From a virus: a stretch of 52,172 nucleotides of DNA. The notes beneath the pieces were generated by a model. That model ran no database searches. It was not told the origin of the DNA and saw only the letters and a list, made by a program, of their open reading frames with translations. Shown here one piece after another: positions 1-52,172 of this stretch. Numbering within the stretch: position 1 is the stretch's first letter; every line of letters starts with the position of its first letter. Position numbers and translations under genes: made by a program. The stretch lies in IMG/VR virus record IMGVR_UViG_3300035682_001872, positions 1 to 52,172 of that record; one strand, written 5' to 3'.

Positions 1-33
1 AAAGAATTTTTACGCTAAAATAAAGGAATAGTT

Positions 34-435
34 ATGACACAAAAAACATATCGTACTGCTCAAGGAAAAATTGTTGATCTGGGTGCGTTACAACTCAAAA
101 ACGAAAATGTACGAGCAGTTGGCAACATGAACGTAAACGCTCGCGGGGATTTGCTGGACAGTAACAACCGTCCTATTGATTCGCGAAACAATCAGGTGGG
201 CCGTCAATACAAAAAGCAAGTGACCAACACCGACAGCGGCACAGTTCACAGCAGCCGCGCTGCTGTTGCTAAGTCGGCAGAGATTCCAGTACCTCCCGAA
301 GATTTTGATGACACATTTGAAAAATTAAATGATTTTGATCGTCCTGCTGCACAAAATGCAGCACCAGTGGAGGCAGCAGCTCAAGACGGTCTTGCAGCAG
401 CAATTGCACGAGCCCGCCAAGTCAAATCTCAATAA
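34..435 (+). CDS. Conserved hypothetical, Ala-rich tail
   Basis: A 133-aa protein of unknown function. The ATG follows an AGGA Shine-Dalgarno (TAAAGGAATAGTT-ATG). The N-terminal half is polar and Asn/Arg-rich, with an NVNARGDLLDSNN segment. The C-terminal half is acidic and then Ala-rich, ending in a basic ARARQVKSQ tail, so it looks extended or partly disordered. It has no membrane segment or enzyme motif. It lies 9 nt before the GroES-like gene, probably in one operon. Similar short proteins occur in marine T4-like phages (family impression, not searched). Function not recognised. Confidence 0.7.
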   Translation: MTQKTYRTAQGKIVDLGALQLKNENVRAVGNMNVNARGDLLDSNNRPIDSRNNQVGRQYKKQVTNTDSGTVHSSRAAVAKSAEIPVPPEDFDDTFEKLNDFDRPAAQNAAPVEAAAQDGLAAAIARARQVKSQ

Positions 436-444
436 GGAACACAA

Positions 445-822
445 ATGAAAACAGCATTTTCGGCAACTCGGGTTGATCAATTACGAGCACTCAAGGATTC
501 GGTATTGGTCACTGACATGGAATTTACCGGACGCCAGTTAGCCAGTGGTATTGTACTGTTGAATGATAACGGCACCACTGCAGGCATTAGACCACGCTGG
601 GGGCAAGTATATGCAACTGGTCCAGAACAGCAGGATGTCACTGTCGGGCAATGGATCTGTGTAGCACACGGGCGTTGGACACGAGGACACGACATTGAAG
701 ATGCCACCGGTGTCAAAACCATTCGTAAAATTGATCCAAAAGATATCCTGTTGGTGTCAAATGAGCAGCCCAGCGATGGTACCATGAGTGAAGCTGTGCA
801 AGTCAGTCCGCAATCAAGATAA
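445..822 (+). CDS. GroES-like co-chaperonin (T4 gp31-type role)
   Basis: 125 aa. The order of motifs follows the Cpn10 fold: an LKDSVLV strand near residues 14-20, a SGIVL segment near 34-38, then RPRWGQVYATG, a VTVGQWI strand and a terminal IDPKDILLVS. These correspond to GroES LHDRVIV, GGIVL, RGEVLAVG, VKVGDIV and ESDILAIV. In T4, gp31 replaces host GroES so that GroEL can fold the major capsid protein; this protein may act likewise. Residues 20-34, between the first strand and SGIVL, are the likely mobile-loop region that would contact GroEL. A 30-residue polar tail follows the fold. The start has an AAGGAA Shine-Dalgarno. The fold is well supported by pattern; partnership with host GroEL is inferred. 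Confidence 0.62.
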   Translation: MKTAFSATRVDQLRALKDSVLVTDMEFTGRQLASGIVLLNDNGTTAGIRPRWGQVYATGPEQQDVTVGQWICVAHGRWTRGHDIEDATGVKTIRKIDPKDILLVSNEQPSDGTMSEAVQVSPQSR

Positions 823-1050
823 ATGGGATTTAAAAAAGGATGGGACATTGATATTTTGTATCGAGAGGTTCACAAAATATCCGCTGCGGTATGTGACAGT
901 CGTAACGACGGTTGGACAGCCTCCGGTTGCAAACATGATTTATATCAGTTAAAATGCTTTATAGATGATGTCTACCAAGATTTACCAACTTTTTTAGGTG
1001 AAGAAAAATGGGAACAACAACGTCTAGTAGACATAATCAAGCGCCAGTAA
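823..1050 (+). CDS. Small hypothetical protein
   Basis: 75 aa. The ATG directly follows the TAA of the GroES-like gene, which suggests translational coupling. The sequence has aromatic and charged residues plus three cysteines (AVCDSR, SGCKHD, LKCFID) and a C-terminal helix ending LVDIIKRQ. No known family was recognised. Its last 43 nt overlap a 56-aa gene in another frame, and both remain open with plausible codon use. Confidence 0.6.
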   Translation: MGFKKGWDIDILYREVHKISAAVCDSRNDGWTASGCKHDLYQLKCFIDDVYQDLPTFLGEEKWEQQRLVDIIKRQ

Positions 1051-1178
1051 AATGTCAAACTTGCAAGCAAGCAATTGATCCTGCTTGCAATTGGCAGCAG
1101 GGAAGGTGTCCGCACCTTCCTGCACATCTCGACGGTATCATCAACTTTTTCAAACAACTTTTTAAGACCAAACAATGA
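1008..1178 (+). CDS. Small Cys-rich protein, likely zinc-binding
   Basis: 56 aa, beginning MGTTTSSRHNQAPVKCQTCK. A CxxC pair (residues 16 and 19) is followed by C27, then a GRCPHLPAH segment, giving enough Cys and His for one zinc site. The tail INFFKQLFKTKQ is basic and hydrophobic. The stop codon overlaps the gp44 start (ATGA), which supports it as a real coupled gene. A small zinc-ribbon-like protein upstream of replication genes fits what is seen in other marine myoviruses, but that is memory of the group and was not searched. Role unknown. Confidence 0.6.
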   Translation: MGTTTSSRHNQAPVKCQTCKQAIDPACNWQQGRCPHLPAHLDGIINFFKQLFKTKQ

Positions 1179-2098
1179 AACAATTATGGAAAGACAAGTA
1201 TAGACCTCAAACAGTGTCTGAGTATGCCTTCTCTGATGAAAATTTAAAGCACTTGGTTGAGCATTGGATTGCAGACCGATCTATTCCTCAACTGCTGTTG
1301 AGTGGCAGTCCCGGCACAGGAAAAACTACTCTAGCTCGAGTTTTAATCAACGAGTTGGGTGTGGATGAATTTGATGTCTTGGATGCCAACGGTTCAAAGG
1401 AAGCACGTAAAATTGAATGGATAGATAAACTGATCAATTTTTGTCAGACCATGCCATTCGGTGAATTCAAGGTTGTGCTGATCGATGAAGCTGACTACAT
1501 GAATCCCAACAGCGTACAGCCGGCCCTGCGAGCCTTGATGGAAGACTACAGCGAATCAGTTAGATTTATTTTGACCTGCAACTATCCAAACAAAATCTTG
1601 CCAGCAATACACAGTCGATGCACCAATGTACATATTGATAAACCTGATCAAATTGAATTCACTGCAAGAGCAGCCACAGTATTGGTTGCCGAGAGTGTGG
1701 AGTTTAATCTAGATACATTAGATTTGTTTGTTAAAGCAACCTATCCAGATTTGAGAAAATGCATGAATCTATTGCAAGAAAACAGCATTTCCGGAACTTT
1801 GCTCAAACCAAGCGGTTCAGCACAGTCCACGCAAGATTGGAGATTTCATGCTGTTGATTTGTTCAAGCAAGGTCGTATTCTAGACGCAAGAAAGACCATC
1901 TGTAGTCAAGCCACTAGCGAAGATATGGATTCTGTTTATCGATGGATGTACGATAATTTAGAATTATGGAGTTCGGAACCAGAAAAGCAAGATCTAGCAA
2001 TTGTCATTATACGCAATGCATTGGTAAATGTTCCACTGGTTGCAGATCAAGAAATTAACCTGTCAGCTTGCCTTTGCGAACTGGCTCAATTGAGATAA
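1175..2098 (+). CDS. 44: Sliding-clamp loader ATPase subunit (gp44-like)
   Basis: 307 aa, close to T4 gp44 (319 aa). It has the AAA+ clamp-loader architecture: a YRPQTVSEY box near residues 9-17, Walker A GSPGTGKTT at 44-52, Walker B VVLIDEAD at 100-107, sensor-1 LTCN near 133-136 and the SRC arginine-finger motif at 147-149. A helical lid and collar region follow. It would use ATP to open the gp45 clamp and load it on primer-template DNA for gp43. In T4 it works with gp62, and no clear gp62 follows here. It is over 20 kb from gp43 and gp45 in this window, unlike the compact T4 cluster. Confidence 0.95.
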   Translation: MKQLWKDKYRPQTVSEYAFSDENLKHLVEHWIADRSIPQLLLSGSPGTGKTTLARVLINELGVDEFDVLDANGSKEARKIEWIDKLINFCQTMPFGEFKVVLIDEADYMNPNSVQPALRALMEDYSESVRFILTCNYPNKILPAIHSRCTNVHIDKPDQIEFTARAATVLVAESVEFNLDTLDLFVKATYPDLRKCMNLLQENSISGTLLKPSGSAQSTQDWRFHAVDLFKQGRILDARKTICSQATSEDMDSVYRWMYDNLELWSSEPEKQDLAIVIIRNALVNVPLVADQEINLSACLCELAQLR

Positions 2099-2101
2099 GA
2101 T

Positions 2102-2395
2102 ATGAGATACTTTTTGATTAGCTATTACCAAAAACCCAACGGTCAAATGGATGAAGTTGTGGCTGTAGCAGGATCGTTACGAACACGCGATCGCCAGACT
2201 GCTGCAGTAATACTTGACTTCCGTACTCAGAGTGTGCTACAATGTAGTATGAATGGTACTACAGTGCCCAAAGATTGGGACAGAATTGTGTCATTCTATT
2301 ATCAGCATTATGCTGCCACATTTGATAGGTTAGCCAAAGAAAATGGAATTAAATTTAAACCAGCAGAATCTGAACCAGAAGCTAATCTTAGTTGA
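2102..2395 (+). CDS. Hypothetical protein in the usual gp62 position
   Basis: 97 aa, starting 3 nt after the gp44 stop. It begins with a beta strand (MRYFLISYYQ), then charged stretches and an aromatic-rich WDRIVSFYYQHYAATFDRL helix, and ends in an acidic tail. It is far shorter than T4 gp62 (187 aa), and no gp62 motif was recognised, though some aquatic phages carry short versions. The last 53 nt overlap the HAD gene in another frame. Function not recognised; a reduced clamp-loader small subunit is only a positional guess. Confidence 0.65.
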   Translation: MRYFLISYYQKPNGQMDEVVAVAGSLRTRDRQTAAVILDFRTQSVLQCSMNGTTVPKDWDRIVSFYYQHYAATFDRLAKENGIKFKPAESEPEANLS

Positions 2396-2957
2396 TTGCG
2401 ATGGCGTGATCTTGGACTGGGAGTATGCGTTTGACGTTTACATGCAACAGCATGGATTTAACCGTGTAGAAGGCGGCGGGTTAAAATACAATATTGGCGC
2501 ACGTTACGATATCTCCAATGAGCAAGGCAAGCGACTAATTAAGATTTTCAACGAATCTGCACACATTGGTTTCTTACCGCCTTTGCGTGACGCCATGTAT
2601 TATGTCAAACGCCTGCACGAAGAACATGGATATGTTTTTCATGCCATTACAAGTCTAAGCCAAGATCCCAACGCCTGTGAGTTGCGCACAATGAACCTAC
2701 GGAAGTTGTTTGGAAAAACAGCATTTGAAAAGTTTGTTTATCTCGACACTGGTGCTGACAAAGATGCGGCACTGGAACCTTATCGAGGCACCGGTTGCTA
2801 CTGGATTGAAGACAAAATTGTAAATTGCCAAGTGGGACGTGACTTAGGTTTGAAAAGCCTACTAATGGAACACGGTCACAACATGGATTACACAGATCCC
2901 GAAATTCCCCGAGTTCGAAACTGGCGGGAAATTTACGAGATCGTTACTGCTGTTTAA
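2343..2957 (+). CDS. HAD-like hydrolase, 5'-nucleotidase-type
   Basis: 204 aa. HAD motif I is at residues 18-22 (DCDGV, with nucleophile and acid/base aspartates D18 and D20). A Thr/Ser motif II lies in AITSLS, and WIEDKIVN toward the C-terminus fits motif IV, which coordinates magnesium. The size and the LPPLRDA/LHEEHGY cap region resemble phage 5'(3')-deoxyribonucleotidase-like phosphatases, which could tune nucleotide pools, but the substrate cannot be read from sequence. The only usable start is the ATG inside the previous gene. The stop overlaps the convergent phoH stop by a few bases. Confidence 0.75.
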   Translation: MELNLNQQNLNQKLILVDCDGVILDWEYAFDVYMQQHGFNRVEGGGLKYNIGARYDISNEQGKRLIKIFNESAHIGFLPPLRDAMYYVKRLHEEHGYVFHAITSLSQDPNACELRTMNLRKLFGKTAFEKFVYLDTGADKDAALEPYRGTGCYWIEDKIVNCQVGRDLGLKSLLMEHGHNMDYTDPEIPRVRNWREIYEIVTAV

Positions 2958-3712
2958 TCGCTGCCGTAGATCTTTAGCACACTAGTAATGATTGGGTGTC
3001 TTTGAACATCTTTGGCGCCCAATCGACACACTCTAAGTCCGTCGGTGGGTGACTGTTCTAATCTGGTAGCAATGTCTAACAAGCCATTGTCGGGATTTTT
3101 ACGATCAGCCTGTTCTACGTCACCGGTCACTACAATTCTACTGCCCTCACCAATTCGAGTCAACAGCATTTTCATTTGGTTTGGAGTGGCGTTCTGCATT
3201 TCGTCGGCCACGATCCAGGCTTGTTTAAAGGTACGACCCCGCATGAATGCCAAGGGCGATATTTCAATAATTTGATCCTCCAGCATTTTGGCAACATCTT
3301 TAGGCGAATAGTATTCATGTAAGACATCCAATAAAGGGCGGGTCCATGGTTCCATTTTCTGATTCAAGTCACCAGGCAGAAAACCATGCTTTTCATCGTC
3401 TACTCCCACTGCAGGTCGAGTTAGAACGATCTTGTCAATTTTACCTGTGCGTAATGCACGTATTGCAGCTTGCATGGCCAAGTAAGTTTTGCCAGTACCG
3501 GCAGGACCTACTGCTATAGTTATATGCAAGCTTTCGTCATTTAACGCCAACACGAGAGTTTCTTGTCCCCTACTTTTGGGAACAACTTCTACATTTCTCG
3601 ATCGGGGTCTTGCTCTGTCAAAATCTATGGTGTTTTCTACTACTGTATCATGCTGCCGGCGTTGCGCCTTAACTCCGCGTGCTCTGCTCAAATCAGTTTC
3701 TCCTCTGAACAT
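2954..3712 (-). CDS. phoH: PhoH-like ATPase
   Basis: 252 aa from the ATG at 3712; an upstream in-frame TTG at 3736 would add eight residues. Walker A GPAGTGKT is near residues 69-76 and Walker B IVADEMQN near 167-174. The LTRPAVG, GFLPGDL and TGDVEQ motifs are typical of the PhoH domain. The family binds ATP and may act on RNA; PhoH is very common in aquatic phages but its role in infection is unresolved. I prefer the ATG because a GTTAAATA motif lies 5 nt upstream on this strand, as at several other genes here, and there is no Shine-Dalgarno. The gene runs opposite to both neighbours. Confidence 0.92.
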   Translation of the reverse strand: MFRGETDLSRARGVKAQRRQHDTVVENTIDFDRARPRSRNVEVVPKSRGQETLVLALNDESLHITIAVGPAGTGKTYLAMQAAIRALRTGKIDKIVLTRPAVGVDDEKHGFLPGDLNQKMEPWTRPLLDVLHEYYSPKDVAKMLEDQIIEISPLAFMRGRTFKQAWIVADEMQNATPNQMKMLLTRIGEGSRIVVTGDVEQADRKNPDNGLLDIATRLEQSPTDGLRVCRLGAKDVQRHPIITSVLKIYGSD

Positions 3713-3717
3713 GAAAG

Positions 3718-3725
3718 TATTTAAC
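3718..3725 (-). promoter_or_regulatory. Late-like motif GTTAAATA before phoH
   Basis: Read on the minus strand, GTTAAATA ends 5 nt before the phoH ATG. It matches the TAAATA core of T4 late promoters (TATAAATA). With such close spacing, transcription would begin at or near the start codon, giving a leaderless message. Prediction from motif only. Confidence 0.35.
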
Positions 3726-3828
3726 TGCCGAACCAAATCAGTTTAATATGCTGTGTTATTGATTGTATTTGGTCATAAGTATTAGGCTACGCTACATCAA
3801 ATTCAAAAATACAACAGTGCAGTTTTGT

Positions 3829-3836
3829 TATAAATA
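3829..3836 (+). promoter_or_regulatory. T4-late-type promoter TATAAATA
   Basis: This is an exact match to the T4 late promoter element TATAAATA, lying in the 105-nt gap between phoH and the divergent gene at 3842. The ATG is only 5 nt downstream and has no Shine-Dalgarno, so the transcript may be leaderless. The rest of the gap is AT-rich with nothing else recognised. Confidence 0.5.
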
Positions 3837-3841
3837 ACATT

Positions 3842-4432
3842 ATGTCACTTAATTCAAAACTCGATTCCGATATATTCAAAGACCATGCTGATTACTGGAT
3901 GGTTGCCGACAACATTAAAAATCTCTATCTGTCAGACGGTAGTCTGTTGACGTTGTTGGATTTTGAGCGTGTGCTAGATGAACTAGATCTATATGCGTTT
4001 AAAAACTGGCAATTGGGAGAATTGGTTGCCGGCCCCGAAGTCAGAAAATACAAGGTTGCTTGTATTTTTATGTGGCCTGAAAAGCTTATGCCGGACCCAC
4101 GCGGTGCCAGACGCCTGCTGCCGTTTGATTGTACCATAAAGTACAAAAAAACCACAATTAAAATTCCCATCAAGATCGAAGAACCTGATGATTTTGTTCC
4201 AGGCACACACAAAGCTCGATTGGTAGAGAAAAAAGTGTGGTTGGTGGAAATCGTTATACCCAAAGCACTCATGAACGATATACGTACAGGGTCTATAGAA
4301 ATGGAAGACCAGTTGATTGATCTAGAGGATCTCGATTCGGCATACCAAGAAGACCTTGATCAACAGGAATTTAAAAAAGATGAAACCAATGAACAACCAG
4401 CCGCTCAACCGTCAATCCAACCAGCTGTTTGA
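3842..4432 (+). CDS. Conserved hypothetical, possible structural or accessory protein
   Basis: 196 aa, predicted soluble. The N-terminal part is helical (DHADYWMVADNIKNLYLSDG), the middle is beta-rich (IKYKKTTIKIPIKIEEPDDF) and the last 50 residues are strongly acidic, then Pro/Gln-rich. No enzyme motif was seen. It sits directly behind a perfect late-promoter element, which suggests expression with virion genes. It overlaps the next gene and the two probably form a pair. Function not recognised. Confidence 0.7.
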   Translation: MSLNSKLDSDIFKDHADYWMVADNIKNLYLSDGSLLTLLDFERVLDELDLYAFKNWQLGELVAGPEVRKYKVACIFMWPEKLMPDPRGARRLLPFDCTIKYKKTTIKIPIKIEEPDDFVPGTHKARLVEKKVWLVEIVIPKALMNDIRTGSIEMEDQLIDLEDLDSAYQEDLDQQEFKKDETNEQPAAQPSIQPAV

Positions 4433-4949
4433 AGGACTGGAATACAAGGACTTGGTAGGCATGATGAAGCCTACCATGCATATTGACGAATTTTCGTCTA
4501 AAATGGGCGACGACGATGACATTATTGTTGTCAGTTTTTTTGTACGCAGCAAGGCGGCTGCTACTGACTTGATGAATTGGTTCGAGAAAGGCTATGATTG
4601 GGTGCTGGATGCAGATGTAAGTCCAGGCGAAATCAAACCCGGAAGATTTTTGGTCTATATTGAATTGCGCCGCCGCAGTGCAGCCGGTCGAAACTTGGCT
4701 GAAGCTGTGGATGATTTATCCACACTTACAGAATACGACTCTACAGATTGGAACATGCATTACGACGGCAAAGATATTCCCTTCAGTTCCGAAGTATTTG
4801 ATCGCACTGTTCCGCTCAGTCCCAAAGATTATCGCAAGCAAAAAGAATCAGACCTAAATGAAATGAGATCTGCTGCCGGACTAGATACTGTGGCAATTCA
4901 CGAACGAGAAAAAGATATTCGTCAGTTACAAGCAGCAGCCGGTATATAA
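4380..4949 (+). CDS. Conserved hypothetical paired with the previous gene
   Basis: 189 aa from ATG 4380, which has an AGGA Shine-Dalgarno 11 nt upstream; a longer reading from TTG 4356 is open but less likely. An acidic GDDDD loop is followed by a beta/alpha domain (IIVVSFFVRSKAAATDLMNW, then GRFLVYIELRRRS) that resembles a small ferredoxin-like fold. The C-terminus is charged and helical. It overlaps the previous gene by 53 nt. No family recognised. Confidence 0.7.
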   Translation: MKPMNNQPLNRQSNQLFEGLEYKDLVGMMKPTMHIDEFSSKMGDDDDIIVVSFFVRSKAAATDLMNWFEKGYDWVLDADVSPGEIKPGRFLVYIELRRRSAAGRNLAEAVDDLSTLTEYDSTDWNMHYDGKDIPFSSEVFDRTVPLSPKDYRKQKESDLNEMRSAAGLDTVAIHEREKDIRQLQAAAGI

Positions 4950-4975
4950 TACTACACAATAGAATTTACAAAATT

Positions 4976-5632
4976 ATGATTCTCAAAAGTTTTGGGTGTA
5001 GCTTCATCTGGGGTAGTGATTTACCTGACTCGGGCCGAATCGGTGGATGTGCCCCTTACAGTAGAATGGCCTGGCCCGCTGTACTATCTCGTCAACTAAA
5101 AATACGCTATGATTGTCATGCCTTTCCTGGTATCGGAAACTTGCGAATTTTAGAACAGGTGTTAAACCAAGCCGAATCTGCTGTTCAAGACTTTTTTGTC
5201 ATCAGCTGGACCTGGATTGATCGATTTGATTATCAAGAACAAGATTGTTGGCAAACTCTTTTGCCGGTTGACGATTCTGCCGCAGCTGAATTTTATTATC
5301 GAAAATTACAGTCTGAATATGTTGACAAGTTGTCGACACTGATTCATATACGTACAGCTATTGATGTGTTAAATCAAAAACGCATACCTTTTTTAATGAC
5401 TTACATGGACCCGTTGATGTTGGATCAAACCTGGCACCATAGTGATGCAATTGTGTCCTTGCAACAATACGTACAACCATACTTGCACTTGTTTGACAAC
5501 CAGACTTTTTTAGATTGGAGCCGATCACACAATTATCCCATCAGCGCCGGTTGGCATCCATTGGATCCTGCTCATGCTGCAGCAGCTGATATTATATTGC
5601 CAGTTGCAAAAAAAATACTAGATCAGCCTTGA
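4976..5632 (+). CDS. SGNH/GDSL-hydrolase-like protein
   Basis: 218 aa. The N-terminal LKSFGCSFIWGSDLP has a Ser in the block I position of SGNH esterases (usually GDS, here GCS). A glycine-rich FPGIGNLR near residue 55 may be block II, and HPLDPAHAAAAD near the C-terminus fits block V with Asp and His. The aromatic middle (ISWTWIDRFDY) fits a substrate pocket. SGNH proteins in phages are often linked to polysaccharide deacylation, but the substrate is unknown. A second protein of the same style is encoded at 46428. A perfect sigma70-like promoter overlaps its last codons and drives the next gene. Confidence 0.55.
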   Translation: MILKSFGCSFIWGSDLPDSGRIGGCAPYSRMAWPAVLSRQLKIRYDCHAFPGIGNLRILEQVLNQAESAVQDFFVISWTWIDRFDYQEQDCWQTLLPVDDSAAAEFYYRKLQSEYVDKLSTLIHIRTAIDVLNQKRIPFLMTYMDPLMLDQTWHHSDAIVSLQQYVQPYLHLFDNQTFLDWSRSHNYPISAGWHPLDPAHAAAADIILPVAKKILDQP

Positions 5633-5657
5633 CACACAGTTGATAATCATCTATAAT
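5629..5657 (+). promoter_or_regulatory. Consensus sigma70-like promoter before dnaJ-like gene
   Basis: TTGACA at 5629-5634 and TATAAT at 5652-5657 are separated by exactly 17 nt, a full match to the bacterial housekeeping consensus. The GTG start of the next gene lies 6 nt after the -10 box, so the transcript would start at about the start codon. Likely an early promoter. Confidence 0.8.
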
Positions 5658-5663
5658 TAAATT

Positions 5664-6455
5664 GTGAAAGATTACTATAACACCTTAGGCGTTGAACGCA
5701 CAGCTTCTGCTGATGATATCAAACGAGCATATCGCAGTCTGGCCATGAAACATCATCCAGATCGCGGCGGAGATATTTCTAAATTTCAAGAAATACAAGA
5801 AGCTTATGCAGTGCTTTCGGATGTTGCAAAAAAACAAGCATATGACAATCCTGCTGCCGGTAGGTTTGGCAGCGCAGGCAGCACACATTTTGATTTTGAT
5901 GCTATATTTGACATGTTTGGCGCAGATTTACGCTCTGCACGTAGGCCGCCACCTAGAGTTTCTATTTGGATATCACTGGCTGATGTAATGACTGGAGGAC
6001 CTAGAACTATTGCACTTCAAGTTGGATCTGCCATAACCAATGTTGAAATACATATTCCTGTTGGAGTCAACGACAATGACAGTTTACGATATCCGGGACT
6101 GGCGCCAGGCGGGCAAGATCTAGTGGTCAACTATCGCATTAGACCCGATGCTGTTTGGCGAGTGGAAGGCACCAACTTGTTGTCCGAACGTTCGGTTGAT
6201 ATATGGGATTTGATATTGGGTTGCGAAATTACATTTTCAGATGTGTTAGGCAATGAACTGGCCATAACTGTACCACCCGAAACTCAACCTGGCACAGTGC
6301 TGCGAGCACGTGGACGAGGCCTACCGGTTCGACAATTGCCGGGTGCAGCTACTAAACATCCGTCAGGCGATTTGTTGGTTAAATTACAAGGTAAATTAAT
6401 TACTCCCATTGACAACTCAATCAAGGATGCCATACGCAAGTCTCGAGGTCAATAA
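5664..6455 (+). CDS. DnaJ/CbpA-like J-domain co-chaperone
   Basis: 263 aa with a GTG start. The J domain spans residues 1-65 with the HPD tripeptide at 31-33 (KHHPDRGGD), which stimulates DnaK ATPase. A short linker and then a C-terminal peptide-binding region follow ([21 protein letters not shown] resembles the DnaJ CTD end). The CxxCxGxG zinc repeats are absent, as in CbpA-type proteins, and the Gly/Phe region is very short. It could redirect host DnaK to phage proteins. There is no Shine-Dalgarno and the -10 box is 6 nt upstream, so translation may be leaderless. It precedes deformylase and ClpA-like genes. Confidence 0.9.
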
Positions 6456-6458
6456 ATA
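6451..6458 (+). promoter_or_regulatory. Late-like motif AATAAATA before deformylase gene
   Basis: AATAAATA ends 6 nt before ATG 6465 and overlaps the dnaJ-like stop. The spacing and the lack of a close Shine-Dalgarno match the arrangement at 3842, 13184 and 19340. Motif prediction only. Confidence 0.4.
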
Positions 6459-6464
6459 TTCAAT

Positions 6465-6917
6465 ATGCAACTTACTCGTAGAACACTAAAACTGGTACTG
6501 AAACCCATGGTTGTCAGTAATACAACAAACAACTTGAACCTGGCACGGCGGCTGCGAGAATTAATGACACAACAAGACGCAATTGGCCTGGCAGCCAATC
6601 AAGTTGGGTTGCGAGACCGTTGTTTTGTAATGCACGTCAACGGCCGTGATTGGGACTGTTTTAATCCAGAAGTGTTGGCATTTGGCAACAACCAGGTGGA
6701 ATTTCAAGAAGGATGCTTGAGTTTTAAAGGCGAACAGTGTATAATAAAACGTCCAGATGTAATAACTGTACGCTATTACGATGCTTATCAAAAAGAACAT
6801 ATAGAAGAATTAATAGGGCTGGCTAGCAGATGTTTTCAACACGAGCTAGATCACTTAAATGGTATTACAATGTGGGATCGATACAAGGAACAAAATGCAG
6901 AACAACCCAGAGATTGA
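6465..6917 (+). CDS. def: Peptide deformylase
   Basis: 150 aa. It has the three metal-site motifs of peptide deformylase: GLAANQ at residues 41-46 (the leading Gly of GxGLAAxQ is Ala here), EGCLS at 82-86 with the metal-binding Cys, and QHELDH at 125-130 with two His ligands and the catalytic Glu. The enzyme removes the formyl group from N-terminal Met of new proteins. Phage versions typically lack the C-terminal helix, which matches the short length. Deformylases of marine phages were proposed to process proteins made during infection. The 3' end overlaps the ClpA-like gene. Confidence 0.93.
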   Translation: MQLTRRTLKLVLKPMVVSNTTNNLNLARRLRELMTQQDAIGLAANQVGLRDRCFVMHVNGRDWDCFNPEVLAFGNNQVEFQEGCLSFKGEQCIIKRPDVITVRYYDAYQKEHIEELIGLASRCFQHELDHLNGITMWDRYKEQNAEQPRD

Positions 6918-9186
6918 AAAGATTATCGAACAAGCAGTTCGAATTGCTGCCAGTAAACGACATGAATATGTGCTAACAGAACATCTGGTATTATCGTTGA
7001 TTCGGCACAATCCATTTCGATCAGTGTTGCAAAAATTTGGAACCGATGTTGCTGCCTTTGAACATGATGTGCAGACCTATCTAGATGCGCTGCCGTCAAA
7101 GAAAACAACAACTGACAATCAACCTCGCAAGACCAATGCTCTTGAACGTGTGTTCAATCGGGCACTTACACAGGTCCTGTTTACAGGACGCAGAGCAGTG
7201 ACCACTGCAGATCTGTATCTGGCCATCATGAGCGAAACAAACAGTCACGCTCAGTACTTTTTTCTCAAGCACGGAGTCACACGCACAGAGTTTATTCGCT
7301 TCTGGGAACAAAATCAAGGACAAAACACTTACGAGATCAGCACCGAACAGGCCAACGAAGTACTGGAAGAACACTGCACCAATTTGACCAAGTTGGCAGC
7401 CGAAGATCGATTAGAACCAGTTATTGGCCGTGATAAGGAAATTGAAGAAATGGTCACGGTGTTGGCTCGCCGCTTCAAGGCCAATGTGTTAATGGTGGGC
7501 GATCCTGGCGTGGGCAAGACTGCCATCATTGACGGTCTCAGTCAGCGCATTGCTCGGAACCAAGTTCCTGATTTCCTTAAAGGACACGAAGTATGGACCT
7601 TGGAAATTGGCAGTTTGTTGGCTGGATCAAAGTATCGCGGAGAATTCGAAGACAAAATCAAGCAGATTTTGCAAGCTCTCGAAACCAAAAAGAACTGTGT
7701 ACTGTTTATTGACGAAGCGCATACCATGCGGGGTGCAGGCGCAAATGGTCAATCCAGTTTAGATTTTGCCAACATGCTGAAGCCAGCAATCACAAAAGGC
7801 AATCTCAAAGTGGTAGCAAGCACCACCTGGGAAGAGTACTACGAATCGTTTGAAAAAGACCGCGCACTGATGCGTAGATTCCATAGACTTTCAGTAGACG
7901 AACCTGATGCAGAAACCACTGAAAAGATCTTGATCGGATTAAGTCCAAGGCTGGAAAAATTTCACAATGTCTTGATCGAAACAGATGCTATAGTGAGTGC
8001 TGTAGATCTCAGTGGCAGATTTATGACAGACAAAAAGAATCCTGATAAGAGTATCGATCTAATTGATGCTGCCTGTGCTCGGGAACGTGTAAAGGACGCC
8101 GGCACTGTTTCGGTTACCGCTGCACATGTCATGGAGCAGCTGAGTAGAATTGCCGGGATTCCAATTGATCGTTTGGAAAATTCCAAGAGCAATCAACGCA
8201 TTGTTGATCTAGAATCCAACATCAAAGAAAAATTATACGGACAAGACACTGTGGTGGATCAGGTGTTGGAGCGTGTGTATATCAGCTTTGCTGGTATTGG
8301 CAACGAAAAGCGACCCATGAGCAGCTTCTTATTTTTGGGACCAACTGGCACTGGAAAGACTGAACTTGCTAAACTGTTGTCTGCCAACTTGGACATGCCG
8401 TTGTTGAAATACGACATGAGCGAGTATCAAGAAAGGCATACTGTTTCCAGCTTGATTGGCGCACCTCCGGGCTATGTGGGATTCGAAGATGGCAATCTAG
8501 GCGGCGGCAAATTGATCAGTGACATTAGCAAAAATCCTTTTAGTATCTTGTTGTTTGATGAAATTGAAAAAGCACACCCGGATGTTACAAATATTTTGCT
8601 GCAGTTGTTGGACGAAGCAAGAATTACTTCCAGCAACGGAAAAACTGTAAATTGCAAAAATACCATTGTGATCATGACATCAAATTTGGGTGCTAGAGAT
8701 AACGAAAACAACAATATCGGATTTGGACAAGAGCTTGAACGCACCGGCAGCGAAGATCGTGCTGTGAAAGATTTCTTCAAGCCTGAACTGCGTAATCGTA
8801 TTGATATGATTTGTAAGTTTAACAAATTGGATTCTCTTTCGATCAAGAAAATTGTTGTCAAGTTTGTAGACGAATTGCGACAAAGCTTGTCTGACAAAAA
8901 AATCAAGCTGAATTTGACCGAAGCTGCTGTTGAGTTACTGGCAGAACAAGGTTACGATAACAAAATGGGTGCTAGACCTTTGAGCCGCAAGATTGATCAA
9001 TTGATTCGTGTACCTCTTAGCAAAAAGATCCTGTTTGATCAATTGCATGATTGCATAGTATCAGTTGATGTTGTTGACGGCGAACTCAAACTGGTCAGTG
9101 ATGTATTAGGTATTACACCTAGTGATTTACCAACTGTGGATAACAATGGATTTATCGTCATTGATCGATTTAAACCCCGAGGTTAA
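6895..9186 (+). CDS. clpA: ClpA-like AAA+ unfoldase
   Basis: 763 aa from ATG 6895 with an AAGGAA Shine-Dalgarno. An N-terminal Clp_N domain (residues 1 to about 140) is followed by D1 with Walker [10 protein letters not shown] near 202 and the FIDEAHT Walker B, and D2 with Walker [10 protein letters not shown] near 482 and [11 protein letters not shown]. There is no long ClpB-type middle coiled coil. The tripeptide IGF near 608-610 sits where ClpA and ClpX carry the IGL/IGF loop that docks on ClpP, so it could recruit host ClpP. The lid segment [10 protein letters not shown] closes D2. It would unfold chosen proteins and may redirect host proteolysis. It follows deformylase in an operon. Confidence 0.93.
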
Positions 9187-9856
9187 AGTCAAACGCAAGG
9201 ATACTGATCGGTTGTTTTACGATCAGTATCATTACGGAATTGATCTTCGTATGACAGATATATCCTGCATGCGTAGTCTTGACAAGTTGCCTGCTGATTA
9301 TTGCAAAGAAATAACACGACGATATCATCAAAAATATCAATGGTCTTATCCATATTGCGATCGTGAAAAACAAATCGCAATCGATCATGAAAAACTGGAG
9401 TTGCTATACAAACTGGCAGAATTGCTGAATACCCATCGGACGGAAATCAAATTGGTGGTGTCGGGCAGTTACGGGTATGTCTACACAAACAACGTTGTGT
9501 TGCTATTGTCCGTGATATCAAATTTTCCTCAGCATGTCCAGCATTTGCGTTACGCTTGCATTGTGCGTCCAAAAAACACAGTATCGTTGCGCAATAGTCC
9601 GCATCAATACCGTACATATTTTCGAGAAAAATCCATAAATCAAACTGAAAAACAGCAGTTGTTGACATTCTTACAAAATCAAACTGAATGGCGTGTAAGT
9701 AAGGCTTTGTTAAAACGCTTAACTAAATTTTCTCCCATGGTGATGAGCCGATCCTATTTTGTTGATCACAATATCGAGTCCGAAGTCGTGATGCTGAACT
9801 TGATCACTCCGGGTATTTTACAGAAGACCATGCCCGTGGTGGAGGTAAATAAGTGA
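9146..9856 (+). CDS. Conserved hypothetical protein
   Basis: 236 aa from ATG 9146 ([13 protein letters not shown]); an open extension to 9122 lies further inside the ClpA-like gene. It is soluble and rich in Tyr, Arg and Leu, with a central helix-strand region (KLELLYKLAELLNTHRTEIK, then LVVSGSYGYVYTNN) and a helical C-terminal domain (SKALLKRLTKF). The mix suggests a compact alpha/beta protein, perhaps nucleic-acid associated from its charge, but no family was recognised. It overlaps clpA by 41 nt and is probably coupled to it. Confidence 0.65.
   Translation: MDLSSLIDLNPEVKVKRKDTDRLFYDQYHYGIDLRMTDISCMRSLDKLPADYCKEITRRYHQKYQWSYPYCDREKQIAIDHEKLELLYKLAELLNTHRTEIKLVVSGSYGYVYTNNVVLLLSVISNFPQHVQHLRYACIVRPKNTVSLRNSPHQYRTYFREKSINQTEKQQLLTFLQNQTEWRVSKALLKRLTKFSPMVMSRSYFVDHNIESEVVMLNLITPGILQKTMPVVEVNK
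9844..9851 (+). promoter_or_regulatory. Late-like motif GGTAAATA
   Basis: GGTAAATA lies 24 nt before ATG 9876, which has its own AAGGAA Shine-Dalgarno. The spacing is that of a conventional late promoter with a short leader. Confidence 0.35.
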
Positions 9857-9875
9857 TGGTATATAAGGAATTAAC

Positions 9876-10043
9876 ATGGCCAAAATACACACAGAATCTG
9901 TTGTAATTACATTTAGCAAACTGGTTAAAGAATCAGACTCGGGTGCTACTATCGCCACTGCTGATATTGTGTCGGCTCTAGCTCAAGTAGCTGAAGAGTT
10001 GGCAGGCGCTGGTGTTGTTGTCGAAGTTGAATCTGCACAATGA
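9876..10043 (+). CDS. Small hypothetical protein, 55 aa
   Basis: Begins MAKIHTESVVITFSKLVKES and continues as an Ala-rich amphipathic helix, ending GVVVEVESAQ. ATG 9876 has an AAGGAA Shine-Dalgarno, and the stop overlaps the next ATG (ATGA), so it is very likely a real gene. The strand-helix-strand pattern suggests a small folded protein. It lies among small beta-rich genes. Function not recognised. Confidence 0.65.
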   Translation: MAKIHTESVVITFSKLVKESDSGATIATADIVSALAQVAEELAGAGVVVEVESAQ

Positions 10044-10408
10044 AAACCACTACCCTTCAACTTCTGCCCACTACCACCTACGGAACACCGTCAGGAAATT
10101 ATGACGGCAGTAGTGCAGACTGGAATGGAGTAGAGCAACAAGCAGCCAATTACTATGGTGGATTTGGTGGGTTACAAACAGTGGCATTTTTTCTGAATGC
10201 GTTTCAGGGACGTATTCGAATTCAAGCTACCTTGGCCAGTACTCCTGTTGTTGACGAAGAATGGTTTCAAGTTTATGACTTTGATTCAACCGCTGAAACC
10301 ACAACAGAAAATTTTTCCCAAAACATAACTGGAAATTTCACCTGGATTCGAGCCAGAGTTGAGGATTTCGAAACTGGCACAATTACCAAGGTCATGTTGA
10401 GTTACTGA
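10040..10408 (+). CDS. Beta-rich hypothetical, possible virion protein
   Basis: 122 aa, rich in Thr, Gly, Tyr and aromatic residues (YGGFGGLQTVAFFLNAFQG, then RIRIQATLASTP). A final strand reads WIRARVEDFETGTITKVMLSY. The pattern looks like a single beta-sandwich, as in small decoration or tail-associated proteins or carbohydrate-binding modules. Its start is coupled to the previous gene. Virion location is inferred only from composition and neighbours. Confidence 0.65.
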   Translation: MKTTTLQLLPTTTYGTPSGNYDGSSADWNGVEQQAANYYGGFGGLQTVAFFLNAFQGRIRIQATLASTPVVDEEWFQVYDFDSTAETTTENFSQNITGNFTWIRARVEDFETGTITKVMLSY

Positions 10409-10426
10409 TCTATTTGAGGCTATTGC

Positions 10427-10864
10427 ATGACGCAAGATACTAGTACTCTGGCTTTTACGGCCAAATCCACCGGAAATGATCTAAGACTAACTGCAAGACT
10501 AAACGGTCATGTATTTTTTGATCAAATATTGTCTCAAAACGAAATCAAAGTACAACATACCTTTTCAGCTGTTGATGAAGAAAAGTACACTGTGGAAATT
10601 GAGATGTCTGGCAAGCTACCAGAACACACTGCGATCGACGATCAAGGAAACATTGTTGAAGATTGCACGATTGAGATTTCTGAGTTTTCTCTAGACGAAA
10701 TTGCACTGGTGCATTTGTTTACTGATAATTGTAAATATACTCACGATTTTAACGGATCTCAGGCACCTGTTGTTGACAAATTTTTTGGCAACATGGGTTG
10801 CAACGGTATTGTGAAATTTGAATTTTCTGCACCGCTGTATATTTGGATGTTAGAAAACATGTAG
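10427..10864 (+). CDS. Beta-rich hypothetical protein
   Basis: 145 aa with alternating strands (LRLTARLNGHVFFDQ, YTVEIEMSGKLPEH) and a C-terminal region ending FEFSAPLYIWMLENM. The composition suggests a beta sandwich similar to sugar-binding modules. The smaller protein at 19340 has a related style (strands with FVNDELF, IKVRVKS-like edges). No catalytic residues recognised. Confidence 0.65.
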   Translation: MTQDTSTLAFTAKSTGNDLRLTARLNGHVFFDQILSQNEIKVQHTFSAVDEEKYTVEIEMSGKLPEHTAIDDQGNIVEDCTIEISEFSLDEIALVHLFTDNCKYTHDFNGSQAPVVDKFFGNMGCNGIVKFEFSAPLYIWMLENM

Positions 10865-10868
10865 TAAT

Positions 10869-10876
10869 AATAAATA
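10869..10876 (+). promoter_or_regulatory. Late-like motif AATAAATA
   Basis: AATAAATAC lies 24 nt before ATG 10901, the distance expected for a late promoter with a short leader. Confidence 0.4.
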
Positions 10877-10900
10877 CAAGATCAAAACAGGCTTCACGAA

Positions 10901-11740
10901 ATGAAAAAATTGGTTATTATGCCCGGCGGATTCCATCCCTGGCATGCAGGACATACTGCATTGTATCATGCTGCTGAAGCAGCATTTCCGTCGGCGGATG
11001 TTTTTGTTGCTGCTACGGCCGATACTGCTTCTAGACCTTTTCCGTTTAATCTTAAAAAAATGCTGGCACAAGCTGCTGGTGTACCTGCCAACAGATTTAT
11101 TCAAGTCAAGAGCCCGTTTAAAGCCGAAGAAATCACACAGATTTACGATCCTGCTGACACTCAACTGATCTTTGTTCGCAGTGAAAAGGATACTGATCAA
11201 CAGCCACGAGCCGGCGGCGTTAAAAAGAATGGCGAACCTGCTTATCTGCAGCCATACAAACGTACCGGACTTGCACCCATGAGTCAGCACGGATACATGG
11301 CCTACTTGCCTGTGGCACAGTTTGGACCTGGAATGACCAGTGCCACTGAAATTCGTGCCAAATGGCCTGAAATGACACCGTCACAAAAAAGCAACTTGAT
11401 CAAGACCATTTATCCTGCGGCTGCCGGCAATCCATCTGCTGCCAACAAGCTGATTGAAATTTTTGACAGTGTATTAGAAATCAAAACCACAGTGGAAGCA
11501 ATTGGACCCGACAGTATTTTCAGTACGGATTCTGAGCGTTCCTTGGTGACAGACTTGACCACACACTTGTCAAGCCTGGTGTCCAGCATCAAACACAAAG
11601 ATTTTTCTCAAGCACAAGCGTTGGTCAACAACGAAATTCGTGATATATTGAACCAGTTGGCAGGATCTGATCCTGCAACAGCAAAAGATCCGGTATCATT
11701 GGAATCTGATTACATAGAAGAGAAATCTATCAGCTACTAA
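10901..11740 (+). CDS. HxGH nucleotidyltransferase-like protein with helical tail
   Basis: 279 aa. The N-terminal Rossmann-type domain starts with a hydrophobic strand, then PGGFHPWHAGH with the HxGH motif at residues 15-18, the nucleotide-binding signature of cytidylyl/adenylyltransferases. The usual second motif (SSTxxR) may be represented by MTSATEIRAKW near residue 145, which fits. The last 110 residues form an extra helical domain with acidic ends, unlike simple NadM or TagD enzymes. The reaction would join a nucleotide to a phosphorylated substrate; the substrate is unknown. It lies upstream of two glycosyltransferases, so sugar activation is possible, but a structural role has not been excluded. 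Confidence 0.65.
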   Translation: MKKLVIMPGGFHPWHAGHTALYHAAEAAFPSADVFVAATADTASRPFPFNLKKMLAQAAGVPANRFIQVKSPFKAEEITQIYDPADTQLIFVRSEKDTDQQPRAGGVKKNGEPAYLQPYKRTGLAPMSQHGYMAYLPVAQFGPGMTSATEIRAKWPEMTPSQKSNLIKTIYPAAAGNPSAANKLIEIFDSVLEIKTTVEAIGPDSIFSTDSERSLVTDLTTHLSSLVSSIKHKDFSQAQALVNNEIRDILNQLAGSDPATAKDPVSLESDYIEEKSISY

Positions 11741-11747
11741 CATCTCC

Positions 11748-11755
11748 ATTAAATA
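11748..11755 (+). promoter_or_regulatory. Late-like motif ATTAAATA
   Basis: ATTAAATAC sits just after the previous stop, 23 nt before ATG 11779, which has its own AGAGGA Shine-Dalgarno. Confidence 0.38.
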
Positions 11756-11778
11756 CTCACATAATTTAAGAGGATGTT

Positions 11779-12594
11779 ATGTCTGACCAGCAAATCACAG
11801 TAAATGTAGATTACTTACGCACTACCCGAGTTCATATTTGTATGCCATGCTACTCTGGCATGTTGACAGAACAAACTTTCATGAGCTATATCAAATGGGC
11901 CAACACTTGCCGTCAACTAGGCATTGATTGGACTATAGAAACCATGACAAATGAAAGTTTGATTAGCAGAGCCAGAAATACTCTGGTAGCCAAATTCCTC
12001 AATAATCCTGATTCAACTCACTTGATGTTTGTTGATGCTGACATTGGCTGGGAACCTTGGCATTTATTGGCCTTGTTAAATCGTGATGTTGATGTGATCG
12101 GCGGCCTATATCCCATGAAGACTCTGCCCATTAAATGGGTAGTAAATGGATTCGAAGGAGCCGAAACTGGACCGGACAATTTACAAGAAGTTTCAAAGAC
12201 CGGTACAGGGTTCATGTTGGTCAAACGTCATGTGTTTGAAAAACTCAATGCACATCCTGCAGTTAAGCCTTTTAACAATGACATTGGCTTGCCCAAAGAG
12301 TTAGATCAACACTTGCGCACTTACTATGACACTGCAGTTCGCGAAAATCGATATTACAGCGAAGACTGGACATTCTGCGAAAATTGGCGTGATCTTGGTG
12401 GCAAAATTTGGGTAGATACCAGAGTATTGTTACGACACGTGGGATCTTATGTGTTTGATTTTGCAGCACAAGAAAAACTGTTCGAAGCCTTGCAGCAAGC
12501 TAAACCAGTGGTAGACAAAATACCAGCTGCAGAACCAGCTGTGATGCCTGAGCCGGTTGTGTTGGCATCTAACGAAGACAGCCCTGCGCAATAA
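11779..12594 (+). CDS. Glycosyltransferase, GT-A fold
   Basis: 271 aa. After a VHICMPCYSG strand and a helix come the RARNTLVAKFL region and a metal-binding FVDADIGW motif (D-A-D) near residue 83. Then VIGGLYPMK, an acceptor-loop GTGFMLVKRHVFE, and a catalytic-region SEDWTFCENW motif appear. This is the pattern of phage GT2-like transferases that move a sugar from a nucleotide-sugar to a glycan or protein. The C-terminal 30 residues are Ala/Pro/Glu-rich and probably disordered. It is followed by a GT25-like gene, so the two probably act together. Confidence 0.8.
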   Translation: MSDQQITVNVDYLRTTRVHICMPCYSGMLTEQTFMSYIKWANTCRQLGIDWTIETMTNESLISRARNTLVAKFLNNPDSTHLMFVDADIGWEPWHLLALLNRDVDVIGGLYPMKTLPIKWVVNGFEGAETGPDNLQEVSKTGTGFMLVKRHVFEKLNAHPAVKPFNNDIGLPKELDQHLRTYYDTAVRENRYYSEDWTFCENWRDLGGKIWVDTRVLLRHVGSYVFDFAAQEKLFEALQQAKPVVDKIPAAEPAVMPEPVVLASNEDSPAQ

Positions 12595-12602
12595 GCCAAT
12601 TG

Positions 12603-13184
12603 ATGCGGTCTTATATAATAACTTTAGATACTGATCACAGTAAAAAATTATTACAAGACTGCATCTCCAGTTGTCAAAAATGGGGATGGTCAGCAGAGCC
12701 ATTCCCAGCCACATTAGGCACTGCTGTAACAGCCCCGGACTATAAACGTGCAGGGCTTTATCTTAATCCCAATACCAAAATATATCAACGTCCTGGAGCC
12801 CAAGGCTGTTTTTTTAGCCATTGGCGATTATGGCACAGATGTATAGAGTTAAATGAACCCATTGTTGTATTGGAAACTGATGCTGTTGTAAGAGGCCCTA
12901 TGCCCCAGTTAGATTTATCACTAGGTATACAAAAATTTCACCAAGATCGCGGTACTAAAACAGGCACCACAGGAACTTGGAGCAAAGGTGCACATGCCTA
13001 TGCGCTAAATCCTCAACAGGCTGCTGCGCTGATTGCAGGTATTCAAGCAACAGAAGTCAAACCCAGTGACAAGTGTATAGGGACACAGTTTGTACATTGG
13101 CAGCACTGGGATTGGAATTTGGTTGAACTTAACTCGCGACGTGGTCCATCTACCACTGCAAAACCTTTTCGAATAAATACATAA
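12603..13184 (+). CDS. Glycosyltransferase family 25-like
   Basis: 193 aa from ATG 12603. It begins RSYIITLDTDHSKK, a typical GT25 N-terminal strand. The key region GAQGCFFSHWRLWHRCIEL is followed by PIVVLETDAVV, matching the GT25 pattern GxxGCxxSHxxxW then an acidic EDDA motif, here ETDA. GT25 enzymes add sugars in lipopolysaccharide synthesis or glycosylate proteins. The stop overlaps the start of the 1467-aa gene (TAATG). The first acidic residue of the motif is retained; replacement of the second by Thr could affect metal binding. Confidence 0.72.
   Translation: MRSYIITLDTDHSKKLLQDCISSCQKWGWSAEPFPATLGTAVTAPDYKRAGLYLNPNTKIYQRPGAQGCFFSHWRLWHRCIELNEPIVVLETDAVVRGPMPQLDLSLGIQKFHQDRGTKTGTTGTWSKGAHAYALNPQQAAALIAGIQATEVKPSDKCIGTQFVHWQHWDWNLVELNSRRGPSTTAKPFRINT
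13172..13179 (+). promoter_or_regulatory. Late-like motif AATAAATA before the 1467-aa gene
   Basis: AATAAATAC ends 4 nt before ATG 13184, inside the end of the GT25-like gene. There is no Shine-Dalgarno, so this gene may be translated either by coupling from the previous stop or from a leaderless late transcript. Confidence 0.42.
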
Positions 13185-16100
13185 TGGACATCAAAGAGCT
13201 ACAAGATTATCGCCTTAGCGATGCTATTAAATTTCACAACTCTCTTAACCCACGTATTTGGGGATCAGACGAGCACCTCCTGCCCGAGGTTCGCCAAAAA
13301 CTATTGGCCATTGCCGAAGACTTCAAAGAGTTTCTGGGTCTAGACTTAGAAGTCAAAGACATCACTATTAGTGGCAGTAACGCAGCTTACACCTACACAG
13401 ATCACAGCGACATTGATTTACATCTAGTGGCAGACTTGCCCCGGGCAGATGCCAGCGAAGTTTATCGCGAACTGTTTGATGCCAAAAAATATCAGTACAA
13501 TGATCAACACAATTTCAAAATTGGCGGATATGATGTAGAGCTTTATGTACAAAACGCCAACGAAGATCCAAAGAGTCAAGGCATTTATTCGGTTCTCAAC
13601 AACGAATGGATTAGTGTACCCAAGAGACGTAAACCTGAAGTAGACGACATTTCAGTAAAGAGCAAATACGAAGACCTAGGCCAACGTATCGAAGCTGCTA
13701 TCAAATCCGGCGATACCCGACATCTAGAAACACTCAGTAAAAAAGTACGCGAATTCAGACAGGCTGGTCTAGATCAAACAGGTGAGTTTGGGCCTGAGAA
13801 TTTGGCCTTTAAAATACTGCGCAGCAATGGCACCCTAGATCAATTGCGGGCAGCACGATTAGCTGCCAAAGATCGAGAACTCAGTGTAGACGAAACCCAG
13901 GAAAAGAAACCATTCAAGTTTGGTTTCAAAGACCTTAATCCTATGGAAGACTGGCATCCCAATGAAGAGCCGCCTGGTCCTGAGTCCAAGCCGACAATGC
14001 CAGCAGGCACTGTGCTAGTCGATGTGTCGGACACATACGACTGGTACAAGCTGGGTCAAGACATCAGTGACCTGGATCATGCTAATCCCAAGATGTACGG
14101 TCAAGGCGCACCACAGACTATCATAAATTTTGGCAGCGAACCTTTAGAACACAAGTATATCAAGAAGTTAGAAAGACTAGGACTAAAGACACACGATATT
14201 GACCCAGCTGGCAAGAAACTGGATCGCGAAACAGAATTTAAAGTAAACGAAGGTGCTGACAATATACAAGCACAGTTAGAAAAGTTTGCTGCATTTTGCA
14301 GTGAGAAATTAGGCATAGAGAATCCTCCTAAGATTCAATTAAAGCGAGATCCAGAATGGTCAAAGCGTAATGCTACATTTGGGCGTTATATCCCTGAGAT
14401 TAAAACATTAGTATTATCTGTGGCCAATCGTCATCCCATGGATATCATGCGTACACTAGCACATGAGTTAGTGCATCGCCGTCAAGACGAAATTGAACCC
14501 ATGCCGTATCATGCTGGCGACACTGGCAGTGAATGGGAAAATGAAGCCAATGCTAAAGCTGGTGTGTTGATGCGTAGTTATGGTGAACAGAATCCTGGCA
14601 TGTTTGACAAGAAAGCCTTGGCAGAGGGCTCGGGCAAAAGTGACTACAAAGAAATAGAATTTGTATGTGCCAACCCTGAATTTCCTGACGCTACAGATCC
14701 TGAGTTACAAAAACAAATGCATCTTGGACTACAACAGATTCCAGGTGTAATACCATTGTTGCAAGATCAAAGTGAATACAGCGAAGGTCAGTGCAGTTTG
14801 GCTGCAATATACAAAGATCGTTCAACACGATCTCAAATATTAAAATTGGCAAAACAATTGGGAGTTCAGGTAGATTTAGAACAACCGGTCAGTGATGATT
14901 ATGTTGACCGAGCCATACGCGGAGAACATTATGGCCAACAGGTTGTAGCAGAAGCTTCGGGTTATATTCCTGTCAACGATAAAGAAGCTCGCGATCCACG
15001 CTACAGCATGGCTGTCACAGTTGATATCAAACCTGGTGAACCCAAACGTCAAGCTGCCAAGCTGGGTTGGAAGACTACTGCTGCCGGTACACCACCTACT
15101 GCCCGGACCAATGGCCTTGTTGAAGAACTCACACGCAAGTTACAATTAGTCAAAGAAGGTTTAGGATTTCCTTTGGTCAGTGAACAAGAACAAGAGCTGG
15201 AAGAAGTGGCCATGAGTCCCAGTGCCCTGCGGTCCTTTGCCAACAGTGAAGCCGCTGCAGGCATGAAAGCCGGCTTTGAAGCTGAGTTAGTGTTTACTGG
15301 CATCGGCGGCGACGAAGAAGAAGGCGAATGGGAAGCTGACTACAGCTATGATCCCCGTGCCTACAGCCTTGAGAACATTGAAGACTTTTTTGACTCAGGC
15401 GATTTTGCTGAGGGCATGACACGCCAAACAAAAGCGGCATTAGAGCAAGACTATATGGAATGGTATGACCAGACCCTGTATGATGAGTTTGATGCACCTG
15501 TTGCTGTACGTGAATGGATTCAAGACAATGACTGGGACGAAGAAGACCTTATTGAACGTGCGTTAGATGATGAATACAGAGAAGACCGTGTGAAAGAGAT
15601 ACTGGCAGCCATGGAACGACGGGTTAAAGGCACTGGTACTGCCGCTGATGCTGACTTGGTAGAAGAATATGTGGGTGCCGAACAAGAAGTCGAACGACAG
15701 CTGGATGAACGTGTAGAGATGGCCATAGCAGAACAGAACAGCGACTTTGAAAGTGCCTTGGACGAATTTAGAGAAAACTGGGACCGGTCCGAAAGCGACT
15801 GGTTGCGTGATCGAGGTTGGCGCAGCATGAGTGATATAGCCTACAACTTTGACGTCACATGGCCACACATGACCATGACGGGTGGCAGCTCCGAAGGTGG
15901 ATTCAACGAAGACGCAGCACAACGGTTAGCTGATGACTTGGCAGATAAGTTAGATGTTACAACCACTGTCAGCACAGGTTATCACGGTGCTACTCGTGAC
16001 ACAAGTACTTGGATTTTTGAACCCGACGGCAGCTTAGATGCCGACGATGATGCCAACATGCCAGTGGAGATTGTGAGTCCACCTATGCCACTAGCAAAAA

Positions 16101-17587
16101 CTCTGGAAATCCTGCCCAAGTTTTTTGAGTGGGCTGAAGAAAATGGTGCTTATGCCAATAGCTCTACTGGTTTCCACATGAGTGTCAGCATGCCCGAGCA
16201 CGAAGGAAACATGCTGGATTACACAAAACTGGCCTTGTTCTTGGGCGACGAGTATGTGTTGAAGCAGTTTGGACGTGAAGCCAACACTTACGCCAAGAGT
16301 GCCATCAGCAAGATTCGTGACAAGAAAGGCAAGGTTGATGCCGAGACTGTTATGTCTGCCATGCGCAAGCATTTAGATCAGTTTGCTTCACGTGCTTTAG
16401 CCAGTCCTTCAGGCTTTGGCAAATACACCAGTATCAATCCCAAGAGCAAATACATCGAATTCCGATCAGCTGGCGGCAGCAACTATTTCGAAGACATGGA
16501 TAAAATCCAAAATACCTTGATGCGTTATGCTCGTGCCATGGACATTGCTATGAATCCTGCAGCTGACAAGCCAGAATATGCCAAGAAGCTGTACAAGATG
16601 CTGACTGATGTCAAAACACAAGAGATTACGGATCCTCGGACCGGTACAAAACGTACAGAAGTTGTGCCCGGCCTTGACAATGATGCCATTGCCGTATTCA
16701 GTCGTTTTGTAGCAGGTGAGTTGCCCAAGTCAGAACTCAAAGGCTTTATTAAAAAGATACAGTACAGTCGTGACGTGGCACGACAAAAAGCCAGCGGAAA
16801 AGTTTCAACAGATTACGATCCCGACGGCAATTATGTGATACGTAGTAAAGATTCTGAAGGAAAACCCCAAGGTTCTGTACTACATAGATTTAGTGCCACT
16901 GGTACCAGTGCTGCCATAGAACAAGCAAAACAATGGATAGAGGCACGTGGGATTGAGAAATCATCCGTGCATCTGGCTCACGTCGAAAATGTACCAGCAG
17001 AGATTTTAGCCACAGCACCTACTGCACCTCCTACACAGACTCCACAGACAGATCAACTCAATGCTCCAGTGGCAGATGATCCTCGTGGCAACTATGTGTT
17101 GCGACAAAGAGAAGGCGCCGAAGGCAGAGGAGCAGTGTTGCACAGATTTTCGGCTCCAAACAACAGGGCAGCGATAGAAGCAGCACGTGAATGGACCACT
17201 GCTCAGGGTATAGAGCGTCGTACTGTGTGGTTGGATCATATATCGGGTGTACCACCCGAGATACTAAATGCTGCACCTATTAGGGCCACAATAGGCGAAC
17301 CTCGTCCAGCATTTACTGAGCCACGGTCCAATTCTATCCCTGAAGTGCCACTTGACATAGCACAGAACTTTCCACCGATCCAGACAGAACCTCAGAATTT
17401 TCCGGCAGCACAACAGACTGGTGGTGAGTTCTCCGGTGAATGGAAAGTAGTGGATGGACTGAACCGAGAAGTTTATAGATTCAGCGGTGTTGGTAACAGT
17501 CAAAGTGATGCCAACCGAGTAGCACGTGAGTGGGCCCAACGTACCGGATTTGATGGGAACCTGGAAGTATATCCGGTAATGAGATAA
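13184..17587 (+). CDS. Giant multidomain protein: nucleotidyltransferase, HExxH protease and amidoligase domains
   Basis: 1467 aa. Domains in order: a Pol-beta-type nucleotidyltransferase with GSN near residue 64 and DHSDIDLHL (D76, D78); a zinc peptidase-like segment with HELVH at 427-431 and a downstream acidic EWENEANAK; a YIPVN...DPRYSMA module near 594; and an amidoligase-like (PF12224-type) domain, GFEAEL near 697, EIVSPP near 960, STGFHMSV near 995 and KYIEFRSAGG near 1090. Three repeats of about 60 aa close the protein. Candidate prohead-protease sites VNE|G (356), LAE|G (481), VAE|A (590) and VKE|G (658) fall between domains. Domain calls are by motif; packaging and processing are inferred. 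It probably leads the 13-23 kb cassette. Confidence 0.75.
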   Translation: MDIKELQDYRLSDAIKFHNSLNPRIWGSDEHLLPEVRQKLLAIAEDFKEFLGLDLEVKDITISGSNAAYTYTDHSDIDLHLVADLPRADASEVYRELFDAKKYQYNDQHNFKIGGYDVELYVQNANEDPKSQGIYSVLNNEWISVPKRRKPEVDDISVKSKYEDLGQRIEAAIKSGDTRHLETLSKKVREFRQAGLDQTGEFGPENLAFKILRSNGTLDQLRAARLAAKDRELSVDETQEKKPFKFGFKDLNPMEDWHPNEEPPGPESKPTMPAGTVLVDVSDTYDWYKLGQDISDLDHANPKMYGQGAPQTIINFGSEPLEHKYIKKLERLGLKTHDIDPAGKKLDRETEFKVNEGADNIQAQLEKFAAFCSEKLGIENPPKIQLKRDPEWSKRNATFGRYIPEIKTLVLSVANRHPMDIMRTLAHELVHRRQDEIEPMPYHAGDTGSEWENEANAKAGVLMRSYGEQNPGMFDKKALAEGSGKSDYKEIEFVCANPEFPDATDPELQKQMHLGLQQIPGVIPLLQDQSEYSEGQCSLAAIYKDRSTRSQILKLAKQLGVQVDLEQPVSDDYVDRAIRGEHYGQQVVAEASGYIPVNDKEARDPRYSMAVTVDIKPGEPKRQAAKLGWKTTAAGTPPTARTNGLVEELTRKLQLVKEGLGFPLVSEQEQELEEVAMSPSALRSFANSEAAAGMKAGFEAELVFTGIGGDEEEGEWEADYSYDPRAYSLENIEDFFDSGDFAEGMTRQTKAALEQDYMEWYDQTLYDEFDAPVAVREWIQDNDWDEEDLIERALDDEYREDRVKEILAAMERRVKGTGTAADADLVEEYVGAEQEVERQLDERVEMAIAEQNSDFESALDEFRENWDRSESDWLRDRGWRSMSDIAYNFDVTWPHMTMTGGSSEGGFNEDAAQRLADDLADKLDVTTTVSTGYHGATRDTSTWIFEPDGSLDADDDANMPVEIVSPPMPLAKTLEILPKFFEWAEENGAYANSSTGFHMSVSMPEHEGNMLDYTKLALFLGDEYVLKQFGREANTYAKSAISKIRDKKGKVDAETVMSAMRKHLDQFASRALASPSGFGKYTSINPKSKYIEFRSAGGSNYFEDMDKIQNTLMRYARAMDIAMNPAADKPEYAKKLYKMLTDVKTQEITDPRTGTKRTEVVPGLDNDAIAVFSRFVAGELPKSELKGFIKKIQYSRDVARQKASGKVSTDYDPDGNYVIRSKDSEGKPQGSVLHRFSATGTSAAIEQAKQWIEARGIEKSSVHLAHVENVPAEILATAPTAPPTQTPQTDQLNAPVADDPRGNYVLRQREGAEGRGAVLHRFSAPNNRAAIEAAREWTTAQGIERRTVWLDHISGVPPEILNAAPIRATIGEPRPAFTEPRSNSIPEVPLDIAQNFPPIQTEPQNFPAAQQTGGEFSGEWKVVDGLNREVYRFSGVGNSQSDANRVAREWAQRTGFDGNLEVYPVMR
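16817..17263 (+). repeat. Two tandem protein repeats in the 1467-aa protein
   Basis: Copy 1 (16817-17005) and copy 2 (17078-17263) encode about 62 residues each with shared blocks: DPxGNYVxR, GxVLHRFSA, AAIExAxxW, GIExxxVxLxH and a VPxEI end. A more distant third copy (about 17434-17587) starts GEWKVVDG and has VYRFSG and VAREWAQ. They look like a repeated small alpha/beta binding module. DNA identity is lower than protein similarity, so the duplication is old. Confidence 0.7.
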
Positions 17588-17590
17588 CAC

Positions 17591-18148
17591 ATGAGAGCTA
17601 GCGAATTCATAATCGAAAACTTTGCAGATGGCAATAAAAAGATTGCCTTTCGAGTTAAAAAAAGTCGCAATAATTTTGCTACAGAAATGACAGTGAATGG
17701 GGAACCAGTTGGAGTGTATCAATACAATGCTGCCACCGGCCGTAGCATTGCAGAGATTGACCCAGAATTTCGTAGTCAAGGACTAGGTAAAATTCTAGTG
17801 CTGCATGCCATTTATACAGCAGCACAATTAGGAATGGATTTTCAAGAAGATGAATCGCGAACTACTGCTTACGATAACGTGTTAGACAGTTTAAGCAGCA
17901 ATGGCTACATTGTAGATGATGATGGTTATTGGTATGTCACAGGCGCAGGCGAACAGTTCTTAAACACTTCGTTGAATGAAAACTTTGCAGATGGCAAAGT
18001 TAAAGGTAAAAGCCGTCCTGGGCGTGTCAAACGTGCCGGTGCCAGCTGCAACGGATCAGTTACTAGTCTACGCAAACGAGCCAAAGCAGCATCCGGAGAA
18101 CGTGCAAAGATGTACCATTGGTGTGCCAACATGAAGTCTGGTAAATAA
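17591..18148 (+). CDS. GNAT-like acetyltransferase with capsid-targeting-like leader and basic tail
   Basis: 185 aa. It opens with MRASEFIIE|N, which resembles the T4 capsid-targeting leader (MKTYQEFIAE|A) and its IxE cleavage site. A GNAT core follows, with IAEIDPEFRSQGLGK giving the acetyl-CoA-binding (R/Q)xxGxG motif near residues 61-66. After residue 120 the sequence repeats the leader end (SLNE|NFADG at 128-130) and continues as a basic tail with two cysteines (SCNGSVTSLRKRAK; YHWCANMKSGK). If cut at both sites it would give an enzyme and a basic peptide. The target of acetylation is unknown; head packaging is inferred. Confidence 0.72.
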   Translation: MRASEFIIENFADGNKKIAFRVKKSRNNFATEMTVNGEPVGVYQYNAATGRSIAEIDPEFRSQGLGKILVLHAIYTAAQLGMDFQEDESRTTAYDNVLDSLSSNGYIVDDDGYWYVTGAGEQFLNTSLNENFADGKVKGKSRPGRVKRAGASCNGSVTSLRKRAKAASGERAKMYHWCANMKSGK

Positions 18149-18152
18149 CACC

Positions 18153-18362
18153 ATGCGACTAATAGAAATTGCCCAACCCAAGAAATCCAAGCTCAAGACT
18201 TATGAGATACGTATTAAGATTCCAATCCTCGGCGGCGGCATGACCAATACCTTTACCACTGTAATGGCTTTAAATCCACAAATGGCTCGCAAGATAGTGC
18301 AAGTACAATACAATGTACCCGGCATACTGATGGGGCAACCTCGAGAAATCAAACTACGATAA
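18153..18362 (+). CDS. Small basic hypothetical with MR leader
   Basis: 69 aa, MRLIEIAQPKKSKLKTYEIR, then a strand-rich middle with a GGG turn and NVPGILMGQPREIKLR. It is basic and small. The N-terminal MRLIE may be a divergent form of the leader seen in neighbours, but it lacks a clear site near residue 9. Unknown function; probably part of the same cassette. Confidence 0.6.
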   Translation: MRLIEIAQPKKSKLKTYEIRIKIPILGGGMTNTFTTVMALNPQMARKIVQVQYNVPGILMGQPREIKLR

Positions 18363-18387
18363 ACAATTGTTAGGCTATCAACAAATA

Positions 18388-18409
18388 CCTAAATCTTGTT
18401 AGGTTTTAG
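18388..18409 (+). terminator. Weak hairpin terminator after plus-strand genes
   Basis: ACCTAA at 18388-18393, a 6-nt loop and TTAGGT at 18400-18405 form a six-pair stem followed by TTT, between convergent genes. The stem is AT-rich, so termination would be weak. It overlaps the last codon of the minus-strand gene. Confidence 0.3.
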
Positions 18410-19264
18410 ATTGGTAAAAACAATGGGTTTGTAATCATAACTTTCGGGACAAAATTTACATTGTGGGACCACAGAATCAATGTTGTCCATAAACTCTTGA
18501 CCACGCTGATCAAACTCGTCTACTCCTAAACCTTGATAGCCTCTCATGATTACGCGATCTTCATCTGATAAATCGAACTGATACTGGTCGTCGAATTCTG
18601 GCATCAGTGCTACAGGTCCACACTTGTATATACGCCCCCGAATCATGTGATAGTTTTTAAATTTGCGATAAGCACAGACTTCATGTGCTATTTCTGGATT
18701 GCTATTGTACAATCCAAAACGTCCGTTGGCCTGTTCAATAATGTTGCTTTGAGAAAAAATATTGTTGACCCAAACATGAATATATTTTTGATCGGCATCA
18801 ATAAATTGATATCGGCTACCGACAGGATGGTTGGGATTTTCTGTTTCTGCTATTGGATGTTTTAAAAAATTGCGTATACGAGTAAACAACGTTTCTTTGT
18901 GTTCTACAGAGTGTAGACTAATCCCAATCCAGTTGTCATGATTTATTGCATCGTACAGCCCAGGTACTAGATCCAATCTAGTACCGTTGCTTTGAACCTG
19001 TACTCCACTGAGACGGGGCCACAAGCGTCTAAGGCCAGTAATCCAATCTACAATGTCAGGATTCAACAAGGGTTCACCTCCCAGTATTACCGGATGTCTT
19101 ATTTCAATCTTTTCTGCCCACTGTGTCAGTATAGGTTCAGCATCTGCCCAGCGCCAATGACCAGAAAATTTATAATTATTGTAACGATTGCACCCGCTGC
19201 AAGTCAAGTTACAGACATTTGTAATATAAAATTCTAGTCGATCTATAAGTATGCGTTCAGCCAT
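18389..19264 (-). CDS. Radical SAM enzyme with extra C-terminal Cys clusters
   Basis: 291 aa. The 4Fe-4S motif CNLTCSGC (CxxxCxxC) is near residues 18-25, followed by LGGEPLLNPD and QSNGTRLD strands of the radical SAM barrel. The C-terminal region has CAYRKFKN, IYKCGPVAL and CKFCPES, as in SPASM-type auxiliary clusters that modify peptides or other substrates. It starts with an AAAGGA Shine-Dalgarno on the minus strand. It interrupts a plus-strand cassette and points the other way, so it may be an insertion. Substrate not recognised; a packaged protein nearby could be one. Confidence 0.85.
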   Translation of the reverse strand: MAERILIDRLEFYITNVCNLTCSGCNRYNNYKFSGHWRWADAEPILTQWAEKIEIRHPVILGGEPLLNPDIVDWITGLRRLWPRLSGVQVQSNGTRLDLVPGLYDAINHDNWIGISLHSVEHKETLFTRIRNFLKHPIAETENPNHPVGSRYQFIDADQKYIHVWVNNIFSQSNIIEQANGRFGLYNSNPEIAHEVCAYRKFKNYHMIRGRIYKCGPVALMPEFDDQYQFDLSDEDRVIMRGYQGLGVDEFDQRGQEFMDNIDSVVPQCKFCPESYDYKPIVFTNLKPNKI

Positions 19265-19327
19265 AATGTATCCTTTGCTGAATACTTATATAAGTGTGAT
19301 CAGGTACAAATATATAGATACATTTTT

Positions 19328-19335
19328 GCTAAATA
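19328..19335 (+). promoter_or_regulatory. Late-like motif GCTAAATA
   Basis: GCTAAATA ends 4 nt before ATG 19340. No Shine-Dalgarno is visible, so this is another leaderless candidate. It lies in the 75-nt divergent gap after the radical SAM gene; the rest of the gap is AT-rich. Confidence 0.42.
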
Positions 19336-19339
19336 TCAA

Positions 19340-19636
19340 ATGCACACCGAATTTGTAAAGGTAACATTTGATATATTCTGCGACTGGGAAGGAACTCCTC
19401 CGATCTATCGAGTATTTGTCAACGACGAATTATTTACAGAGCGTACCTATATTTGGCACGACGTGTTTCTGGTAGAAATGCTGCAGATTCAAGCGCCACC
19501 AGGGCAATATAAAATACGAGTCAAATCTGCTGGGCCTGTCAAGACCAAATTCAAAGTGAGAAATCGCAAAATTGAAACTGGGCCGGGTAGTTGGATTGAC
19601 GACGAAACGCTGGAGATAACACATGCGAGCACGTGA
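19340..19636 (+). CDS. Small beta-rich hypothetical protein
   Basis: 98 aa with regular strands (FVKVTFDIFCDWEG, YRVFVNDELFTERTY, GQYKIRVKSAGPVK) and a final WIDDETLEITHAST. The pattern resembles a small beta sandwich of the carbohydrate-binding-module type found in phage fibres. The 3' end overlaps the next gene by 14 nt. Function inferred from shape only. Confidence 0.62.
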   Translation: MHTEFVKVTFDIFCDWEGTPPIYRVFVNDELFTERTYIWHDVFLVEMLQIQAPPGQYKIRVKSAGPVKTKFKVRNRKIETGPGSWIDDETLEITHAST

Positions 19637-19793
19637 ATTTATAAAAGAAAACGCATCTGCTGGTGCTACTAGCAGCGGCAGTGTTGCTGCAATAGCACAG
19701 CCAATGGGGGCAGTAATTACTCGCACACAAACCCGCAAACCTGGTAAATATAAAAACAGTTTAATACGGAACAAACAAAATGCTCGCAGATGA
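19623..19793 (+). CDS. Small protein with MRAREFIKE leader
   Basis: 56 aa. It starts MRAREFIKE|NASAGATSSGSV, nearly identical in its first nine residues to the GNAT-like protein (MRASEFIIE|N). The rest is Ala/Ser-rich then basic (RTQTRKPGKYKNSLIRNK) and ends ARR. If a prohead protease cut after E9, a basic peptide of about 47 residues would stay in the head. Both ends overlap neighbours, as is normal in this window. Confidence 0.66.
   Translation: MRAREFIKENASAGATSSGSVAAIAQPMGAVITRTQTRKPGKYKNSLIRNKQNARR
19743..19750 (+). promoter_or_regulatory. Late-like motif GGTAAATA before dps-like gene
   Basis: GGTAAATA lies 29 nt upstream of ATG 19780, inside the small preceding gene. Motif prediction only. 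Confidence 0.28.
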
Positions 19794-20223
19794 TTTAAAA
19801 ACTTTATTGGCAACAGAATATGCCATGGCAGTGAAAGCACAGTTCTTTCATTGGAACGTAGAGGGCCCAGACTTTGCACAACTGCACGAGTTCTTTGGCG
19901 ACTTCTACGCAGAAATCAACGATAACGCCATTGATCGCACAGCCGAATACATCCGTACCTTAGACGAATACGCTCCGGGTAGTTTTGAACGCTTTGGTAA
20001 CCTGAGCTTGATTCCGGGACAGATCAAAGTGCCACGTGCTCGACTCATGATCGAAGAGTTATTGGCTGACAATCAAACCATGTTGGATTTGCTGAATCAA
20101 TGTTTCGGTTCTGCTGAACAAGAAAATCAACAGGGCATTGCCAACTTTGTTGCCGAACGCTTGGATGCACATGGCAAACATCAATGGATGTTAAAAGCCT
20201 TCTTAAAGGACAACAGAGCATGA
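19780..20223 (+). CDS. Dps/ferritin-like protein
   Basis: 147 aa. The Dps signature is clear: AQFFHWNVEGPDFAQLHEFF near residues 21-40, then YAEINDNAIDRTAEYIRTL, including the conserved His, Asp and Glu that form the dinuclear ferroxidase site between subunits. C-terminal helices carry FVAERLDAHGKHQWMLKAF. Dps proteins form 12-mers, oxidise and store iron, and protect DNA. It lies among head-type candidates, so it might be packaged or guard phage DNA in the cell; no leader motif is present. Its stop overlaps the next start (ATGA). Confidence 0.85.
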   Translation: MLADDLKTLLATEYAMAVKAQFFHWNVEGPDFAQLHEFFGDFYAEINDNAIDRTAEYIRTLDEYAPGSFERFGNLSLIPGQIKVPRARLMIEELLADNQTMLDLLNQCFGSAEQENQQGIANFVAERLDAHGKHQWMLKAFLKDNRA

Positions 20224-21833
20224 GAATAAAGAACTTAGTTGAAGGCTTAAACGCACAGCAACGTTCAGTGCCTCAATTGCCAGCGCAGGCCAAGGCCCGG
20301 CACATCAGCGTGCTGGGTGCCAAGACTGATCCCAAGCATCCGTTTGCAGGTTACATGGTTGGTGCTGACGAAAGTGCAGAGCCAGGTAAGAAAAGTATAG
20401 GGCCCGACCGCAACGATCCTTGGGAAAAAGGATGGCGTGCTGGTTTTCGCCATAATGAATCAAATCCTTATCCAGCAGGTAGTAAAGAAGCCCAGCAATG
20501 GGACGATGGATATGCCGAAGCCGAATCACAACCACGTCATTATGACGAAGGCCGTGCCGGAGTCGACGATACTGACACAGTTGGTTTTTCTGTCAACACA
20601 GAAGCAGCGTACACGGCTGTAATGAAGCGGTTTGGTGATGTAATTGATCATGATGAAACGTCAGGCGTTATGTACGCACCGGCACGTGTATGGCCCCAAA
20701 TAGAAATGGTAGCATTTGACGCTGATGGAGAAGGTGCTACTAGAGATGATGGTATTGCCGAGCAAGGTGTGGCGGAAGCAACTGGTGACCCCAAATTTGA
20801 CAAGATGCTCAAAGGCATCACTGGTAAAAAAGCAGTAGCAAAACAACAAAAAGCGGATACTAAACAACAATCCCGTGATGCTTTTGGTAGTATGTTTGGT
20901 GGCAGTTCTTCAGAACTGACCAGCAAATTAAAAATCAGAGAGCAAGGTGTTGCAGAAGCCAGTAGTTCAGCACAGCAGGCCGCCATTGCTATTGCCATGA
21001 AGAAAGCAGGTAAGAAACCCCGATCAGTGGACGAAGCCGAAGCAGTTAAACAACGTCTAGATCCCAAGTGCTGGAAAGGCAAACACATCGGTACTCCAAA
21101 AACCAAAGTCAAAGGCGGAGTTCGTGTTAATAACTGTGTGCCTAACGAAAGTGTAGCAGAAGCCGAGCGTAATGAAATGGATACCGCTGCTGTACAAGCT
21201 GCACTGGCCAAGATGGCCGAACGCCATAAAGGCGAGAAGTGGTCAAAAGAACAGTTAGCAGCCTTGGGCAAGCGTATTGCTGCACGTGGCCAGAAACCAG
21301 TCAAAGAAGATGACGTAGCGGATTTCCTAGCACGTGGCGGAAAAATTACACAGGTCAAACCCAATCGCGGCCCACGCAATCCAGGCCTAAGTCTTGGTAG
21401 CAAACACATCGGTGGTGGCGGTGATGGTGCAAGAGCAAGTCGTACCGGCCGTGGATCAAAACCGCAAGGTAAACCTGTGGTTGCTGTTGAATCTATAACC
21501 AAAGAAGATATCATTACTAAACTAAAAGCCCGGTTAGGCGATTACTTGAGCGATATCGGCCAGGAGATTCGTAAAGATCCCGACCTTATTAACAAGTTAG
21601 CAGCCAAACCTGCTGGTGATCAAATGGGTCCACCAGTTAAAACTGTGACCACAGACGACGGGCACGAAATCTCAATTCACGGAAACGAAGATGATGGATT
21701 CCGTATCTCAATCAAGAATAAACCCGCAGCTAGTAAATTTAAGAACTTAGATGAAGCTGTAATGGCCTGCGAAATGTATTGCGCACACCGTCGTGCAAAA
21801 ACTAAAAATGCTGACTATGTAAATGAGGCATAA
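20220..21833 (+). CDS. Modular basic protein with repeated VAE|A sites and an RMF-like segment
   Basis: 537 aa. Leader MRIKNLVE|GLNAQQ has an LxE site after E8. Residues about 69-103 (WEKGWRAGFRHNESNPY then KEAQQWDDGYAEA) resemble ribosome modulation factor, with an xGYxAGxxG...NPY...W..G pattern. Three internal VAE|A sites end at residues 186, 246 and 314, two preceded by EQG. A basic Cys module (DPKCWKGKHIG, then RVNNCVP) follows the second site. A Gly-rich stretch and a folded C-terminal domain (about 430-537) complete it. This is best read as a precursor cut into several basic peptides. No enzyme site recognised. Confidence 0.7.
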   Translation: MRIKNLVEGLNAQQRSVPQLPAQAKARHISVLGAKTDPKHPFAGYMVGADESAEPGKKSIGPDRNDPWEKGWRAGFRHNESNPYPAGSKEAQQWDDGYAEAESQPRHYDEGRAGVDDTDTVGFSVNTEAAYTAVMKRFGDVIDHDETSGVMYAPARVWPQIEMVAFDADGEGATRDDGIAEQGVAEATGDPKFDKMLKGITGKKAVAKQQKADTKQQSRDAFGSMFGGSSSELTSKLKIREQGVAEASSSAQQAAIAIAMKKAGKKPRSVDEAEAVKQRLDPKCWKGKHIGTPKTKVKGGVRVNNCVPNESVAEAERNEMDTAAVQAALAKMAERHKGEKWSKEQLAALGKRIAARGQKPVKEDDVADFLARGGKITQVKPNRGPRNPGLSLGSKHIGGGGDGARASRTGRGSKPQGKPVVAVESITKEDIITKLKARLGDYLSDIGQEIRKDPDLINKLAAKPAGDQMGPPVKTVTTDDGHEISIHGNEDDGFRISIKNKPAASKFKNLDEAVMACEMYCAHRRAKTKNADYVNEA

Positions 21834-21839
21834 TGCAAC

Positions 21840-21868
21840 TTGACCACAACCTAAATTGATGCTACACT
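21840..21868 (+). promoter_or_regulatory. Sigma70-like promoter before lipoprotein gene
   Basis: TTGACC (21840-21845), a 17-nt spacer and TACACT (21863-21868). The spacer contains CTAAAT five nt after the -35 box, the same register as at 37616 and 44097. It would start transcription about 15 nt before the lipoprotein ATG, which has an AAGGA Shine-Dalgarno. Confidence 0.6.
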
Positions 21869-21889
21869 GGGAAATCTAAGGATAAACTG

Positions 21890-22117
21890 ATGAAACGAAT
21901 CATACTCATTTTGGCAGCAGCCACAGCCCTAACAGGTTGTGTAGTAACAGATCCCTATTATATACAACCACAGCCAGTTTATGTACAACCTCGCCCAGTG
22001 TACATTCCTCCTCCTGTGTATTATCGACCACCTCCGCCACCTCCACCTCGTTGTTATTGGGTGCAGCGTTGGGATCCACAATATCGTGTGAATCGCAATG
22101 TCAGGGTCTGTAGATAA
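21890..22117 (+). CDS. Small Pro/Tyr-rich lipoprotein
   Basis: 75 aa. A signal peptide with charged MKR, hydrophobic IILILAAATA and lipobox LTGC predicts acylation at C17. The mature part is almost all Pro, Tyr, Val and Gln in PVY repeats with a run of prolines, ending in a Cys- and Arg-containing tail. It would be anchored in a membrane facing the periplasm. It resembles small host envelope lipoproteins, so it may have been acquired from a host; it could affect lysis or exclude other phages. It has its own promoter. Confidence 0.75.
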   Translation: MKRIILILAAATALTGCVVTDPYYIQPQPVYVQPRPVYIPPPVYYRPPPPPPPRCYWVQRWDPQYRVNRNVRVCR

Positions 22118-22188
22118 TGGACTATCCAGTGTATCCTGAACATCCTCAAGATAGCGACTGGAAGCGTAACCCTTACTCACCGGTGTAA
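22117..22188 (+). CDS. Possible 23-aa peptide
   Basis: Begins MDYPVYPEHPQDSDWKRNPY. Its ATG overlaps the lipoprotein stop (TAATG) and it ends 2 nt before the next gene, an arrangement typical of real small genes here. It is too short to assign; it could also be non-coding spacer. Confidence 0.4.
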   Translation: MDYPVYPEHPQDSDWKRNPYSPV

Positions 22189-22190
22189 TT

Positions 22191-22598
22191 ATGAGAGACC
22201 TATTAAATTTGTTCGAAGCAATTGAGAAAGGATGTCCTCCAGCCACACAAAGCATCAAGCTGAATCTTGAGAATCGTCAAAAGGCCATAGATGAATATGG
22301 CTACGGTCCCTTAGATCCCAATGCACCTAATGAAGAATTTTGGGCTGCAAAGGCCGAAGAATGGAACATGGACAACCCCGACGATGCCAAGTCAGCCTTG
22401 TGCGGTAACTGTGCTGCATTTGACGAAACCGACGACATGCTGTCGTGCATTGCCAAAGGCATTGGCAGCGAACCTGGATCAGATCCTGCCAGTACCATTG
22501 ATGCTGGTACACTGGGCTATTGCAAGTTTTTAAAATTTAAGTGTGCGGCCAAGCGCACTTGCGACGCTTGGGTTGAAGGTGGACCTATAAAGGATTAA
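22191..22598 (+). CDS. Cys-rich protein with MR leader, possible iron-sulfur or zinc protein
   Basis: 135 aa. Leader MRDLLNLFE|A has an LxE site after E9, as in its neighbours. The body has an acidic PNAPNEEFW region and six cysteines: CGNC, LSCIAKG, GYCKF and KCAAKRTCDAW. The CxxC...C...GYC order recalls high-potential iron-sulfur proteins (CxxC...C...GWC), but extra cysteines make this uncertain. A zinc site is equally possible. Probably a cassette member that is packaged or processed (inference). Confidence 0.62.
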   Translation: MRDLLNLFEAIEKGCPPATQSIKLNLENRQKAIDEYGYGPLDPNAPNEEFWAAKAEEWNMDNPDDAKSALCGNCAAFDETDDMLSCIAKGIGSEPGSDPASTIDAGTLGYCKFLKFKCAAKRTCDAWVEGGPIKD

Positions 22599-22599
22599 C

Positions 22600-22827
22600 A
22601 TGATTGACCGCATAAATTTTTCAACTGTTGATTTAAATCATTCTCCGGCTCCTGATTGTATAATGCCTCCAGATGATCCCATATACAACAATTTAGCAGC
22701 ACGTGAAGCTGAACGTATGAGTCTGCCCAACATTGACAGCACCAACCGCGGTGCAATACAACGCCAACAAAATATCAAGCCGGGAACCGAAGCTTGGTTT
22801 CAGCTATGGTTTAAAGGCGCAAGATGA
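22600..22827 (+). CDS. Small hypothetical protein
   Basis: 75 aa, polar, with a PPDDPIYNNLAAREAERM helix and a terminal TEAWFQLWFKGAR. It starts one nt after the previous stop, and its own stop overlaps the next ATG. No family recognised. Confidence 0.6.
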   Translation: MIDRINFSTVDLNHSPAPDCIMPPDDPIYNNLAAREAERMSLPNIDSTNRGAIQRQQNIKPGTEAWFQLWFKGAR

Positions 22828-23015
22828 GAGCAACAGAATTTGTTAGAAAACATAGGAAAAAAGTTAACGAGCTTGATTTCTTAGGAAGCCAATGCACTAA
22901 AGATTGTTCTGGGCATCGTGCAGGTTATGCTTGGAGTAAACGCAAGGGAACAGTGCCCAATAGTCGCAGTCCCAGTTTCAACAAAGGCGCAGCATTACAG
23001 GCCGCAGGAAAATAG
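22824..23015 (+). CDS. Small basic Cys protein with MRATEF leader
   Basis: 63 aa. It begins MRATEFVRKHRKKVNE|L, matching the cassette leader in its first six residues; the VNE site comes later, at E16. A CTKDCSGHRAGYAWSKRKG segment and SRSPSFNKG follow. This Cys/Arg-rich module is a recurrent type in such phages (recalled, not searched). It is probably DNA- or RNA-contacting because it is strongly basic. A further reading frame follows the stop. Confidence 0.6.
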   Translation: MRATEFVRKHRKKVNELDFLGSQCTKDCSGHRAGYAWSKRKGTVPNSRSPSFNKGAALQAAGK

Positions 23016-23016
23016 C

Positions 23017-23103
23017 ATACCCTTAGGACCGTCACAGTTCACTGTGCCTAAGGCGTCCGGTGCCCCCAACCGTTATCTAATGATTCGCTACCGTCGGATA
23101 TAA
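23017..23103 (+). other. Possible 28-aa ATA-start peptide or structured RNA
   Basis: Behind an AGGAA box (23006-23010) an ATA codon opens a frame encoding PLGPSQFTVPKASGAPNRYL and ending IRYRRI. The DNA can also fold: CCTTAGG (23021-23027) pairs with CCTAAGG (23047-23053) around a CACAG/CTGTG stem, and CCCCCA (23063-23068) pairs with TGGGGG (23106-23111). Either reading, or both, may be right. No tRNA fold was found. Confidence 0.3.
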
Positions 23104-23128
23104 ACTGGGGGATTTATTCGTTTGTGGC

Positions 23129-23156
23129 TTGCTTTCTGTAATAACTAGTGTATAAT
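23129..23156 (+). promoter_or_regulatory. Sigma70-like promoter before dsbA-like gene
   Basis: TTGCTT (23129-23134), a 16-nt spacer and TATAAT (23151-23156). The ATG at 23180 has an AGGAG Shine-Dalgarno, so a short normal leader is expected. It may drive the dsbA-like, membrane protein and gp43 operon. Confidence 0.65.
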
Positions 23157-23179
23157 TGTATTTTCACTAGGAGACATAC

Positions 23180-23440
23180 ATGTCAGATCGCGCATTCAGT
23201 ACTGAACAAAAAGCCAAACTCACACAGATCATCAACGAAGGCATGCAGATCATGCACGAAGTTGAAACACTCAACGGCGGCCTAAACGACACTATCAAAG
23301 CAGTGGCCGAAGAAATGGAAATCAAACCAGCTATTCTCAAAAAAGCAATCAAGTTGGCACACAAGGCCGAATTTGGTCGTGAGCAGCAGGATCATGAACT
23401 GTTGGAAACTATCCTGACCACAGTGGGTAAAACTCTATAA
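23180..23440 (+). CDS. dsbA: DsbA-like small dsDNA-binding protein
   Basis: 86 aa, close to T4 DsbA (89 aa), a double-stranded DNA-binding protein linked to late transcription. It is almost wholly helical: an N-terminal charged helix, INEGMQIMHEVETLNGGLND, then a central IKAVAEEMEIKPAILKKAIKL that matches the T4 pattern of a conserved LKxGVxP-type turn followed by a basic helix. Similar small proteins are annotated as DsbA in cyanophages. The stop overlaps the next ATG (TAATG). Function is by family resemblance; the name refers to the phage protein, not the disulfide enzyme. Confidence 0.65.
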   Translation: MSDRAFSTEQKAKLTQIINEGMQIMHEVETLNGGLNDTIKAVAEEMEIKPAILKKAIKLAHKAEFGREQQDHELLETILTTVGKTL

Positions 23441-23739
23441 TGATTGATGTTCGCGGCATTGTATACGACATTATTGACTGGGCAGAAAAGGACTATCGAA
23501 TATGGCCTGCGAGATTTGTGTTGGAAGTGGCAGCCTGGGTCACTAGCATTGCTTGTTCCACAATCATGGCGTTTACTTTACCACATCCACCGTTCTTGTT
23601 GCTGTATCCCATGTTCATTGCTCAGTGTGCTGTATTTGCCTGGGCGGCATGGACTCGGCAAAGTCTCGGAATGTTGGGCAATTATATTTTGTTAATAAGT
23701 ATCGATATAGCAGCATTGATTAGATTGATCACGCTGTAG
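23440..23739 (+). CDS. Small membrane protein
   Basis: 99 aa. Three hydrophobic segments are visible: about residues 26-48 (VLEVAAWVTSIACSTIMAF), 51-70 (FLLLYPMFIAQCAVFAWAA) and 77-97 (LGNYILLISIDIAALIRLI). The N-terminus is polar and acidic with IDWAEKDYR. It would lie in the inner membrane. Its place between dsbA-like and gp43 is known from related phages by my recollection. No function recognised; holin activity cannot be excluded. Confidence 0.7.
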   Translation: MIDVRGIVYDIIDWAEKDYRIWPARFVLEVAAWVTSIACSTIMAFTLPHPPFLLLYPMFIAQCAVFAWAAWTRQSLGMLGNYILLISIDIAALIRLITL

Positions 23740-23773
23740 GATTCGCTCGCCTAACGGGCATGTACACGGCAAC

Positions 23774-23796
23774 AGTGAGCCACAAGTCACTAGGAG
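23774..23796 (+). promoter_or_regulatory. Hairpin and ribosome binding site: possible gp43 translational operator
   Basis: AGTGA (23774-23778), an 8-nt loop GCCACAAG and TCACT (23787-23791) form a 5-bp stem directly joined to the Shine-Dalgarno AGGAG (23792-23796). In T4 the gp43 polymerase represses its own translation by binding an RNA hairpin, described as a 5-bp stem with an 8-nt loop, next to its ribosome binding site. The architecture here is the same; the loop sequence differs. Confidence 0.5.
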
Positions 23797-23803
23797 AATT
23801 ATC

Positions 23804-26470
23804 ATATCATACGTCGACGCACTGTTTGATCGAGACAAAGATCGAATTCACATAGTTGAACGCATTAATGGCGTTCGCAAATATCAAGAATTTCCAGCCA
23901 CATACATTTTTTACTACGACGATCCTAGAGGAAAGTTTCGCAGTATTTTTGGTACACCAGTGGCTAGATTCAGCAGCAGAAACAACAAGGAGTTTCGCAA
24001 AGAGCTGCGCATGCATTCGGGTAAAACTGTCTATGAAAGTGATATCAATCCTGTATTTCGATGCTTGGCTGAAAACTATCTAGGCGCAGATGCTCCAAAA
24101 TTACACACAGCTTTCTTTGACATTGAAACAGACTTTGATCCAGTGCGCGGCTTTAGCAGCACTGAGGAAGCGTTCAATCCCATCACAGCCATCACAGTCT
24201 ACTTGGATTGGCTGGACCAGTTGGTTACCTTGGCTATTCCTCCCAAGAGCATGAGCATGGAAACTGCTAGAGAAATTGCTGCTGACTTTGACAACACATT
24301 TATGTTTGAACGTGAAGCAGACTTGTTGGATTCATTCTTGCATCTAATTGACGATGCAGACGTATTGTCGGGATGGAACAGCGAAGGTTATGATATTCCT
24401 TACACAGTGAATCGAGTCACTCGCATACTGAGCAAGGACGATACACGCAGATTTTGCCTGTGGGGGCAAATGCCCAAGGCACGTACATTTGAACGCTTCG
24501 GAAAAGAAAGTCTTACATTTGATCTTGTGGGTCGAGTCCACATGGACTATATGCAGTTGTATCGCAAATACACCTATGAAGAACGACACAGCTACAGCTT
24601 GGATGCCATTGGTGAATACGAAGATCTGGGTAGCAAAACAGCGTTCGAAGGTACACTGGATCAGCTGTACAATCTAAATTTTCGAACTTTCATTGAATAC
24701 AACAGACAAGACGTGGTGCTTGTCAACAAGATTGATAAAAAATTAAAGTTTCTAGATTTGGCAAATTCAATTGCGCATGAAAATACTGTGCTGTTGCCGA
24801 CCACAACTGGTGCTGTGGCTGTGACCGAACAGGCCATTATCAACGAAGCACATGCACATGGCATGGTGGTCCCAAATCGCAAGCAGTACGGTGACAATCA
24901 GGACACGCAGGCAGCCGGCGCTTATGTTGCTTATCCTAAAAAAGGTTTGCACGACTATATTGGATCAATCGACATCAACAGTTTGTATCCGTCAGCAATT
25001 CGTGCCCTAAATATGGGTCCGGAAACTATTGTGGGACAACTGAGACCCATTGCCACAGACCAATACATAAATGATCGTATCGGCCGGAACATGAGTTTTG
25101 CTGCAGCATGGGAAGGACTGTTTGGTACTTTGGAATACACAGCGGTCATGGAACAGAATCGCGGATTTGAATTGACAGTGGACTGGGAAGATGGTACCAC
25201 CAATGTCATGTCAGCTGCAGAATTTTGGCATGTGATTTTTGACAGCAACAAACCATGGGTGCTCAGTGCCAACGGCACTATCTTTACCTATGACAAAGAA
25301 GGTATCATTCCCGGCTTGTTGGCTCGATGGTATGCCGAACGTAAAGAAATGCAGGCCACATTGACACGAGTAAAAGACGAAGGCAATCATGAACAAGAAG
25401 AATACTGGGACAAGCGTCAGTTGGTCAAGAAAATCAACTTGAATAGCTTGTATGGTGCTATTCTAAATCCAGGTTGTAGATTCTTTGACAAACGCATTGG
25501 ACAATCAACAACCTTGGTAGGTAGAACCATTGCCCGGCACATGGATGCCTATGTCAACGAGTGTATAACAGGCCGGTACGATCATGTGGGCAATGCCATT
25601 ATATACGGTGACACAGACTCTTGCTACTTTTCTGCTTATCCTGTACTTCGAGAAGAAATTGCGCAAGGGCGTATGGAATGGAACAAGGATGTTGCAGTGG
25701 CCTTGTATGACAGCATTGCAGAACAGGTCAATCTCAGTTTCCCAGGCTTTATGGAACAGGCTTTTCATTGTCCCAGAGACATGGGTTCTATCATTCAAGG
25801 TGGTCGAGAAATTGTTGCTATCAAGGGTCTGTTTATCACCAAGAAACGATATGCTGTGTTGTTCTACGACAAGGACGGCAAGCGGTATGACGTAGGCGGC
25901 AAGCCTGGCAAGGTCAAAGCCATGGGCCTAGATCTCAAGCGGTCAGATACTCCTAAGATTATCCAAGAATTTCTTAGCGACATTCTTAACGATGTTCTCA
26001 ATGGATCGGAGAAAGAACCTATTATTGAAAAAATACGTGAGTTCAAATATCAATTCAAGGAACGACCAGCTTGGGAAAAAGGCAGCCCAAAGCGTGTCAA
26101 CAACTTGACCATGTACGGCAACAAAGAAATCAAAGAAGGCAAGACCAACATGCCAGGACATGTTCGCGCTGCTATCAACTGGAATAATCTGCGCAGAATG
26201 AACAGCGATAATTATTCTTTACAAGTGGTGGATGGTATGAAAGTTATTGTTTGCAAATTACGTAGCAATCCTTTAGGTTGGACTAGTATTGCTTATCCCA
26301 CCGACGAGCAACATTTACCCAGGTGGTTTTGTGAACTGCCATTTGACGATGCCGAAATGGAATCTACTGTAGTTGATGGCAAGGTCGATAATTTGTTGGG
26401 AGTACTGGACTGGGATTTGGCTGGCGCAACCAACACAGATAACACATTTCAATCATTGTTTGAGTTTTAA
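23804..26470 (+). CDS. 43: Family B DNA polymerase (gp43-like), probable ATA start
   Basis: 888 aa, near T4 gp43 (898). The first ATG/GTG in frame is GTG 23960, but coding continues upstream to ATA 23804 and encodes a normal gp43 N-terminus (SYVDALFDRDKDRIHIVER, then FYYDDPRGKF). The ATA sits 7 nt after AGGAG, so I take it as the start; an ATG-to-ATA error is the alternative. Motifs: exonuclease FFDIET with D106, polymerase A DINSLYPS near 390, B KKINLNSLYGA, C YGDTDSCYF near 603. The C-terminal QSLFEF resembles the clamp-binding peptide. It copies phage DNA with gp45 and gp44. Its stop overlaps the next start. Confidence 0.93.
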   Translation: MSYVDALFDRDKDRIHIVERINGVRKYQEFPATYIFYYDDPRGKFRSIFGTPVARFSSRNNKEFRKELRMHSGKTVYESDINPVFRCLAENYLGADAPKLHTAFFDIETDFDPVRGFSSTEEAFNPITAITVYLDWLDQLVTLAIPPKSMSMETAREIAADFDNTFMFEREADLLDSFLHLIDDADVLSGWNSEGYDIPYTVNRVTRILSKDDTRRFCLWGQMPKARTFERFGKESLTFDLVGRVHMDYMQLYRKYTYEERHSYSLDAIGEYEDLGSKTAFEGTLDQLYNLNFRTFIEYNRQDVVLVNKIDKKLKFLDLANSIAHENTVLLPTTTGAVAVTEQAIINEAHAHGMVVPNRKQYGDNQDTQAAGAYVAYPKKGLHDYIGSIDINSLYPSAIRALNMGPETIVGQLRPIATDQYINDRIGRNMSFAAAWEGLFGTLEYTAVMEQNRGFELTVDWEDGTTNVMSAAEFWHVIFDSNKPWVLSANGTIFTYDKEGIIPGLLARWYAERKEMQATLTRVKDEGNHEQEEYWDKRQLVKKINLNSLYGAILNPGCRFFDKRIGQSTTLVGRTIARHMDAYVNECITGRYDHVGNAIIYGDTDSCYFSAYPVLREEIAQGRMEWNKDVAVALYDSIAEQVNLSFPGFMEQAFHCPRDMGSIIQGGREIVAIKGLFITKKRYAVLFYDKDGKRYDVGGKPGKVKAMGLDLKRSDTPKIIQEFLSDILNDVLNGSEKEPIIEKIREFKYQFKERPAWEKGSPKRVNNLTMYGNKEIKEGKTNMPGHVRAAINWNNLRRMNSDNYSLQVVDGMKVIVCKLRSNPLGWTSIAYPTDEQHLPRWFCELPFDDAEMESTVVDGKVDNLLGVLDWDLAGATNTDNTFQSLFEF

Positions 26471-27411
26471 TGAAACTGAGTTCGTTAATTTCTTATAAAA
26501 GTCTTCTAGAGGATATGATTCCCCTTGATACTGTGCCATTGGCTCACGACAAGCTGGCACCGGTGTTGTACACTGTTCAATCAAATGAAATACAATTTAC
26601 ACATTTAACTGAACAACTGGAAGCCAACTACCAAGACATTTTAAAAAAATTAGACAATTTTGATCAGACTGCTGACCAAATTAAAAGTCAAATTGAGCTG
26701 CTGATTCAGCAGCACGAGTCAGTCTACTACGAAAATAGTACCGAGTTATATCGGCAAATGATGCAGTATGACAGCAATGAATATATCCTAGATCGTCGAC
26801 AGTCGTTGACTGCTACAGTAAAAGAATTAATCATTGCTAGACTACAACGATATGGCGATTGGCACCACGCTGGCATGATCATTCGGCCCGGACGAGAAGA
26901 TTGGATTAATTTCTTAGTGGGATGTGATCCGTTGTATCTTGTTGACACAGATCAAGAGTTATTGGATCCTGCATTGCTGAGATTTAATGATCAATACCAA
27001 CGGCGATTGCGAACCTATGCAGTGACAGAAAGTGCGCACGATCCCATCCTAACACAATTACCGTCTGGACAGTTTGCATTTTGTTTGATCTATAACTTTT
27101 TTAACTTTAAACCGTTGGAAATAGTAAATGCATATCTACGCGAGTTGTTTCACAAACTCAAACCAGGCGGTGTCATTGCCCTGACTATCAATGACTGCAA
27201 CCGAGCTGGTGCTGTTAAACTGGCAGAATCAGGTTTTAAATGCTATACACCTAAACAGGCAATTGTAGAACACTGCCAACTGCTGGGATTTGAATTGATT
27301 CAAAGTTTTCACATCGATGCTGCCAGCACTTGGTTAGAATTTAAACGTCCTGGCGAACTAACATCATTGCGTGGCGGTCAAGCCTTGGCACAGGTATTTT
27401 CTCGCATATAG
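26470..27411 (+). CDS. Methyltransferase-like protein between gp43 and gp45
   Basis: 313 aa. The N-terminal 100 residues are long helices with coiled-coil character (QIKSQIELLIQQHESVYYEN). The C-terminal part looks like a class I methyltransferase without a clean GxGxG: VGCDPLYLVDTD may be the acidic strand 2, and QFAFCLIYNFFNFK followed by FHKLKPGGVIALTIND matches the post-motif region of SAM enzymes. Catalytic ability is uncertain because motif I is weak. The overlap with the gp43 stop suggests replication-linked expression. The substrate is not recognised; DNA modification would fit the nearby DpdA-like gene. Confidence 0.6.
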   Translation: MKLSSLISYKSLLEDMIPLDTVPLAHDKLAPVLYTVQSNEIQFTHLTEQLEANYQDILKKLDNFDQTADQIKSQIELLIQQHESVYYENSTELYRQMMQYDSNEYILDRRQSLTATVKELIIARLQRYGDWHHAGMIIRPGREDWINFLVGCDPLYLVDTDQELLDPALLRFNDQYQRRLRTYAVTESAHDPILTQLPSGQFAFCLIYNFFNFKPLEIVNAYLRELFHKLKPGGVIALTINDCNRAGAVKLAESGFKCYTPKQAIVEHCQLLGFELIQSFHIDAASTWLEFKRPGELTSLRGGQALAQVFSRI

Positions 27412-27423
27412 GTTAAACTGGCA

Positions 27424-27452
27424 TTGACTATTGTCAATTAATCACGTAAAAT
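27424..27452 (+). promoter_or_regulatory. Sigma70-like promoter before gp45
   Basis: TTGACT (27424-27429), a 17-nt spacer and TAAAAT (27447-27452), in the 90-nt gap before gp45. A second possible box pair, TTGAAT...CATATT, lies just downstream and contains the CTAAATAA element. Confidence 0.55.
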
Positions 27453-27474
27453 TAATACATTATTGAATTACGAT

Positions 27475-27482
27475 CTAAATAA
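27475..27482 (+). promoter_or_regulatory. Late-like motif CTAAATAA before gp45
   Basis: CTAAATAA lies 19 nt before ATG 27502, downstream of a sigma70-like promoter. gp45 also acts in T4 late transcription, so dual early and late control would make sense. Confidence 0.4.
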
Positions 27483-27501
27483 TCATCATATTGGAGAACA
27501 C

Positions 27502-28233
27502 ATGAGAGACCACTTGTTAGACTTAGTAGAACACACATTTGAACTGGGCTGTATCGACACTGTCAAGATTACCGGCGATGCTAACGAAACCGCAATCAGC
27601 GGTGCAGCAGAAGACCGTTCGGTTGTGATCAGCGGCAATTTTTTAGTTCCAGTAGCAGATTTTGTTGGCGTATTTGGTATGCCTAACTTATCTAAACTCA
27701 AGGTTCTATTGAACTTGGGAGAGTATAAGGAAAATGCTCAAATTGCAGTAGTTCGTCAGGACCGCGGCGGTATTCAGCAGCCCGTGGGCTTGCATTTTCA
27801 AAATGCAGCCAAAGACTTTAAGAATGACTATCGCTTTATGACTGCAGAAATTGTGGAAGAAAAACTCAAGACTCCTAAGTTCAAGGGAGTCACATGGCAT
27901 ATTGAGTTTGAGCCACAAGTAGCCAACGTCATGCGTTTGAAGATGCAGGCATCAGCCAACTCAGAAGAACTTAATTTTAAAGTCAAAACAGAAGGCACGG
28001 ACTTGAAGTTTTACTTTGGTGATCATTCAACACACGCAGGTGAGTTTGTATTTCAGTCTGATATCTCAGGTTCGCTAAAACGTGCTTGGTCATATCCAGT
28101 CAAACAATTTATCAGCATACTGGATCTCACTGGCGATAAGACAGTACGCATTAGCGATGATGGCGCAGCGAGAATTACTATAAACTCCGGCATTGCTGAA
28201 TACAATTACATCTTGCCTGCACAGCAAAAATGA
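27502..28233 (+). CDS. 45: Sliding clamp (gp45-like)
   Basis: 243 aa from ATG 27502 with a GGAG Shine-Dalgarno; T4 gp45 has 228. The two-domain clamp fold is suggested by repeated strand-helix blocks: FLVPVADFVGVFGMPNLSKL, QVANVMRLKMQASANSEELN and a C-terminal YPVKQFISILDLTGDKTVRI followed by SGIAEYNYILP. The SGIAEYNYILPA end matches the conserved clamp C-terminus. Three copies would ring DNA, hold gp43, and, as in T4, serve as the mobile enhancer of late transcription. Its stop overlaps the DpdA-like start (ATGA), so the two genes are probably co-expressed. Confidence 0.92.
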   Translation: MRDHLLDLVEHTFELGCIDTVKITGDANETAISGAAEDRSVVISGNFLVPVADFVGVFGMPNLSKLKVLLNLGEYKENAQIAVVRQDRGGIQQPVGLHFQNAAKDFKNDYRFMTAEIVEEKLKTPKFKGVTWHIEFEPQVANVMRLKMQASANSEELNFKVKTEGTDLKFYFGDHSTHAGEFVFQSDISGSLKRAWSYPVKQFISILDLTGDKTVRISDDGAARITINSGIAEYNYILPAQQK

Positions 28234-29927
28234 TCGAACAACACAATTTTACAGCAAATCAGAATGACTACGCTGTATTTCTTCCAGCCATCAGCAGTTT
28301 CTATGCCAACTATGTGGGTCGTCAACGTACTGAAAATTACATCGACGCCGCACGTATGCCAGCAGGTATTCCTGACATGGAACAACTCAACTGGTTAAAT
28401 TCGCAAAAAGGTCTGTTTCCTTACAAGTACAGTTTGTATTCAGCAGGTCATGCCGACTTGGACTTGTCCAAGTTTGTGGCCAAAGAGGATATGGTTCGCA
28501 ACAGAGAAGCCGACACTATCATGTTGGCTGACTCAGGTGGGTTCCAGATTGCCAAGGGTGTGTGGGAAGGCGAGTGGCGCGACCCTACTAGTGCAGAAGT
28601 ATCTGCTAAGATGACAGATTGCATTACTCGTAAAACTGAAATCCGACCGGTACTTGATAAGGCAGGCAAACCTAAATTAGACAAACATGGTAACCCTAAG
28701 ACTATAAAAGTTGATCTTATTAAAGAGTATCAAAATAAATTGAATGCTGCACAAAAAATGCGTGAAGTTGTACTTAAATGGCAAATGGGTATTGCCACGT
28801 ACGGCATGACATTGGATATTCCAACTTGGACGTTTCGCGATCCCAAAGCATCTGCTGCATCTGGTATTGCCAGCTACATTGATGCTGTAAATGCAACCAA
28901 GTATAACAACGAGTACTGGATTAACAATCGCTACGGTGACACTAAGATTCTAAATGTCTTGCAAGGAGGCACCCACGACGAAGCCGACGATTGGTACAAT
29001 GACATGAAAGACTACTGTGATCCAGTTAAGTATCCTGGGCGCCACTTTAACGGATGGGGCATGGGAGGGCAGAACATGTGTGATGTACAACTGGTTCTCA
29101 AACGACTGGTACATTTAATACATGACGGGTTGCTGGAATCCGGCATACACGACTGGATGCACTTCTTGGGTACATCAAAACTGGAATGGGCAGTGCTGCT
29201 CACTGCCATTCAGCGTAGTGTGAGGAAGTATCATAATCCAACCTTTACTATCAGCTTTGATTGTGCTAGTCCATTCCTGGCAACTGCTAATGGACAACTG
29301 TATCACAACATCACTACTGAAAATCGCAAGAAGTGGAGTTATAACATGAGTCCTACGGTGGACGATAAGAAGTATGCTGTAGACTCAAGATCATTTGGTG
29401 ATGCTGTCAGGCAAGATAAAAGAAATCCCAAGGATGACGAAGCAATACATCCTAATTTTGAAGATTCACCTATTACGAGCCGTATGAAGATTTCGGATGT
29501 GTGTTATTACAAGCCAGGCGACTTGAATAAGATTGGCAAGGAAGGTAAAACGTCGTGGGATAGTTTCAGCTATGCCTTGCTTATGAGTCATAATGTCTGG
29601 ACACACATCGAAGCTGTACAGCGTGCCAATCGTATGTTTGATTCGGGTGTATGCCCAGACATGATGGTACATCCGTATAACCCTGACTATGACATAGACA
29701 AGGTCATTGATCGTATTTTCTCTGCCCGCGACCGCCAAAAGAGCTTGCAAATTATTGTAGATCATGCTAAAGTATGGGAACGGGTTGTAGGAACACGCGG
29801 TGCCACCGGAAAACGTGCAGTCAACGCACAAAGTCAATACAAAACACTATATGATACCAGAGAAGAGGATATCGCAGTTGATGACCTTGACATTGGCAAA
29901 CTAGACAAACTGGAACAAAGCATATGA
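28230..29927 (+). CDS. dpdA: DpdA-like tRNA-guanine transglycosylase homolog (DNA base exchange)
   Basis: 565 aa, longer than tRNA TGT (about 375), as for DpdA. The TGT active-site strand appears as LADSGGFQ with D101, matching the acid/base Asp of the DSGGFQ motif, and D344 in ISFDCASPF fits the nucleophile. LNVLQGG and GWGMGGQN give the barrel's Gly motifs. DpdA proteins swap guanine in DNA for a 7-deazaguanine such as preQ0. FolE, QueD and QueE in this window can make the precursor. It starts inside the end of gp45. Which base results cannot be told from sequence. Confidence 0.82.
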   Translation: MIEQHNFTANQNDYAVFLPAISSFYANYVGRQRTENYIDAARMPAGIPDMEQLNWLNSQKGLFPYKYSLYSAGHADLDLSKFVAKEDMVRNREADTIMLADSGGFQIAKGVWEGEWRDPTSAEVSAKMTDCITRKTEIRPVLDKAGKPKLDKHGNPKTIKVDLIKEYQNKLNAAQKMREVVLKWQMGIATYGMTLDIPTWTFRDPKASAASGIASYIDAVNATKYNNEYWINNRYGDTKILNVLQGGTHDEADDWYNDMKDYCDPVKYPGRHFNGWGMGGQNMCDVQLVLKRLVHLIHDGLLESGIHDWMHFLGTSKLEWAVLLTAIQRSVRKYHNPTFTISFDCASPFLATANGQLYHNITTENRKKWSYNMSPTVDDKKYAVDSRSFGDAVRQDKRNPKDDEAIHPNFEDSPITSRMKISDVCYYKPGDLNKIGKEGKTSWDSFSYALLMSHNVWTHIEAVQRANRMFDSGVCPDMMVHPYNPDYDIDKVIDRIFSARDRQKSLQIIVDHAKVWERVVGTRGATGKRAVNAQSQYKTLYDTREEDIAVDDLDIGKLDKLEQSI

Positions 29928-30445
29928 AACGAGAAGGGCACGACAACGTAAGATTTTTCTTTGGCAAGGAAGTTGAACACACTCCGGCGTATGATATGGA
30001 TACTCTGTTTGTAGTAGGTGTGCAATCAGTAGAAGACATCAAACATGCGCTGGCATGTTCAACTTACGAAACCAATCACATCTACTTTGGTGCCAACATG
30101 AGTTTTCCTAATCCTCCTGTAAATGATTTCCATACTTGGACATTATGGGAAGACATGATTAAACCATTGTTGAAAACTGGTTTACTGTGTACACTTGATA
30201 TCGACAGCACCAGTGTTGAAGGGCTGTGCGAATCGGGGCTAACAGAATATCATAACTTTATTCCCATGATAAGTGTCAAGTTACCTTACATGAGTCAGTT
30301 GGGATACAGCGCCACTATCAAACTGGATGATCGAGACTTTGCAGCAACCAATCCCGGAGTGTGGTGTCACAGCTTACATGCATTACAAAATCGTGCGGTG
30401 TTCACACCGTGGTCTCAATACACAAAGGACAAAGTAATCAAATGA
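29924..30445 (+). CDS. Conserved hypothetical downstream of dpdA
   Basis: 173 aa starting at the dpdA stop (ATGA). An alpha/beta pattern is visible: VRFFFGKEVEHTPAYDM, then TLFVVGVQSVEDIKHAL, a Tyr-His loop and YSATIKLDDRDFAATNPG. It has a hydrophobic core and several His and Cys residues (LACST, LLCTLDID). The strict coupling suggests it works with DpdA or its product. Similar proteins follow such genes in other phages from memory. Function not recognised. Confidence 0.68.
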   Translation: MKREGHDNVRFFFGKEVEHTPAYDMDTLFVVGVQSVEDIKHALACSTYETNHIYFGANMSFPNPPVNDFHTWTLWEDMIKPLLKTGLLCTLDIDSTSVEGLCESGLTEYHNFIPMISVKLPYMSQLGYSATIKLDDRDFAATNPGVWCHSLHALQNRAVFTPWSQYTKDKVIK

Positions 30446-30807
30446 AATTTTTTGATCGATGGTTTTATCGTAAAGCACGTTGGTGCTGGCATCGTGCAGG
30501 TGTTGTATACCCTGAACTCAAAGCCGAACAGGATTACTTGGACAAGAAGATCAAAAATAACTACATTGAACCACCAATGGAAAGAGACTCTGTTATTTGC
30601 AGCACCAGCGACAGCATTGACTTAGAGCGTCCTATCCGTTTCAAAGTGGCAGCAGCCGAAGGTGGTATGATTGTAGAAGTACAAACATACGATAGTAAAA
30701 ACGATCGCAGCATCACCAAACATCATATCATTCCTGACGAAACTGATGACAAAGCTGCTGCTATTGCTCGAATTGTGTCTTGGGAATTTTTACGGAGACC
30801 CAGCTAA
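30442..30807 (+). CDS. Conserved hypothetical protein
   Basis: 121 aa from ATG 30442, overlapping the previous stop. A basic N-terminal helix (MKFFDRWFYRKARWCWHRAG) could touch membrane or nucleic acid. The C-terminal half is a small beta domain (FKVAAAEGGMIVEVQTYD, then HHIIPDETD). The beta part resembles a frequent conserved hypothetical in T4-like phages. No function recognised. Confidence 0.65.
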   Translation: MKFFDRWFYRKARWCWHRAGVVYPELKAEQDYLDKKIKNNYIEPPMERDSVICSTSDSIDLERPIRFKVAAAEGGMIVEVQTYDSKNDRSITKHHIIPDETDDKAAAIARIVSWEFLRRPS

Positions 30808-31373
30808 TGTCACAGATAAAAATAACCGGACTAAATGTAAATATAGTCGGTATGTCGGTACCCAACAAAGAATTTGGGCATGCAGGAAGAGCTATAGAAC
30901 AAATACTGATAGACCAAGGTATACCTATCGATTCTACTGCAGCCGGGGCTGATATTAAACATCCTGGATATAATCCGTTAGAAGTGAAATCACGTGATGT
31001 CGACGCAACTTCAGCACAGGGTGTGTGTAAAATGTCGCCGGAGTATATCAAGGTTACTCCTTATTGCCAATCTATTGTGTTTGAAAAAATGCAACAACAG
31101 TATCGAGTTAAAACAAAAGATCAACTGATTATATCAGGAGAAGTATATGATTTTTCACCTAAGTATATTCAAGATTTAATTGAAGAAGCATACGAAGCTG
31201 CAAGAAAAAAATTAATAAACGGCAATGATGATCCCTATATATACGGGACTGCATGGGGTTATCTGGAACAAACAGTAAAAGGATCAAGGTCATATGAATT
31301 TAGAATCAGCAACAATGCCATGAAAAAATTAGAAAATACTTCAAAATCGACCTATAACAAATTTTTCGAGTAA
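30807..31373 (+). CDS. Candidate PD-(D/E)xK-type nuclease
   Basis: 188 aa from ATG 30807, which overlaps the previous stop (TAATG). GADIKHPGYNPLEVKSRD gives Asp, then 8 residues, then E-x-K, the metal-site spacing of PD-(D/E)xK endonucleases. An upstream Glu in AIEQILIDQGI on the first helix completes the typical core. The second half is basic and helical with many Lys and Asn, and the DNA is more AT-rich than its neighbours, which hints at transfer. If a nuclease, it could cut DNA lacking the DpdA modification. Homing or restriction functions are alternatives. Motif-level call only. Confidence 0.45.
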   Translation: MSQIKITGLNVNIVGMSVPNKEFGHAGRAIEQILIDQGIPIDSTAAGADIKHPGYNPLEVKSRDVDATSAQGVCKMSPEYIKVTPYCQSIVFEKMQQQYRVKTKDQLIISGEVYDFSPKYIQDLIEEAYEAARKKLINGNDDPYIYGTAWGYLEQTVKGSRSYEFRISNNAMKKLENTSKSTYNKFFE

Positions 31374-31377
31374 AAAA

Positions 31378-31842
31378 ATGATTCAAGCAGAACGCGAACA
31401 AATAGAACGCATTAAAGAAGCAGCACAGAGACAAATATGGGTAACCTTCCAAAAAGAAGGTATCCATAAATATCCTGCGGCCTTGACAGATCCTGCATTG
31501 GCCACTGGAGATGAATATGATGTATCGTTTCTTGGCTATCCTCATCGTCACATCTTTCACTTCAGGGTGTGGATTGACGTCTGGCACAACGATCGGGACA
31601 TTGAGTTTATCCAATTCAAACGCTGGTTGGAAAACCTTTACCGTTCCCCCAATAACCATAATACGAATACCGTTTTAAGTTTAGATTATAAATCATGCGA
31701 AATGATTGCCGACGATCTGTACGTACAGATTGCCGCAAGATATCCTGGACGTAGTGTCTGGATAGAAGTAGCCGAAGATGGTGAGAACGGCTGCTTGATT
31801 AAATATAACACTCACCGCCCTTATCAACACATAGTAATCTAA
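31378..31842 (+). CDS. Conserved hypothetical, possible T-fold-like protein
   Basis: 154 aa. A conserved central block reads VSFLGYPHRHIFHFRVW, then HNDRDIEFIQFKRWLENLY, and a final RYPGRSVWIEVAEDGENG. His-rich strands with a following E-x-I-x-F-K helix recall tunnelling-fold proteins (QueD, FolE and QueF relatives), which would fit a deazaguanine pathway, but no active site can be confirmed. It follows the candidate nuclease by 4 nt. Confidence 0.62.
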   Translation: MIQAEREQIERIKEAAQRQIWVTFQKEGIHKYPAALTDPALATGDEYDVSFLGYPHRHIFHFRVWIDVWHNDRDIEFIQFKRWLENLYRSPNNHNTNTVLSLDYKSCEMIADDLYVQIAARYPGRSVWIEVAEDGENGCLIKYNTHRPYQHIVI

Positions 31843-31851
31843 GGAAACACA

Positions 31852-32064
31852 ATGGCCAAGCCATCAATCAAATCTAATCCTAAAGTAACACAAATTTTCG
31901 ACGACCTCGAACAGTTTCTTGAATTTTGTCGCGACTATGGATATAAATTTAACGAAGCAGATCTATACAATTGGAAAAGCTATGCTTACCAACAATTCAA
32001 CAAACGTGTGCAGGGCAAGCATGTCAAAGACATGTGGATGCAAGATGCACCACGGGTGCGTTAA
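31852..32064 (+). CDS. Small conserved hypothetical protein
   Basis: 70 aa with an AAGGAA Shine-Dalgarno. It is helical and charged: IFDDLEQFLEFCRDYGYKF, then EADLYNWKSYAYQQF. Proteins of this style are common in T4-like aquatic phages. No function recognised. Confidence 0.65.
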   Translation: MAKPSIKSNPKVTQIFDDLEQFLEFCRDYGYKFNEADLYNWKSYAYQQFNKRVQGKHVKDMWMQDAPRVR

Positions 32065-32066
32065 TC

Positions 32067-33272
32067 ATGCGTAAATTATTTTACATGGCACTAGAGTCGT
32101 ACGAATCAAGATACACTCTGCAACTGACTGAATGGAATCGGCGTGTGTTTGAACGTCGAGGACTTGATGTAGTGTATGTTCCTGGTGAAACACTTGACAA
32201 TTCAGGTGCCATCTCAGTAGGACAAGTGTTAGACGCACACGGACGCAGTTACTTTGCCATGAGTCAGATGATGAATCTTGTCAAGATGATGCGAAATGGC
32301 GAAGTTACTAGCGATGACGTTGTGTATTTTGAGGACATGTTTTCGCCTGGTATTGAGAGCTTGCCCTATATCATGGATCAGGTTCCAACGAATCTTCAAC
32401 CACAAATCTATGTTCGTTGTTTGGCACAGGCAATTGATCCCGACGACTTTGTGCATGTCTGGGGCATGGCCGGCTGGATGTCAACTTATGAACGCATGGT
32501 AAATCAGATTCCCAATGTTCACGTATTGGCCACCAATGAAGAAATGGTTGCTCACATGCGTATTGCTGGGTGGACAGCTCCTATCTACAACATCTCAGGA
32601 CTAGCATTCGGCAAAGACGAAGTGTTAGAACGCATCGGTGGTTTGGCAAACGTCAAACCTTTTGCAGAAAGACCCAGACGTGTGGCATTTGCTGCCAGAT
32701 TTGATCAGGAGAAACAGCCGGGATTCTTCATGGATCTCATTGACATGTATGCTCAGTTAACCACTGAACCATGCGAGTTTGCTATCATGTCTGGAGGTCC
32801 GTTGCGTAGTAACAATCCGGAATATGTTGCTCGTGCAAGACAAATGCAACAACAAGGACGTCTTGCAATTTATGAAAATCTAAGCAAGAATGATTACTAT
32901 GCCTTGCTCAACGATACTCGTGTGTTGTTTAACTGTGCCTTGCAAGACTGGGTTAGCAACACAGTGAGTGAAGCAGACACAGTGGGTTGCAATGTGTTGT
33001 ATCCTGCTTATCGCAGTTTCCCTGAAACCTTTGCCGATGATCCCAACCGATTGTACGTACCTTGGTCTATTGACGATGCTTATCACAAGATGCAGAATCT
33101 CTTGCGTGAACCACATCACAACATGGGTCTCATCAGTGATTGGACCAACAGCACTGTTGATCGCATTGTGGACATATTGGAAGGCAACGGTGAGCAATGG
33201 AATCGTGCTGGAAATCGCTACAGAGATCATGTGAGTCAACCTAAATATCATGTACGGAAGATAGAAGAATGA
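32067..33272 (+). CDS. GT-B fold glycosyltransferase
   Basis: 401 aa from ATG 32067. The N-terminal Rossmann domain (MRKLFYMALESYESR; VVYFEDMFSPGIESLPY) is followed by a nucleotide-sugar domain with RVAFAARFDQEKQPGFFMDL, a form of the GT4-type FxGRxxxxKG block, and YALLNDTRVLFNCALQDWVSNTVSEA, where the acidic E of the E-x7-E motif would lie. It would transfer a sugar from UDP- or GDP-sugar to an unknown acceptor. The glucose/galactose epimerase GalE overlaps its stop (ATGA), so UDP-galactose or UDP-glucose is a fair donor guess. DNA glucosylation is an alternative that cannot be excluded. Confidence 0.78.
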   Translation: MRKLFYMALESYESRYTLQLTEWNRRVFERRGLDVVYVPGETLDNSGAISVGQVLDAHGRSYFAMSQMMNLVKMMRNGEVTSDDVVYFEDMFSPGIESLPYIMDQVPTNLQPQIYVRCLAQAIDPDDFVHVWGMAGWMSTYERMVNQIPNVHVLATNEEMVAHMRIAGWTAPIYNISGLAFGKDEVLERIGGLANVKPFAERPRRVAFAARFDQEKQPGFFMDLIDMYAQLTTEPCEFAIMSGGPLRSNNPEYVARARQMQQQGRLAIYENLSKNDYYALLNDTRVLFNCALQDWVSNTVSEADTVGCNVLYPAYRSFPETFADDPNRLYVPWSIDDAYHKMQNLLREPHHNMGLISDWTNSTVDRIVDILEGNGEQWNRAGNRYRDHVSQPKYHVRKIEE

Positions 33273-34216
33273 ATGTAATTGTAACTGGAGCAGCCGGCTA
33301 TATCGGCGGACAAACTGTGCTGGCATTGTCAGCGGCTGGATATCAGGTCATTGGTGTGGATCAACACACGCCCGGCACTGCTATTCAATCGGTAGTGGAT
33401 GATTTTTTAGTTTCGGACTTTTCTGAAACCAATTGTTTGCACTTGATAGCTCGTGCGCAACCTGTTGCTATTGTTCATTGTGCTGGGACCAGTTTAGTTG
33501 GTCCCAGCATATTGGATCCCAGCACATATTATGAAAATAATTTTGTCAAAACCAAATGCATGCTGGATTATCTAGTAGCTAACAAGTTAACCGATATCAA
33601 ATTGATATTCAGTAGCAGTGCTGCGGTCTATGGTGAACCTATCATGTTACCATGCAGTGAAGAAGATCCTCCCATGCCCATCAGTCCCTACGGCGAAAGC
33701 AAGCTGATGGTGGAATTTATGCTACAGGCCTATCACCGTGCTTACAATCTCAAGTACACTGCATTTAGATATTTCAATGCCTGTGGAGCTGACCCCCAGG
33801 CTCGACACGGACAAGCACCTGGAGCCACACACATCATTGCCAGAGTACTAGAAAGTGCGAGAGACAATCAAGAGTTTGTACTGAATGGAACTGACTTCGA
33901 CACTGCCGACGGCACTTGCATACGTGATTATGTTCACGTAGAAGATTTGGCCCAAGCACATGTTCTAGCAGTACAGCAAGATGTAACAGGTATCTTTAAT
34001 CTAGGAACAGATCAAGGACACAGCAACATGGAAATTATTGACATGGCCAGGTCTGTTATCGGTCGCAAGGTTGCTGTCAGCACAGGTCCTCGACGTACAG
34101 GTGATCCAGCACAGTTGACAGCATCACCTGCTAGATGGTCAAATGCCACCGGTTGGCAACCTGCTTTTGCATTACAAGATATAGTTCAGCATGCCTGGAC
34201 TTGGTATAATCGATGA
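33269..34216 (+). CDS. galE: UDP-glucose 4-epimerase-like (GalE)
   Basis: 315 aa, extended short-chain dehydrogenase. Residues 6-13 (GAAGYIGG) are the NAD-binding GxxGxxG. The SSSAAVYG strand holds the catalytic Ser region, and YGESK near residues 148-152 is the YxxxK pair. FRYFNACGADP is the classic GalE substrate motif. It interconverts UDP-glucose and UDP-galactose or related sugars. Length is somewhat below the usual 338. A strong 11-bp inverted repeat lies in its coding sequence at 33481-33509. It is coupled to the glycosyltransferase upstream. Confidence 0.9.
   Translation: MNVIVTGAAGYIGGQTVLALSAAGYQVIGVDQHTPGTAIQSVVDDFLVSDFSETNCLHLIARAQPVAIVHCAGTSLVGPSILDPSTYYENNFVKTKCMLDYLVANKLTDIKLIFSSSAAVYGEPIMLPCSEEDPPMPISPYGESKLMVEFMLQAYHRAYNLKYTAFRYFNACGADPQARHGQAPGATHIIARVLESARDNQEFVLNGTDFDTADGTCIRDYVHVEDLAQAHVLAVQQDVTGIFNLGTDQGHSNMEIIDMARSVIGRKVAVSTGPRRTGDPAQLTASPARWSNATGWQPAFALQDIVQHAWTWYNR
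33481..33509 (+). repeat. Perfect 11-bp inverted repeat inside galE
   Basis: TGCTGGGACCA (33481-33491) and TGGTCCCAGCA (33499-33509) flank a 7-nt loop GTTTAGT. The stem is GC-rich and stable. It encodes part of the CAGTSLVGPSI segment, so it is under coding constraint as well. No T-tract follows, so it is not a standard terminator. Confidence 0.75.
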
Positions 34217-34258
34217 TTATGCATCCGGTTCTGGCAAGAAACTTTACTACGTAGATTA

Positions 34259-34266
34259 CTAAATAA
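34259..34266 (+). promoter_or_regulatory. Late-like motif CTAAATAA
   Basis: CTAAATAAAC in the 94-nt gap before 34311. No sigma70 -35 box stands in front of it. The gap otherwise holds AT-rich sequence with nothing else recognised. It probably starts the AT-rich island operon. Confidence 0.4.
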
Positions 34267-34310
34267 ACAAAAATATTACCACGCAATTATTCACTCAAAG
34301 ATTAAAGCTT

Positions 34311-35339
34311 ATGTATCGAGAGGCCGAGTTAGTACATTGGATGCAAAATCAAGACCATAAAATTCTACTGCCAGCGCAGGTAGATATCGACTTGACTAAT
34401 ATTTGCAATCAAGATTGTTACTATTGCAATTCCGCGGTTCATCGAAAGATGGCACCAGTACAAAAAAATTATAAAGAATATATTGGATTATTGGATAAAC
34501 TATCAACTTGGAGATCACATTCTCCTAATAGCTTTGGAACTACTCATACTATTACCTATCCCGGTGGGGGAGAACCCACAGTATTGAATGGATACGAGCA
34601 TGTTATCGAGCATACCATAGACTTGGGATTTTTAACGTCAATTACCACCAATGGATCCAAACTCGATCGATTACTTGACAGTGTTCCAATTGAAAAATTA
34701 AAAAAAATAGCCTGGATCGGAATCGACGTTGATGCCGGAACCGAGGATCTATACGAAAAAATACGCCGAAGCCTAACAGCAAAAAGTCTTTTTCCTAGAG
34801 TAACCGAAAATGCCAAAGAACTGATTAAAATTGGAGTTAATGTCGATTTTAAATGTCTGATTAATCCTTACAACGATAATCAAGAAGCTATTGACAATTT
34901 ATTTGATTATGTAAAATCGATCAATGGCAGAAAGTTATATTTCAGACCAGTTATCTATAATAATATAGCACACACTATCACCGAACAACTTAAACTGTGG
35001 ATTGAACAAGCGTCAAAAAGAACAGGTATTCGATATTGGATCAATGAAAATAAAACACAACCTAGAAAATATAAACGTTGTCATCAGATGTATCATTTTC
35101 CTGTGTTTTGTGCCGACGGATACATTTATGTCTGTTGTGACAACAAAGGTAACCCTAACTTTAGCCTAGGTAGATGGGACGAGAATGATTTTAGAGATTT
35201 GTGGATGTCACAGCGACATCATGACATATACAACCATACCAATGTGGGATTATGCTCGCCGTGTAGACCAAATGCAACCAATAACACCATACAAGATATT
35301 ATCAACGACCCTGAGAAAATAGAAAATTTATACGTATGA
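34311..35339 (+). CDS. Radical SAM/SPASM-like enzyme
   Basis: 342 aa. CNQDCYYC (residues 32-39) is the CxxxCxxC site. GGGEPT follows at about 83-88, then the barrel strands ITTNGSKLD, IGIDVDAG and VDFKCLI. The C-terminal section has YKRCHQMYHFPVFCADG, YVCCDNKGN and LCSPCRPN, the spaced cysteines of SPASM/Twitch clusters, which often modify peptides or sugars. It overlaps the next gene by 4 nt. Codon use is AT-rich relative to galE, and this begins a block with the same bias. Substrate unknown; glycan-linked neighbours suggest a sugar or cell-surface target. Confidence 0.85.
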   Translation: MYREAELVHWMQNQDHKILLPAQVDIDLTNICNQDCYYCNSAVHRKMAPVQKNYKEYIGLLDKLSTWRSHSPNSFGTTHTITYPGGGEPTVLNGYEHVIEHTIDLGFLTSITTNGSKLDRLLDSVPIEKLKKIAWIGIDVDAGTEDLYEKIRRSLTAKSLFPRVTENAKELIKIGVNVDFKCLINPYNDNQEAIDNLFDYVKSINGRKLYFRPVIYNNIAHTITEQLKLWIEQASKRTGIRYWINENKTQPRKYKRCHQMYHFPVFCADGYIYVCCDNKGNPNFSLGRWDENDFRDLWMSQRHHDIYNHTNVGLCSPCRPNATNNTIQDIINDPEKIENLYV

Positions 35340-35701
35340 ACATTATATTTCCGATCATTGAACTCATTGACAGGTACAGCATTGCTTGTATTAAATTTAA
35401 AAAAACCAATGGATTAAACAAAGATGAACTTGAGTTTTATAAAAAACAAATTGATAATATTTCCGTCGAACGGATAAAAAACGAAATTCAAGAGCTAATG
35501 TCAATTCACGAAAAAATATGGATGTTAGAAAGCGAATTAAAGAGTGGGCATGAAAATATGATAAGTTTAGAAGAAATCGGAAGACGTGCAATAGAAATCA
35601 GAAATTGGAACAATATTCGAATTAAAACTAAAAACAAAATTGCCGATATTTTAAACAAGGACACAGTGCGTGAAATCAAAAAAAATCATGTCAGCGAATA
35701 A
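35336..35701 (+). CDS. DUF6165-like protein
   Basis: 121 aa, helical and lysine-rich. The order IIELIDRYSIACIKFKK then a spacer and FYKKQIDN, ending with IRNWNNIRIKTKNKI, resembles DUF6165 proteins (GELIDRITIL-type start), which are found in lipopolysaccharide gene clusters. No enzyme motif is visible. It is tied by overlaps to both neighbours. The resemblance is from memory of the family pattern. Confidence 0.5.
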   Translation: MNIIFPIIELIDRYSIACIKFKKTNGLNKDELEFYKKQIDNISVERIKNEIQELMSIHEKIWMLESELKSGHENMISLEEIGRRAIEIRNWNNIRIKTKNKIADILNKDTVREIKKNHVSE

Positions 35702-36194
35702 ATGGGAAACTGGACACATAGACCCATGGTGGGATTTAAGTTTTAAGAATCTCAATTATCAATACTATCCGTTAAAAAATACACATGATTTAGTTCGGTG
35801 GATTAACGAAGGTTATCATCATTTAAATCTTAACGGAGAATTGTACAGTATGCCTAATCCGATGCCGGAGTTGGCAAACAAATTTTTTATGTTGTTCCCT
35901 TGGAAAAATGTCAGTATTGCTTTTTACAAAATGAATACGTGTGATGCTTTACCAATGCACTCAGACAGTTATACATCATACACAAAACGATTCGGAGTGG
36001 AATCTATAGATGTTTGTCGCGCAGTGGTTTTTCTCGAAAATTGGTGCAGCGGACATTATTTCGAAATTGACGGTAAACCATTGATGCCGTGGAAAGCCGG
36101 AGATTATGTACATTGGAATCATGATGTTCCGCATTTCGCTGGTAATTTTGGTGTTCAGCCTCGTTACACTGTTCAAATAACAGGGCATTTATAA
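35688..36194 (+). CDS. 2-oxoglutarate/Fe(II) oxygenase-like protein
   Basis: 168 aa from ATG 35688 (MSANKWETGHIDPWWDL). A double-stranded beta-helix signature is present: MHSD gives the HxD pair, VPHFAGN gives the distal His about 70 residues later, and QPRYTVQITGHL gives the Arg that binds 2-oxoglutarate. These enzymes hydroxylate small molecules, sugars or proteins. The position between a DUF6165-like gene and a DegT-like gene suggests tailoring of a sugar or glycan. The fold call is from residue spacing, and the substrate is unknown. Confidence 0.65.
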   Translation: MSANKWETGHIDPWWDLSFKNLNYQYYPLKNTHDLVRWINEGYHHLNLNGELYSMPNPMPELANKFFMLFPWKNVSIAFYKMNTCDALPMHSDSYTSYTKRFGVESIDVCRAVVFLENWCSGHYFEIDGKPLMPWKAGDYVHWNHDVPHFAGNFGVQPRYTVQITGHL

Positions 36195-36835
36195 TGCAAA
36201 TTAAATCTCTAGATCAATATAGTAATCCATTTGATGCGGTAAAAGAATTCGAATGCATGTTGCAACAATATACCGGTGCTCCATATGCTATCGTAACTGA
36301 TTCCTGCACCCATGCTATTGAAATAGCTCTACGAATTAATCTTCCAAAAAAAACAAGTTTTCCATGTAGAACATATCTTAGTGTTGTAATGTTAATGCAT
36401 AAATTAAATATTAACTATCAATTCAATGAAGTTAATTGGTTTGCAGACAAAAAATATAATTTTACAAGCACTCACATCTGGGATTGTGCAAGATATTTTA
36501 AAAAAAATATGTATGAAAAAAATCAAGTGCAATGCATAAGTTTTAATAGAGAAAAACCATTATCAATAGGCAAGGGCGGTGCAATATTAACTGATGATCC
36601 AATATTGGCTGAGCGTGCTAATAGAATGAGATACGACGGTAGAGATATTTTTAAATATAAAAATTGGATAGATCAAGAAATTTTTGAACCTGGATTTCAC
36701 TATTATTTAAGGCCTGAAGAATGCATTGTTGGAATGAATCTATTAAGTTCCCAATCATTGATTTCTCAGACTGATAGTATGTTTTTAAAGTATCCCGATT
36801 GCTCAACAATGAAAATAGTCAATGACTTATCTTAA
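36194..36835 (+). CDS. Short DegT/DnrJ-like aminotransferase
   Basis: 213 aa, against about 370 for full DegT enzymes. The N-terminal AIVTDSCTHAIEIAL matches the PLP-phosphate loop (SGTxAL-like), WDCARYF the conserved Asp region, and FNREKPLSIGKGGAILTDD the lysine motif, with K121 the likely PLP lysine. It stops soon after RPEECIVGMN, so the C-terminal domain is missing. It may be a true short phage form or a decayed gene. Full enzymes make amino sugars by transfer from glutamate to a keto sugar. It overlaps both neighbours. Confidence 0.7.
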   Translation: MQIKSLDQYSNPFDAVKEFECMLQQYTGAPYAIVTDSCTHAIEIALRINLPKKTSFPCRTYLSVVMLMHKLNINYQFNEVNWFADKKYNFTSTHIWDCARYFKKNMYEKNQVQCISFNREKPLSIGKGGAILTDDPILAERANRMRYDGRDIFKYKNWIDQEIFEPGFHYYLRPEECIVGMNLLSSQSLISQTDSMFLKYPDCSTMKIVNDLS

Positions 36836-37598
36836 TCCCAACAAATGGATGATTGTTAATTATCGACCTGGAACAGGCGGAAAGTTTTTGTGTTTAGCAT
36901 TAACAACCATTGAGAAAATTGCACACTGGAATCCCGATGTTGAATTTCAAAATTTATCTTGGGAAAATTATATAAAAAATCTCTGGAATCCAGACAATAA
37001 AGAACTCTGGTTGGCATCTGAACCTATTACTTGTTGGGATTTGACATTTTTTAGTAGAACTATGCCAAGAGGAGAAGAATTATCATTATCGGAATTTGAT
37101 GATTTGTGCCAAATTCAAAGTAGCCAATATTTTAAAGAGATATGGGAATCTGACAAGATAATTTTGGATTTTTTAAACAAAAAAGTAGTTCCAGATTGGT
37201 GGAAACAATCAAAAATTATTAAATTAGATGCAAACATCAATGACCCGGGCTTCAAAAAAAGATTGCTCAAAAAGATTTATATCTGGGACGAAGTGACAAA
37301 AATGGGCCATACTATGATGGATAAACCTATGCCAGAGCAAAAATATCAGAACGCAGCGTTTTTTAAAAATAAATGGAAGCATGGTCCATTTTCTTCTAAA
37401 GAAGAATGGATAGATTGGGTAGTCGAAAATGACACAAGGGTTAATTTTACTATATCAAATCCTGATATAGTAATGCATGATTTGTTAGATTTTCAAAAAA
37501 TTTATTTTTTTCTAAAAGAAATTGCAAATTCCATTGGATCTACTGTAGACTACGAAAAATTAAAAGTATTGCACGAATATTGGATAACACGTTATTAA
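36822..37598 (+). CDS. Hypothetical with P-loop-like N-terminus
   Basis: 258 aa. It begins WMIVNYRPGTGGKFLCLALT, where RPGTGGK resembles a phosphate-binding loop as in sulfotransferases, but the later PAPS motifs are not recognised. The rest is rich in Trp, Lys, Asn and Ile with no membrane segment. The DNA is strongly AT-rich. It is the last gene of the AT-rich island. A sugar sulfotransferase is possible but not supported beyond the loop. Confidence 0.55.
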   Translation: MTYLNPNKWMIVNYRPGTGGKFLCLALTTIEKIAHWNPDVEFQNLSWENYIKNLWNPDNKELWLASEPITCWDLTFFSRTMPRGEELSLSEFDDLCQIQSSQYFKEIWESDKIILDFLNKKVVPDWWKQSKIIKLDANINDPGFKKRLLKKIYIWDEVTKMGHTMMDKPMPEQKYQNAAFFKNKWKHGPFSSKEEWIDWVVENDTRVNFTISNPDIVMHDLLDFQKIYFFLKEIANSIGSTVDYEKLKVLHEYWITRY

Positions 37599-37615
37599 AA
37601 AAAAATAATAATTGA

Positions 37616-37644
37616 TTGACTTAGATCTAAATAAACTGTATACT
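37616..37644 (+). promoter_or_regulatory. Sigma70-like promoter with CTAAATAA spacer element before folE
   Basis: TTGACT (37616-37621), a 17-nt spacer and TATACT (37639-37644). CTAAATAA (37627-37634) sits five nt after the -35 box, the same place as in the promoters at 44097 and 21840. It would give a leader of about 40 nt before ATG 37694. Confidence 0.68.
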
Positions 37645-37693
37645 ACATTATGATTGGTCATCCTCGACCACAACAAATAACTCGGAGAAATAA

Positions 37694-38485
37694 ATGGGCA
37701 ATCCAACACCACCAGAACTCTTAAAAAGAGACCAAGAAATAAGAAACTCACTTGCAGGCGCACAACAACAAGGTGACGACGATAAAAACTATAAAGAAAA
37801 ACATTTATCACAAGTAATTCGGCAACGTTTAGAAGCAGGCAAGGTCAGATATTGGGCCGGTGACAACATTTCAGCACACATCACAGAAGAGGAAAAAACT
37901 CAACTAGTAGACGAACTCACAGTCAAATTTGAAGACGTGTTACAAAGTTTGGTAATTGACACAGTCACAGATCCTAACAGTCGCGGTACAGCACGCAGAT
38001 TGGCCAAGATGTATGTGTACGAAATTATGTCTGGGCGATATGAACCGGCACCAGACGCAACAGCGTTTCCGAATGATTCAAAGGATAGATATGAAGGTAT
38101 GTTGGTTGTGCGCAGTGAGTTGCGCAGTATGTGCAGTCACCATCATCAGCCTGTTAGCGGTGTTGCCTACATTGGAATCATTGCCGCAAATAAACTTATC
38201 GGGCTATCTAAGTATACTAGGATTGCTCAGTGGTGCAGCCGCCGTGGTACTTTGCAGGAAGAACTTTGCAACGACATTGCAAGAGAAATAATGCGGGCTA
38301 CAGACAGTGAGAATGTGGGTGTGTATATTCAAGCCACACACGGCTGCTGTGAGAATCGCGGTATTATGGCACACTCAAGTTTGACACAGACCACAGTGCT
38401 TCGCGGGGCATTCTTGTCCGATCCTGGCACCAAGAAAGAGTTTTTTGACAATATCAAACTACAACAAGAGTTTGCTCCACGTTAA
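37694..38485 (+). CDS. folE: GTP cyclohydrolase I (FolE)
   Basis: 263 aa. The zinc site is CSHHH with C147 and H150, and C218 in THGCCENRG. GLSKYTRIAQWCSRR and LQEELCNDIA are the conserved catalytic and substrate helices. SSLTQTTVLRGAF is the C-terminal strand. The enzyme turns GTP into 7,8-dihydroneopterin triphosphate, the first step of folate and of 7-deazaguanine synthesis. With QueD and QueE in the window, the second role is favoured. The N-terminal 35 residues are Gln/Asp-rich and extra to the core. It has its own promoter. Confidence 0.95.
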   Translation: MGNPTPPELLKRDQEIRNSLAGAQQQGDDDKNYKEKHLSQVIRQRLEAGKVRYWAGDNISAHITEEEKTQLVDELTVKFEDVLQSLVIDTVTDPNSRGTARRLAKMYVYEIMSGRYEPAPDATAFPNDSKDRYEGMLVVRSELRSMCSHHHQPVSGVAYIGIIAANKLIGLSKYTRIAQWCSRRGTLQEELCNDIAREIMRATDSENVGVYIQATHGCCENRGIMAHSSLTQTTVLRGAFLSDPGTKKEFFDNIKLQQEFAPR

Positions 38486-38502
38486 GATAACTACAAAAAA
38501 TA

Positions 38503-39582
38503 ATGACTATTGATTTAAAAAATGTTTTGATTTGGGATCCAGATCACACGTATGAATTGAATCTTGCTAATCGATTAGGTATTGAACTGTTTGGTAATGC
38601 AGAGATTGTAAGCGATATTGACCCCCAGCAAATTAAAAATGACCATAGAAAAAAAGTTGTTGTTAGGGATTGGTGGTCATGGGGCGGAGGAAACCAGCCT
38701 CCGCAGGATCTCAGTTGGGCCAATTTGCTTATTTGCTACACCAGCGAATTGATCATCGGTCCATGGGAATCGTATTATGACATGACTTCTGAGCACTTTA
38801 ATAATAAAAATTTGATTTGTGTTGCCAACGGGAGATTTGTAATGGATCATTACCCAGATGATTTGGTGTTTGATCATCTGGGACATTTTTTTTCAAAAAT
38901 AGTTGATGTATGTAAATATCAGTCTTGGGATCAGACCACAAGCAAACCCAAAATATTTGACGCTTTGCTGGGAATTGCAAAAGAGCACAGAATACTTGTA
39001 TATGAAAAATTAATCGAAGCGGATCTATTGAATCAAACTTTTCTCAACATACATGGCAGTGTAAACTACACCAGTCCAGATCTAATTGAATATGATGATC
39101 CAATAATCACTGAGGATGCCCGCAAAAACAGCATGCGGGGACTTCCTGGGTTGGCCAACGGCATTGGGGTAAGCCACAGTATTCCTTTTAAAATTTATCA
39201 AAACAGTTGGTATTCTATAGTGGCCGAAACCAATCCATGGTTTTCAAATTTTCTCTCAGAAAAAACAGCCAAACCGTTGTTTGAAAAAAAAATATTTGTA
39301 ATGTTTGGTCCACAAGGATCACTGGCACACTTACAAAGTATGGGCTATCAAACCTTTCATGGAATTATTGATGAAAGTTATGACCAAGAACCCGATCACA
39401 ATGCCCGGTGGTCTATGGCATTTGATCAAGTGATAAAATTATCTAAATCTAATCATGTAGACGTTTACAAAACAGCACAAACTGTGTTGGATTATAATCA
39501 CCAACATGTCTGCGACCATAAGTATCGATTAGAAAGATTAAAAGAATTCTTAAGCAAACACCTCATAAAGTTAAATGTTTAA
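38503..39582 (+). CDS. Glycosyltransferase-like protein, conserved in aquatic phages
   Basis: 359 aa. The N-terminal Rossmann-like half (KNVLIWDPDHTYELNLANR) is followed by a long middle and a C-terminal block with IVAETNPWFSNFLSEKTAKP, VMFGPQGSLAHLQSMGYQTF and IIDESYD. The SEKTxKP and GYQTF motifs resemble fucosyltransferase-like (GT10-type) transferases in phages. The acceptor and donor are unknown. It follows folE by 17 nt but is functionally closer to the glycan set. A weak terminator-like hairpin follows the stop. Confidence 0.62.
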   Translation: MTIDLKNVLIWDPDHTYELNLANRLGIELFGNAEIVSDIDPQQIKNDHRKKVVVRDWWSWGGGNQPPQDLSWANLLICYTSELIIGPWESYYDMTSEHFNNKNLICVANGRFVMDHYPDDLVFDHLGHFFSKIVDVCKYQSWDQTTSKPKIFDALLGIAKEHRILVYEKLIEADLLNQTFLNIHGSVNYTSPDLIEYDDPIITEDARKNSMRGLPGLANGIGVSHSIPFKIYQNSWYSIVAETNPWFSNFLSEKTAKPLFEKKIFVMFGPQGSLAHLQSMGYQTFHGIIDESYDQEPDHNARWSMAFDQVIKLSKSNHVDVYKTAQTVLDYNHQHVCDHKYRLERLKEFLSKHLIKLNV

Positions 39583-39586
39583 TTTT

Positions 39587-39610
39587 AAAAAGCACTGTAG
39601 CGGCCTTTTT
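39587..39610 (+). terminator. Possible intrinsic terminator
   Basis: AAAAAGC (39587-39593) pairs with GCCTTTTT (39603-39610) through one bulged C, ending in five T, just after the glycosyltransferase-like stop and before a new promoter. The loop is 9 nt. Weak but well placed. Confidence 0.32.
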
Positions 39611-39626
39611 CTGGCATTCATCCCGC

Positions 39627-39656
39627 TTTACAAATTCTGCAAGCCTATGCTATAAT
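39627..39656 (+). promoter_or_regulatory. Sigma70-like promoter before cupin/queD operon
   Basis: TTTACA (39627-39632), an 18-nt spacer and TATAAT (39651-39656), then an AGGAG Shine-Dalgarno before ATG 39676. Confidence 0.6.
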
Positions 39657-39675
39657 ATATCATAGGAGATCAATA

Positions 39676-40017
39676 ATGGCAAATCTGACAAACTACAACA
39701 TAGGTGGAGACATTGTCAAAGATGACGAAACCTATCAGATCATCGACAATCAACAGTTAAAAAACTTGACCTTGAGTCAAACACGATTGCATGCTCATCG
39801 GCAGACTCGTGGGCATAGACATGCTGGGCAAGAAGAAATATATTTCTTCATTGCTGGCACAGGACAGATGATTGTAGGCGACGAAGATTCCGATGCATTT
39901 GCAGTCACTACCGGGGACGTAGTAATCATTCCTGACGGTGCGTTTCATCGTGTCATCAACACCCACGAGATCGATCTCGTATTCAATTGTGTATTCGACG
40001 GATCAAGGAATCATTAA
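39676..40017 (+). CDS. Cupin-domain protein
   Basis: 113 aa single cupin. Motif 1 is GHRHAGQEEIYFFIAGTG (two His, one Glu metal ligands) and motif 2 is PDGAFHRVIN with the third His. Such small cupins act as sugar isomerases, epimerases or sensors; mannose-6-phosphate isomerase-like cupins are frequent in glycan clusters. It comes first in an operon with QueD and KdsA. No residue tells the substrate. It has a good Shine-Dalgarno (AGGAG). Confidence 0.82.
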   Translation: MANLTNYNIGGDIVKDDETYQIIDNQQLKNLTLSQTRLHAHRQTRGHRHAGQEEIYFFIAGTGQMIVGDEDSDAFAVTTGDVVIIPDGAFHRVINTHEIDLVFNCVFDGSRNH

Positions 40018-40019
40018 TC

Positions 40020-40505
40020 ATGTCAAATAAAAAATTCTTTTCAACAAAAACTTACAGACAAATTGGTCCTGTCGCTTATCGTCAATGGCGTGCTGACAGT
40101 CATTGCAACTTAATTCACGGATATGCCATGAGCTTTCACTTTGAGTTCGAAGCCGACACACTAGATGCTCGTAACTGGGTGACTGACTTTGGTGGATTAA
40201 GAGAACTAAAAGACAAACTAGAAGAATGGTTTGACCATACTTTGCTAGTGGCACAGGATGATCCACAACGTGAACACTTGCTGAACCTAGGAAAGCTGGG
40301 CTTGGCCAAGATTACCGAAGTTGAACGTACTGGATGCGAAGGACTAGCAGATTTCTTGTATGAATATATCAATACCATTTATTTGCCCAATTGCGGTGCA
40401 GAAGAAGCCAAACGAGTTTGGTGCTGCCGAGTAGAAGTTCGAGAAACTGACAGCAATATGGCTGGACGGTCAGGACATAGGGAAGACAACGAGTTTGCGG
40501 ATTAA
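40020..40505 (+). CDS. queD: 6-carboxytetrahydropterin synthase (QueD-like)
   Basis: 161 aa from ATG 40020. SHCNLIHGYAMSFHF gives H28, catalytic-type C29 and H33; the usual third zinc His of HGH is Tyr (Y35). WVTDFGGLRELK is the family motif, and DHTLL holds the next conserved His. The enzyme converts dihydroneopterin triphosphate to carboxytetrahydropterin, step two of 7-deazaguanine synthesis. FolE upstream and QueE downstream support this role over tetrahydrobiopterin synthesis. Loss of a ligand may mean another residue, such as a nearby His, binds zinc. Confidence 0.88.
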   Translation: MSNKKFFSTKTYRQIGPVAYRQWRADSHCNLIHGYAMSFHFEFEADTLDARNWVTDFGGLRELKDKLEEWFDHTLLVAQDDPQREHLLNLGKLGLAKITEVERTGCEGLADFLYEYINTIYLPNCGAEEAKRVWCCRVEVRETDSNMAGRSGHREDNEFAD

Positions 40506-40508
40506 TCA

Positions 40509-41345
40509 ATGAAAACGATCCAGATCAATCGCATGACCATTGGCGGCGACAGCCCCCTGGTTCTCATTGCTGGTCCGTGCCAAATCGAAAGCGAAACACA
40601 TGCTCAACACATGGCAGGATCAATTCTTGATATCACTCGCAAATTAGGTATTCCTCTTATTTACAAAAGTAGCTTTGACAAGGCCAATAGAAGTAGTGCT
40701 GTCACACCCCGTGGTGTCGGTATAGATGAGGGTTTGAAAATTCTCAACGGTATCAAGCATCGTTACGGTATTCCAGTATTGACCGACATTCACGAAAGCT
40801 ATCAAGCTCAAGTGTGCGCCGATGCTGGCGTCGATGTGTTGCAAATTCCAGCATTTCTTTGTCGTCAGACTGATCTGTTGATAGCAGCCGGTCGGACTGG
40901 GTGTGTGATCAATGTAAAGAAAGGACAATTTTTAGCACCGCATGACATGAAAAATGTTGCTGAAAAAATTGCTTCTACTGGTAATGAAAGAATTATGTTA
41001 TGTGAAAGAGGATATACTCATGGATATAATAATTTGGTTGTGGATATGCGTAGCTTACCCATTATGGCTGATACTGGGTATCCCGTGGTTTATGACGCTA
41101 CACATAGTGTCCAACAGCCTGGAGCATTTGGCTCAAGCTCAGGCGGCGATCGACGGATGGCCGCCCCATTGGCCCGGGCGGCAATAGCAACCGGATCAGT
41201 AGCGGCAGTGTTTATCGAAACACATGAAGATCCCGATTCAGCACCCAGCGATGGTCCCAACATGGTGCCGCTACCGGACCTAGAACGCTTGATAACACAG
41301 CTAAATTTTTTACATCAAAATGTCCAACAATATCTCGAAGATTAG
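40509..41345 (+). CDS. kdsA: 3-deoxy-8-phosphooctulonate synthase (KDO8P synthase)
   Basis: 278 aa, full length. IAGPCQIES (C24), KSSFDKANRSS, IPAFLCRQTDLL, NVKKGQFLAP and GYNNLVVDMR are the KdsA signature blocks, including residues for phosphoenolpyruvate and arabinose-5-phosphate binding. The Cys in AGPC, where E. coli has Asn in GGMNVLES, puts it in the metal-dependent class. It makes KDO-8-phosphate, the precursor of the inner-core sugar of lipopolysaccharide. A phage copy suggests remodelling or support of host outer membrane or of a virion glycan. The stop overlaps the next gene. Confidence 0.95.
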   Translation: MKTIQINRMTIGGDSPLVLIAGPCQIESETHAQHMAGSILDITRKLGIPLIYKSSFDKANRSSAVTPRGVGIDEGLKILNGIKHRYGIPVLTDIHESYQAQVCADAGVDVLQIPAFLCRQTDLLIAAGRTGCVINVKKGQFLAPHDMKNVAEKIASTGNERIMLCERGYTHGYNNLVVDMRSLPIMADTGYPVVYDATHSVQQPGAFGSSSGGDRRMAAPLARAAIATGSVAAVFIETHEDPDSAPSDGPNMVPLPDLERLITQLNFLHQNVQQYLED

Positions 41346-42135
41346 TATACTGTTGCCTACTCGAGGCCGCACTGAACAATTAGATCGCAGCGTTTCTAGT
41401 CTAATTGATTCGGCCGATGATCCTGCAGCACTTGAATGGTTGTTTGCATTCGACAGCGACGATGCCGACAGCTATACCTGGTTTGCCAAACATGTGTTAC
41501 CTAAAATAAAATCCTCTGATGCACTGTATACCTGTTTGCAATTTGAACCAGTGGGATACGAAAACTTACATTTCTATATCAATGCATTGGCCAAAAAAGC
41601 CACAGGTAGTTGGTTTGTATTTTGGAACGATGATGCTGTGATGAATACTGCAGGCTGGGACACGGTGATCAACAGCCACAACGGACGATTTTGTTTGCAG
41701 GCCTTTAATACGCATAATTTTCATCCTTACAGTATTTTTCCCATAGTACCAAGAACCTGGTTTGAGATAATTGGTCACTTGAGTCAGCACCAGTTGACTG
41801 ATGCTTGGCTAAGTCAGATTGCCTGGCTACTAGACATTGTGGTCAAAATCGATGTCAATGTTGAACACGAACGTTTTGATCTAAGTGGAAAAAACAACGA
41901 CAACACATTTAAACGTAGGCAAATTTTCGAAGGCAACCCAGATGATCCAAGAGATTTCAATTACATTACGCATCGTCGGGCTCGTGTTGAAGAAACCGTT
42001 AAACTGGCAGAATATCTCAAGCAACAGGGATATGAGTTAACACACTGGCAAGGTATACAGAATAAAACCAATGGACCATGGGATAAAATGATGGCAGCCG
42101 ATGTTAATGGCCACTTGAAGCAGTACCAAACATGA
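41320..42135 (+). CDS. Family 2-like glycosyltransferase
   Basis: 271 aa. The N-terminal ISILLPTRGRTEQLDRSVSS and WLFAFDSDD fit the GT2 nucleotide-binding half, and FVFWNDDAVMN is the metal-binding motif (NDD in place of DxD). WFEIIGHLSQ and the following helix cover the acceptor side. The C-terminus is a helical tail (VKLAEYLKQQGYELT). It starts within kdsA and ends inside the next start, so a glycan operon is clear. Sugar identity unknown. Confidence 0.8.
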   Translation: MSNNISKISILLPTRGRTEQLDRSVSSLIDSADDPAALEWLFAFDSDDADSYTWFAKHVLPKIKSSDALYTCLQFEPVGYENLHFYINALAKKATGSWFVFWNDDAVMNTAGWDTVINSHNGRFCLQAFNTHNFHPYSIFPIVPRTWFEIIGHLSQHQLTDAWLSQIAWLLDIVVKIDVNVEHERFDLSGKNNDNTFKRRQIFEGNPDDPRDFNYITHRRARVEETVKLAEYLKQQGYELTHWQGIQNKTNGPWDKMMAADVNGHLKQYQT

Positions 42136-42848
42136 TCGTGCATATAATTCAAACTCGTCATGGCAAAATGGCTATTCGTTATCCACAAGATTTTATCAGT
42201 CAAGCCCTGTTATCAAAAGGCGAGTATGAATGGTACGTAGTTGATCTAGTGGTCGAACAGGCACGACTACGAGGACCTGGCGTAATTTTAGATATAGGAT
42301 CCAACATGGGTACAGTGTGTTTGCCAGTTGCACAGCAATTACCCAACTACACGGTTGCAGCATTTGAGCCGCTGCCGGCTATGCAAGAAATATTGTTGCA
42401 AAATATTCAACTGAATAACATTACTAATATTCAAACATACAACCATGCACTGGGCGATTCGTACGGAGTTATGCAAATACAGGAACCGCTGTACGACCAA
42501 GCTGCAAACATTGGTGCTTTCAGTCTCAATCCTGCTGTGTGGGGAAACAGTGATATTAGTGTAGGGCACGGTAAAGAAATCACGATAGAAATAAAACCAT
42601 TGGATTCTATGATATTTTATGATCCCATCTGTTGTATCAAATTGGATGTAGAAGGGTACGAGTTGTCGGTTTTAAAAGGGGCTGTTGAAACCTTGCGTGT
42701 GCATGATTTTCCTCCCATCATCTATGAACGATGGAGTTATAATACTTGGTGGAACAACGAAGCCAAACTGTTGCAAGATTGGCTTGTTGAACTTGGCTAT
42801 CAAGTTCAGCATCATAATGACACTGCTATAGCTGTATATAAACAATGA
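42132..42848 (+). CDS. FkbM-family methyltransferase
   Basis: 238 aa. The SAM motif I is ILDIGSNMGTVC near residues 52-63, then VAAFEPLPAMQEIL for strand 2, and IKLDVEGYELSVLKGA, the hallmark of FkbM proteins. FkbM enzymes usually O-methylate sugars or polyketides. Its location between two glycosyltransferases strongly suggests methylation of a glycan. The start overlaps the previous stop (ATGA), and the last codons overlap the next gene. Confidence 0.88.
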   Translation: MIVHIIQTRHGKMAIRYPQDFISQALLSKGEYEWYVVDLVVEQARLRGPGVILDIGSNMGTVCLPVAQQLPNYTVAAFEPLPAMQEILLQNIQLNNITNIQTYNHALGDSYGVMQIQEPLYDQAANIGAFSLNPAVWGNSDISVGHGKEITIEIKPLDSMIFYDPICCIKLDVEGYELSVLKGAVETLRVHDFPPIIYERWSYNTWWNNEAKLLQDWLVELGYQVQHHNDTAIAVYKQ

Positions 42849-43570
42849 AAAATTATCTAATCAAAAGTCTTTATCATATAAAAAACAAAAACTGGCAAGT
42901 GCTGGATCGTAGTTACGAAGTTGATCTGCATGAAAACTATCTACAAATGCACGACATCAGTTGTGCCAGTTTTGATCAGTATTTGCAAGGCGACTGGGAA
43001 TTGAAATTTATCACAGGTGAATTTGAGAATATCAATCAGGCATTCGAATATACCCATTGGATGATTTCTAAATATTGGCATCAAGGAAATTGCAACATAC
43101 TGTACACCGATCCTGACACAGTGTGTCAAAAACCAACAGATATATTCAATAAGTTTGACAAATTCATGATGTTCAATTATACTGAACCTAGGACATTCGA
43201 TCAACCCAATCCATATGGTTGTTATTTTGAAAATTTTTTCAACGCTGGCGTGAGATATTTTCCAGCCGTAATGGATCGAAAATTATGGGGGCTGGGTAAT
43301 ACCTTGGCTACAAAGTGGGATCATTCAACTTATGATACGGAACAGCTTATTTTAAATGCCATGCTATGGCGACAAAAGGTTACATTAGAACAGGTCCTAC
43401 ATCCTGAAATTGCATACCAGGCTCCAAGACTGCCTTTTATATCTCAACAGGCTCAAGACGAATGGAATGGAATTGCTATGTCCCAAGCGCATATTGTTCA
43501 CGTCCACGGCAGCAGAAACAGTGCTATTAAATTAAATCTTATGAAAGAAATTAGAGAGGCAACTAAATGA
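42845..43570 (+). CDS. Glycosyltransferase-like, GT-A type
   Basis: 241 aa. NILYTDPDTVCQKP (DPD, a DxD metal site) near residues 84-97, then FENFFNAGVRYFP and a C-terminal IVHVHGSRN with a His for metal or substrate. This order resembles GT8/GT34-type enzymes. There is no signal peptide, so it is cytoplasmic. The preceding FkbM and following phosphoribosyltransferase are coupled by 4-nt overlaps. Donor unknown. Confidence 0.68.
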   Translation: MKNYLIKSLYHIKNKNWQVLDRSYEVDLHENYLQMHDISCASFDQYLQGDWELKFITGEFENINQAFEYTHWMISKYWHQGNCNILYTDPDTVCQKPTDIFNKFDKFMMFNYTEPRTFDQPNPYGCYFENFFNAGVRYFPAVMDRKLWGLGNTLATKWDHSTYDTEQLILNAMLWRQKVTLEQVLHPEIAYQAPRLPFISQQAQDEWNGIAMSQAHIVHVHGSRNSAIKLNLMKEIREATK

Positions 43571-44100
43571 AAAAAGTATATGTAAGCTGGCACGATGTAC
43601 AGCAACAGGTGCAGGAACTAATTCGACAAATGTGTTTGGACAAATGGACACCAGACTATGTAGTGGGTATCACACGAGGTGGCTTAACACCGGCCAACTT
43701 GATCAGTCAGTACCTTGATTGTCCTATGGAAACACTGAAAGTCAGACTACGTGACGGTGCTGCCGACGAATGCGAAAGCAACTTTTGGATGGCCGAAGAT
43801 GCGTTCAACGGCAAAAACATTTTGATTGTAGATGATATCAATGATTCGGGAACCACATTAAACTGGATCAAACGAGATTGGGAAGGCAACTGCTTTGAAC
43901 ATGACGAACAATGGGACTTTGTTTGGGGTAAGAGTACTCGTGTAGCCACTCTATACGACAATCAAGCAAGTCAAAGCCAATTGGTTCCGTCTTACGCTGC
44001 TGAAACCATCAACAAACTAGATGATCCGCAATGGATTGTTTTCCCTTGGGAAGAATGGTGGTGGCACCGGAATTCTGATGGAAGTCACCACGCAGGTTGA
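43567..44100 (+). CDS. Phosphoribosyltransferase
   Basis: 177 aa. The PRPP loop is NILIVDDINDSGTT near residues 80-93, matching the acidic DD...SGTT motif of type I phosphoribosyltransferases. VVGITRGGLTPANLI is the first conserved loop. They salvage purine or pyrimidine bases; the fold is closest to hypoxanthine or xanthine enzymes of phages. It could supply or recycle bases for modified nucleotides, but this is not shown. The Trp-rich C-terminus (FPWEEWWWHRN) is unusual. The next promoter overlaps its last codons. Confidence 0.85.
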   Translation: MKKVYVSWHDVQQQVQELIRQMCLDKWTPDYVVGITRGGLTPANLISQYLDCPMETLKVRLRDGAADECESNFWMAEDAFNGKNILIVDDINDSGTTLNWIKRDWEGNCFEHDEQWDFVWGKSTRVATLYDNQASQSQLVPSYAAETINKLDDPQWIVFPWEEWWWHRNSDGSHHAG

Positions 44101-44125
44101 CACTGACCTAAATAAACAGTACAAT
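44097..44125 (+). promoter_or_regulatory. Sigma70-like promoter with CTAAATAA spacer element before queE
   Basis: TTGACA (44097-44102), a 17-nt spacer and TACAAT (44120-44125). CTAAATAA (44108-44115) sits five nt after the -35 box, as before folE. Two deazaguanine genes thus share one promoter design, suggesting joint control. Confidence 0.7.
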
Positions 44126-44150
44126 TAATCAATAACTCAGCGGATATACC

Positions 44151-45035
44151 ATGGAAAAAATACACTACACAGAAATCTTTTACAGTTTACAAGGCGAAGG
44201 ACGCTGGGCTGGAGTGCCCAGCGTGTTCTTTAGAACATACGGATGTAACTTTCGCTGCAAGAAGTTTGGGCGTGATCGCAACGAAGAGATTGCAGGAGCC
44301 AACCCAGAAGTAGCAGTGGTTATAGAAAATCTCAGTCAATACAAAAGCTTTAAGGATCTACCATTGGTATCAACCGGATGCGATTCGTATGCTTCGATCT
44401 ATCCTGAATTCAAGAAATTCAGCAATCATAAAAACGTAGACGAAATCATTGACGAGATGCACGGAATGATTCCTGGCAATCAATGGGCATGGAGTAGAAC
44501 CAGTGACGACATACACCTGGTCATAACAGGCGGAGAACCCTTGTTGGCTTATCAACAACTGTATCCAGAAATGATTGAAAAATGTCGAGGCCACGGGCTA
44601 CGCAATGTCACCATTGAAACCAACGGTACTCAAGAATTGTATCCCGAAGTTCACGAATATCTGTTTCAAGAGTTTACACGATTTGGCAGAGACCGCGACA
44701 ATCTAACTTTCAGTGTGTCAGCCAAGCTGCCCAGTTCCGGTGAGAAATGGACAGATGCCATCAAGCCTGCAATTGTTAAAAGCTATCAAGACATTGGAGT
44801 GACTTACTTGAAGTTTGTGGTTGCCACTAGAGAAGATCTCAACGATGTGGATCGTGCAGTGGCTCTTTATCGCGAGGCTGGATTCTCGGGTCCTGTGTAC
44901 TTGATGCCCATTGGCGGTGTTGCTGACGTCTACAACGTCAACACACAGCAGGTAGCAAACATGTCCATGGAGCGAGGATATCGTTACAGCCCAAGATTGC
45001 AGGTAGACTTGTGGCGTAATGCTTGGGGTACTTGA
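44151..45035 (+). CDS. queE: 7-carboxy-7-deazaguanine synthase (QueE-like radical SAM)
   Basis: 294 aa. YSLQGEG near residue 11 and the GVPSVFFRTYGCNFRC block are QueE-typical. The cluster cysteines are C32 and C36, but the usual third (CxxC) is replaced by KKF; C77 in VSTGCDSYAS may supply it, as recalled for other phage QueE proteins. VITGGEPLL is the SAM GGE motif, and TIETNGT a conserved strand. It rearranges carboxytetrahydropterin to 7-carboxy-7-deazaguanine. No QueC is seen to carry it to preQ0, so the host may do so, or the acid form may be used. Confidence 0.9.
   Translation: MEKIHYTEIFYSLQGEGRWAGVPSVFFRTYGCNFRCKKFGRDRNEEIAGANPEVAVVIENLSQYKSFKDLPLVSTGCDSYASIYPEFKKFSNHKNVDEIIDEMHGMIPGNQWAWSRTSDDIHLVITGGEPLLAYQQLYPEMIEKCRGHGLRNVTIETNGTQELYPEVHEYLFQEFTRFGRDRDNLTFSVSAKLPSSGEKWTDAIKPAIVKSYQDIGVTYLKFVVATREDLNDVDRAVALYREAGFSGPVYLMPIGGVADVYNVNTQQVANMSMERGYRYSPRLQVDLWRNAWGT
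44201..44224 (+). repeat. 8-bp inverted repeat near the queE 5' end
   Basis: ACGCTGGG (44201-44208), an 8-nt loop CTGGAGTG and CCCAGCGT (44217-44224), about 50 nt inside queE. Stable on RNA. It could tune translation, or be a result of the RWAGVPSVF codons. Confidence 0.55.
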
Positions 45036-45038
45036 TCA

Positions 45039-45506
45039 GTGAGTGACAACAGCGCAAAAGGTCGCAACAGTTTCGATGTCAATGTTGGTAATGTAGTTGT
45101 GCCTTTTTTTAACCGCAATGTCACTCCTTATCCTACAGAAGCTGGTGCACCTGCATTTGATCTAGTTCCTGTTACTAGACAAAAAGACATCATGCTGAAT
45201 GTTGCTCGCATGCATGCCGAGCAAGAATATAATCGCATCATGGAGTTGGTATCAGTACTACAAAAGCAAGCTGATGAAATCAAACGCAGGCTTGACCTGA
45301 CTGACATGGTGCATGCTGCCCGATACGATTTTCAAATTGCACACGGACAGGTCTATTGGTTAGTGCAGGATCATAGACAAAATGAAATCATATTGTGCGG
45401 CATGGGACCTGACGGTTGGTCGGCAGATCCACCTGCATGGTATGAATACATTGTGGCAGTCAAGTGGTTGGGTGACCACACATGGATAGAAGTAAAGGAC
45501 AAATGA
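45039..45506 (+). CDS. DUF2452-like protein
   Basis: 155 aa with a GTG start 3 nt after the queE stop. The N-terminal FDVNVGNVVVPFFNRNV then APAFDLVPVTRQKD matches the style of DUF2452, followed by a helix (YNRIMELVSVLQKQADEIK) and a beta end with YWLVQDH and GMGPDGW. The family is known in bacteria and phages without defined function. Coupling to queE may be only positional. Confidence 0.6.
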   Translation: MSDNSAKGRNSFDVNVGNVVVPFFNRNVTPYPTEAGAPAFDLVPVTRQKDIMLNVARMHAEQEYNRIMELVSVLQKQADEIKRRLDLTDMVHAARYDFQIAHGQVYWLVQDHRQNEIILCGMGPDGWSADPPAWYEYIVAVKWLGDHTWIEVKDK

Positions 45507-45507
45507 T

Positions 45508-45918
45508 ATGTTTGACAAATTAAAAAGTTTTTTTAAATCGCCGGAACCACTAACGCCAATTCCGGCTGAAGCTGTCAAGGCAGCTAAGAAAGAACGCACT
45601 AAAAAAGTGGAGCCACAAAAGTCAGAAAAAGACTTGGCTACTGAACGTGGGGAACCTTACGTTGCTATTCTCGGCATGGATGTAGATCCTGAAAATATCC
45701 ATCAAGGTGCCTTTGAATTGGATTGGAACGAAAAGTTTGTGGCCAATTTGATCCGTGCAGGATATGTAGGGAAGACCGATGCTGATGTAGTAGATCAATG
45801 GTTCCAGAACGTTTGTCGTCACGTTGTTATGGAAACCTGGGAACAAGAGCAGGCCATGAACCCTACTAGATTCACACGCAGCAGAGACATTGGAAATGGA
45901 CGCACGGAAGTATCGTGA
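45508..45918 (+). CDS. Conserved hypothetical protein
   Basis: 136 aa. A basic N-terminal half (KSFFKSPEPL; AKKERTKKVEP) leads to a folded part with YVAILGMDVDPENIHQGAFE, then ELDWNEKFVANLIRAGYVG and VVDQWFQNVCRHVV. This second half is widely seen in T4-like aquatic phages. It is soluble. No function recognised. A 39-nt AT-rich gap follows. Confidence 0.7.
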   Translation: MFDKLKSFFKSPEPLTPIPAEAVKAAKKERTKKVEPQKSEKDLATERGEPYVAILGMDVDPENIHQGAFELDWNEKFVANLIRAGYVGKTDADVVDQWFQNVCRHVVMETWEQEQAMNPTRFTRSRDIGNGRTEVS

Positions 45919-45957
45919 TCAAAAACTGTAGTTCAAACTTCTAACCCTAAAACTAAA

Positions 45958-46431
45958 ATGATATTCAACAAAATTAAAGAACTAAAACAGCAGGGACTGA
46001 GGATCGGTATCACTTTCAGTACATTTGATTTGCTACATGCTGGACACATTGCTATGTTGGCCGAAGCTAAAAATCACTGTGATTACTTGATTGCTGGCTT
46101 GCAAACTGATCCCACAATTGATCGACCTGACACAAAGAATCCTCCAGTGCAGAGCATAGTGGAACGACAGATACAGTTGTCGGCCACTAGATTTGTAGAC
46201 GAAATAGTGATATACCAAACCGAGCAGGACTTGGTAGACTTGCTGTTGATCTTGCCAGTGGATGTCAGAATCTTGGGTGTAGAATATGCCGACAAAGAAT
46301 TTACAGGTGCACACGAATGCTACGCCCGCGGAATCGAATTGATCTTCAACAAACGTGATCATTCATTCAGCAGCAGTAGCCTTCGCAAACGTGTAGTGCA
46401 GGCCGAGCTTGAAAAAGATCTAAAAAAATGA
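45958..46431 (+). CDS. Cytidylyltransferase-like (TagD/RfaE type)
   Basis: 157 aa. TFSTFDLLHAGH gives the HxGH motif, and SSSSLRKRV at the C-terminal end gives the second nucleotide-binding motif. The size is close to glycerol-3-phosphate cytidylyltransferase and the ADP-heptose or CDP-sugar transferase domains. It would activate a sugar or polyol phosphate with CTP or ATP. It fits the glycan set (KdsA, transferases). Substrate not readable. The stop overlaps the next gene (ATGA). Confidence 0.8.
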   Translation: MIFNKIKELKQQGLRIGITFSTFDLLHAGHIAMLAEAKNHCDYLIAGLQTDPTIDRPDTKNPPVQSIVERQIQLSATRFVDEIVIYQTEQDLVDLLLILPVDVRILGVEYADKEFTGAHECYARGIELIFNKRDHSFSSSSLRKRVVQAELEKDLKK

Positions 46432-47156
46432 TATTATACGTAAATGGATGTAGTCATTCGGCAGCGGCCGAAGCCGCTGTACCACATGCATGGGCCTGCG
46501 ATGATGGAGAATTATGGCAATGCAGAGACGAACCGCATCCAGCAAATCTAGCAGTGAGTTATGGTCAGCACATTGCCAATGCAACAGACTCACAATTGAT
46601 ATGTCAAGCCAGTTCCGGCGGCAGCAACGACCGTATCATACGCACTACAAAAGCGTGGATCAACAGCAATCTTGATCAACTTCCGAACACTTTTATGATC
46701 CTTCAATGGACTACTTGGGAAAGAGAAGAATGGTTTTACCAAGATCGTTATTGGCAAGTCAACGCTAGCGGAATAGATACTGTTCCTGCTGCGTTGGAAG
46801 AACGTTATAAAAACTATGTAATCAATGTGGACTGGGATGTTAAAACTCCCGAAGCCCATGATAAAATTTGGAACATGCATTTATACCTTAAAGAACTAAA
46901 AATAAAACATTTGTTCTTCAGTGGACATAGCACTTTTAGTGACATACAAAACAAACACGATTGGGGTAAAAATTATATCGAACCGTATTCTCGAAATCAT
47001 TCCTATCACAATTGGTTAAAAAACAACGGCGGAAGCTACTCAAATCCTGCAAGTTATCATTTCGACGCCAAAAGTCATTGCATTTGGGCGCAACATGTGT
47101 TAAAATACATTAACGATAACAATCTATTAGGATCACATGAAATATCTTTTAATTGA
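46428..47156 (+). CDS. SGNH-like protein
   Basis: 242 aa. It starts MILYVNGCSHSAAAEA, where GCSH corresponds to block I, and has QASSGGSNDRIIR, a block II-like Gly/Asn loop, and YHFDAKSHCIWAQ near the C-terminus as the Asp/His block V. The architecture is like the protein at 4976. SGNH enzymes remove acyl groups from sugars or lipids; with the neighbouring cytidylyltransferase, glycan editing is plausible. It overlaps the exonuclease gene by 20 nt. Confidence 0.6.
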   Translation: MILYVNGCSHSAAAEAAVPHAWACDDGELWQCRDEPHPANLAVSYGQHIANATDSQLICQASSGGSNDRIIRTTKAWINSNLDQLPNTFMILQWTTWEREEWFYQDRYWQVNASGIDTVPAALEERYKNYVINVDWDVKTPEAHDKIWNMHLYLKELKIKHLFFSGHSTFSDIQNKHDWGKNYIEPYSRNHSYHNWLKNNGGSYSNPASYHFDAKSHCIWAQHVLKYINDNNLLGSHEISFN

Positions 47157-48159
47157 CACCGCCAACATGTTTTTCCGAGCCCGACATGTGGCTTTTCGTG
47201 CCAGCGACGAGTGGGAGAAAGTAGGTTATGCTTTACACATCACGCTCAGTGCTGTAAACAAGGTAGTCACAAAATTCGGAGCAGATCATGTGGTTTTTGC
47301 ACTAGAAGGGCGTAGTTGGCGCAAAGATATCTATGCTCCGTACAAGCGCAACCGGGCAGATGCACGAGCAGCGCAGAGTCCCCGGGAACAGGACGAGGAC
47401 AAGCTGTTTTGGGAGACGTTTGACAACTTGACTAAATACCTGGCTGACGGTACCAACTGTTCAGTAATCAGAAACGAAAATGCCGAGGCCGACGATATTG
47501 TTGCACGTTGGATTGCACTACACCCACAAGATCATCATGTAATTATTTCAAGCGATACTGACTTTGTTCAACTGCTGGCTGAAAATGTTGATCAATACAA
47601 CGGTATAACAGATGAATTACTGACTGTACGTGGAATATTTGATGCCAAAGGCCGACCTGTAGTAGATAAAAAAACCAAACTACCCAAAGTCATACCCGAT
47701 CCAGAATGGCTATTGTTTGAAAAATGCATGCGAGGCGATACCAGTGACAATGTGTTTAGTGCATATCCGGGTGTGCGTGTCAAGGGCACCAAAAACAAAG
47801 TAGGATTAACTGAAGCATTTGAAGATCGAAAAAAACAAGGATATGCGTGGAATAACCTCATGCTTCAACGCTGGGTTGACCACAACGGAGTAGAACATCG
47901 TGTACTAGACGACTACGAACGCAATCGCTTGTTGATTGATTTAAATGCACAGCCAGTAGAAATCAAACAGCAAGTAGACGAAAGCATTTGTTCTCAGATC
48001 AGTCACAAGGACATTGGACAAGTGGGAATTAGATTTATGAAATTTTGTGGCAAATATGAGCTTGTCAAGGCCAGTGAATCGGCTGAGCAGTATGCTCGCT
48101 GGTTGAATAAAACATATCAAGGAGTGCTAGATGATCGTAGCGAAAACAGTAGTACCTAA
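47137..48159 (+). CDS. 5'-3' exonuclease, T4 RNase H/FEN type
   Basis: 340 aa, near T4 RNase H (305). LLIDTANMFFRARH is the first metal strand, NAEADDIVARW (E, D, D) the second, ISSDTDFVQLL the third and MRGDTSDNV the fourth, all of the FEN family. YKRNRADARAA covers the arch and basic helix. The helix-3-turn-helix region follows, interrupted by an insertion (VRVKGTKNKVGL). It removes RNA primers and flaps of Okazaki fragments. It belongs with gp43, gp44 and gp45. The tail ends in a Ser/Asn-rich stretch. Confidence 0.92.
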   Translation: MKYLLIDTANMFFRARHVAFRASDEWEKVGYALHITLSAVNKVVTKFGADHVVFALEGRSWRKDIYAPYKRNRADARAAQSPREQDEDKLFWETFDNLTKYLADGTNCSVIRNENAEADDIVARWIALHPQDHHVIISSDTDFVQLLAENVDQYNGITDELLTVRGIFDAKGRPVVDKKTKLPKVIPDPEWLLFEKCMRGDTSDNVFSAYPGVRVKGTKNKVGLTEAFEDRKKQGYAWNNLMLQRWVDHNGVEHRVLDDYERNRLLIDLNAQPVEIKQQVDESICSQISHKDIGQVGIRFMKFCGKYELVKASESAEQYARWLNKTYQGVLDDRSENSST

Positions 48160-48577
48160 TCAGTATTGGATTCTCAAACAGGGCAATCAAAAAATTGGCA
48201 ACATCGAAGCAGGACCAGGTGGGTTTTCAGTAAAAATCAACAATCAAGTGCAGAGTTTTAAAAGCATAAACACAATTAAACAAAACGTATCTATTGATTT
48301 TGAAACAGTATCAAAGAAAAAACCAACTGTTTCATCCAACTCAGTACACGGATACAGCACTAGTAGTCGGGCATTTAATGCCATATATGATGTCAAGCAT
48401 CAAGTACCGCTGTGGACACGCGAGTTAAGATCTAAAAGCTGGTATGCAGCCGGATGGTATCAAATCAAACAAGGGAGAGAATGGGAAACTGTATTCTGTC
48501 CCAAATTGATTACCTTGCAACGCTATGCTTATCGCGGTCCATATCACACAGAGGATCAAGCCAATGAATCCGTTTAG
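48131..48577 (+). CDS. Conserved hypothetical protein
   Basis: 148 aa overlapping the exonuclease end by 29 nt. Beta-rich N-terminus (YWILKQGNQKIGNIEAGPGG; VKINNQVQSFK) and an aromatic C-terminus (KSWYAAGWYQIKQGREWE). The C-terminal WYAAGWY...KQGxxWE pattern occurs in several aquatic phages by recollection. It lies between nuclease and MazG-like genes. No function recognised. Confidence 0.65.
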   Translation: MIVAKTVVPNQYWILKQGNQKIGNIEAGPGGFSVKINNQVQSFKSINTIKQNVSIDFETVSKKKPTVSSNSVHGYSTSSRAFNAIYDVKHQVPLWTRELRSKSWYAAGWYQIKQGREWETVFCPKLITLQRYAYRGPYHTEDQANESV

Positions 48578-48929
48578 AGACCAAGAAAAGTTCATGCGAG
48601 CCTGCGACCAATCAGTTGAAAGGTTTGATAAACGGCAGTTTGAGATGTATAAAAATCTCATTGAGGAAGAATACAAAGAACTGATTGCTGCAGAAAATGA
48701 CGGCGACATGTTGGAACAGCTGGATGCCTTGATTGACATTTTGGTTGTCACTATCGGTGCTATTCATTCCATGGGTGCAGATGCCGAAGGTGCATGGAAA
48801 GAAGTAATGCGAACAAACTTTGCCAAAATTGACAGTGAAACAGGCAAAGTGCGCAAACGTGAAGATGGCAAAGTACTCAAGCCAGTTGGCTGGACTCCGC
48901 CGAATCTCGAACCTTTCCTGGAAAAATAA
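48564..48929 (+). CDS. mazG: MazG-like nucleotide pyrophosphohydrolase
   Basis: 121 aa from ATG 48564. Helix pairs with LIEEEYKEL (E-E-x-x-E) and LEQLDALIDILVV (E and D) match the metal site of the all-alpha NTP pyrophosphohydrolases. These cut dNTPs or alarmone-related nucleotides to monophosphates. MazG is frequent in aquatic phages, where altering nucleotide pools or (p)ppGpp has been proposed. The C-terminal half carries RKREDGKVLKP and a Pro end, probably beyond the core. It overlaps the previous gene. Confidence 0.85.
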   Translation: MNPFRDQEKFMRACDQSVERFDKRQFEMYKNLIEEEYKELIAAENDGDMLEQLDALIDILVVTIGAIHSMGADAEGAWKEVMRTNFAKIDSETGKVRKREDGKVLKPVGWTPPNLEPFLEK

Positions 48930-48931
48930 TC

Positions 48932-49147
48932 ATGAACAGAGAAAATATCATCACCAACATGTGTTTCACTTACAGACACGACTACGGTATAATAAAATCT
49001 GAAGTTGGCGGCTTGTCATCTGGTATGACTCAAGAGGAACGCACATATCTCTGGAACACCATGGCACAGATTTTTGACAATGACATTGCTCCACACATGG
49101 AATTTAAACATGTTGCAACGGCTCGAAACATTTGCGGGAATGACTAA
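48932..49147 (+). CDS. Small conserved hypothetical protein
   Basis: 71 aa, 2 nt after mazG. It has MCFTYRHDYGIIK, SSGMTQEERTYLWNTMAQIF and NDIAPHMEFK. This SGMTxxERxxLW block is common in T4-like aquatic phages. Probably a helical adaptor; no function recognised. The stop overlaps the next ATG (TAATG). Confidence 0.66.
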   Translation: MNRENIITNMCFTYRHDYGIIKSEVGGLSSGMTQEERTYLWNTMAQIFDNDIAPHMEFKHVATARNICGND

Positions 49148-49347
49148 TGAGCTTGCATATCAATAGATTTATCGATCGAGTCAAAGCAGCAGATGCTCGA
49201 GCTCAGCGAGACCTCACTATGAGTCTAAGTGATGCCAAAGACCTACATGCTGACATTACTAAACTGCTGTTGGCTCTTCATGTATTGCATGAACAGCCAG
49301 ACGAAACCAAGCCAGTGAAATTAGAACTTGACGGGGGCTCGTTTTAA
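49147..49347 (+). CDS. Small helical hypothetical protein
   Basis: 66 aa, mostly helix (INRFIDRVKAADARAQRDL; DAKDLHADITKLLLALHVL), with an acidic tail. It may form a short coiled coil. Coupled to the previous gene. No family recognised. Confidence 0.62.
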   Translation: MSLHINRFIDRVKAADARAQRDLTMSLSDAKDLHADITKLLLALHVLHEQPDETKPVKLELDGGSF

Positions 49348-49351
49348 AGCA

Positions 49352-49377
49352 CCTACATTATCATAAATAAATGTAGG
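49352..49377 (+). promoter_or_regulatory. Hairpin with late-like motif in its loop
   Basis: CCTACATT (49352-49359) and AATGTAGG (49370-49377) flank a 10-nt loop that includes CATAAATA (49362-49369). The ATG 49388 is 18 nt past the motif and follows an AGGAG box whose first bases are in the stem. It could be a late promoter, an operator, or a hairpin that hides the ribosome site. Confidence 0.42.
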
Positions 49378-49387
49378 AGTTTAATGA

Positions 49388-49690
49388 ATGAGTCGTCCAA
49401 AACCCAACGTACTGGTAGAGATTACCGATCGCAACACATACAAGACCGAGCAGGTGCTGGCAGCACAAGGCATCTGGGCGGTGTTTTTTGATGGCAAGCC
49501 GATCAATCTCAAGACATCCAATCTATTGGTTCAGTATCCTGGTCCTAAGTATAAAAAGGTATCCTTTAGCAATCAAGGACATGCTGTTAACTTGGCTAAA
49601 AAATTGAACGTGCAATTTAAAACTGACAAATTTTCAGTGGTGTTGTTGACGCAAGGGCAACAGGTGTTTCCAAATGATAAGCAAGCGTGA
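49388..49690 (+). CDS. Small hypothetical protein
   Basis: 100 aa, basic. VLVEITDRNTYKTEQVLAAQGIW begins an alpha/beta domain with YPGPKYKKVSFSNQGHAVNL and a final FSVVLLTQGQQV. An in-frame shift is not needed. It overlaps the next gene by 17 nt. No family recognised. Confidence 0.62.
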   Translation: MSRPKPNVLVEITDRNTYKTEQVLAAQGIWAVFFDGKPINLKTSNLLVQYPGPKYKKVSFSNQGHAVNLAKKLNVQFKTDKFSVVLLTQGQQVFPNDKQA

Positions 49691-50036
49691 CCTCACAGAA
49701 CACCTACGACGCAACTGGCCCAACAGCGAATCTCCCACACTAGAGCAGGCCTTGTTTGACTGGTATGTCAATATCAGAGACTCCGGCGGATTCAGACTTA
49801 CCAACGAAGGGTTTCGTGTGTTATCAAACACCTTGGAATTAGAACATTGGAAACTGCCAATTGAACTCAAGGCCATAACCAAACGTGTTCTTTTGGACAT
49901 GGATCGCAAAATTGCATTTCCATTCTACTTGGATAAGCGTGGTAAACAAATTATATTTTTCAGCAGTCGTGAAGCCATGATGGCCACCATGTACGGTGAT
50001 CTCACAGCATGGCTCAACGGTTCTGTAGTTCGATAA
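49674..50036 (+). CDS. Conserved hypothetical protein
   Basis: 120 aa. Two parts: a helical start (KRDLTEHLRRNWPNSESPTL) and a domain with GFRLTNEGFRVL, KLPIELKAIT and IAFPFYLDKRGKQIIFFSSR. The last block resembles a fixed motif of T4-like phage hypotheticals (FPFYLxxR). The arrangement is winged-helix-like, so DNA binding is possible but untested. A 126-nt gap with a promoter follows. Confidence 0.66.
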   Translation: MISKRDLTEHLRRNWPNSESPTLEQALFDWYVNIRDSGGFRLTNEGFRVLSNTLELEHWKLPIELKAITKRVLLDMDRKIAFPFYLDKRGKQIIFFSSREAMMATMYGDLTAWLNGSVVR

Positions 50037-50084
50037 AACGATATATAAAAGTCTTTTTTGTTGTAAAAACCATACTATTTGTTA

Positions 50085-50113
50085 TTGACCGCAAACACAG
50101 TTTCTAATATAAT
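50085..50113 (+). promoter_or_regulatory. Sigma70-like promoter
   Basis: TTGACC (50085-50090), a 17-nt spacer and TATAAT (50108-50113). It leads a run of small genes to the window end. The spacer has no CTAAAT element. Confidence 0.72.
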
Positions 50114-50162
50114 ACAGTTATGCATGCAGTACATCATCCACAATATACACACGGTGAAGACA

Positions 50163-50318
50163 ATGCAATTTCGAGCATGGGTAGAACGGCTATGGCAAGC
50201 CAATTGTGAAGAACGCGAGCAGTTTCTTGAGGCTCAATTTTCTCGGGTAGAATATTTTCAACGATTTAAATACTGGCTCAAACGCGAATATCGCAGACAA
50301 CAAAAGGAAAACGCATGA
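50163..50318 (+). CDS. Small basic protein
   Basis: 51 aa from ATG 50163 (MQFRAWVERLWQANCEEREQ), with GGTGAAG as ribosome binding site. A longer reading to ATG 50124 is open but would start almost at the transcription start. It is helical, with a WLKREYRRQQK tail. Coupled to the next gene (ATGA). Function unknown. Confidence 0.6.
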   Translation: MQFRAWVERLWQANCEEREQFLEAQFSRVEYFQRFKYWLKREYRRQQKENA

Positions 50319-50542
50319 TCTCTTTAACTGGACTTACCCCGCTACAACGAGAACTTTGTGAAACAATTTGGAATTTAGAATCAACAGAGGAAATTGCAGA
50401 GTGGTTCGCTACACTGGATTCTACTGTACGGCCTATAGCACATGTCATGCTGCAGATGATCATGTTTGAATATTTTGATTCGGCACCCTTAGAAGATCTC
50501 AGTCAAGCACAAGAAATCATCCAACACATTCAATCACTGTAA
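50315..50542 (+). CDS. Small acidic hypothetical protein
   Basis: 75 aa, helical (LTPLQRELCETIWNLESTEEI; MLQMIMFEYFDSAPLEDL). The acid composition and its place next to a basic 51-aa protein suggest a possible pair. No family recognised. Confidence 0.62.
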   Translation: MISLTGLTPLQRELCETIWNLESTEEIAEWFATLDSTVRPIAHVMLQMIMFEYFDSAPLEDLSQAQEIIQHIQSL

Positions 50543-50550
50543 GGAACGGC

Positions 50551-50925
50551 ATGGATATTTTAGAAAACATTTTAAGTACCATTGGTTGGTTTCTAGTAGG
50601 CGTTGTTGCAGGACGCATGGCGCTACGCTGGCTAGTTTTGCCTCTTCTGCAGGCTCGTCAAGATCGCGAAGAACAGCAGATTGCACAATTAGAACAACTT
50701 GTGCATGTGGTCAAGCAAGAAATTATCAACGATATCATATATTGGTTTGACAATGACGACGATACATTTTTGGCACAGGGACGTGACCACGATGAAATTG
50801 TTGCTGTGCTGGAACAGCGTTTCCCCCAACATATCTTTGTGATAAACGAGACCCAAATGATCATGGGACCTAAATTCAACGAAATACTCAAGTTCGACGA
50901 ACTGACAATAAAACGTGAAAATTAA
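50551..50925 (+). CDS. Single-pass membrane-anchored hypothetical protein
   Basis: 124 aa. One transmembrane segment (residues about 9-33, TIGWFLVGVVAGRMALRWLV) is followed by a charged helix (LQARQDREEQQIAQLEQL) and a soluble C-terminal domain with RDHDEIVAVLEQRFPQHIF. Likely inner membrane with a cytoplasmic or periplasmic domain. No function recognised; its AAGGAA Shine-Dalgarno is good. Confidence 0.7.
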   Translation: MDILENILSTIGWFLVGVVAGRMALRWLVLPLLQARQDREEQQIAQLEQLVHVVKQEIINDIIYWFDNDDDTFLAQGRDHDEIVAVLEQRFPQHIFVINETQMIMGPKFNEILKFDELTIKREN

Positions 50926-51151
50926 ATTATACGATGCTGTTCGTGCTCGTGGTGCTGTACAGTGGCTGATGACAAATGTAGGACCACAACAATCCGGTGC
51001 GGTCGGTACTGTAATAAGAGGAGAAGGATGGCAATGTTGGGTAAAGTATTATTCTGACGATTGGCACCTCCGGTTGCCGGAATTCTCTATTGAACTCAAC
51101 GAGCACGTGGACGAGGATACAAAATTGCTGTTTGCGTTATCGTGGTCATGA
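50915..51151 (+). CDS. Small hypothetical protein
   Basis: 78 aa with a GTG start inside the previous gene. SGAVGTVIRGEGWQCWVKYY looks like a small SH3-like or beta-barrel core, then WHLRLPEFSIEL and a terminal LLFALSWS. The last block distantly resembles the LRW ending of the following genes. Function unknown. Confidence 0.6.
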   Translation: MKIKLYDAVRARGAVQWLMTNVGPQQSGAVGTVIRGEGWQCWVKYYSDDWHLRLPEFSIELNEHVDEDTKLLFALSWS

Positions 51152-51393
51152 GCATACGAGAATTTATCGACCTGGCCCCGCTTGAATCAAGCGAAGAACA
51201 GTTATTTGATTGGTATAGCTATCTCAAGCAGGGCGGCTGGTATCCAGTGAACATTGGACTACGAACACGGTGGGAACCTGCACACCAATGGTGTATTCAG
51301 CAGTACGGCCAGGATCACTATACATGGACCGGCAATTCCTTTTGGTTTGAAACTGAACAGGATGCGGTGTTATTTCAGTTGAGATGGGCGTAA
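51148..51393 (+). CDS. LRW-family small protein 1
   Basis: 81 aa from ATG 51148, overlapping the previous stop (ATGA). It has WEPAHQWCIQQYGQDHYTWT and ends FETEQDAVLFQLRWA. The ending D-A-x-L-F-x-L-R-W/C is shared with the next genes, and an aromatic W-C pair lies in the middle. The family looks paralogous and expanded in tandem. No function recognised. Confidence 0.62.
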   Translation: MSIREFIDLAPLESSEEQLFDWYSYLKQGGWYPVNIGLRTRWEPAHQWCIQQYGQDHYTWTGNSFWFETEQDAVLFQLRWA

Positions 51394-51827
51394 TGTTCCA
51401 ACGGTTGAAACAACGGTGGCAGGCATGGCAGGATCGGCGATTCTTAAAACGACACGGATGCGCCTCTTGGGCAGAATATCATAGAATATATGATCCTGAC
51501 TACAACATTCGTGCCTGTTGTATACGTGACTTTTATCACGGCTATCCGCATGTTTACTGTTTTGAAAATCACAACCATTACATTTATCAAATGATAGCCG
51601 ATTACGGTCCAGGTGGTTGTAGATACGGACATAATGTAGTTCATAAGTGGGCTGAAGAGCATAGTCAAGATAAAGTAAGATTTGATTTTCATCGTGTAAA
51701 CAAATTTGATCACAATCGAATGGGCACATACGATTGGGATATAAATGAAATCAGTGGTCAAGATTTGGTTTTTGCTGCATTTAAAAACGAACGAGATTAT
51801 CTAATGTTTTTGCTGAGGTGGGCATGA
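51393..51827 (+). CDS. LRW-family protein 2
   Basis: 144 aa from ATG 51393, which overlaps the previous stop (TAATG). It is Tyr/His-rich and basic, with RFLKRHGCASWAEYH, CIRDFYHGYPHVY and a final KNERDYLMFLLRWA, the family ending. The N-terminal basic helix (QRLKQRWQAWQDRR) may bind nucleic acid. A CRYGHN segment adds possible metal ligands. Function unknown. Confidence 0.62.
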   Translation: MFQRLKQRWQAWQDRRFLKRHGCASWAEYHRIYDPDYNIRACCIRDFYHGYPHVYCFENHNHYIYQMIADYGPGGCRYGHNVVHKWAEEHSQDKVRFDFHRVNKFDHNRMGTYDWDINEISGQDLVFAAFKNERDYLMFLLRWA

Positions 51828-52075
51828 TCGTAGTTAACAAACAACACAGGTTAGAACATAAAGTTATAATGCATCAAACATCTGCGGTCGAGATCGAACG
51901 AATGTGTCAATGGTGCCATGACCAATTTGGAAAGAGATTTAGCATCACAGATCGCGAAACTTTCGGGCGTGACGGAACATGGCAATGTACATGGGATGGA
52001 GGCGGTCTGGCATCGTATACATTCTGCTTTGATCACGAACAAGATGCATTATTATTTACATTGAGATGCTCATGA
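51824..52075 (+). CDS. LRW-family small protein 3
   Basis: 83 aa from ATG 51824 (MIVVNKQHRLEHKVIMHQTS). It shares the central IERMCQWCHDQFG and the ending DHEQDALLFTLRCS with protein 1. Coupled to both neighbours by ATGA overlaps. Function unknown. Confidence 0.62.
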   Translation: MIVVNKQHRLEHKVIMHQTSAVEIERMCQWCHDQFGKRFSITDRETFGRDGTWQCTWDGGGLASYTFCFDHEQDALLFTLRCS

Positions 52076-52172
52076 GAAATGAATCATGGACTTTTATTCT
52101 CGACTGTGCCTCTGATATTCAAGTCTTTATATGGTGTCGTGATACCTTATTGAAAAATGACTGGGATCATAC
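52072..52172 (+). CDS. LRW-family protein 4, cut by the window end
   Basis: Partial, at least 33 aa: MRNESWTFILDCASDIQVFI then WCRDTLLKNDWDH. The WC and aromatic pattern matches the central block of proteins 1 and 3. Its start overlaps the previous stop (ATGA). The C-terminus is outside the window. Confidence 0.55.
   Translation, partial: MRNESWTFILDCASDIQVFIWCRDTLLKNDWDH

Follow-up and report, generated by a model that had tools for sequence, protein, structure and literature searches.

Leader-bearing proteins and putative modular polyproteins of a large uncultured T4-like phage as predicted cargo of the phage head

The window analysed here, which corresponds to one complete IMG/VR record (52,172 bases), belongs to a large uncultured T4-like phage, whose DNA polymerase is nearest to those of the jumbo phages Phosso and Atu_ph07 (48–50% identity). 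It carries, on the plus strand, a group of genes whose products are best explained, with a probability of about 0.82, as head cargo resembling the internal proteins of T4, partly made in the form of modular polyproteins, matured by the prohead protease and probably ejected with the genome. A preliminary description had placed this cassette at positions 17591–23015 and had read it as T4-type. The cassette is real, but its extent was drawn too small, as 13184–17587 and 4380–4949 also belong to it. The T4-type reading stands with regard to the capsid-targeting leaders and to two features of the closest relative, namely, its S77 protease and a gp23 with the same cleavage motif, but modularity and internal sites had been overlooked. 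This closest relative, G001 (159 kb), possesses a cassette syntenic with that of the window.

The five N-termini from which the reading started are all present as written, namely, MRASEFIIE↓N (gene at 17591; arrows mark predicted cuts), MRAREFIKE↓N (19623), MRIKNLVE↓G (20220), MRDLLNLFE↓A (22191) and MRATEFVRKHRKKVNE↓L (22824), and the T4 internal-protein start with which they were compared, MKTYQEFIAE↓A, was verified for ipII and ipIII. The generic (I/L)xE rule drawn from them fares less well as evidence by itself. In the window alone it is at chance level, a generic leader (F, hydrophobic residue, x, E near the start) being found at 3 of 602 ATG starts compared with 2.6 expected, and the motif therefore proves little alone; a generic leader pattern applied to the window and G001 was dropped, its count not being above chance. 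Such numbers are those expected if the likeness of N-termini in neighbouring genes were fortuitous. Across the related loci, however, 78 of the 17,802 distinct ORFs start with M[RK]xxEF[IVL]xE, against 0.13 expected from column shuffles, and swapping E for D or for K/R leaves only 4 and 5 starts; MRAxEF starts number 82 in the same set, against 0.21 expected. A chance origin of the MRAxEF leaders is already refuted by these counts, and we give fortuitous likeness next to no credence. The 78 leader-bearing ORFs represent 31 unrelated families when clustered on their first 40 mature residues. Since the related loci were retrieved via two cassette proteins, the leader counts describe the cassette across the clade and not phages in general.

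In the protein encoded from 17591, the leader MRASEFIIE (17591–17617), a member of the leader family counted above, has its predicted cut after E9, before NFADGNKK. The GNAT-like module (17618–17980) ends with TSLNE, a second predicted cut; its assignment is borderline, as the match to Pfam Acetyltransf_1 (20.4 bits) lies slightly below the cut-off of 20.7, and in relatives the module is flanked by QGVAE↓G sites. The C-terminal part is a basic module of 55 residues, NFADGKVKGKSRPGRVK...YHWCANMKSGK (17981–18145), named NFADG and defined by its recurrence in relatives. It has one match each in 19 of 23 large records, usually once per genome, either fused to one of a wide range of unrelated proteins or on its own behind a leader, and E precedes it in every case. 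Among nonredundant contexts, E occupies P1 in 51/51 and one of I, L, V and M occupies P3 in 43/51; NE formed part of one search pattern, a possible bias at P2 and partly at P1, P3 being unbiased. The predicted structure of NFADG is a three-helix fold (pLDDT 79), for which a fold search gave no significant match. A host origin of this domain was considered and rejected, given its presence in only 2 of 84,980 bacterial genomes, both represented by MAG contigs.

NFADG and five other modules follow the same xxE rule, and when they are pooled, with one residue of slip permitted in placing E, [ILVMF]xE is present at 100 of 115 nonredundant junction contexts. As the same bodies are found behind leaders and embedded after xxE, leader and internal site replace each other and are, at the level of sequence, interchangeable: a module stands either behind a leader or fused behind an internal site. 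One could object that nothing is cut, and that xxE merely combines a conserved first residue with a flexible linker; E is invariant right before NFADG, so domain homology could give part of the signal. Yet a hydrophobic residue occupies P3 in 88% of the upstream contexts, which are unrelated to one another, compared with 4–32% at the other scored positions, the rule is common to unrelated modules, and the same bodies also occur behind cleavable-looking leaders, all of which renders the linker explanation very improbable.

The modular protein of 537 residues encoded at 20220–21830 combines the leader MRIKNLVE↓G, whose homologues retain LxE (NLIE↓G, NLLE↓G, NLFE↓G and QLLE↓S), with an excess of [ILVM]xE[AGSN] sites (7 versus 1.9 expected, p 0.01). 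Junctions are predicted at GVAE↓ATGD (after nt 20777), GVAE↓ASSS (after nt 20957), SVDE↓AEAVKQRLDPKCW (after nt 21035), SVAE↓AERN (after nt 21161), PVKE↓DDVADF (after nt 21308) and YVNE↓A (after nt 21827), and in other contigs they coincide with the start points of homologous stretches. Immediately behind PVKE lies a SutA-type RNA-polymerase-binding motif (21306–21365; PF20661, above cut-off with 29.7 and 30.6 bits), which VxE precedes in four relatives. A stretch at 20451–20525 weakly resembles the ribosome modulation factor RMF (PF04957, E 0.01, 16.3 bits, below the cut-off of 27.9).

Leaders of other sequence end in the same way. In the Cys-rich protein at 22191–22595 (MRDLLNLFE↓A), E9 and A10 are invariant among 16 homologues from 16 genomes and the rest of the leader is variable; in two related loci (L022 and L058), the Cys-rich body lacks a leader and forms part of larger proteins, in which it follows LSE↓E and GVAE↓A. 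Structure prediction of this protein gave no usable model (pLDDT 45). The protein at 22824–23012 carries an MRATEF leader, the predicted cut KKVNE↓LDFLGSQC and a Cys/Lys-rich module, DCSGH, which has [ILV]xE immediately upstream in 13/13 contexts. Further upstream, the leader-bearing protein at 4380–4946 (QLFE↓GLEYKDL) matches a virion structural protein family (PHROG 13138, E 3.9e-16), and its relatives harbour LSE↓, LLE↓ or INE↓ before GLxYKDL. The neighbouring genes at 19780 (Dps) and 18153 display no conserved leader-plus-site.

The multidomain protein of 1467 residues (13184–17584) contains a nucleotidyltransferase, an HELVH peptidase and an amidoligase (Pfam Amidoligase_2, 33.6 bits). 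Its total site count shows no enrichment (4 versus 7 expected), and we therefore claim only the junctions that recur in other contexts, namely, VNE↓GADN (after nt 14251) and VAE↓ASGYIP (after nt 14953), the ASGYIP module following the junction rule in 15/15 contexts; further junctions are possible. Across the cassette and its relatives, candidate protease sites and module exchange, as in a polyprotein, can both be read, cleavage being predicted. The HELVH module suggests that another protease might cut the xxE junctions, in the style of the polyvalent proteins, for which embedded metallopeptidases have been proposed to free the domains (PMC5512222). The motif is nevertheless that of T4 gp21 and fits the site found in gp23 within this clade, and the peptidase module itself is found solo behind leaders in two related loci (L029 and L070), so that cleavage by an enzyme other than the prohead protease appears improbable.

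The specificity of the T4 gp21 protease is L/I-X-E (PMC9026906). The gp21-like protease implied by the T4-type reading is absent from the window, which is a fragment with no capsid operon or capsid genes within its 52 kb, but it is present in G001 and five other relatives. In all six of these genomes (6 of 23 relatives), the gene for the S77 prohead protease (PF03420, gp21 family) adjoins those for gp20 (portal), gp22 (scaffold) and gp23. At the expected T4-type cut, the gp23 of six relatives reads LKE↓NAS (four), LSE↓SAT or LAE↓SSA, and since these sites match the T4 gp21 specificity, they support the prohead-protease reading. Leaders, module shuffling and the junction motif are visible in the sequences themselves, together with the protease gene and the capsid-protein site of the closest relative. 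A link with the capsid protein is provided by the protein of 56 residues at 19623–19790, in which the leader MRAREFIKE is followed by NASAGATSSGSVAA and a basic tail. NASAGATSSGSVAA almost repeats the N-arm of mature gp23, the major capsid protein, the predicted cut sites being LKE↓NASAGST in G001 gp23 and IKE↓NASAGAT in the 56-residue protein, and an arm profile built from the small proteins only, without gp23, retrieved the gp23 N-arms of relatives as top matches outside the small-protein family.

With regard to cultured phages, NFADG and DCSGH gave no tblastn match, and hence there is no isolate of the clade, while the SINC and VNNC modules are found almost exclusively in Synechococcus and Prochlorococcus phages. 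Modules of the same kinds are present in cyanophages, where they follow leaders such as MKTFKQFQE and MKTLKQFLKE and are encoded after gp23 or in the interval from gp16 to gp17. The virion proteome of S-CREM2 comprises 52 of its 219 proteins (PMC10665884). Using a leader pattern derived from T4 and the window, five of six leader proteins (gp6, gp13, gp14, gp136 and gp154) are in virions, compared with 52/219 overall (Fisher p 0.003), and two looser leader patterns give p of about 0.07 in the same test. The leader proteins in virions include a SAM hydrolase, a kinase and a cytidylyltransferase, listed by the authors as non-structural virion proteins (PMC10665884). In the same phage, the Cas9-like virion protein gp12 harbours RFASFMAE↓A at residue 25, the module-bearing proteins gp160 and gp156 were both found in virions, and gp160 copies the gp23 arm of its own phage (GFTGAAAPEGPVAGYDP versus GFTGAAAPGGPNAGFDP). 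Predicted junctions of S-CREM2 include FLTE↓ADEK in gp154 and ISE↓GKKDAC in gp160. Among the 30 proteins detected in S-SZBM1 virions (PMC9146016), the only enzyme is a cytidylyltransferase starting with MRFRQFIIE↓A, and the module-bearing gp139 is present; absent from these 30 are gp191 and gp192, both with leaders, as well as the polyprotein gp194, and the leader–virion association is not significant in this phage (p 0.36–0.45). No published N-terminal peptide was found at any of these junctions.

These data bear on a further explanation, according to which the proteins would be real substrates of the prohead protease that serve head assembly only, as core or scaffold components or as capsid-lining peptides, with no injection. 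The copy of the gp23 N-arm in the 56-residue protein and the short, basic nature of several modules are in line with such a role, and T4 core proteins are mostly cut and removed (PMC9026906). The cargo, however, includes enzyme-like modules (GNAT, amidoligase and peptidase) and the SutA-type RNA-polymerase-binding motif, and the leader proteins kept in mature S-CREM2 virions are enzymes as well. We consider a function restricted to assembly possible, although unlikely.

Cargo of the T4 type is the reading that we compare below with known systems. Like the IPI, IPII, IPIII and Alt proteins of T4, the proteins of the window clade have a short N-terminal leader ending in EFIxE that is common to unrelated mature proteins, with an L/I-X-E protease motif, and relatives possess a syntenic gp20-67-68-21-22-23 head operon including the S77 protease. 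The clade differs from T4 in its leader, MRAxEFIxE, which is one residue shorter, in the additional fusion of cargo into predicted polyproteins that bear internal sites, and in one cargo protein copying the gp23 N-arm. The mature parts gave no PHROG or Pfam match to IPI, IPII, IPIII or Alt. T4 internal proteins are poorly conserved, and the missing match therefore lowers the case for homology, not that for the mechanism. On this reading, the leader would function as the capsid-targeting sequence does in T4, and the cargo would behave like T4 internal proteins with no detectable homology to them.

For the long cassette proteins, the nearest published idea is that of the polyvalent proteins encoded by phages and conjugative elements, including P1 DarA and DdrB (Iyer et al. 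2017, PMC5512222), for which a delivery together with the DNA is assumed and some of which are processed, release being attributed to embedded peptidases (PMC5512222). Both groups consist of large multidomain proteins made of shuffled domains, some of them GNAT and peptidase, and the 1467-residue and 20220 proteins each combine several unrelated domains that also occur solo. In contrast to polyvalent proteins, the junctions of the window clade carry predicted sites for a trans-acting prohead protease, and the solo modules have leaders of their own; a Pfam scan of the cassette detected none of the polyvalent hallmarks (DarA-N, ArdC-N, LPDs, and ParB/MuF contexts). In the phiKZ-like phage SPN3US (ejection proteins and propeptides, gp53, gp54), many head proteins are cleaved by a prohead protease after a short motif whose last residue is E (PMC10052503). 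The motif is comparable, but SPN3US belongs to another phage lineage, and propeptides are removed there, whereas both sides of the present junctions look like kept modules. T4-type leader cargo is known, and the new part would be modular polyproteins cut by the prohead protease; as no description of such phage polyproteins was found in the open-access literature, we take them as a new form of the known T4-type cargo.

We propose that a short capsid-targeting leader, similar to that of T4 internal proteins, would bring each protein into the prohead core, where a gp21-type prohead protease would cut after [I/L/V/M]xE and free the mature protein. As the protease would cut wherever the motif is exposed, modules could be fused into longer proteins, an internal site replacing the leader, and one modular polyprotein would give rise to several mature head proteins. 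The cargo would remain in the head after DNA packaging, and would probably be ejected with the genome and act early on the host. Packaging and cleavage of the cargo in the phage of the window are strongly inferred from the sequence features described above, and its injection into the bacterium is plausible. Host-directed candidates among the modules are the SutA-type RNA-polymerase-binding motif, the GNAT, the RMF-like stretch, the peptidase and the amidoligase, which could act early on the host, as T4 Alt and IPI do.

More generally, we lean towards the view that, in cyanophages and in T4-like phages belonging to uncultured lineages from aquatic environments, the prohead protease acts as a polyprotein processor, with interchangeable modules that may be arranged and fused freely, share one leader, are separated within the prohead and are delivered jointly, and with cargo evolving by the fusion of beads at cut sites. 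If this is true, a short sequence rule would predict the head-packed proteins of large T4-like phages from the genome alone, including many proteins without known function, and would cover the unexplained enzymes of cyanophage virions, namely, the SAM hydrolase, the kinase, the cytidylyltransferase and the Cas9-like protein. The T4 capsid-targeting idea would thereby be widened to modular polyproteins, and the early effectors of abundant uncultured phages would become addressable by re-searching existing proteomic data.

Within the cassette of presumed head-cargo genes, a Dps/ferritin-like gene (19780-20223; PF00210, 81 bits) keeps the same position in relatives but carries no leader. The small protein encoded at 18153-18362 starts with MRLIEIAQP, and its homologues begin with MRAQEF or MKAQDF, none of them retaining an xxE site, the motif preceding the predicted prohead-protease cut; judged from these N-termini, it has a leader-like start lacking the cleavage site. 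The cassette span also includes a small proline-rich lipoprotein with an LTGC lipobox-like motif (21890-22117), which is conserved among relatives and is possibly a superinfection or envelope protein. A radical SAM gene (18389-19264) lies on the minus strand inside this plus-strand cassette, and is absent from the corresponding place in G001, the closest relative of the window. Near the window end, adjoining small genes in series (50969-52075) code for proteins with similar ends (LLFALSWS, VLFQLRWA, LMFLLRWA and LLFTLRCS), and are apparently tandem paralogues.

Related features were noticed in cultured cyanophages. In the virion protein gp160 of S-CREM2 (L168, 28342-29235), the gp23 N-arm, the start of the mature major capsid protein, is copied, and the same chain holds several modules rich in Cys and Lys, with xxE sites between them. 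In S-SZBM1 gp194 (L170), a T4-like targeting sequence, TYREFIAE↓G (the arrow marks the predicted cut), is found mid-protein, near residue 540 of a long chain, as though a longer gene had taken up, by fusion, one that carries a leader. Lastly, the Cas9-like S-CREM2 gp12 (L166, 7704-10313), reported in virions, harbours RFASFMAE↓A close to the N-terminus; this motif would account for the protein's packaging.
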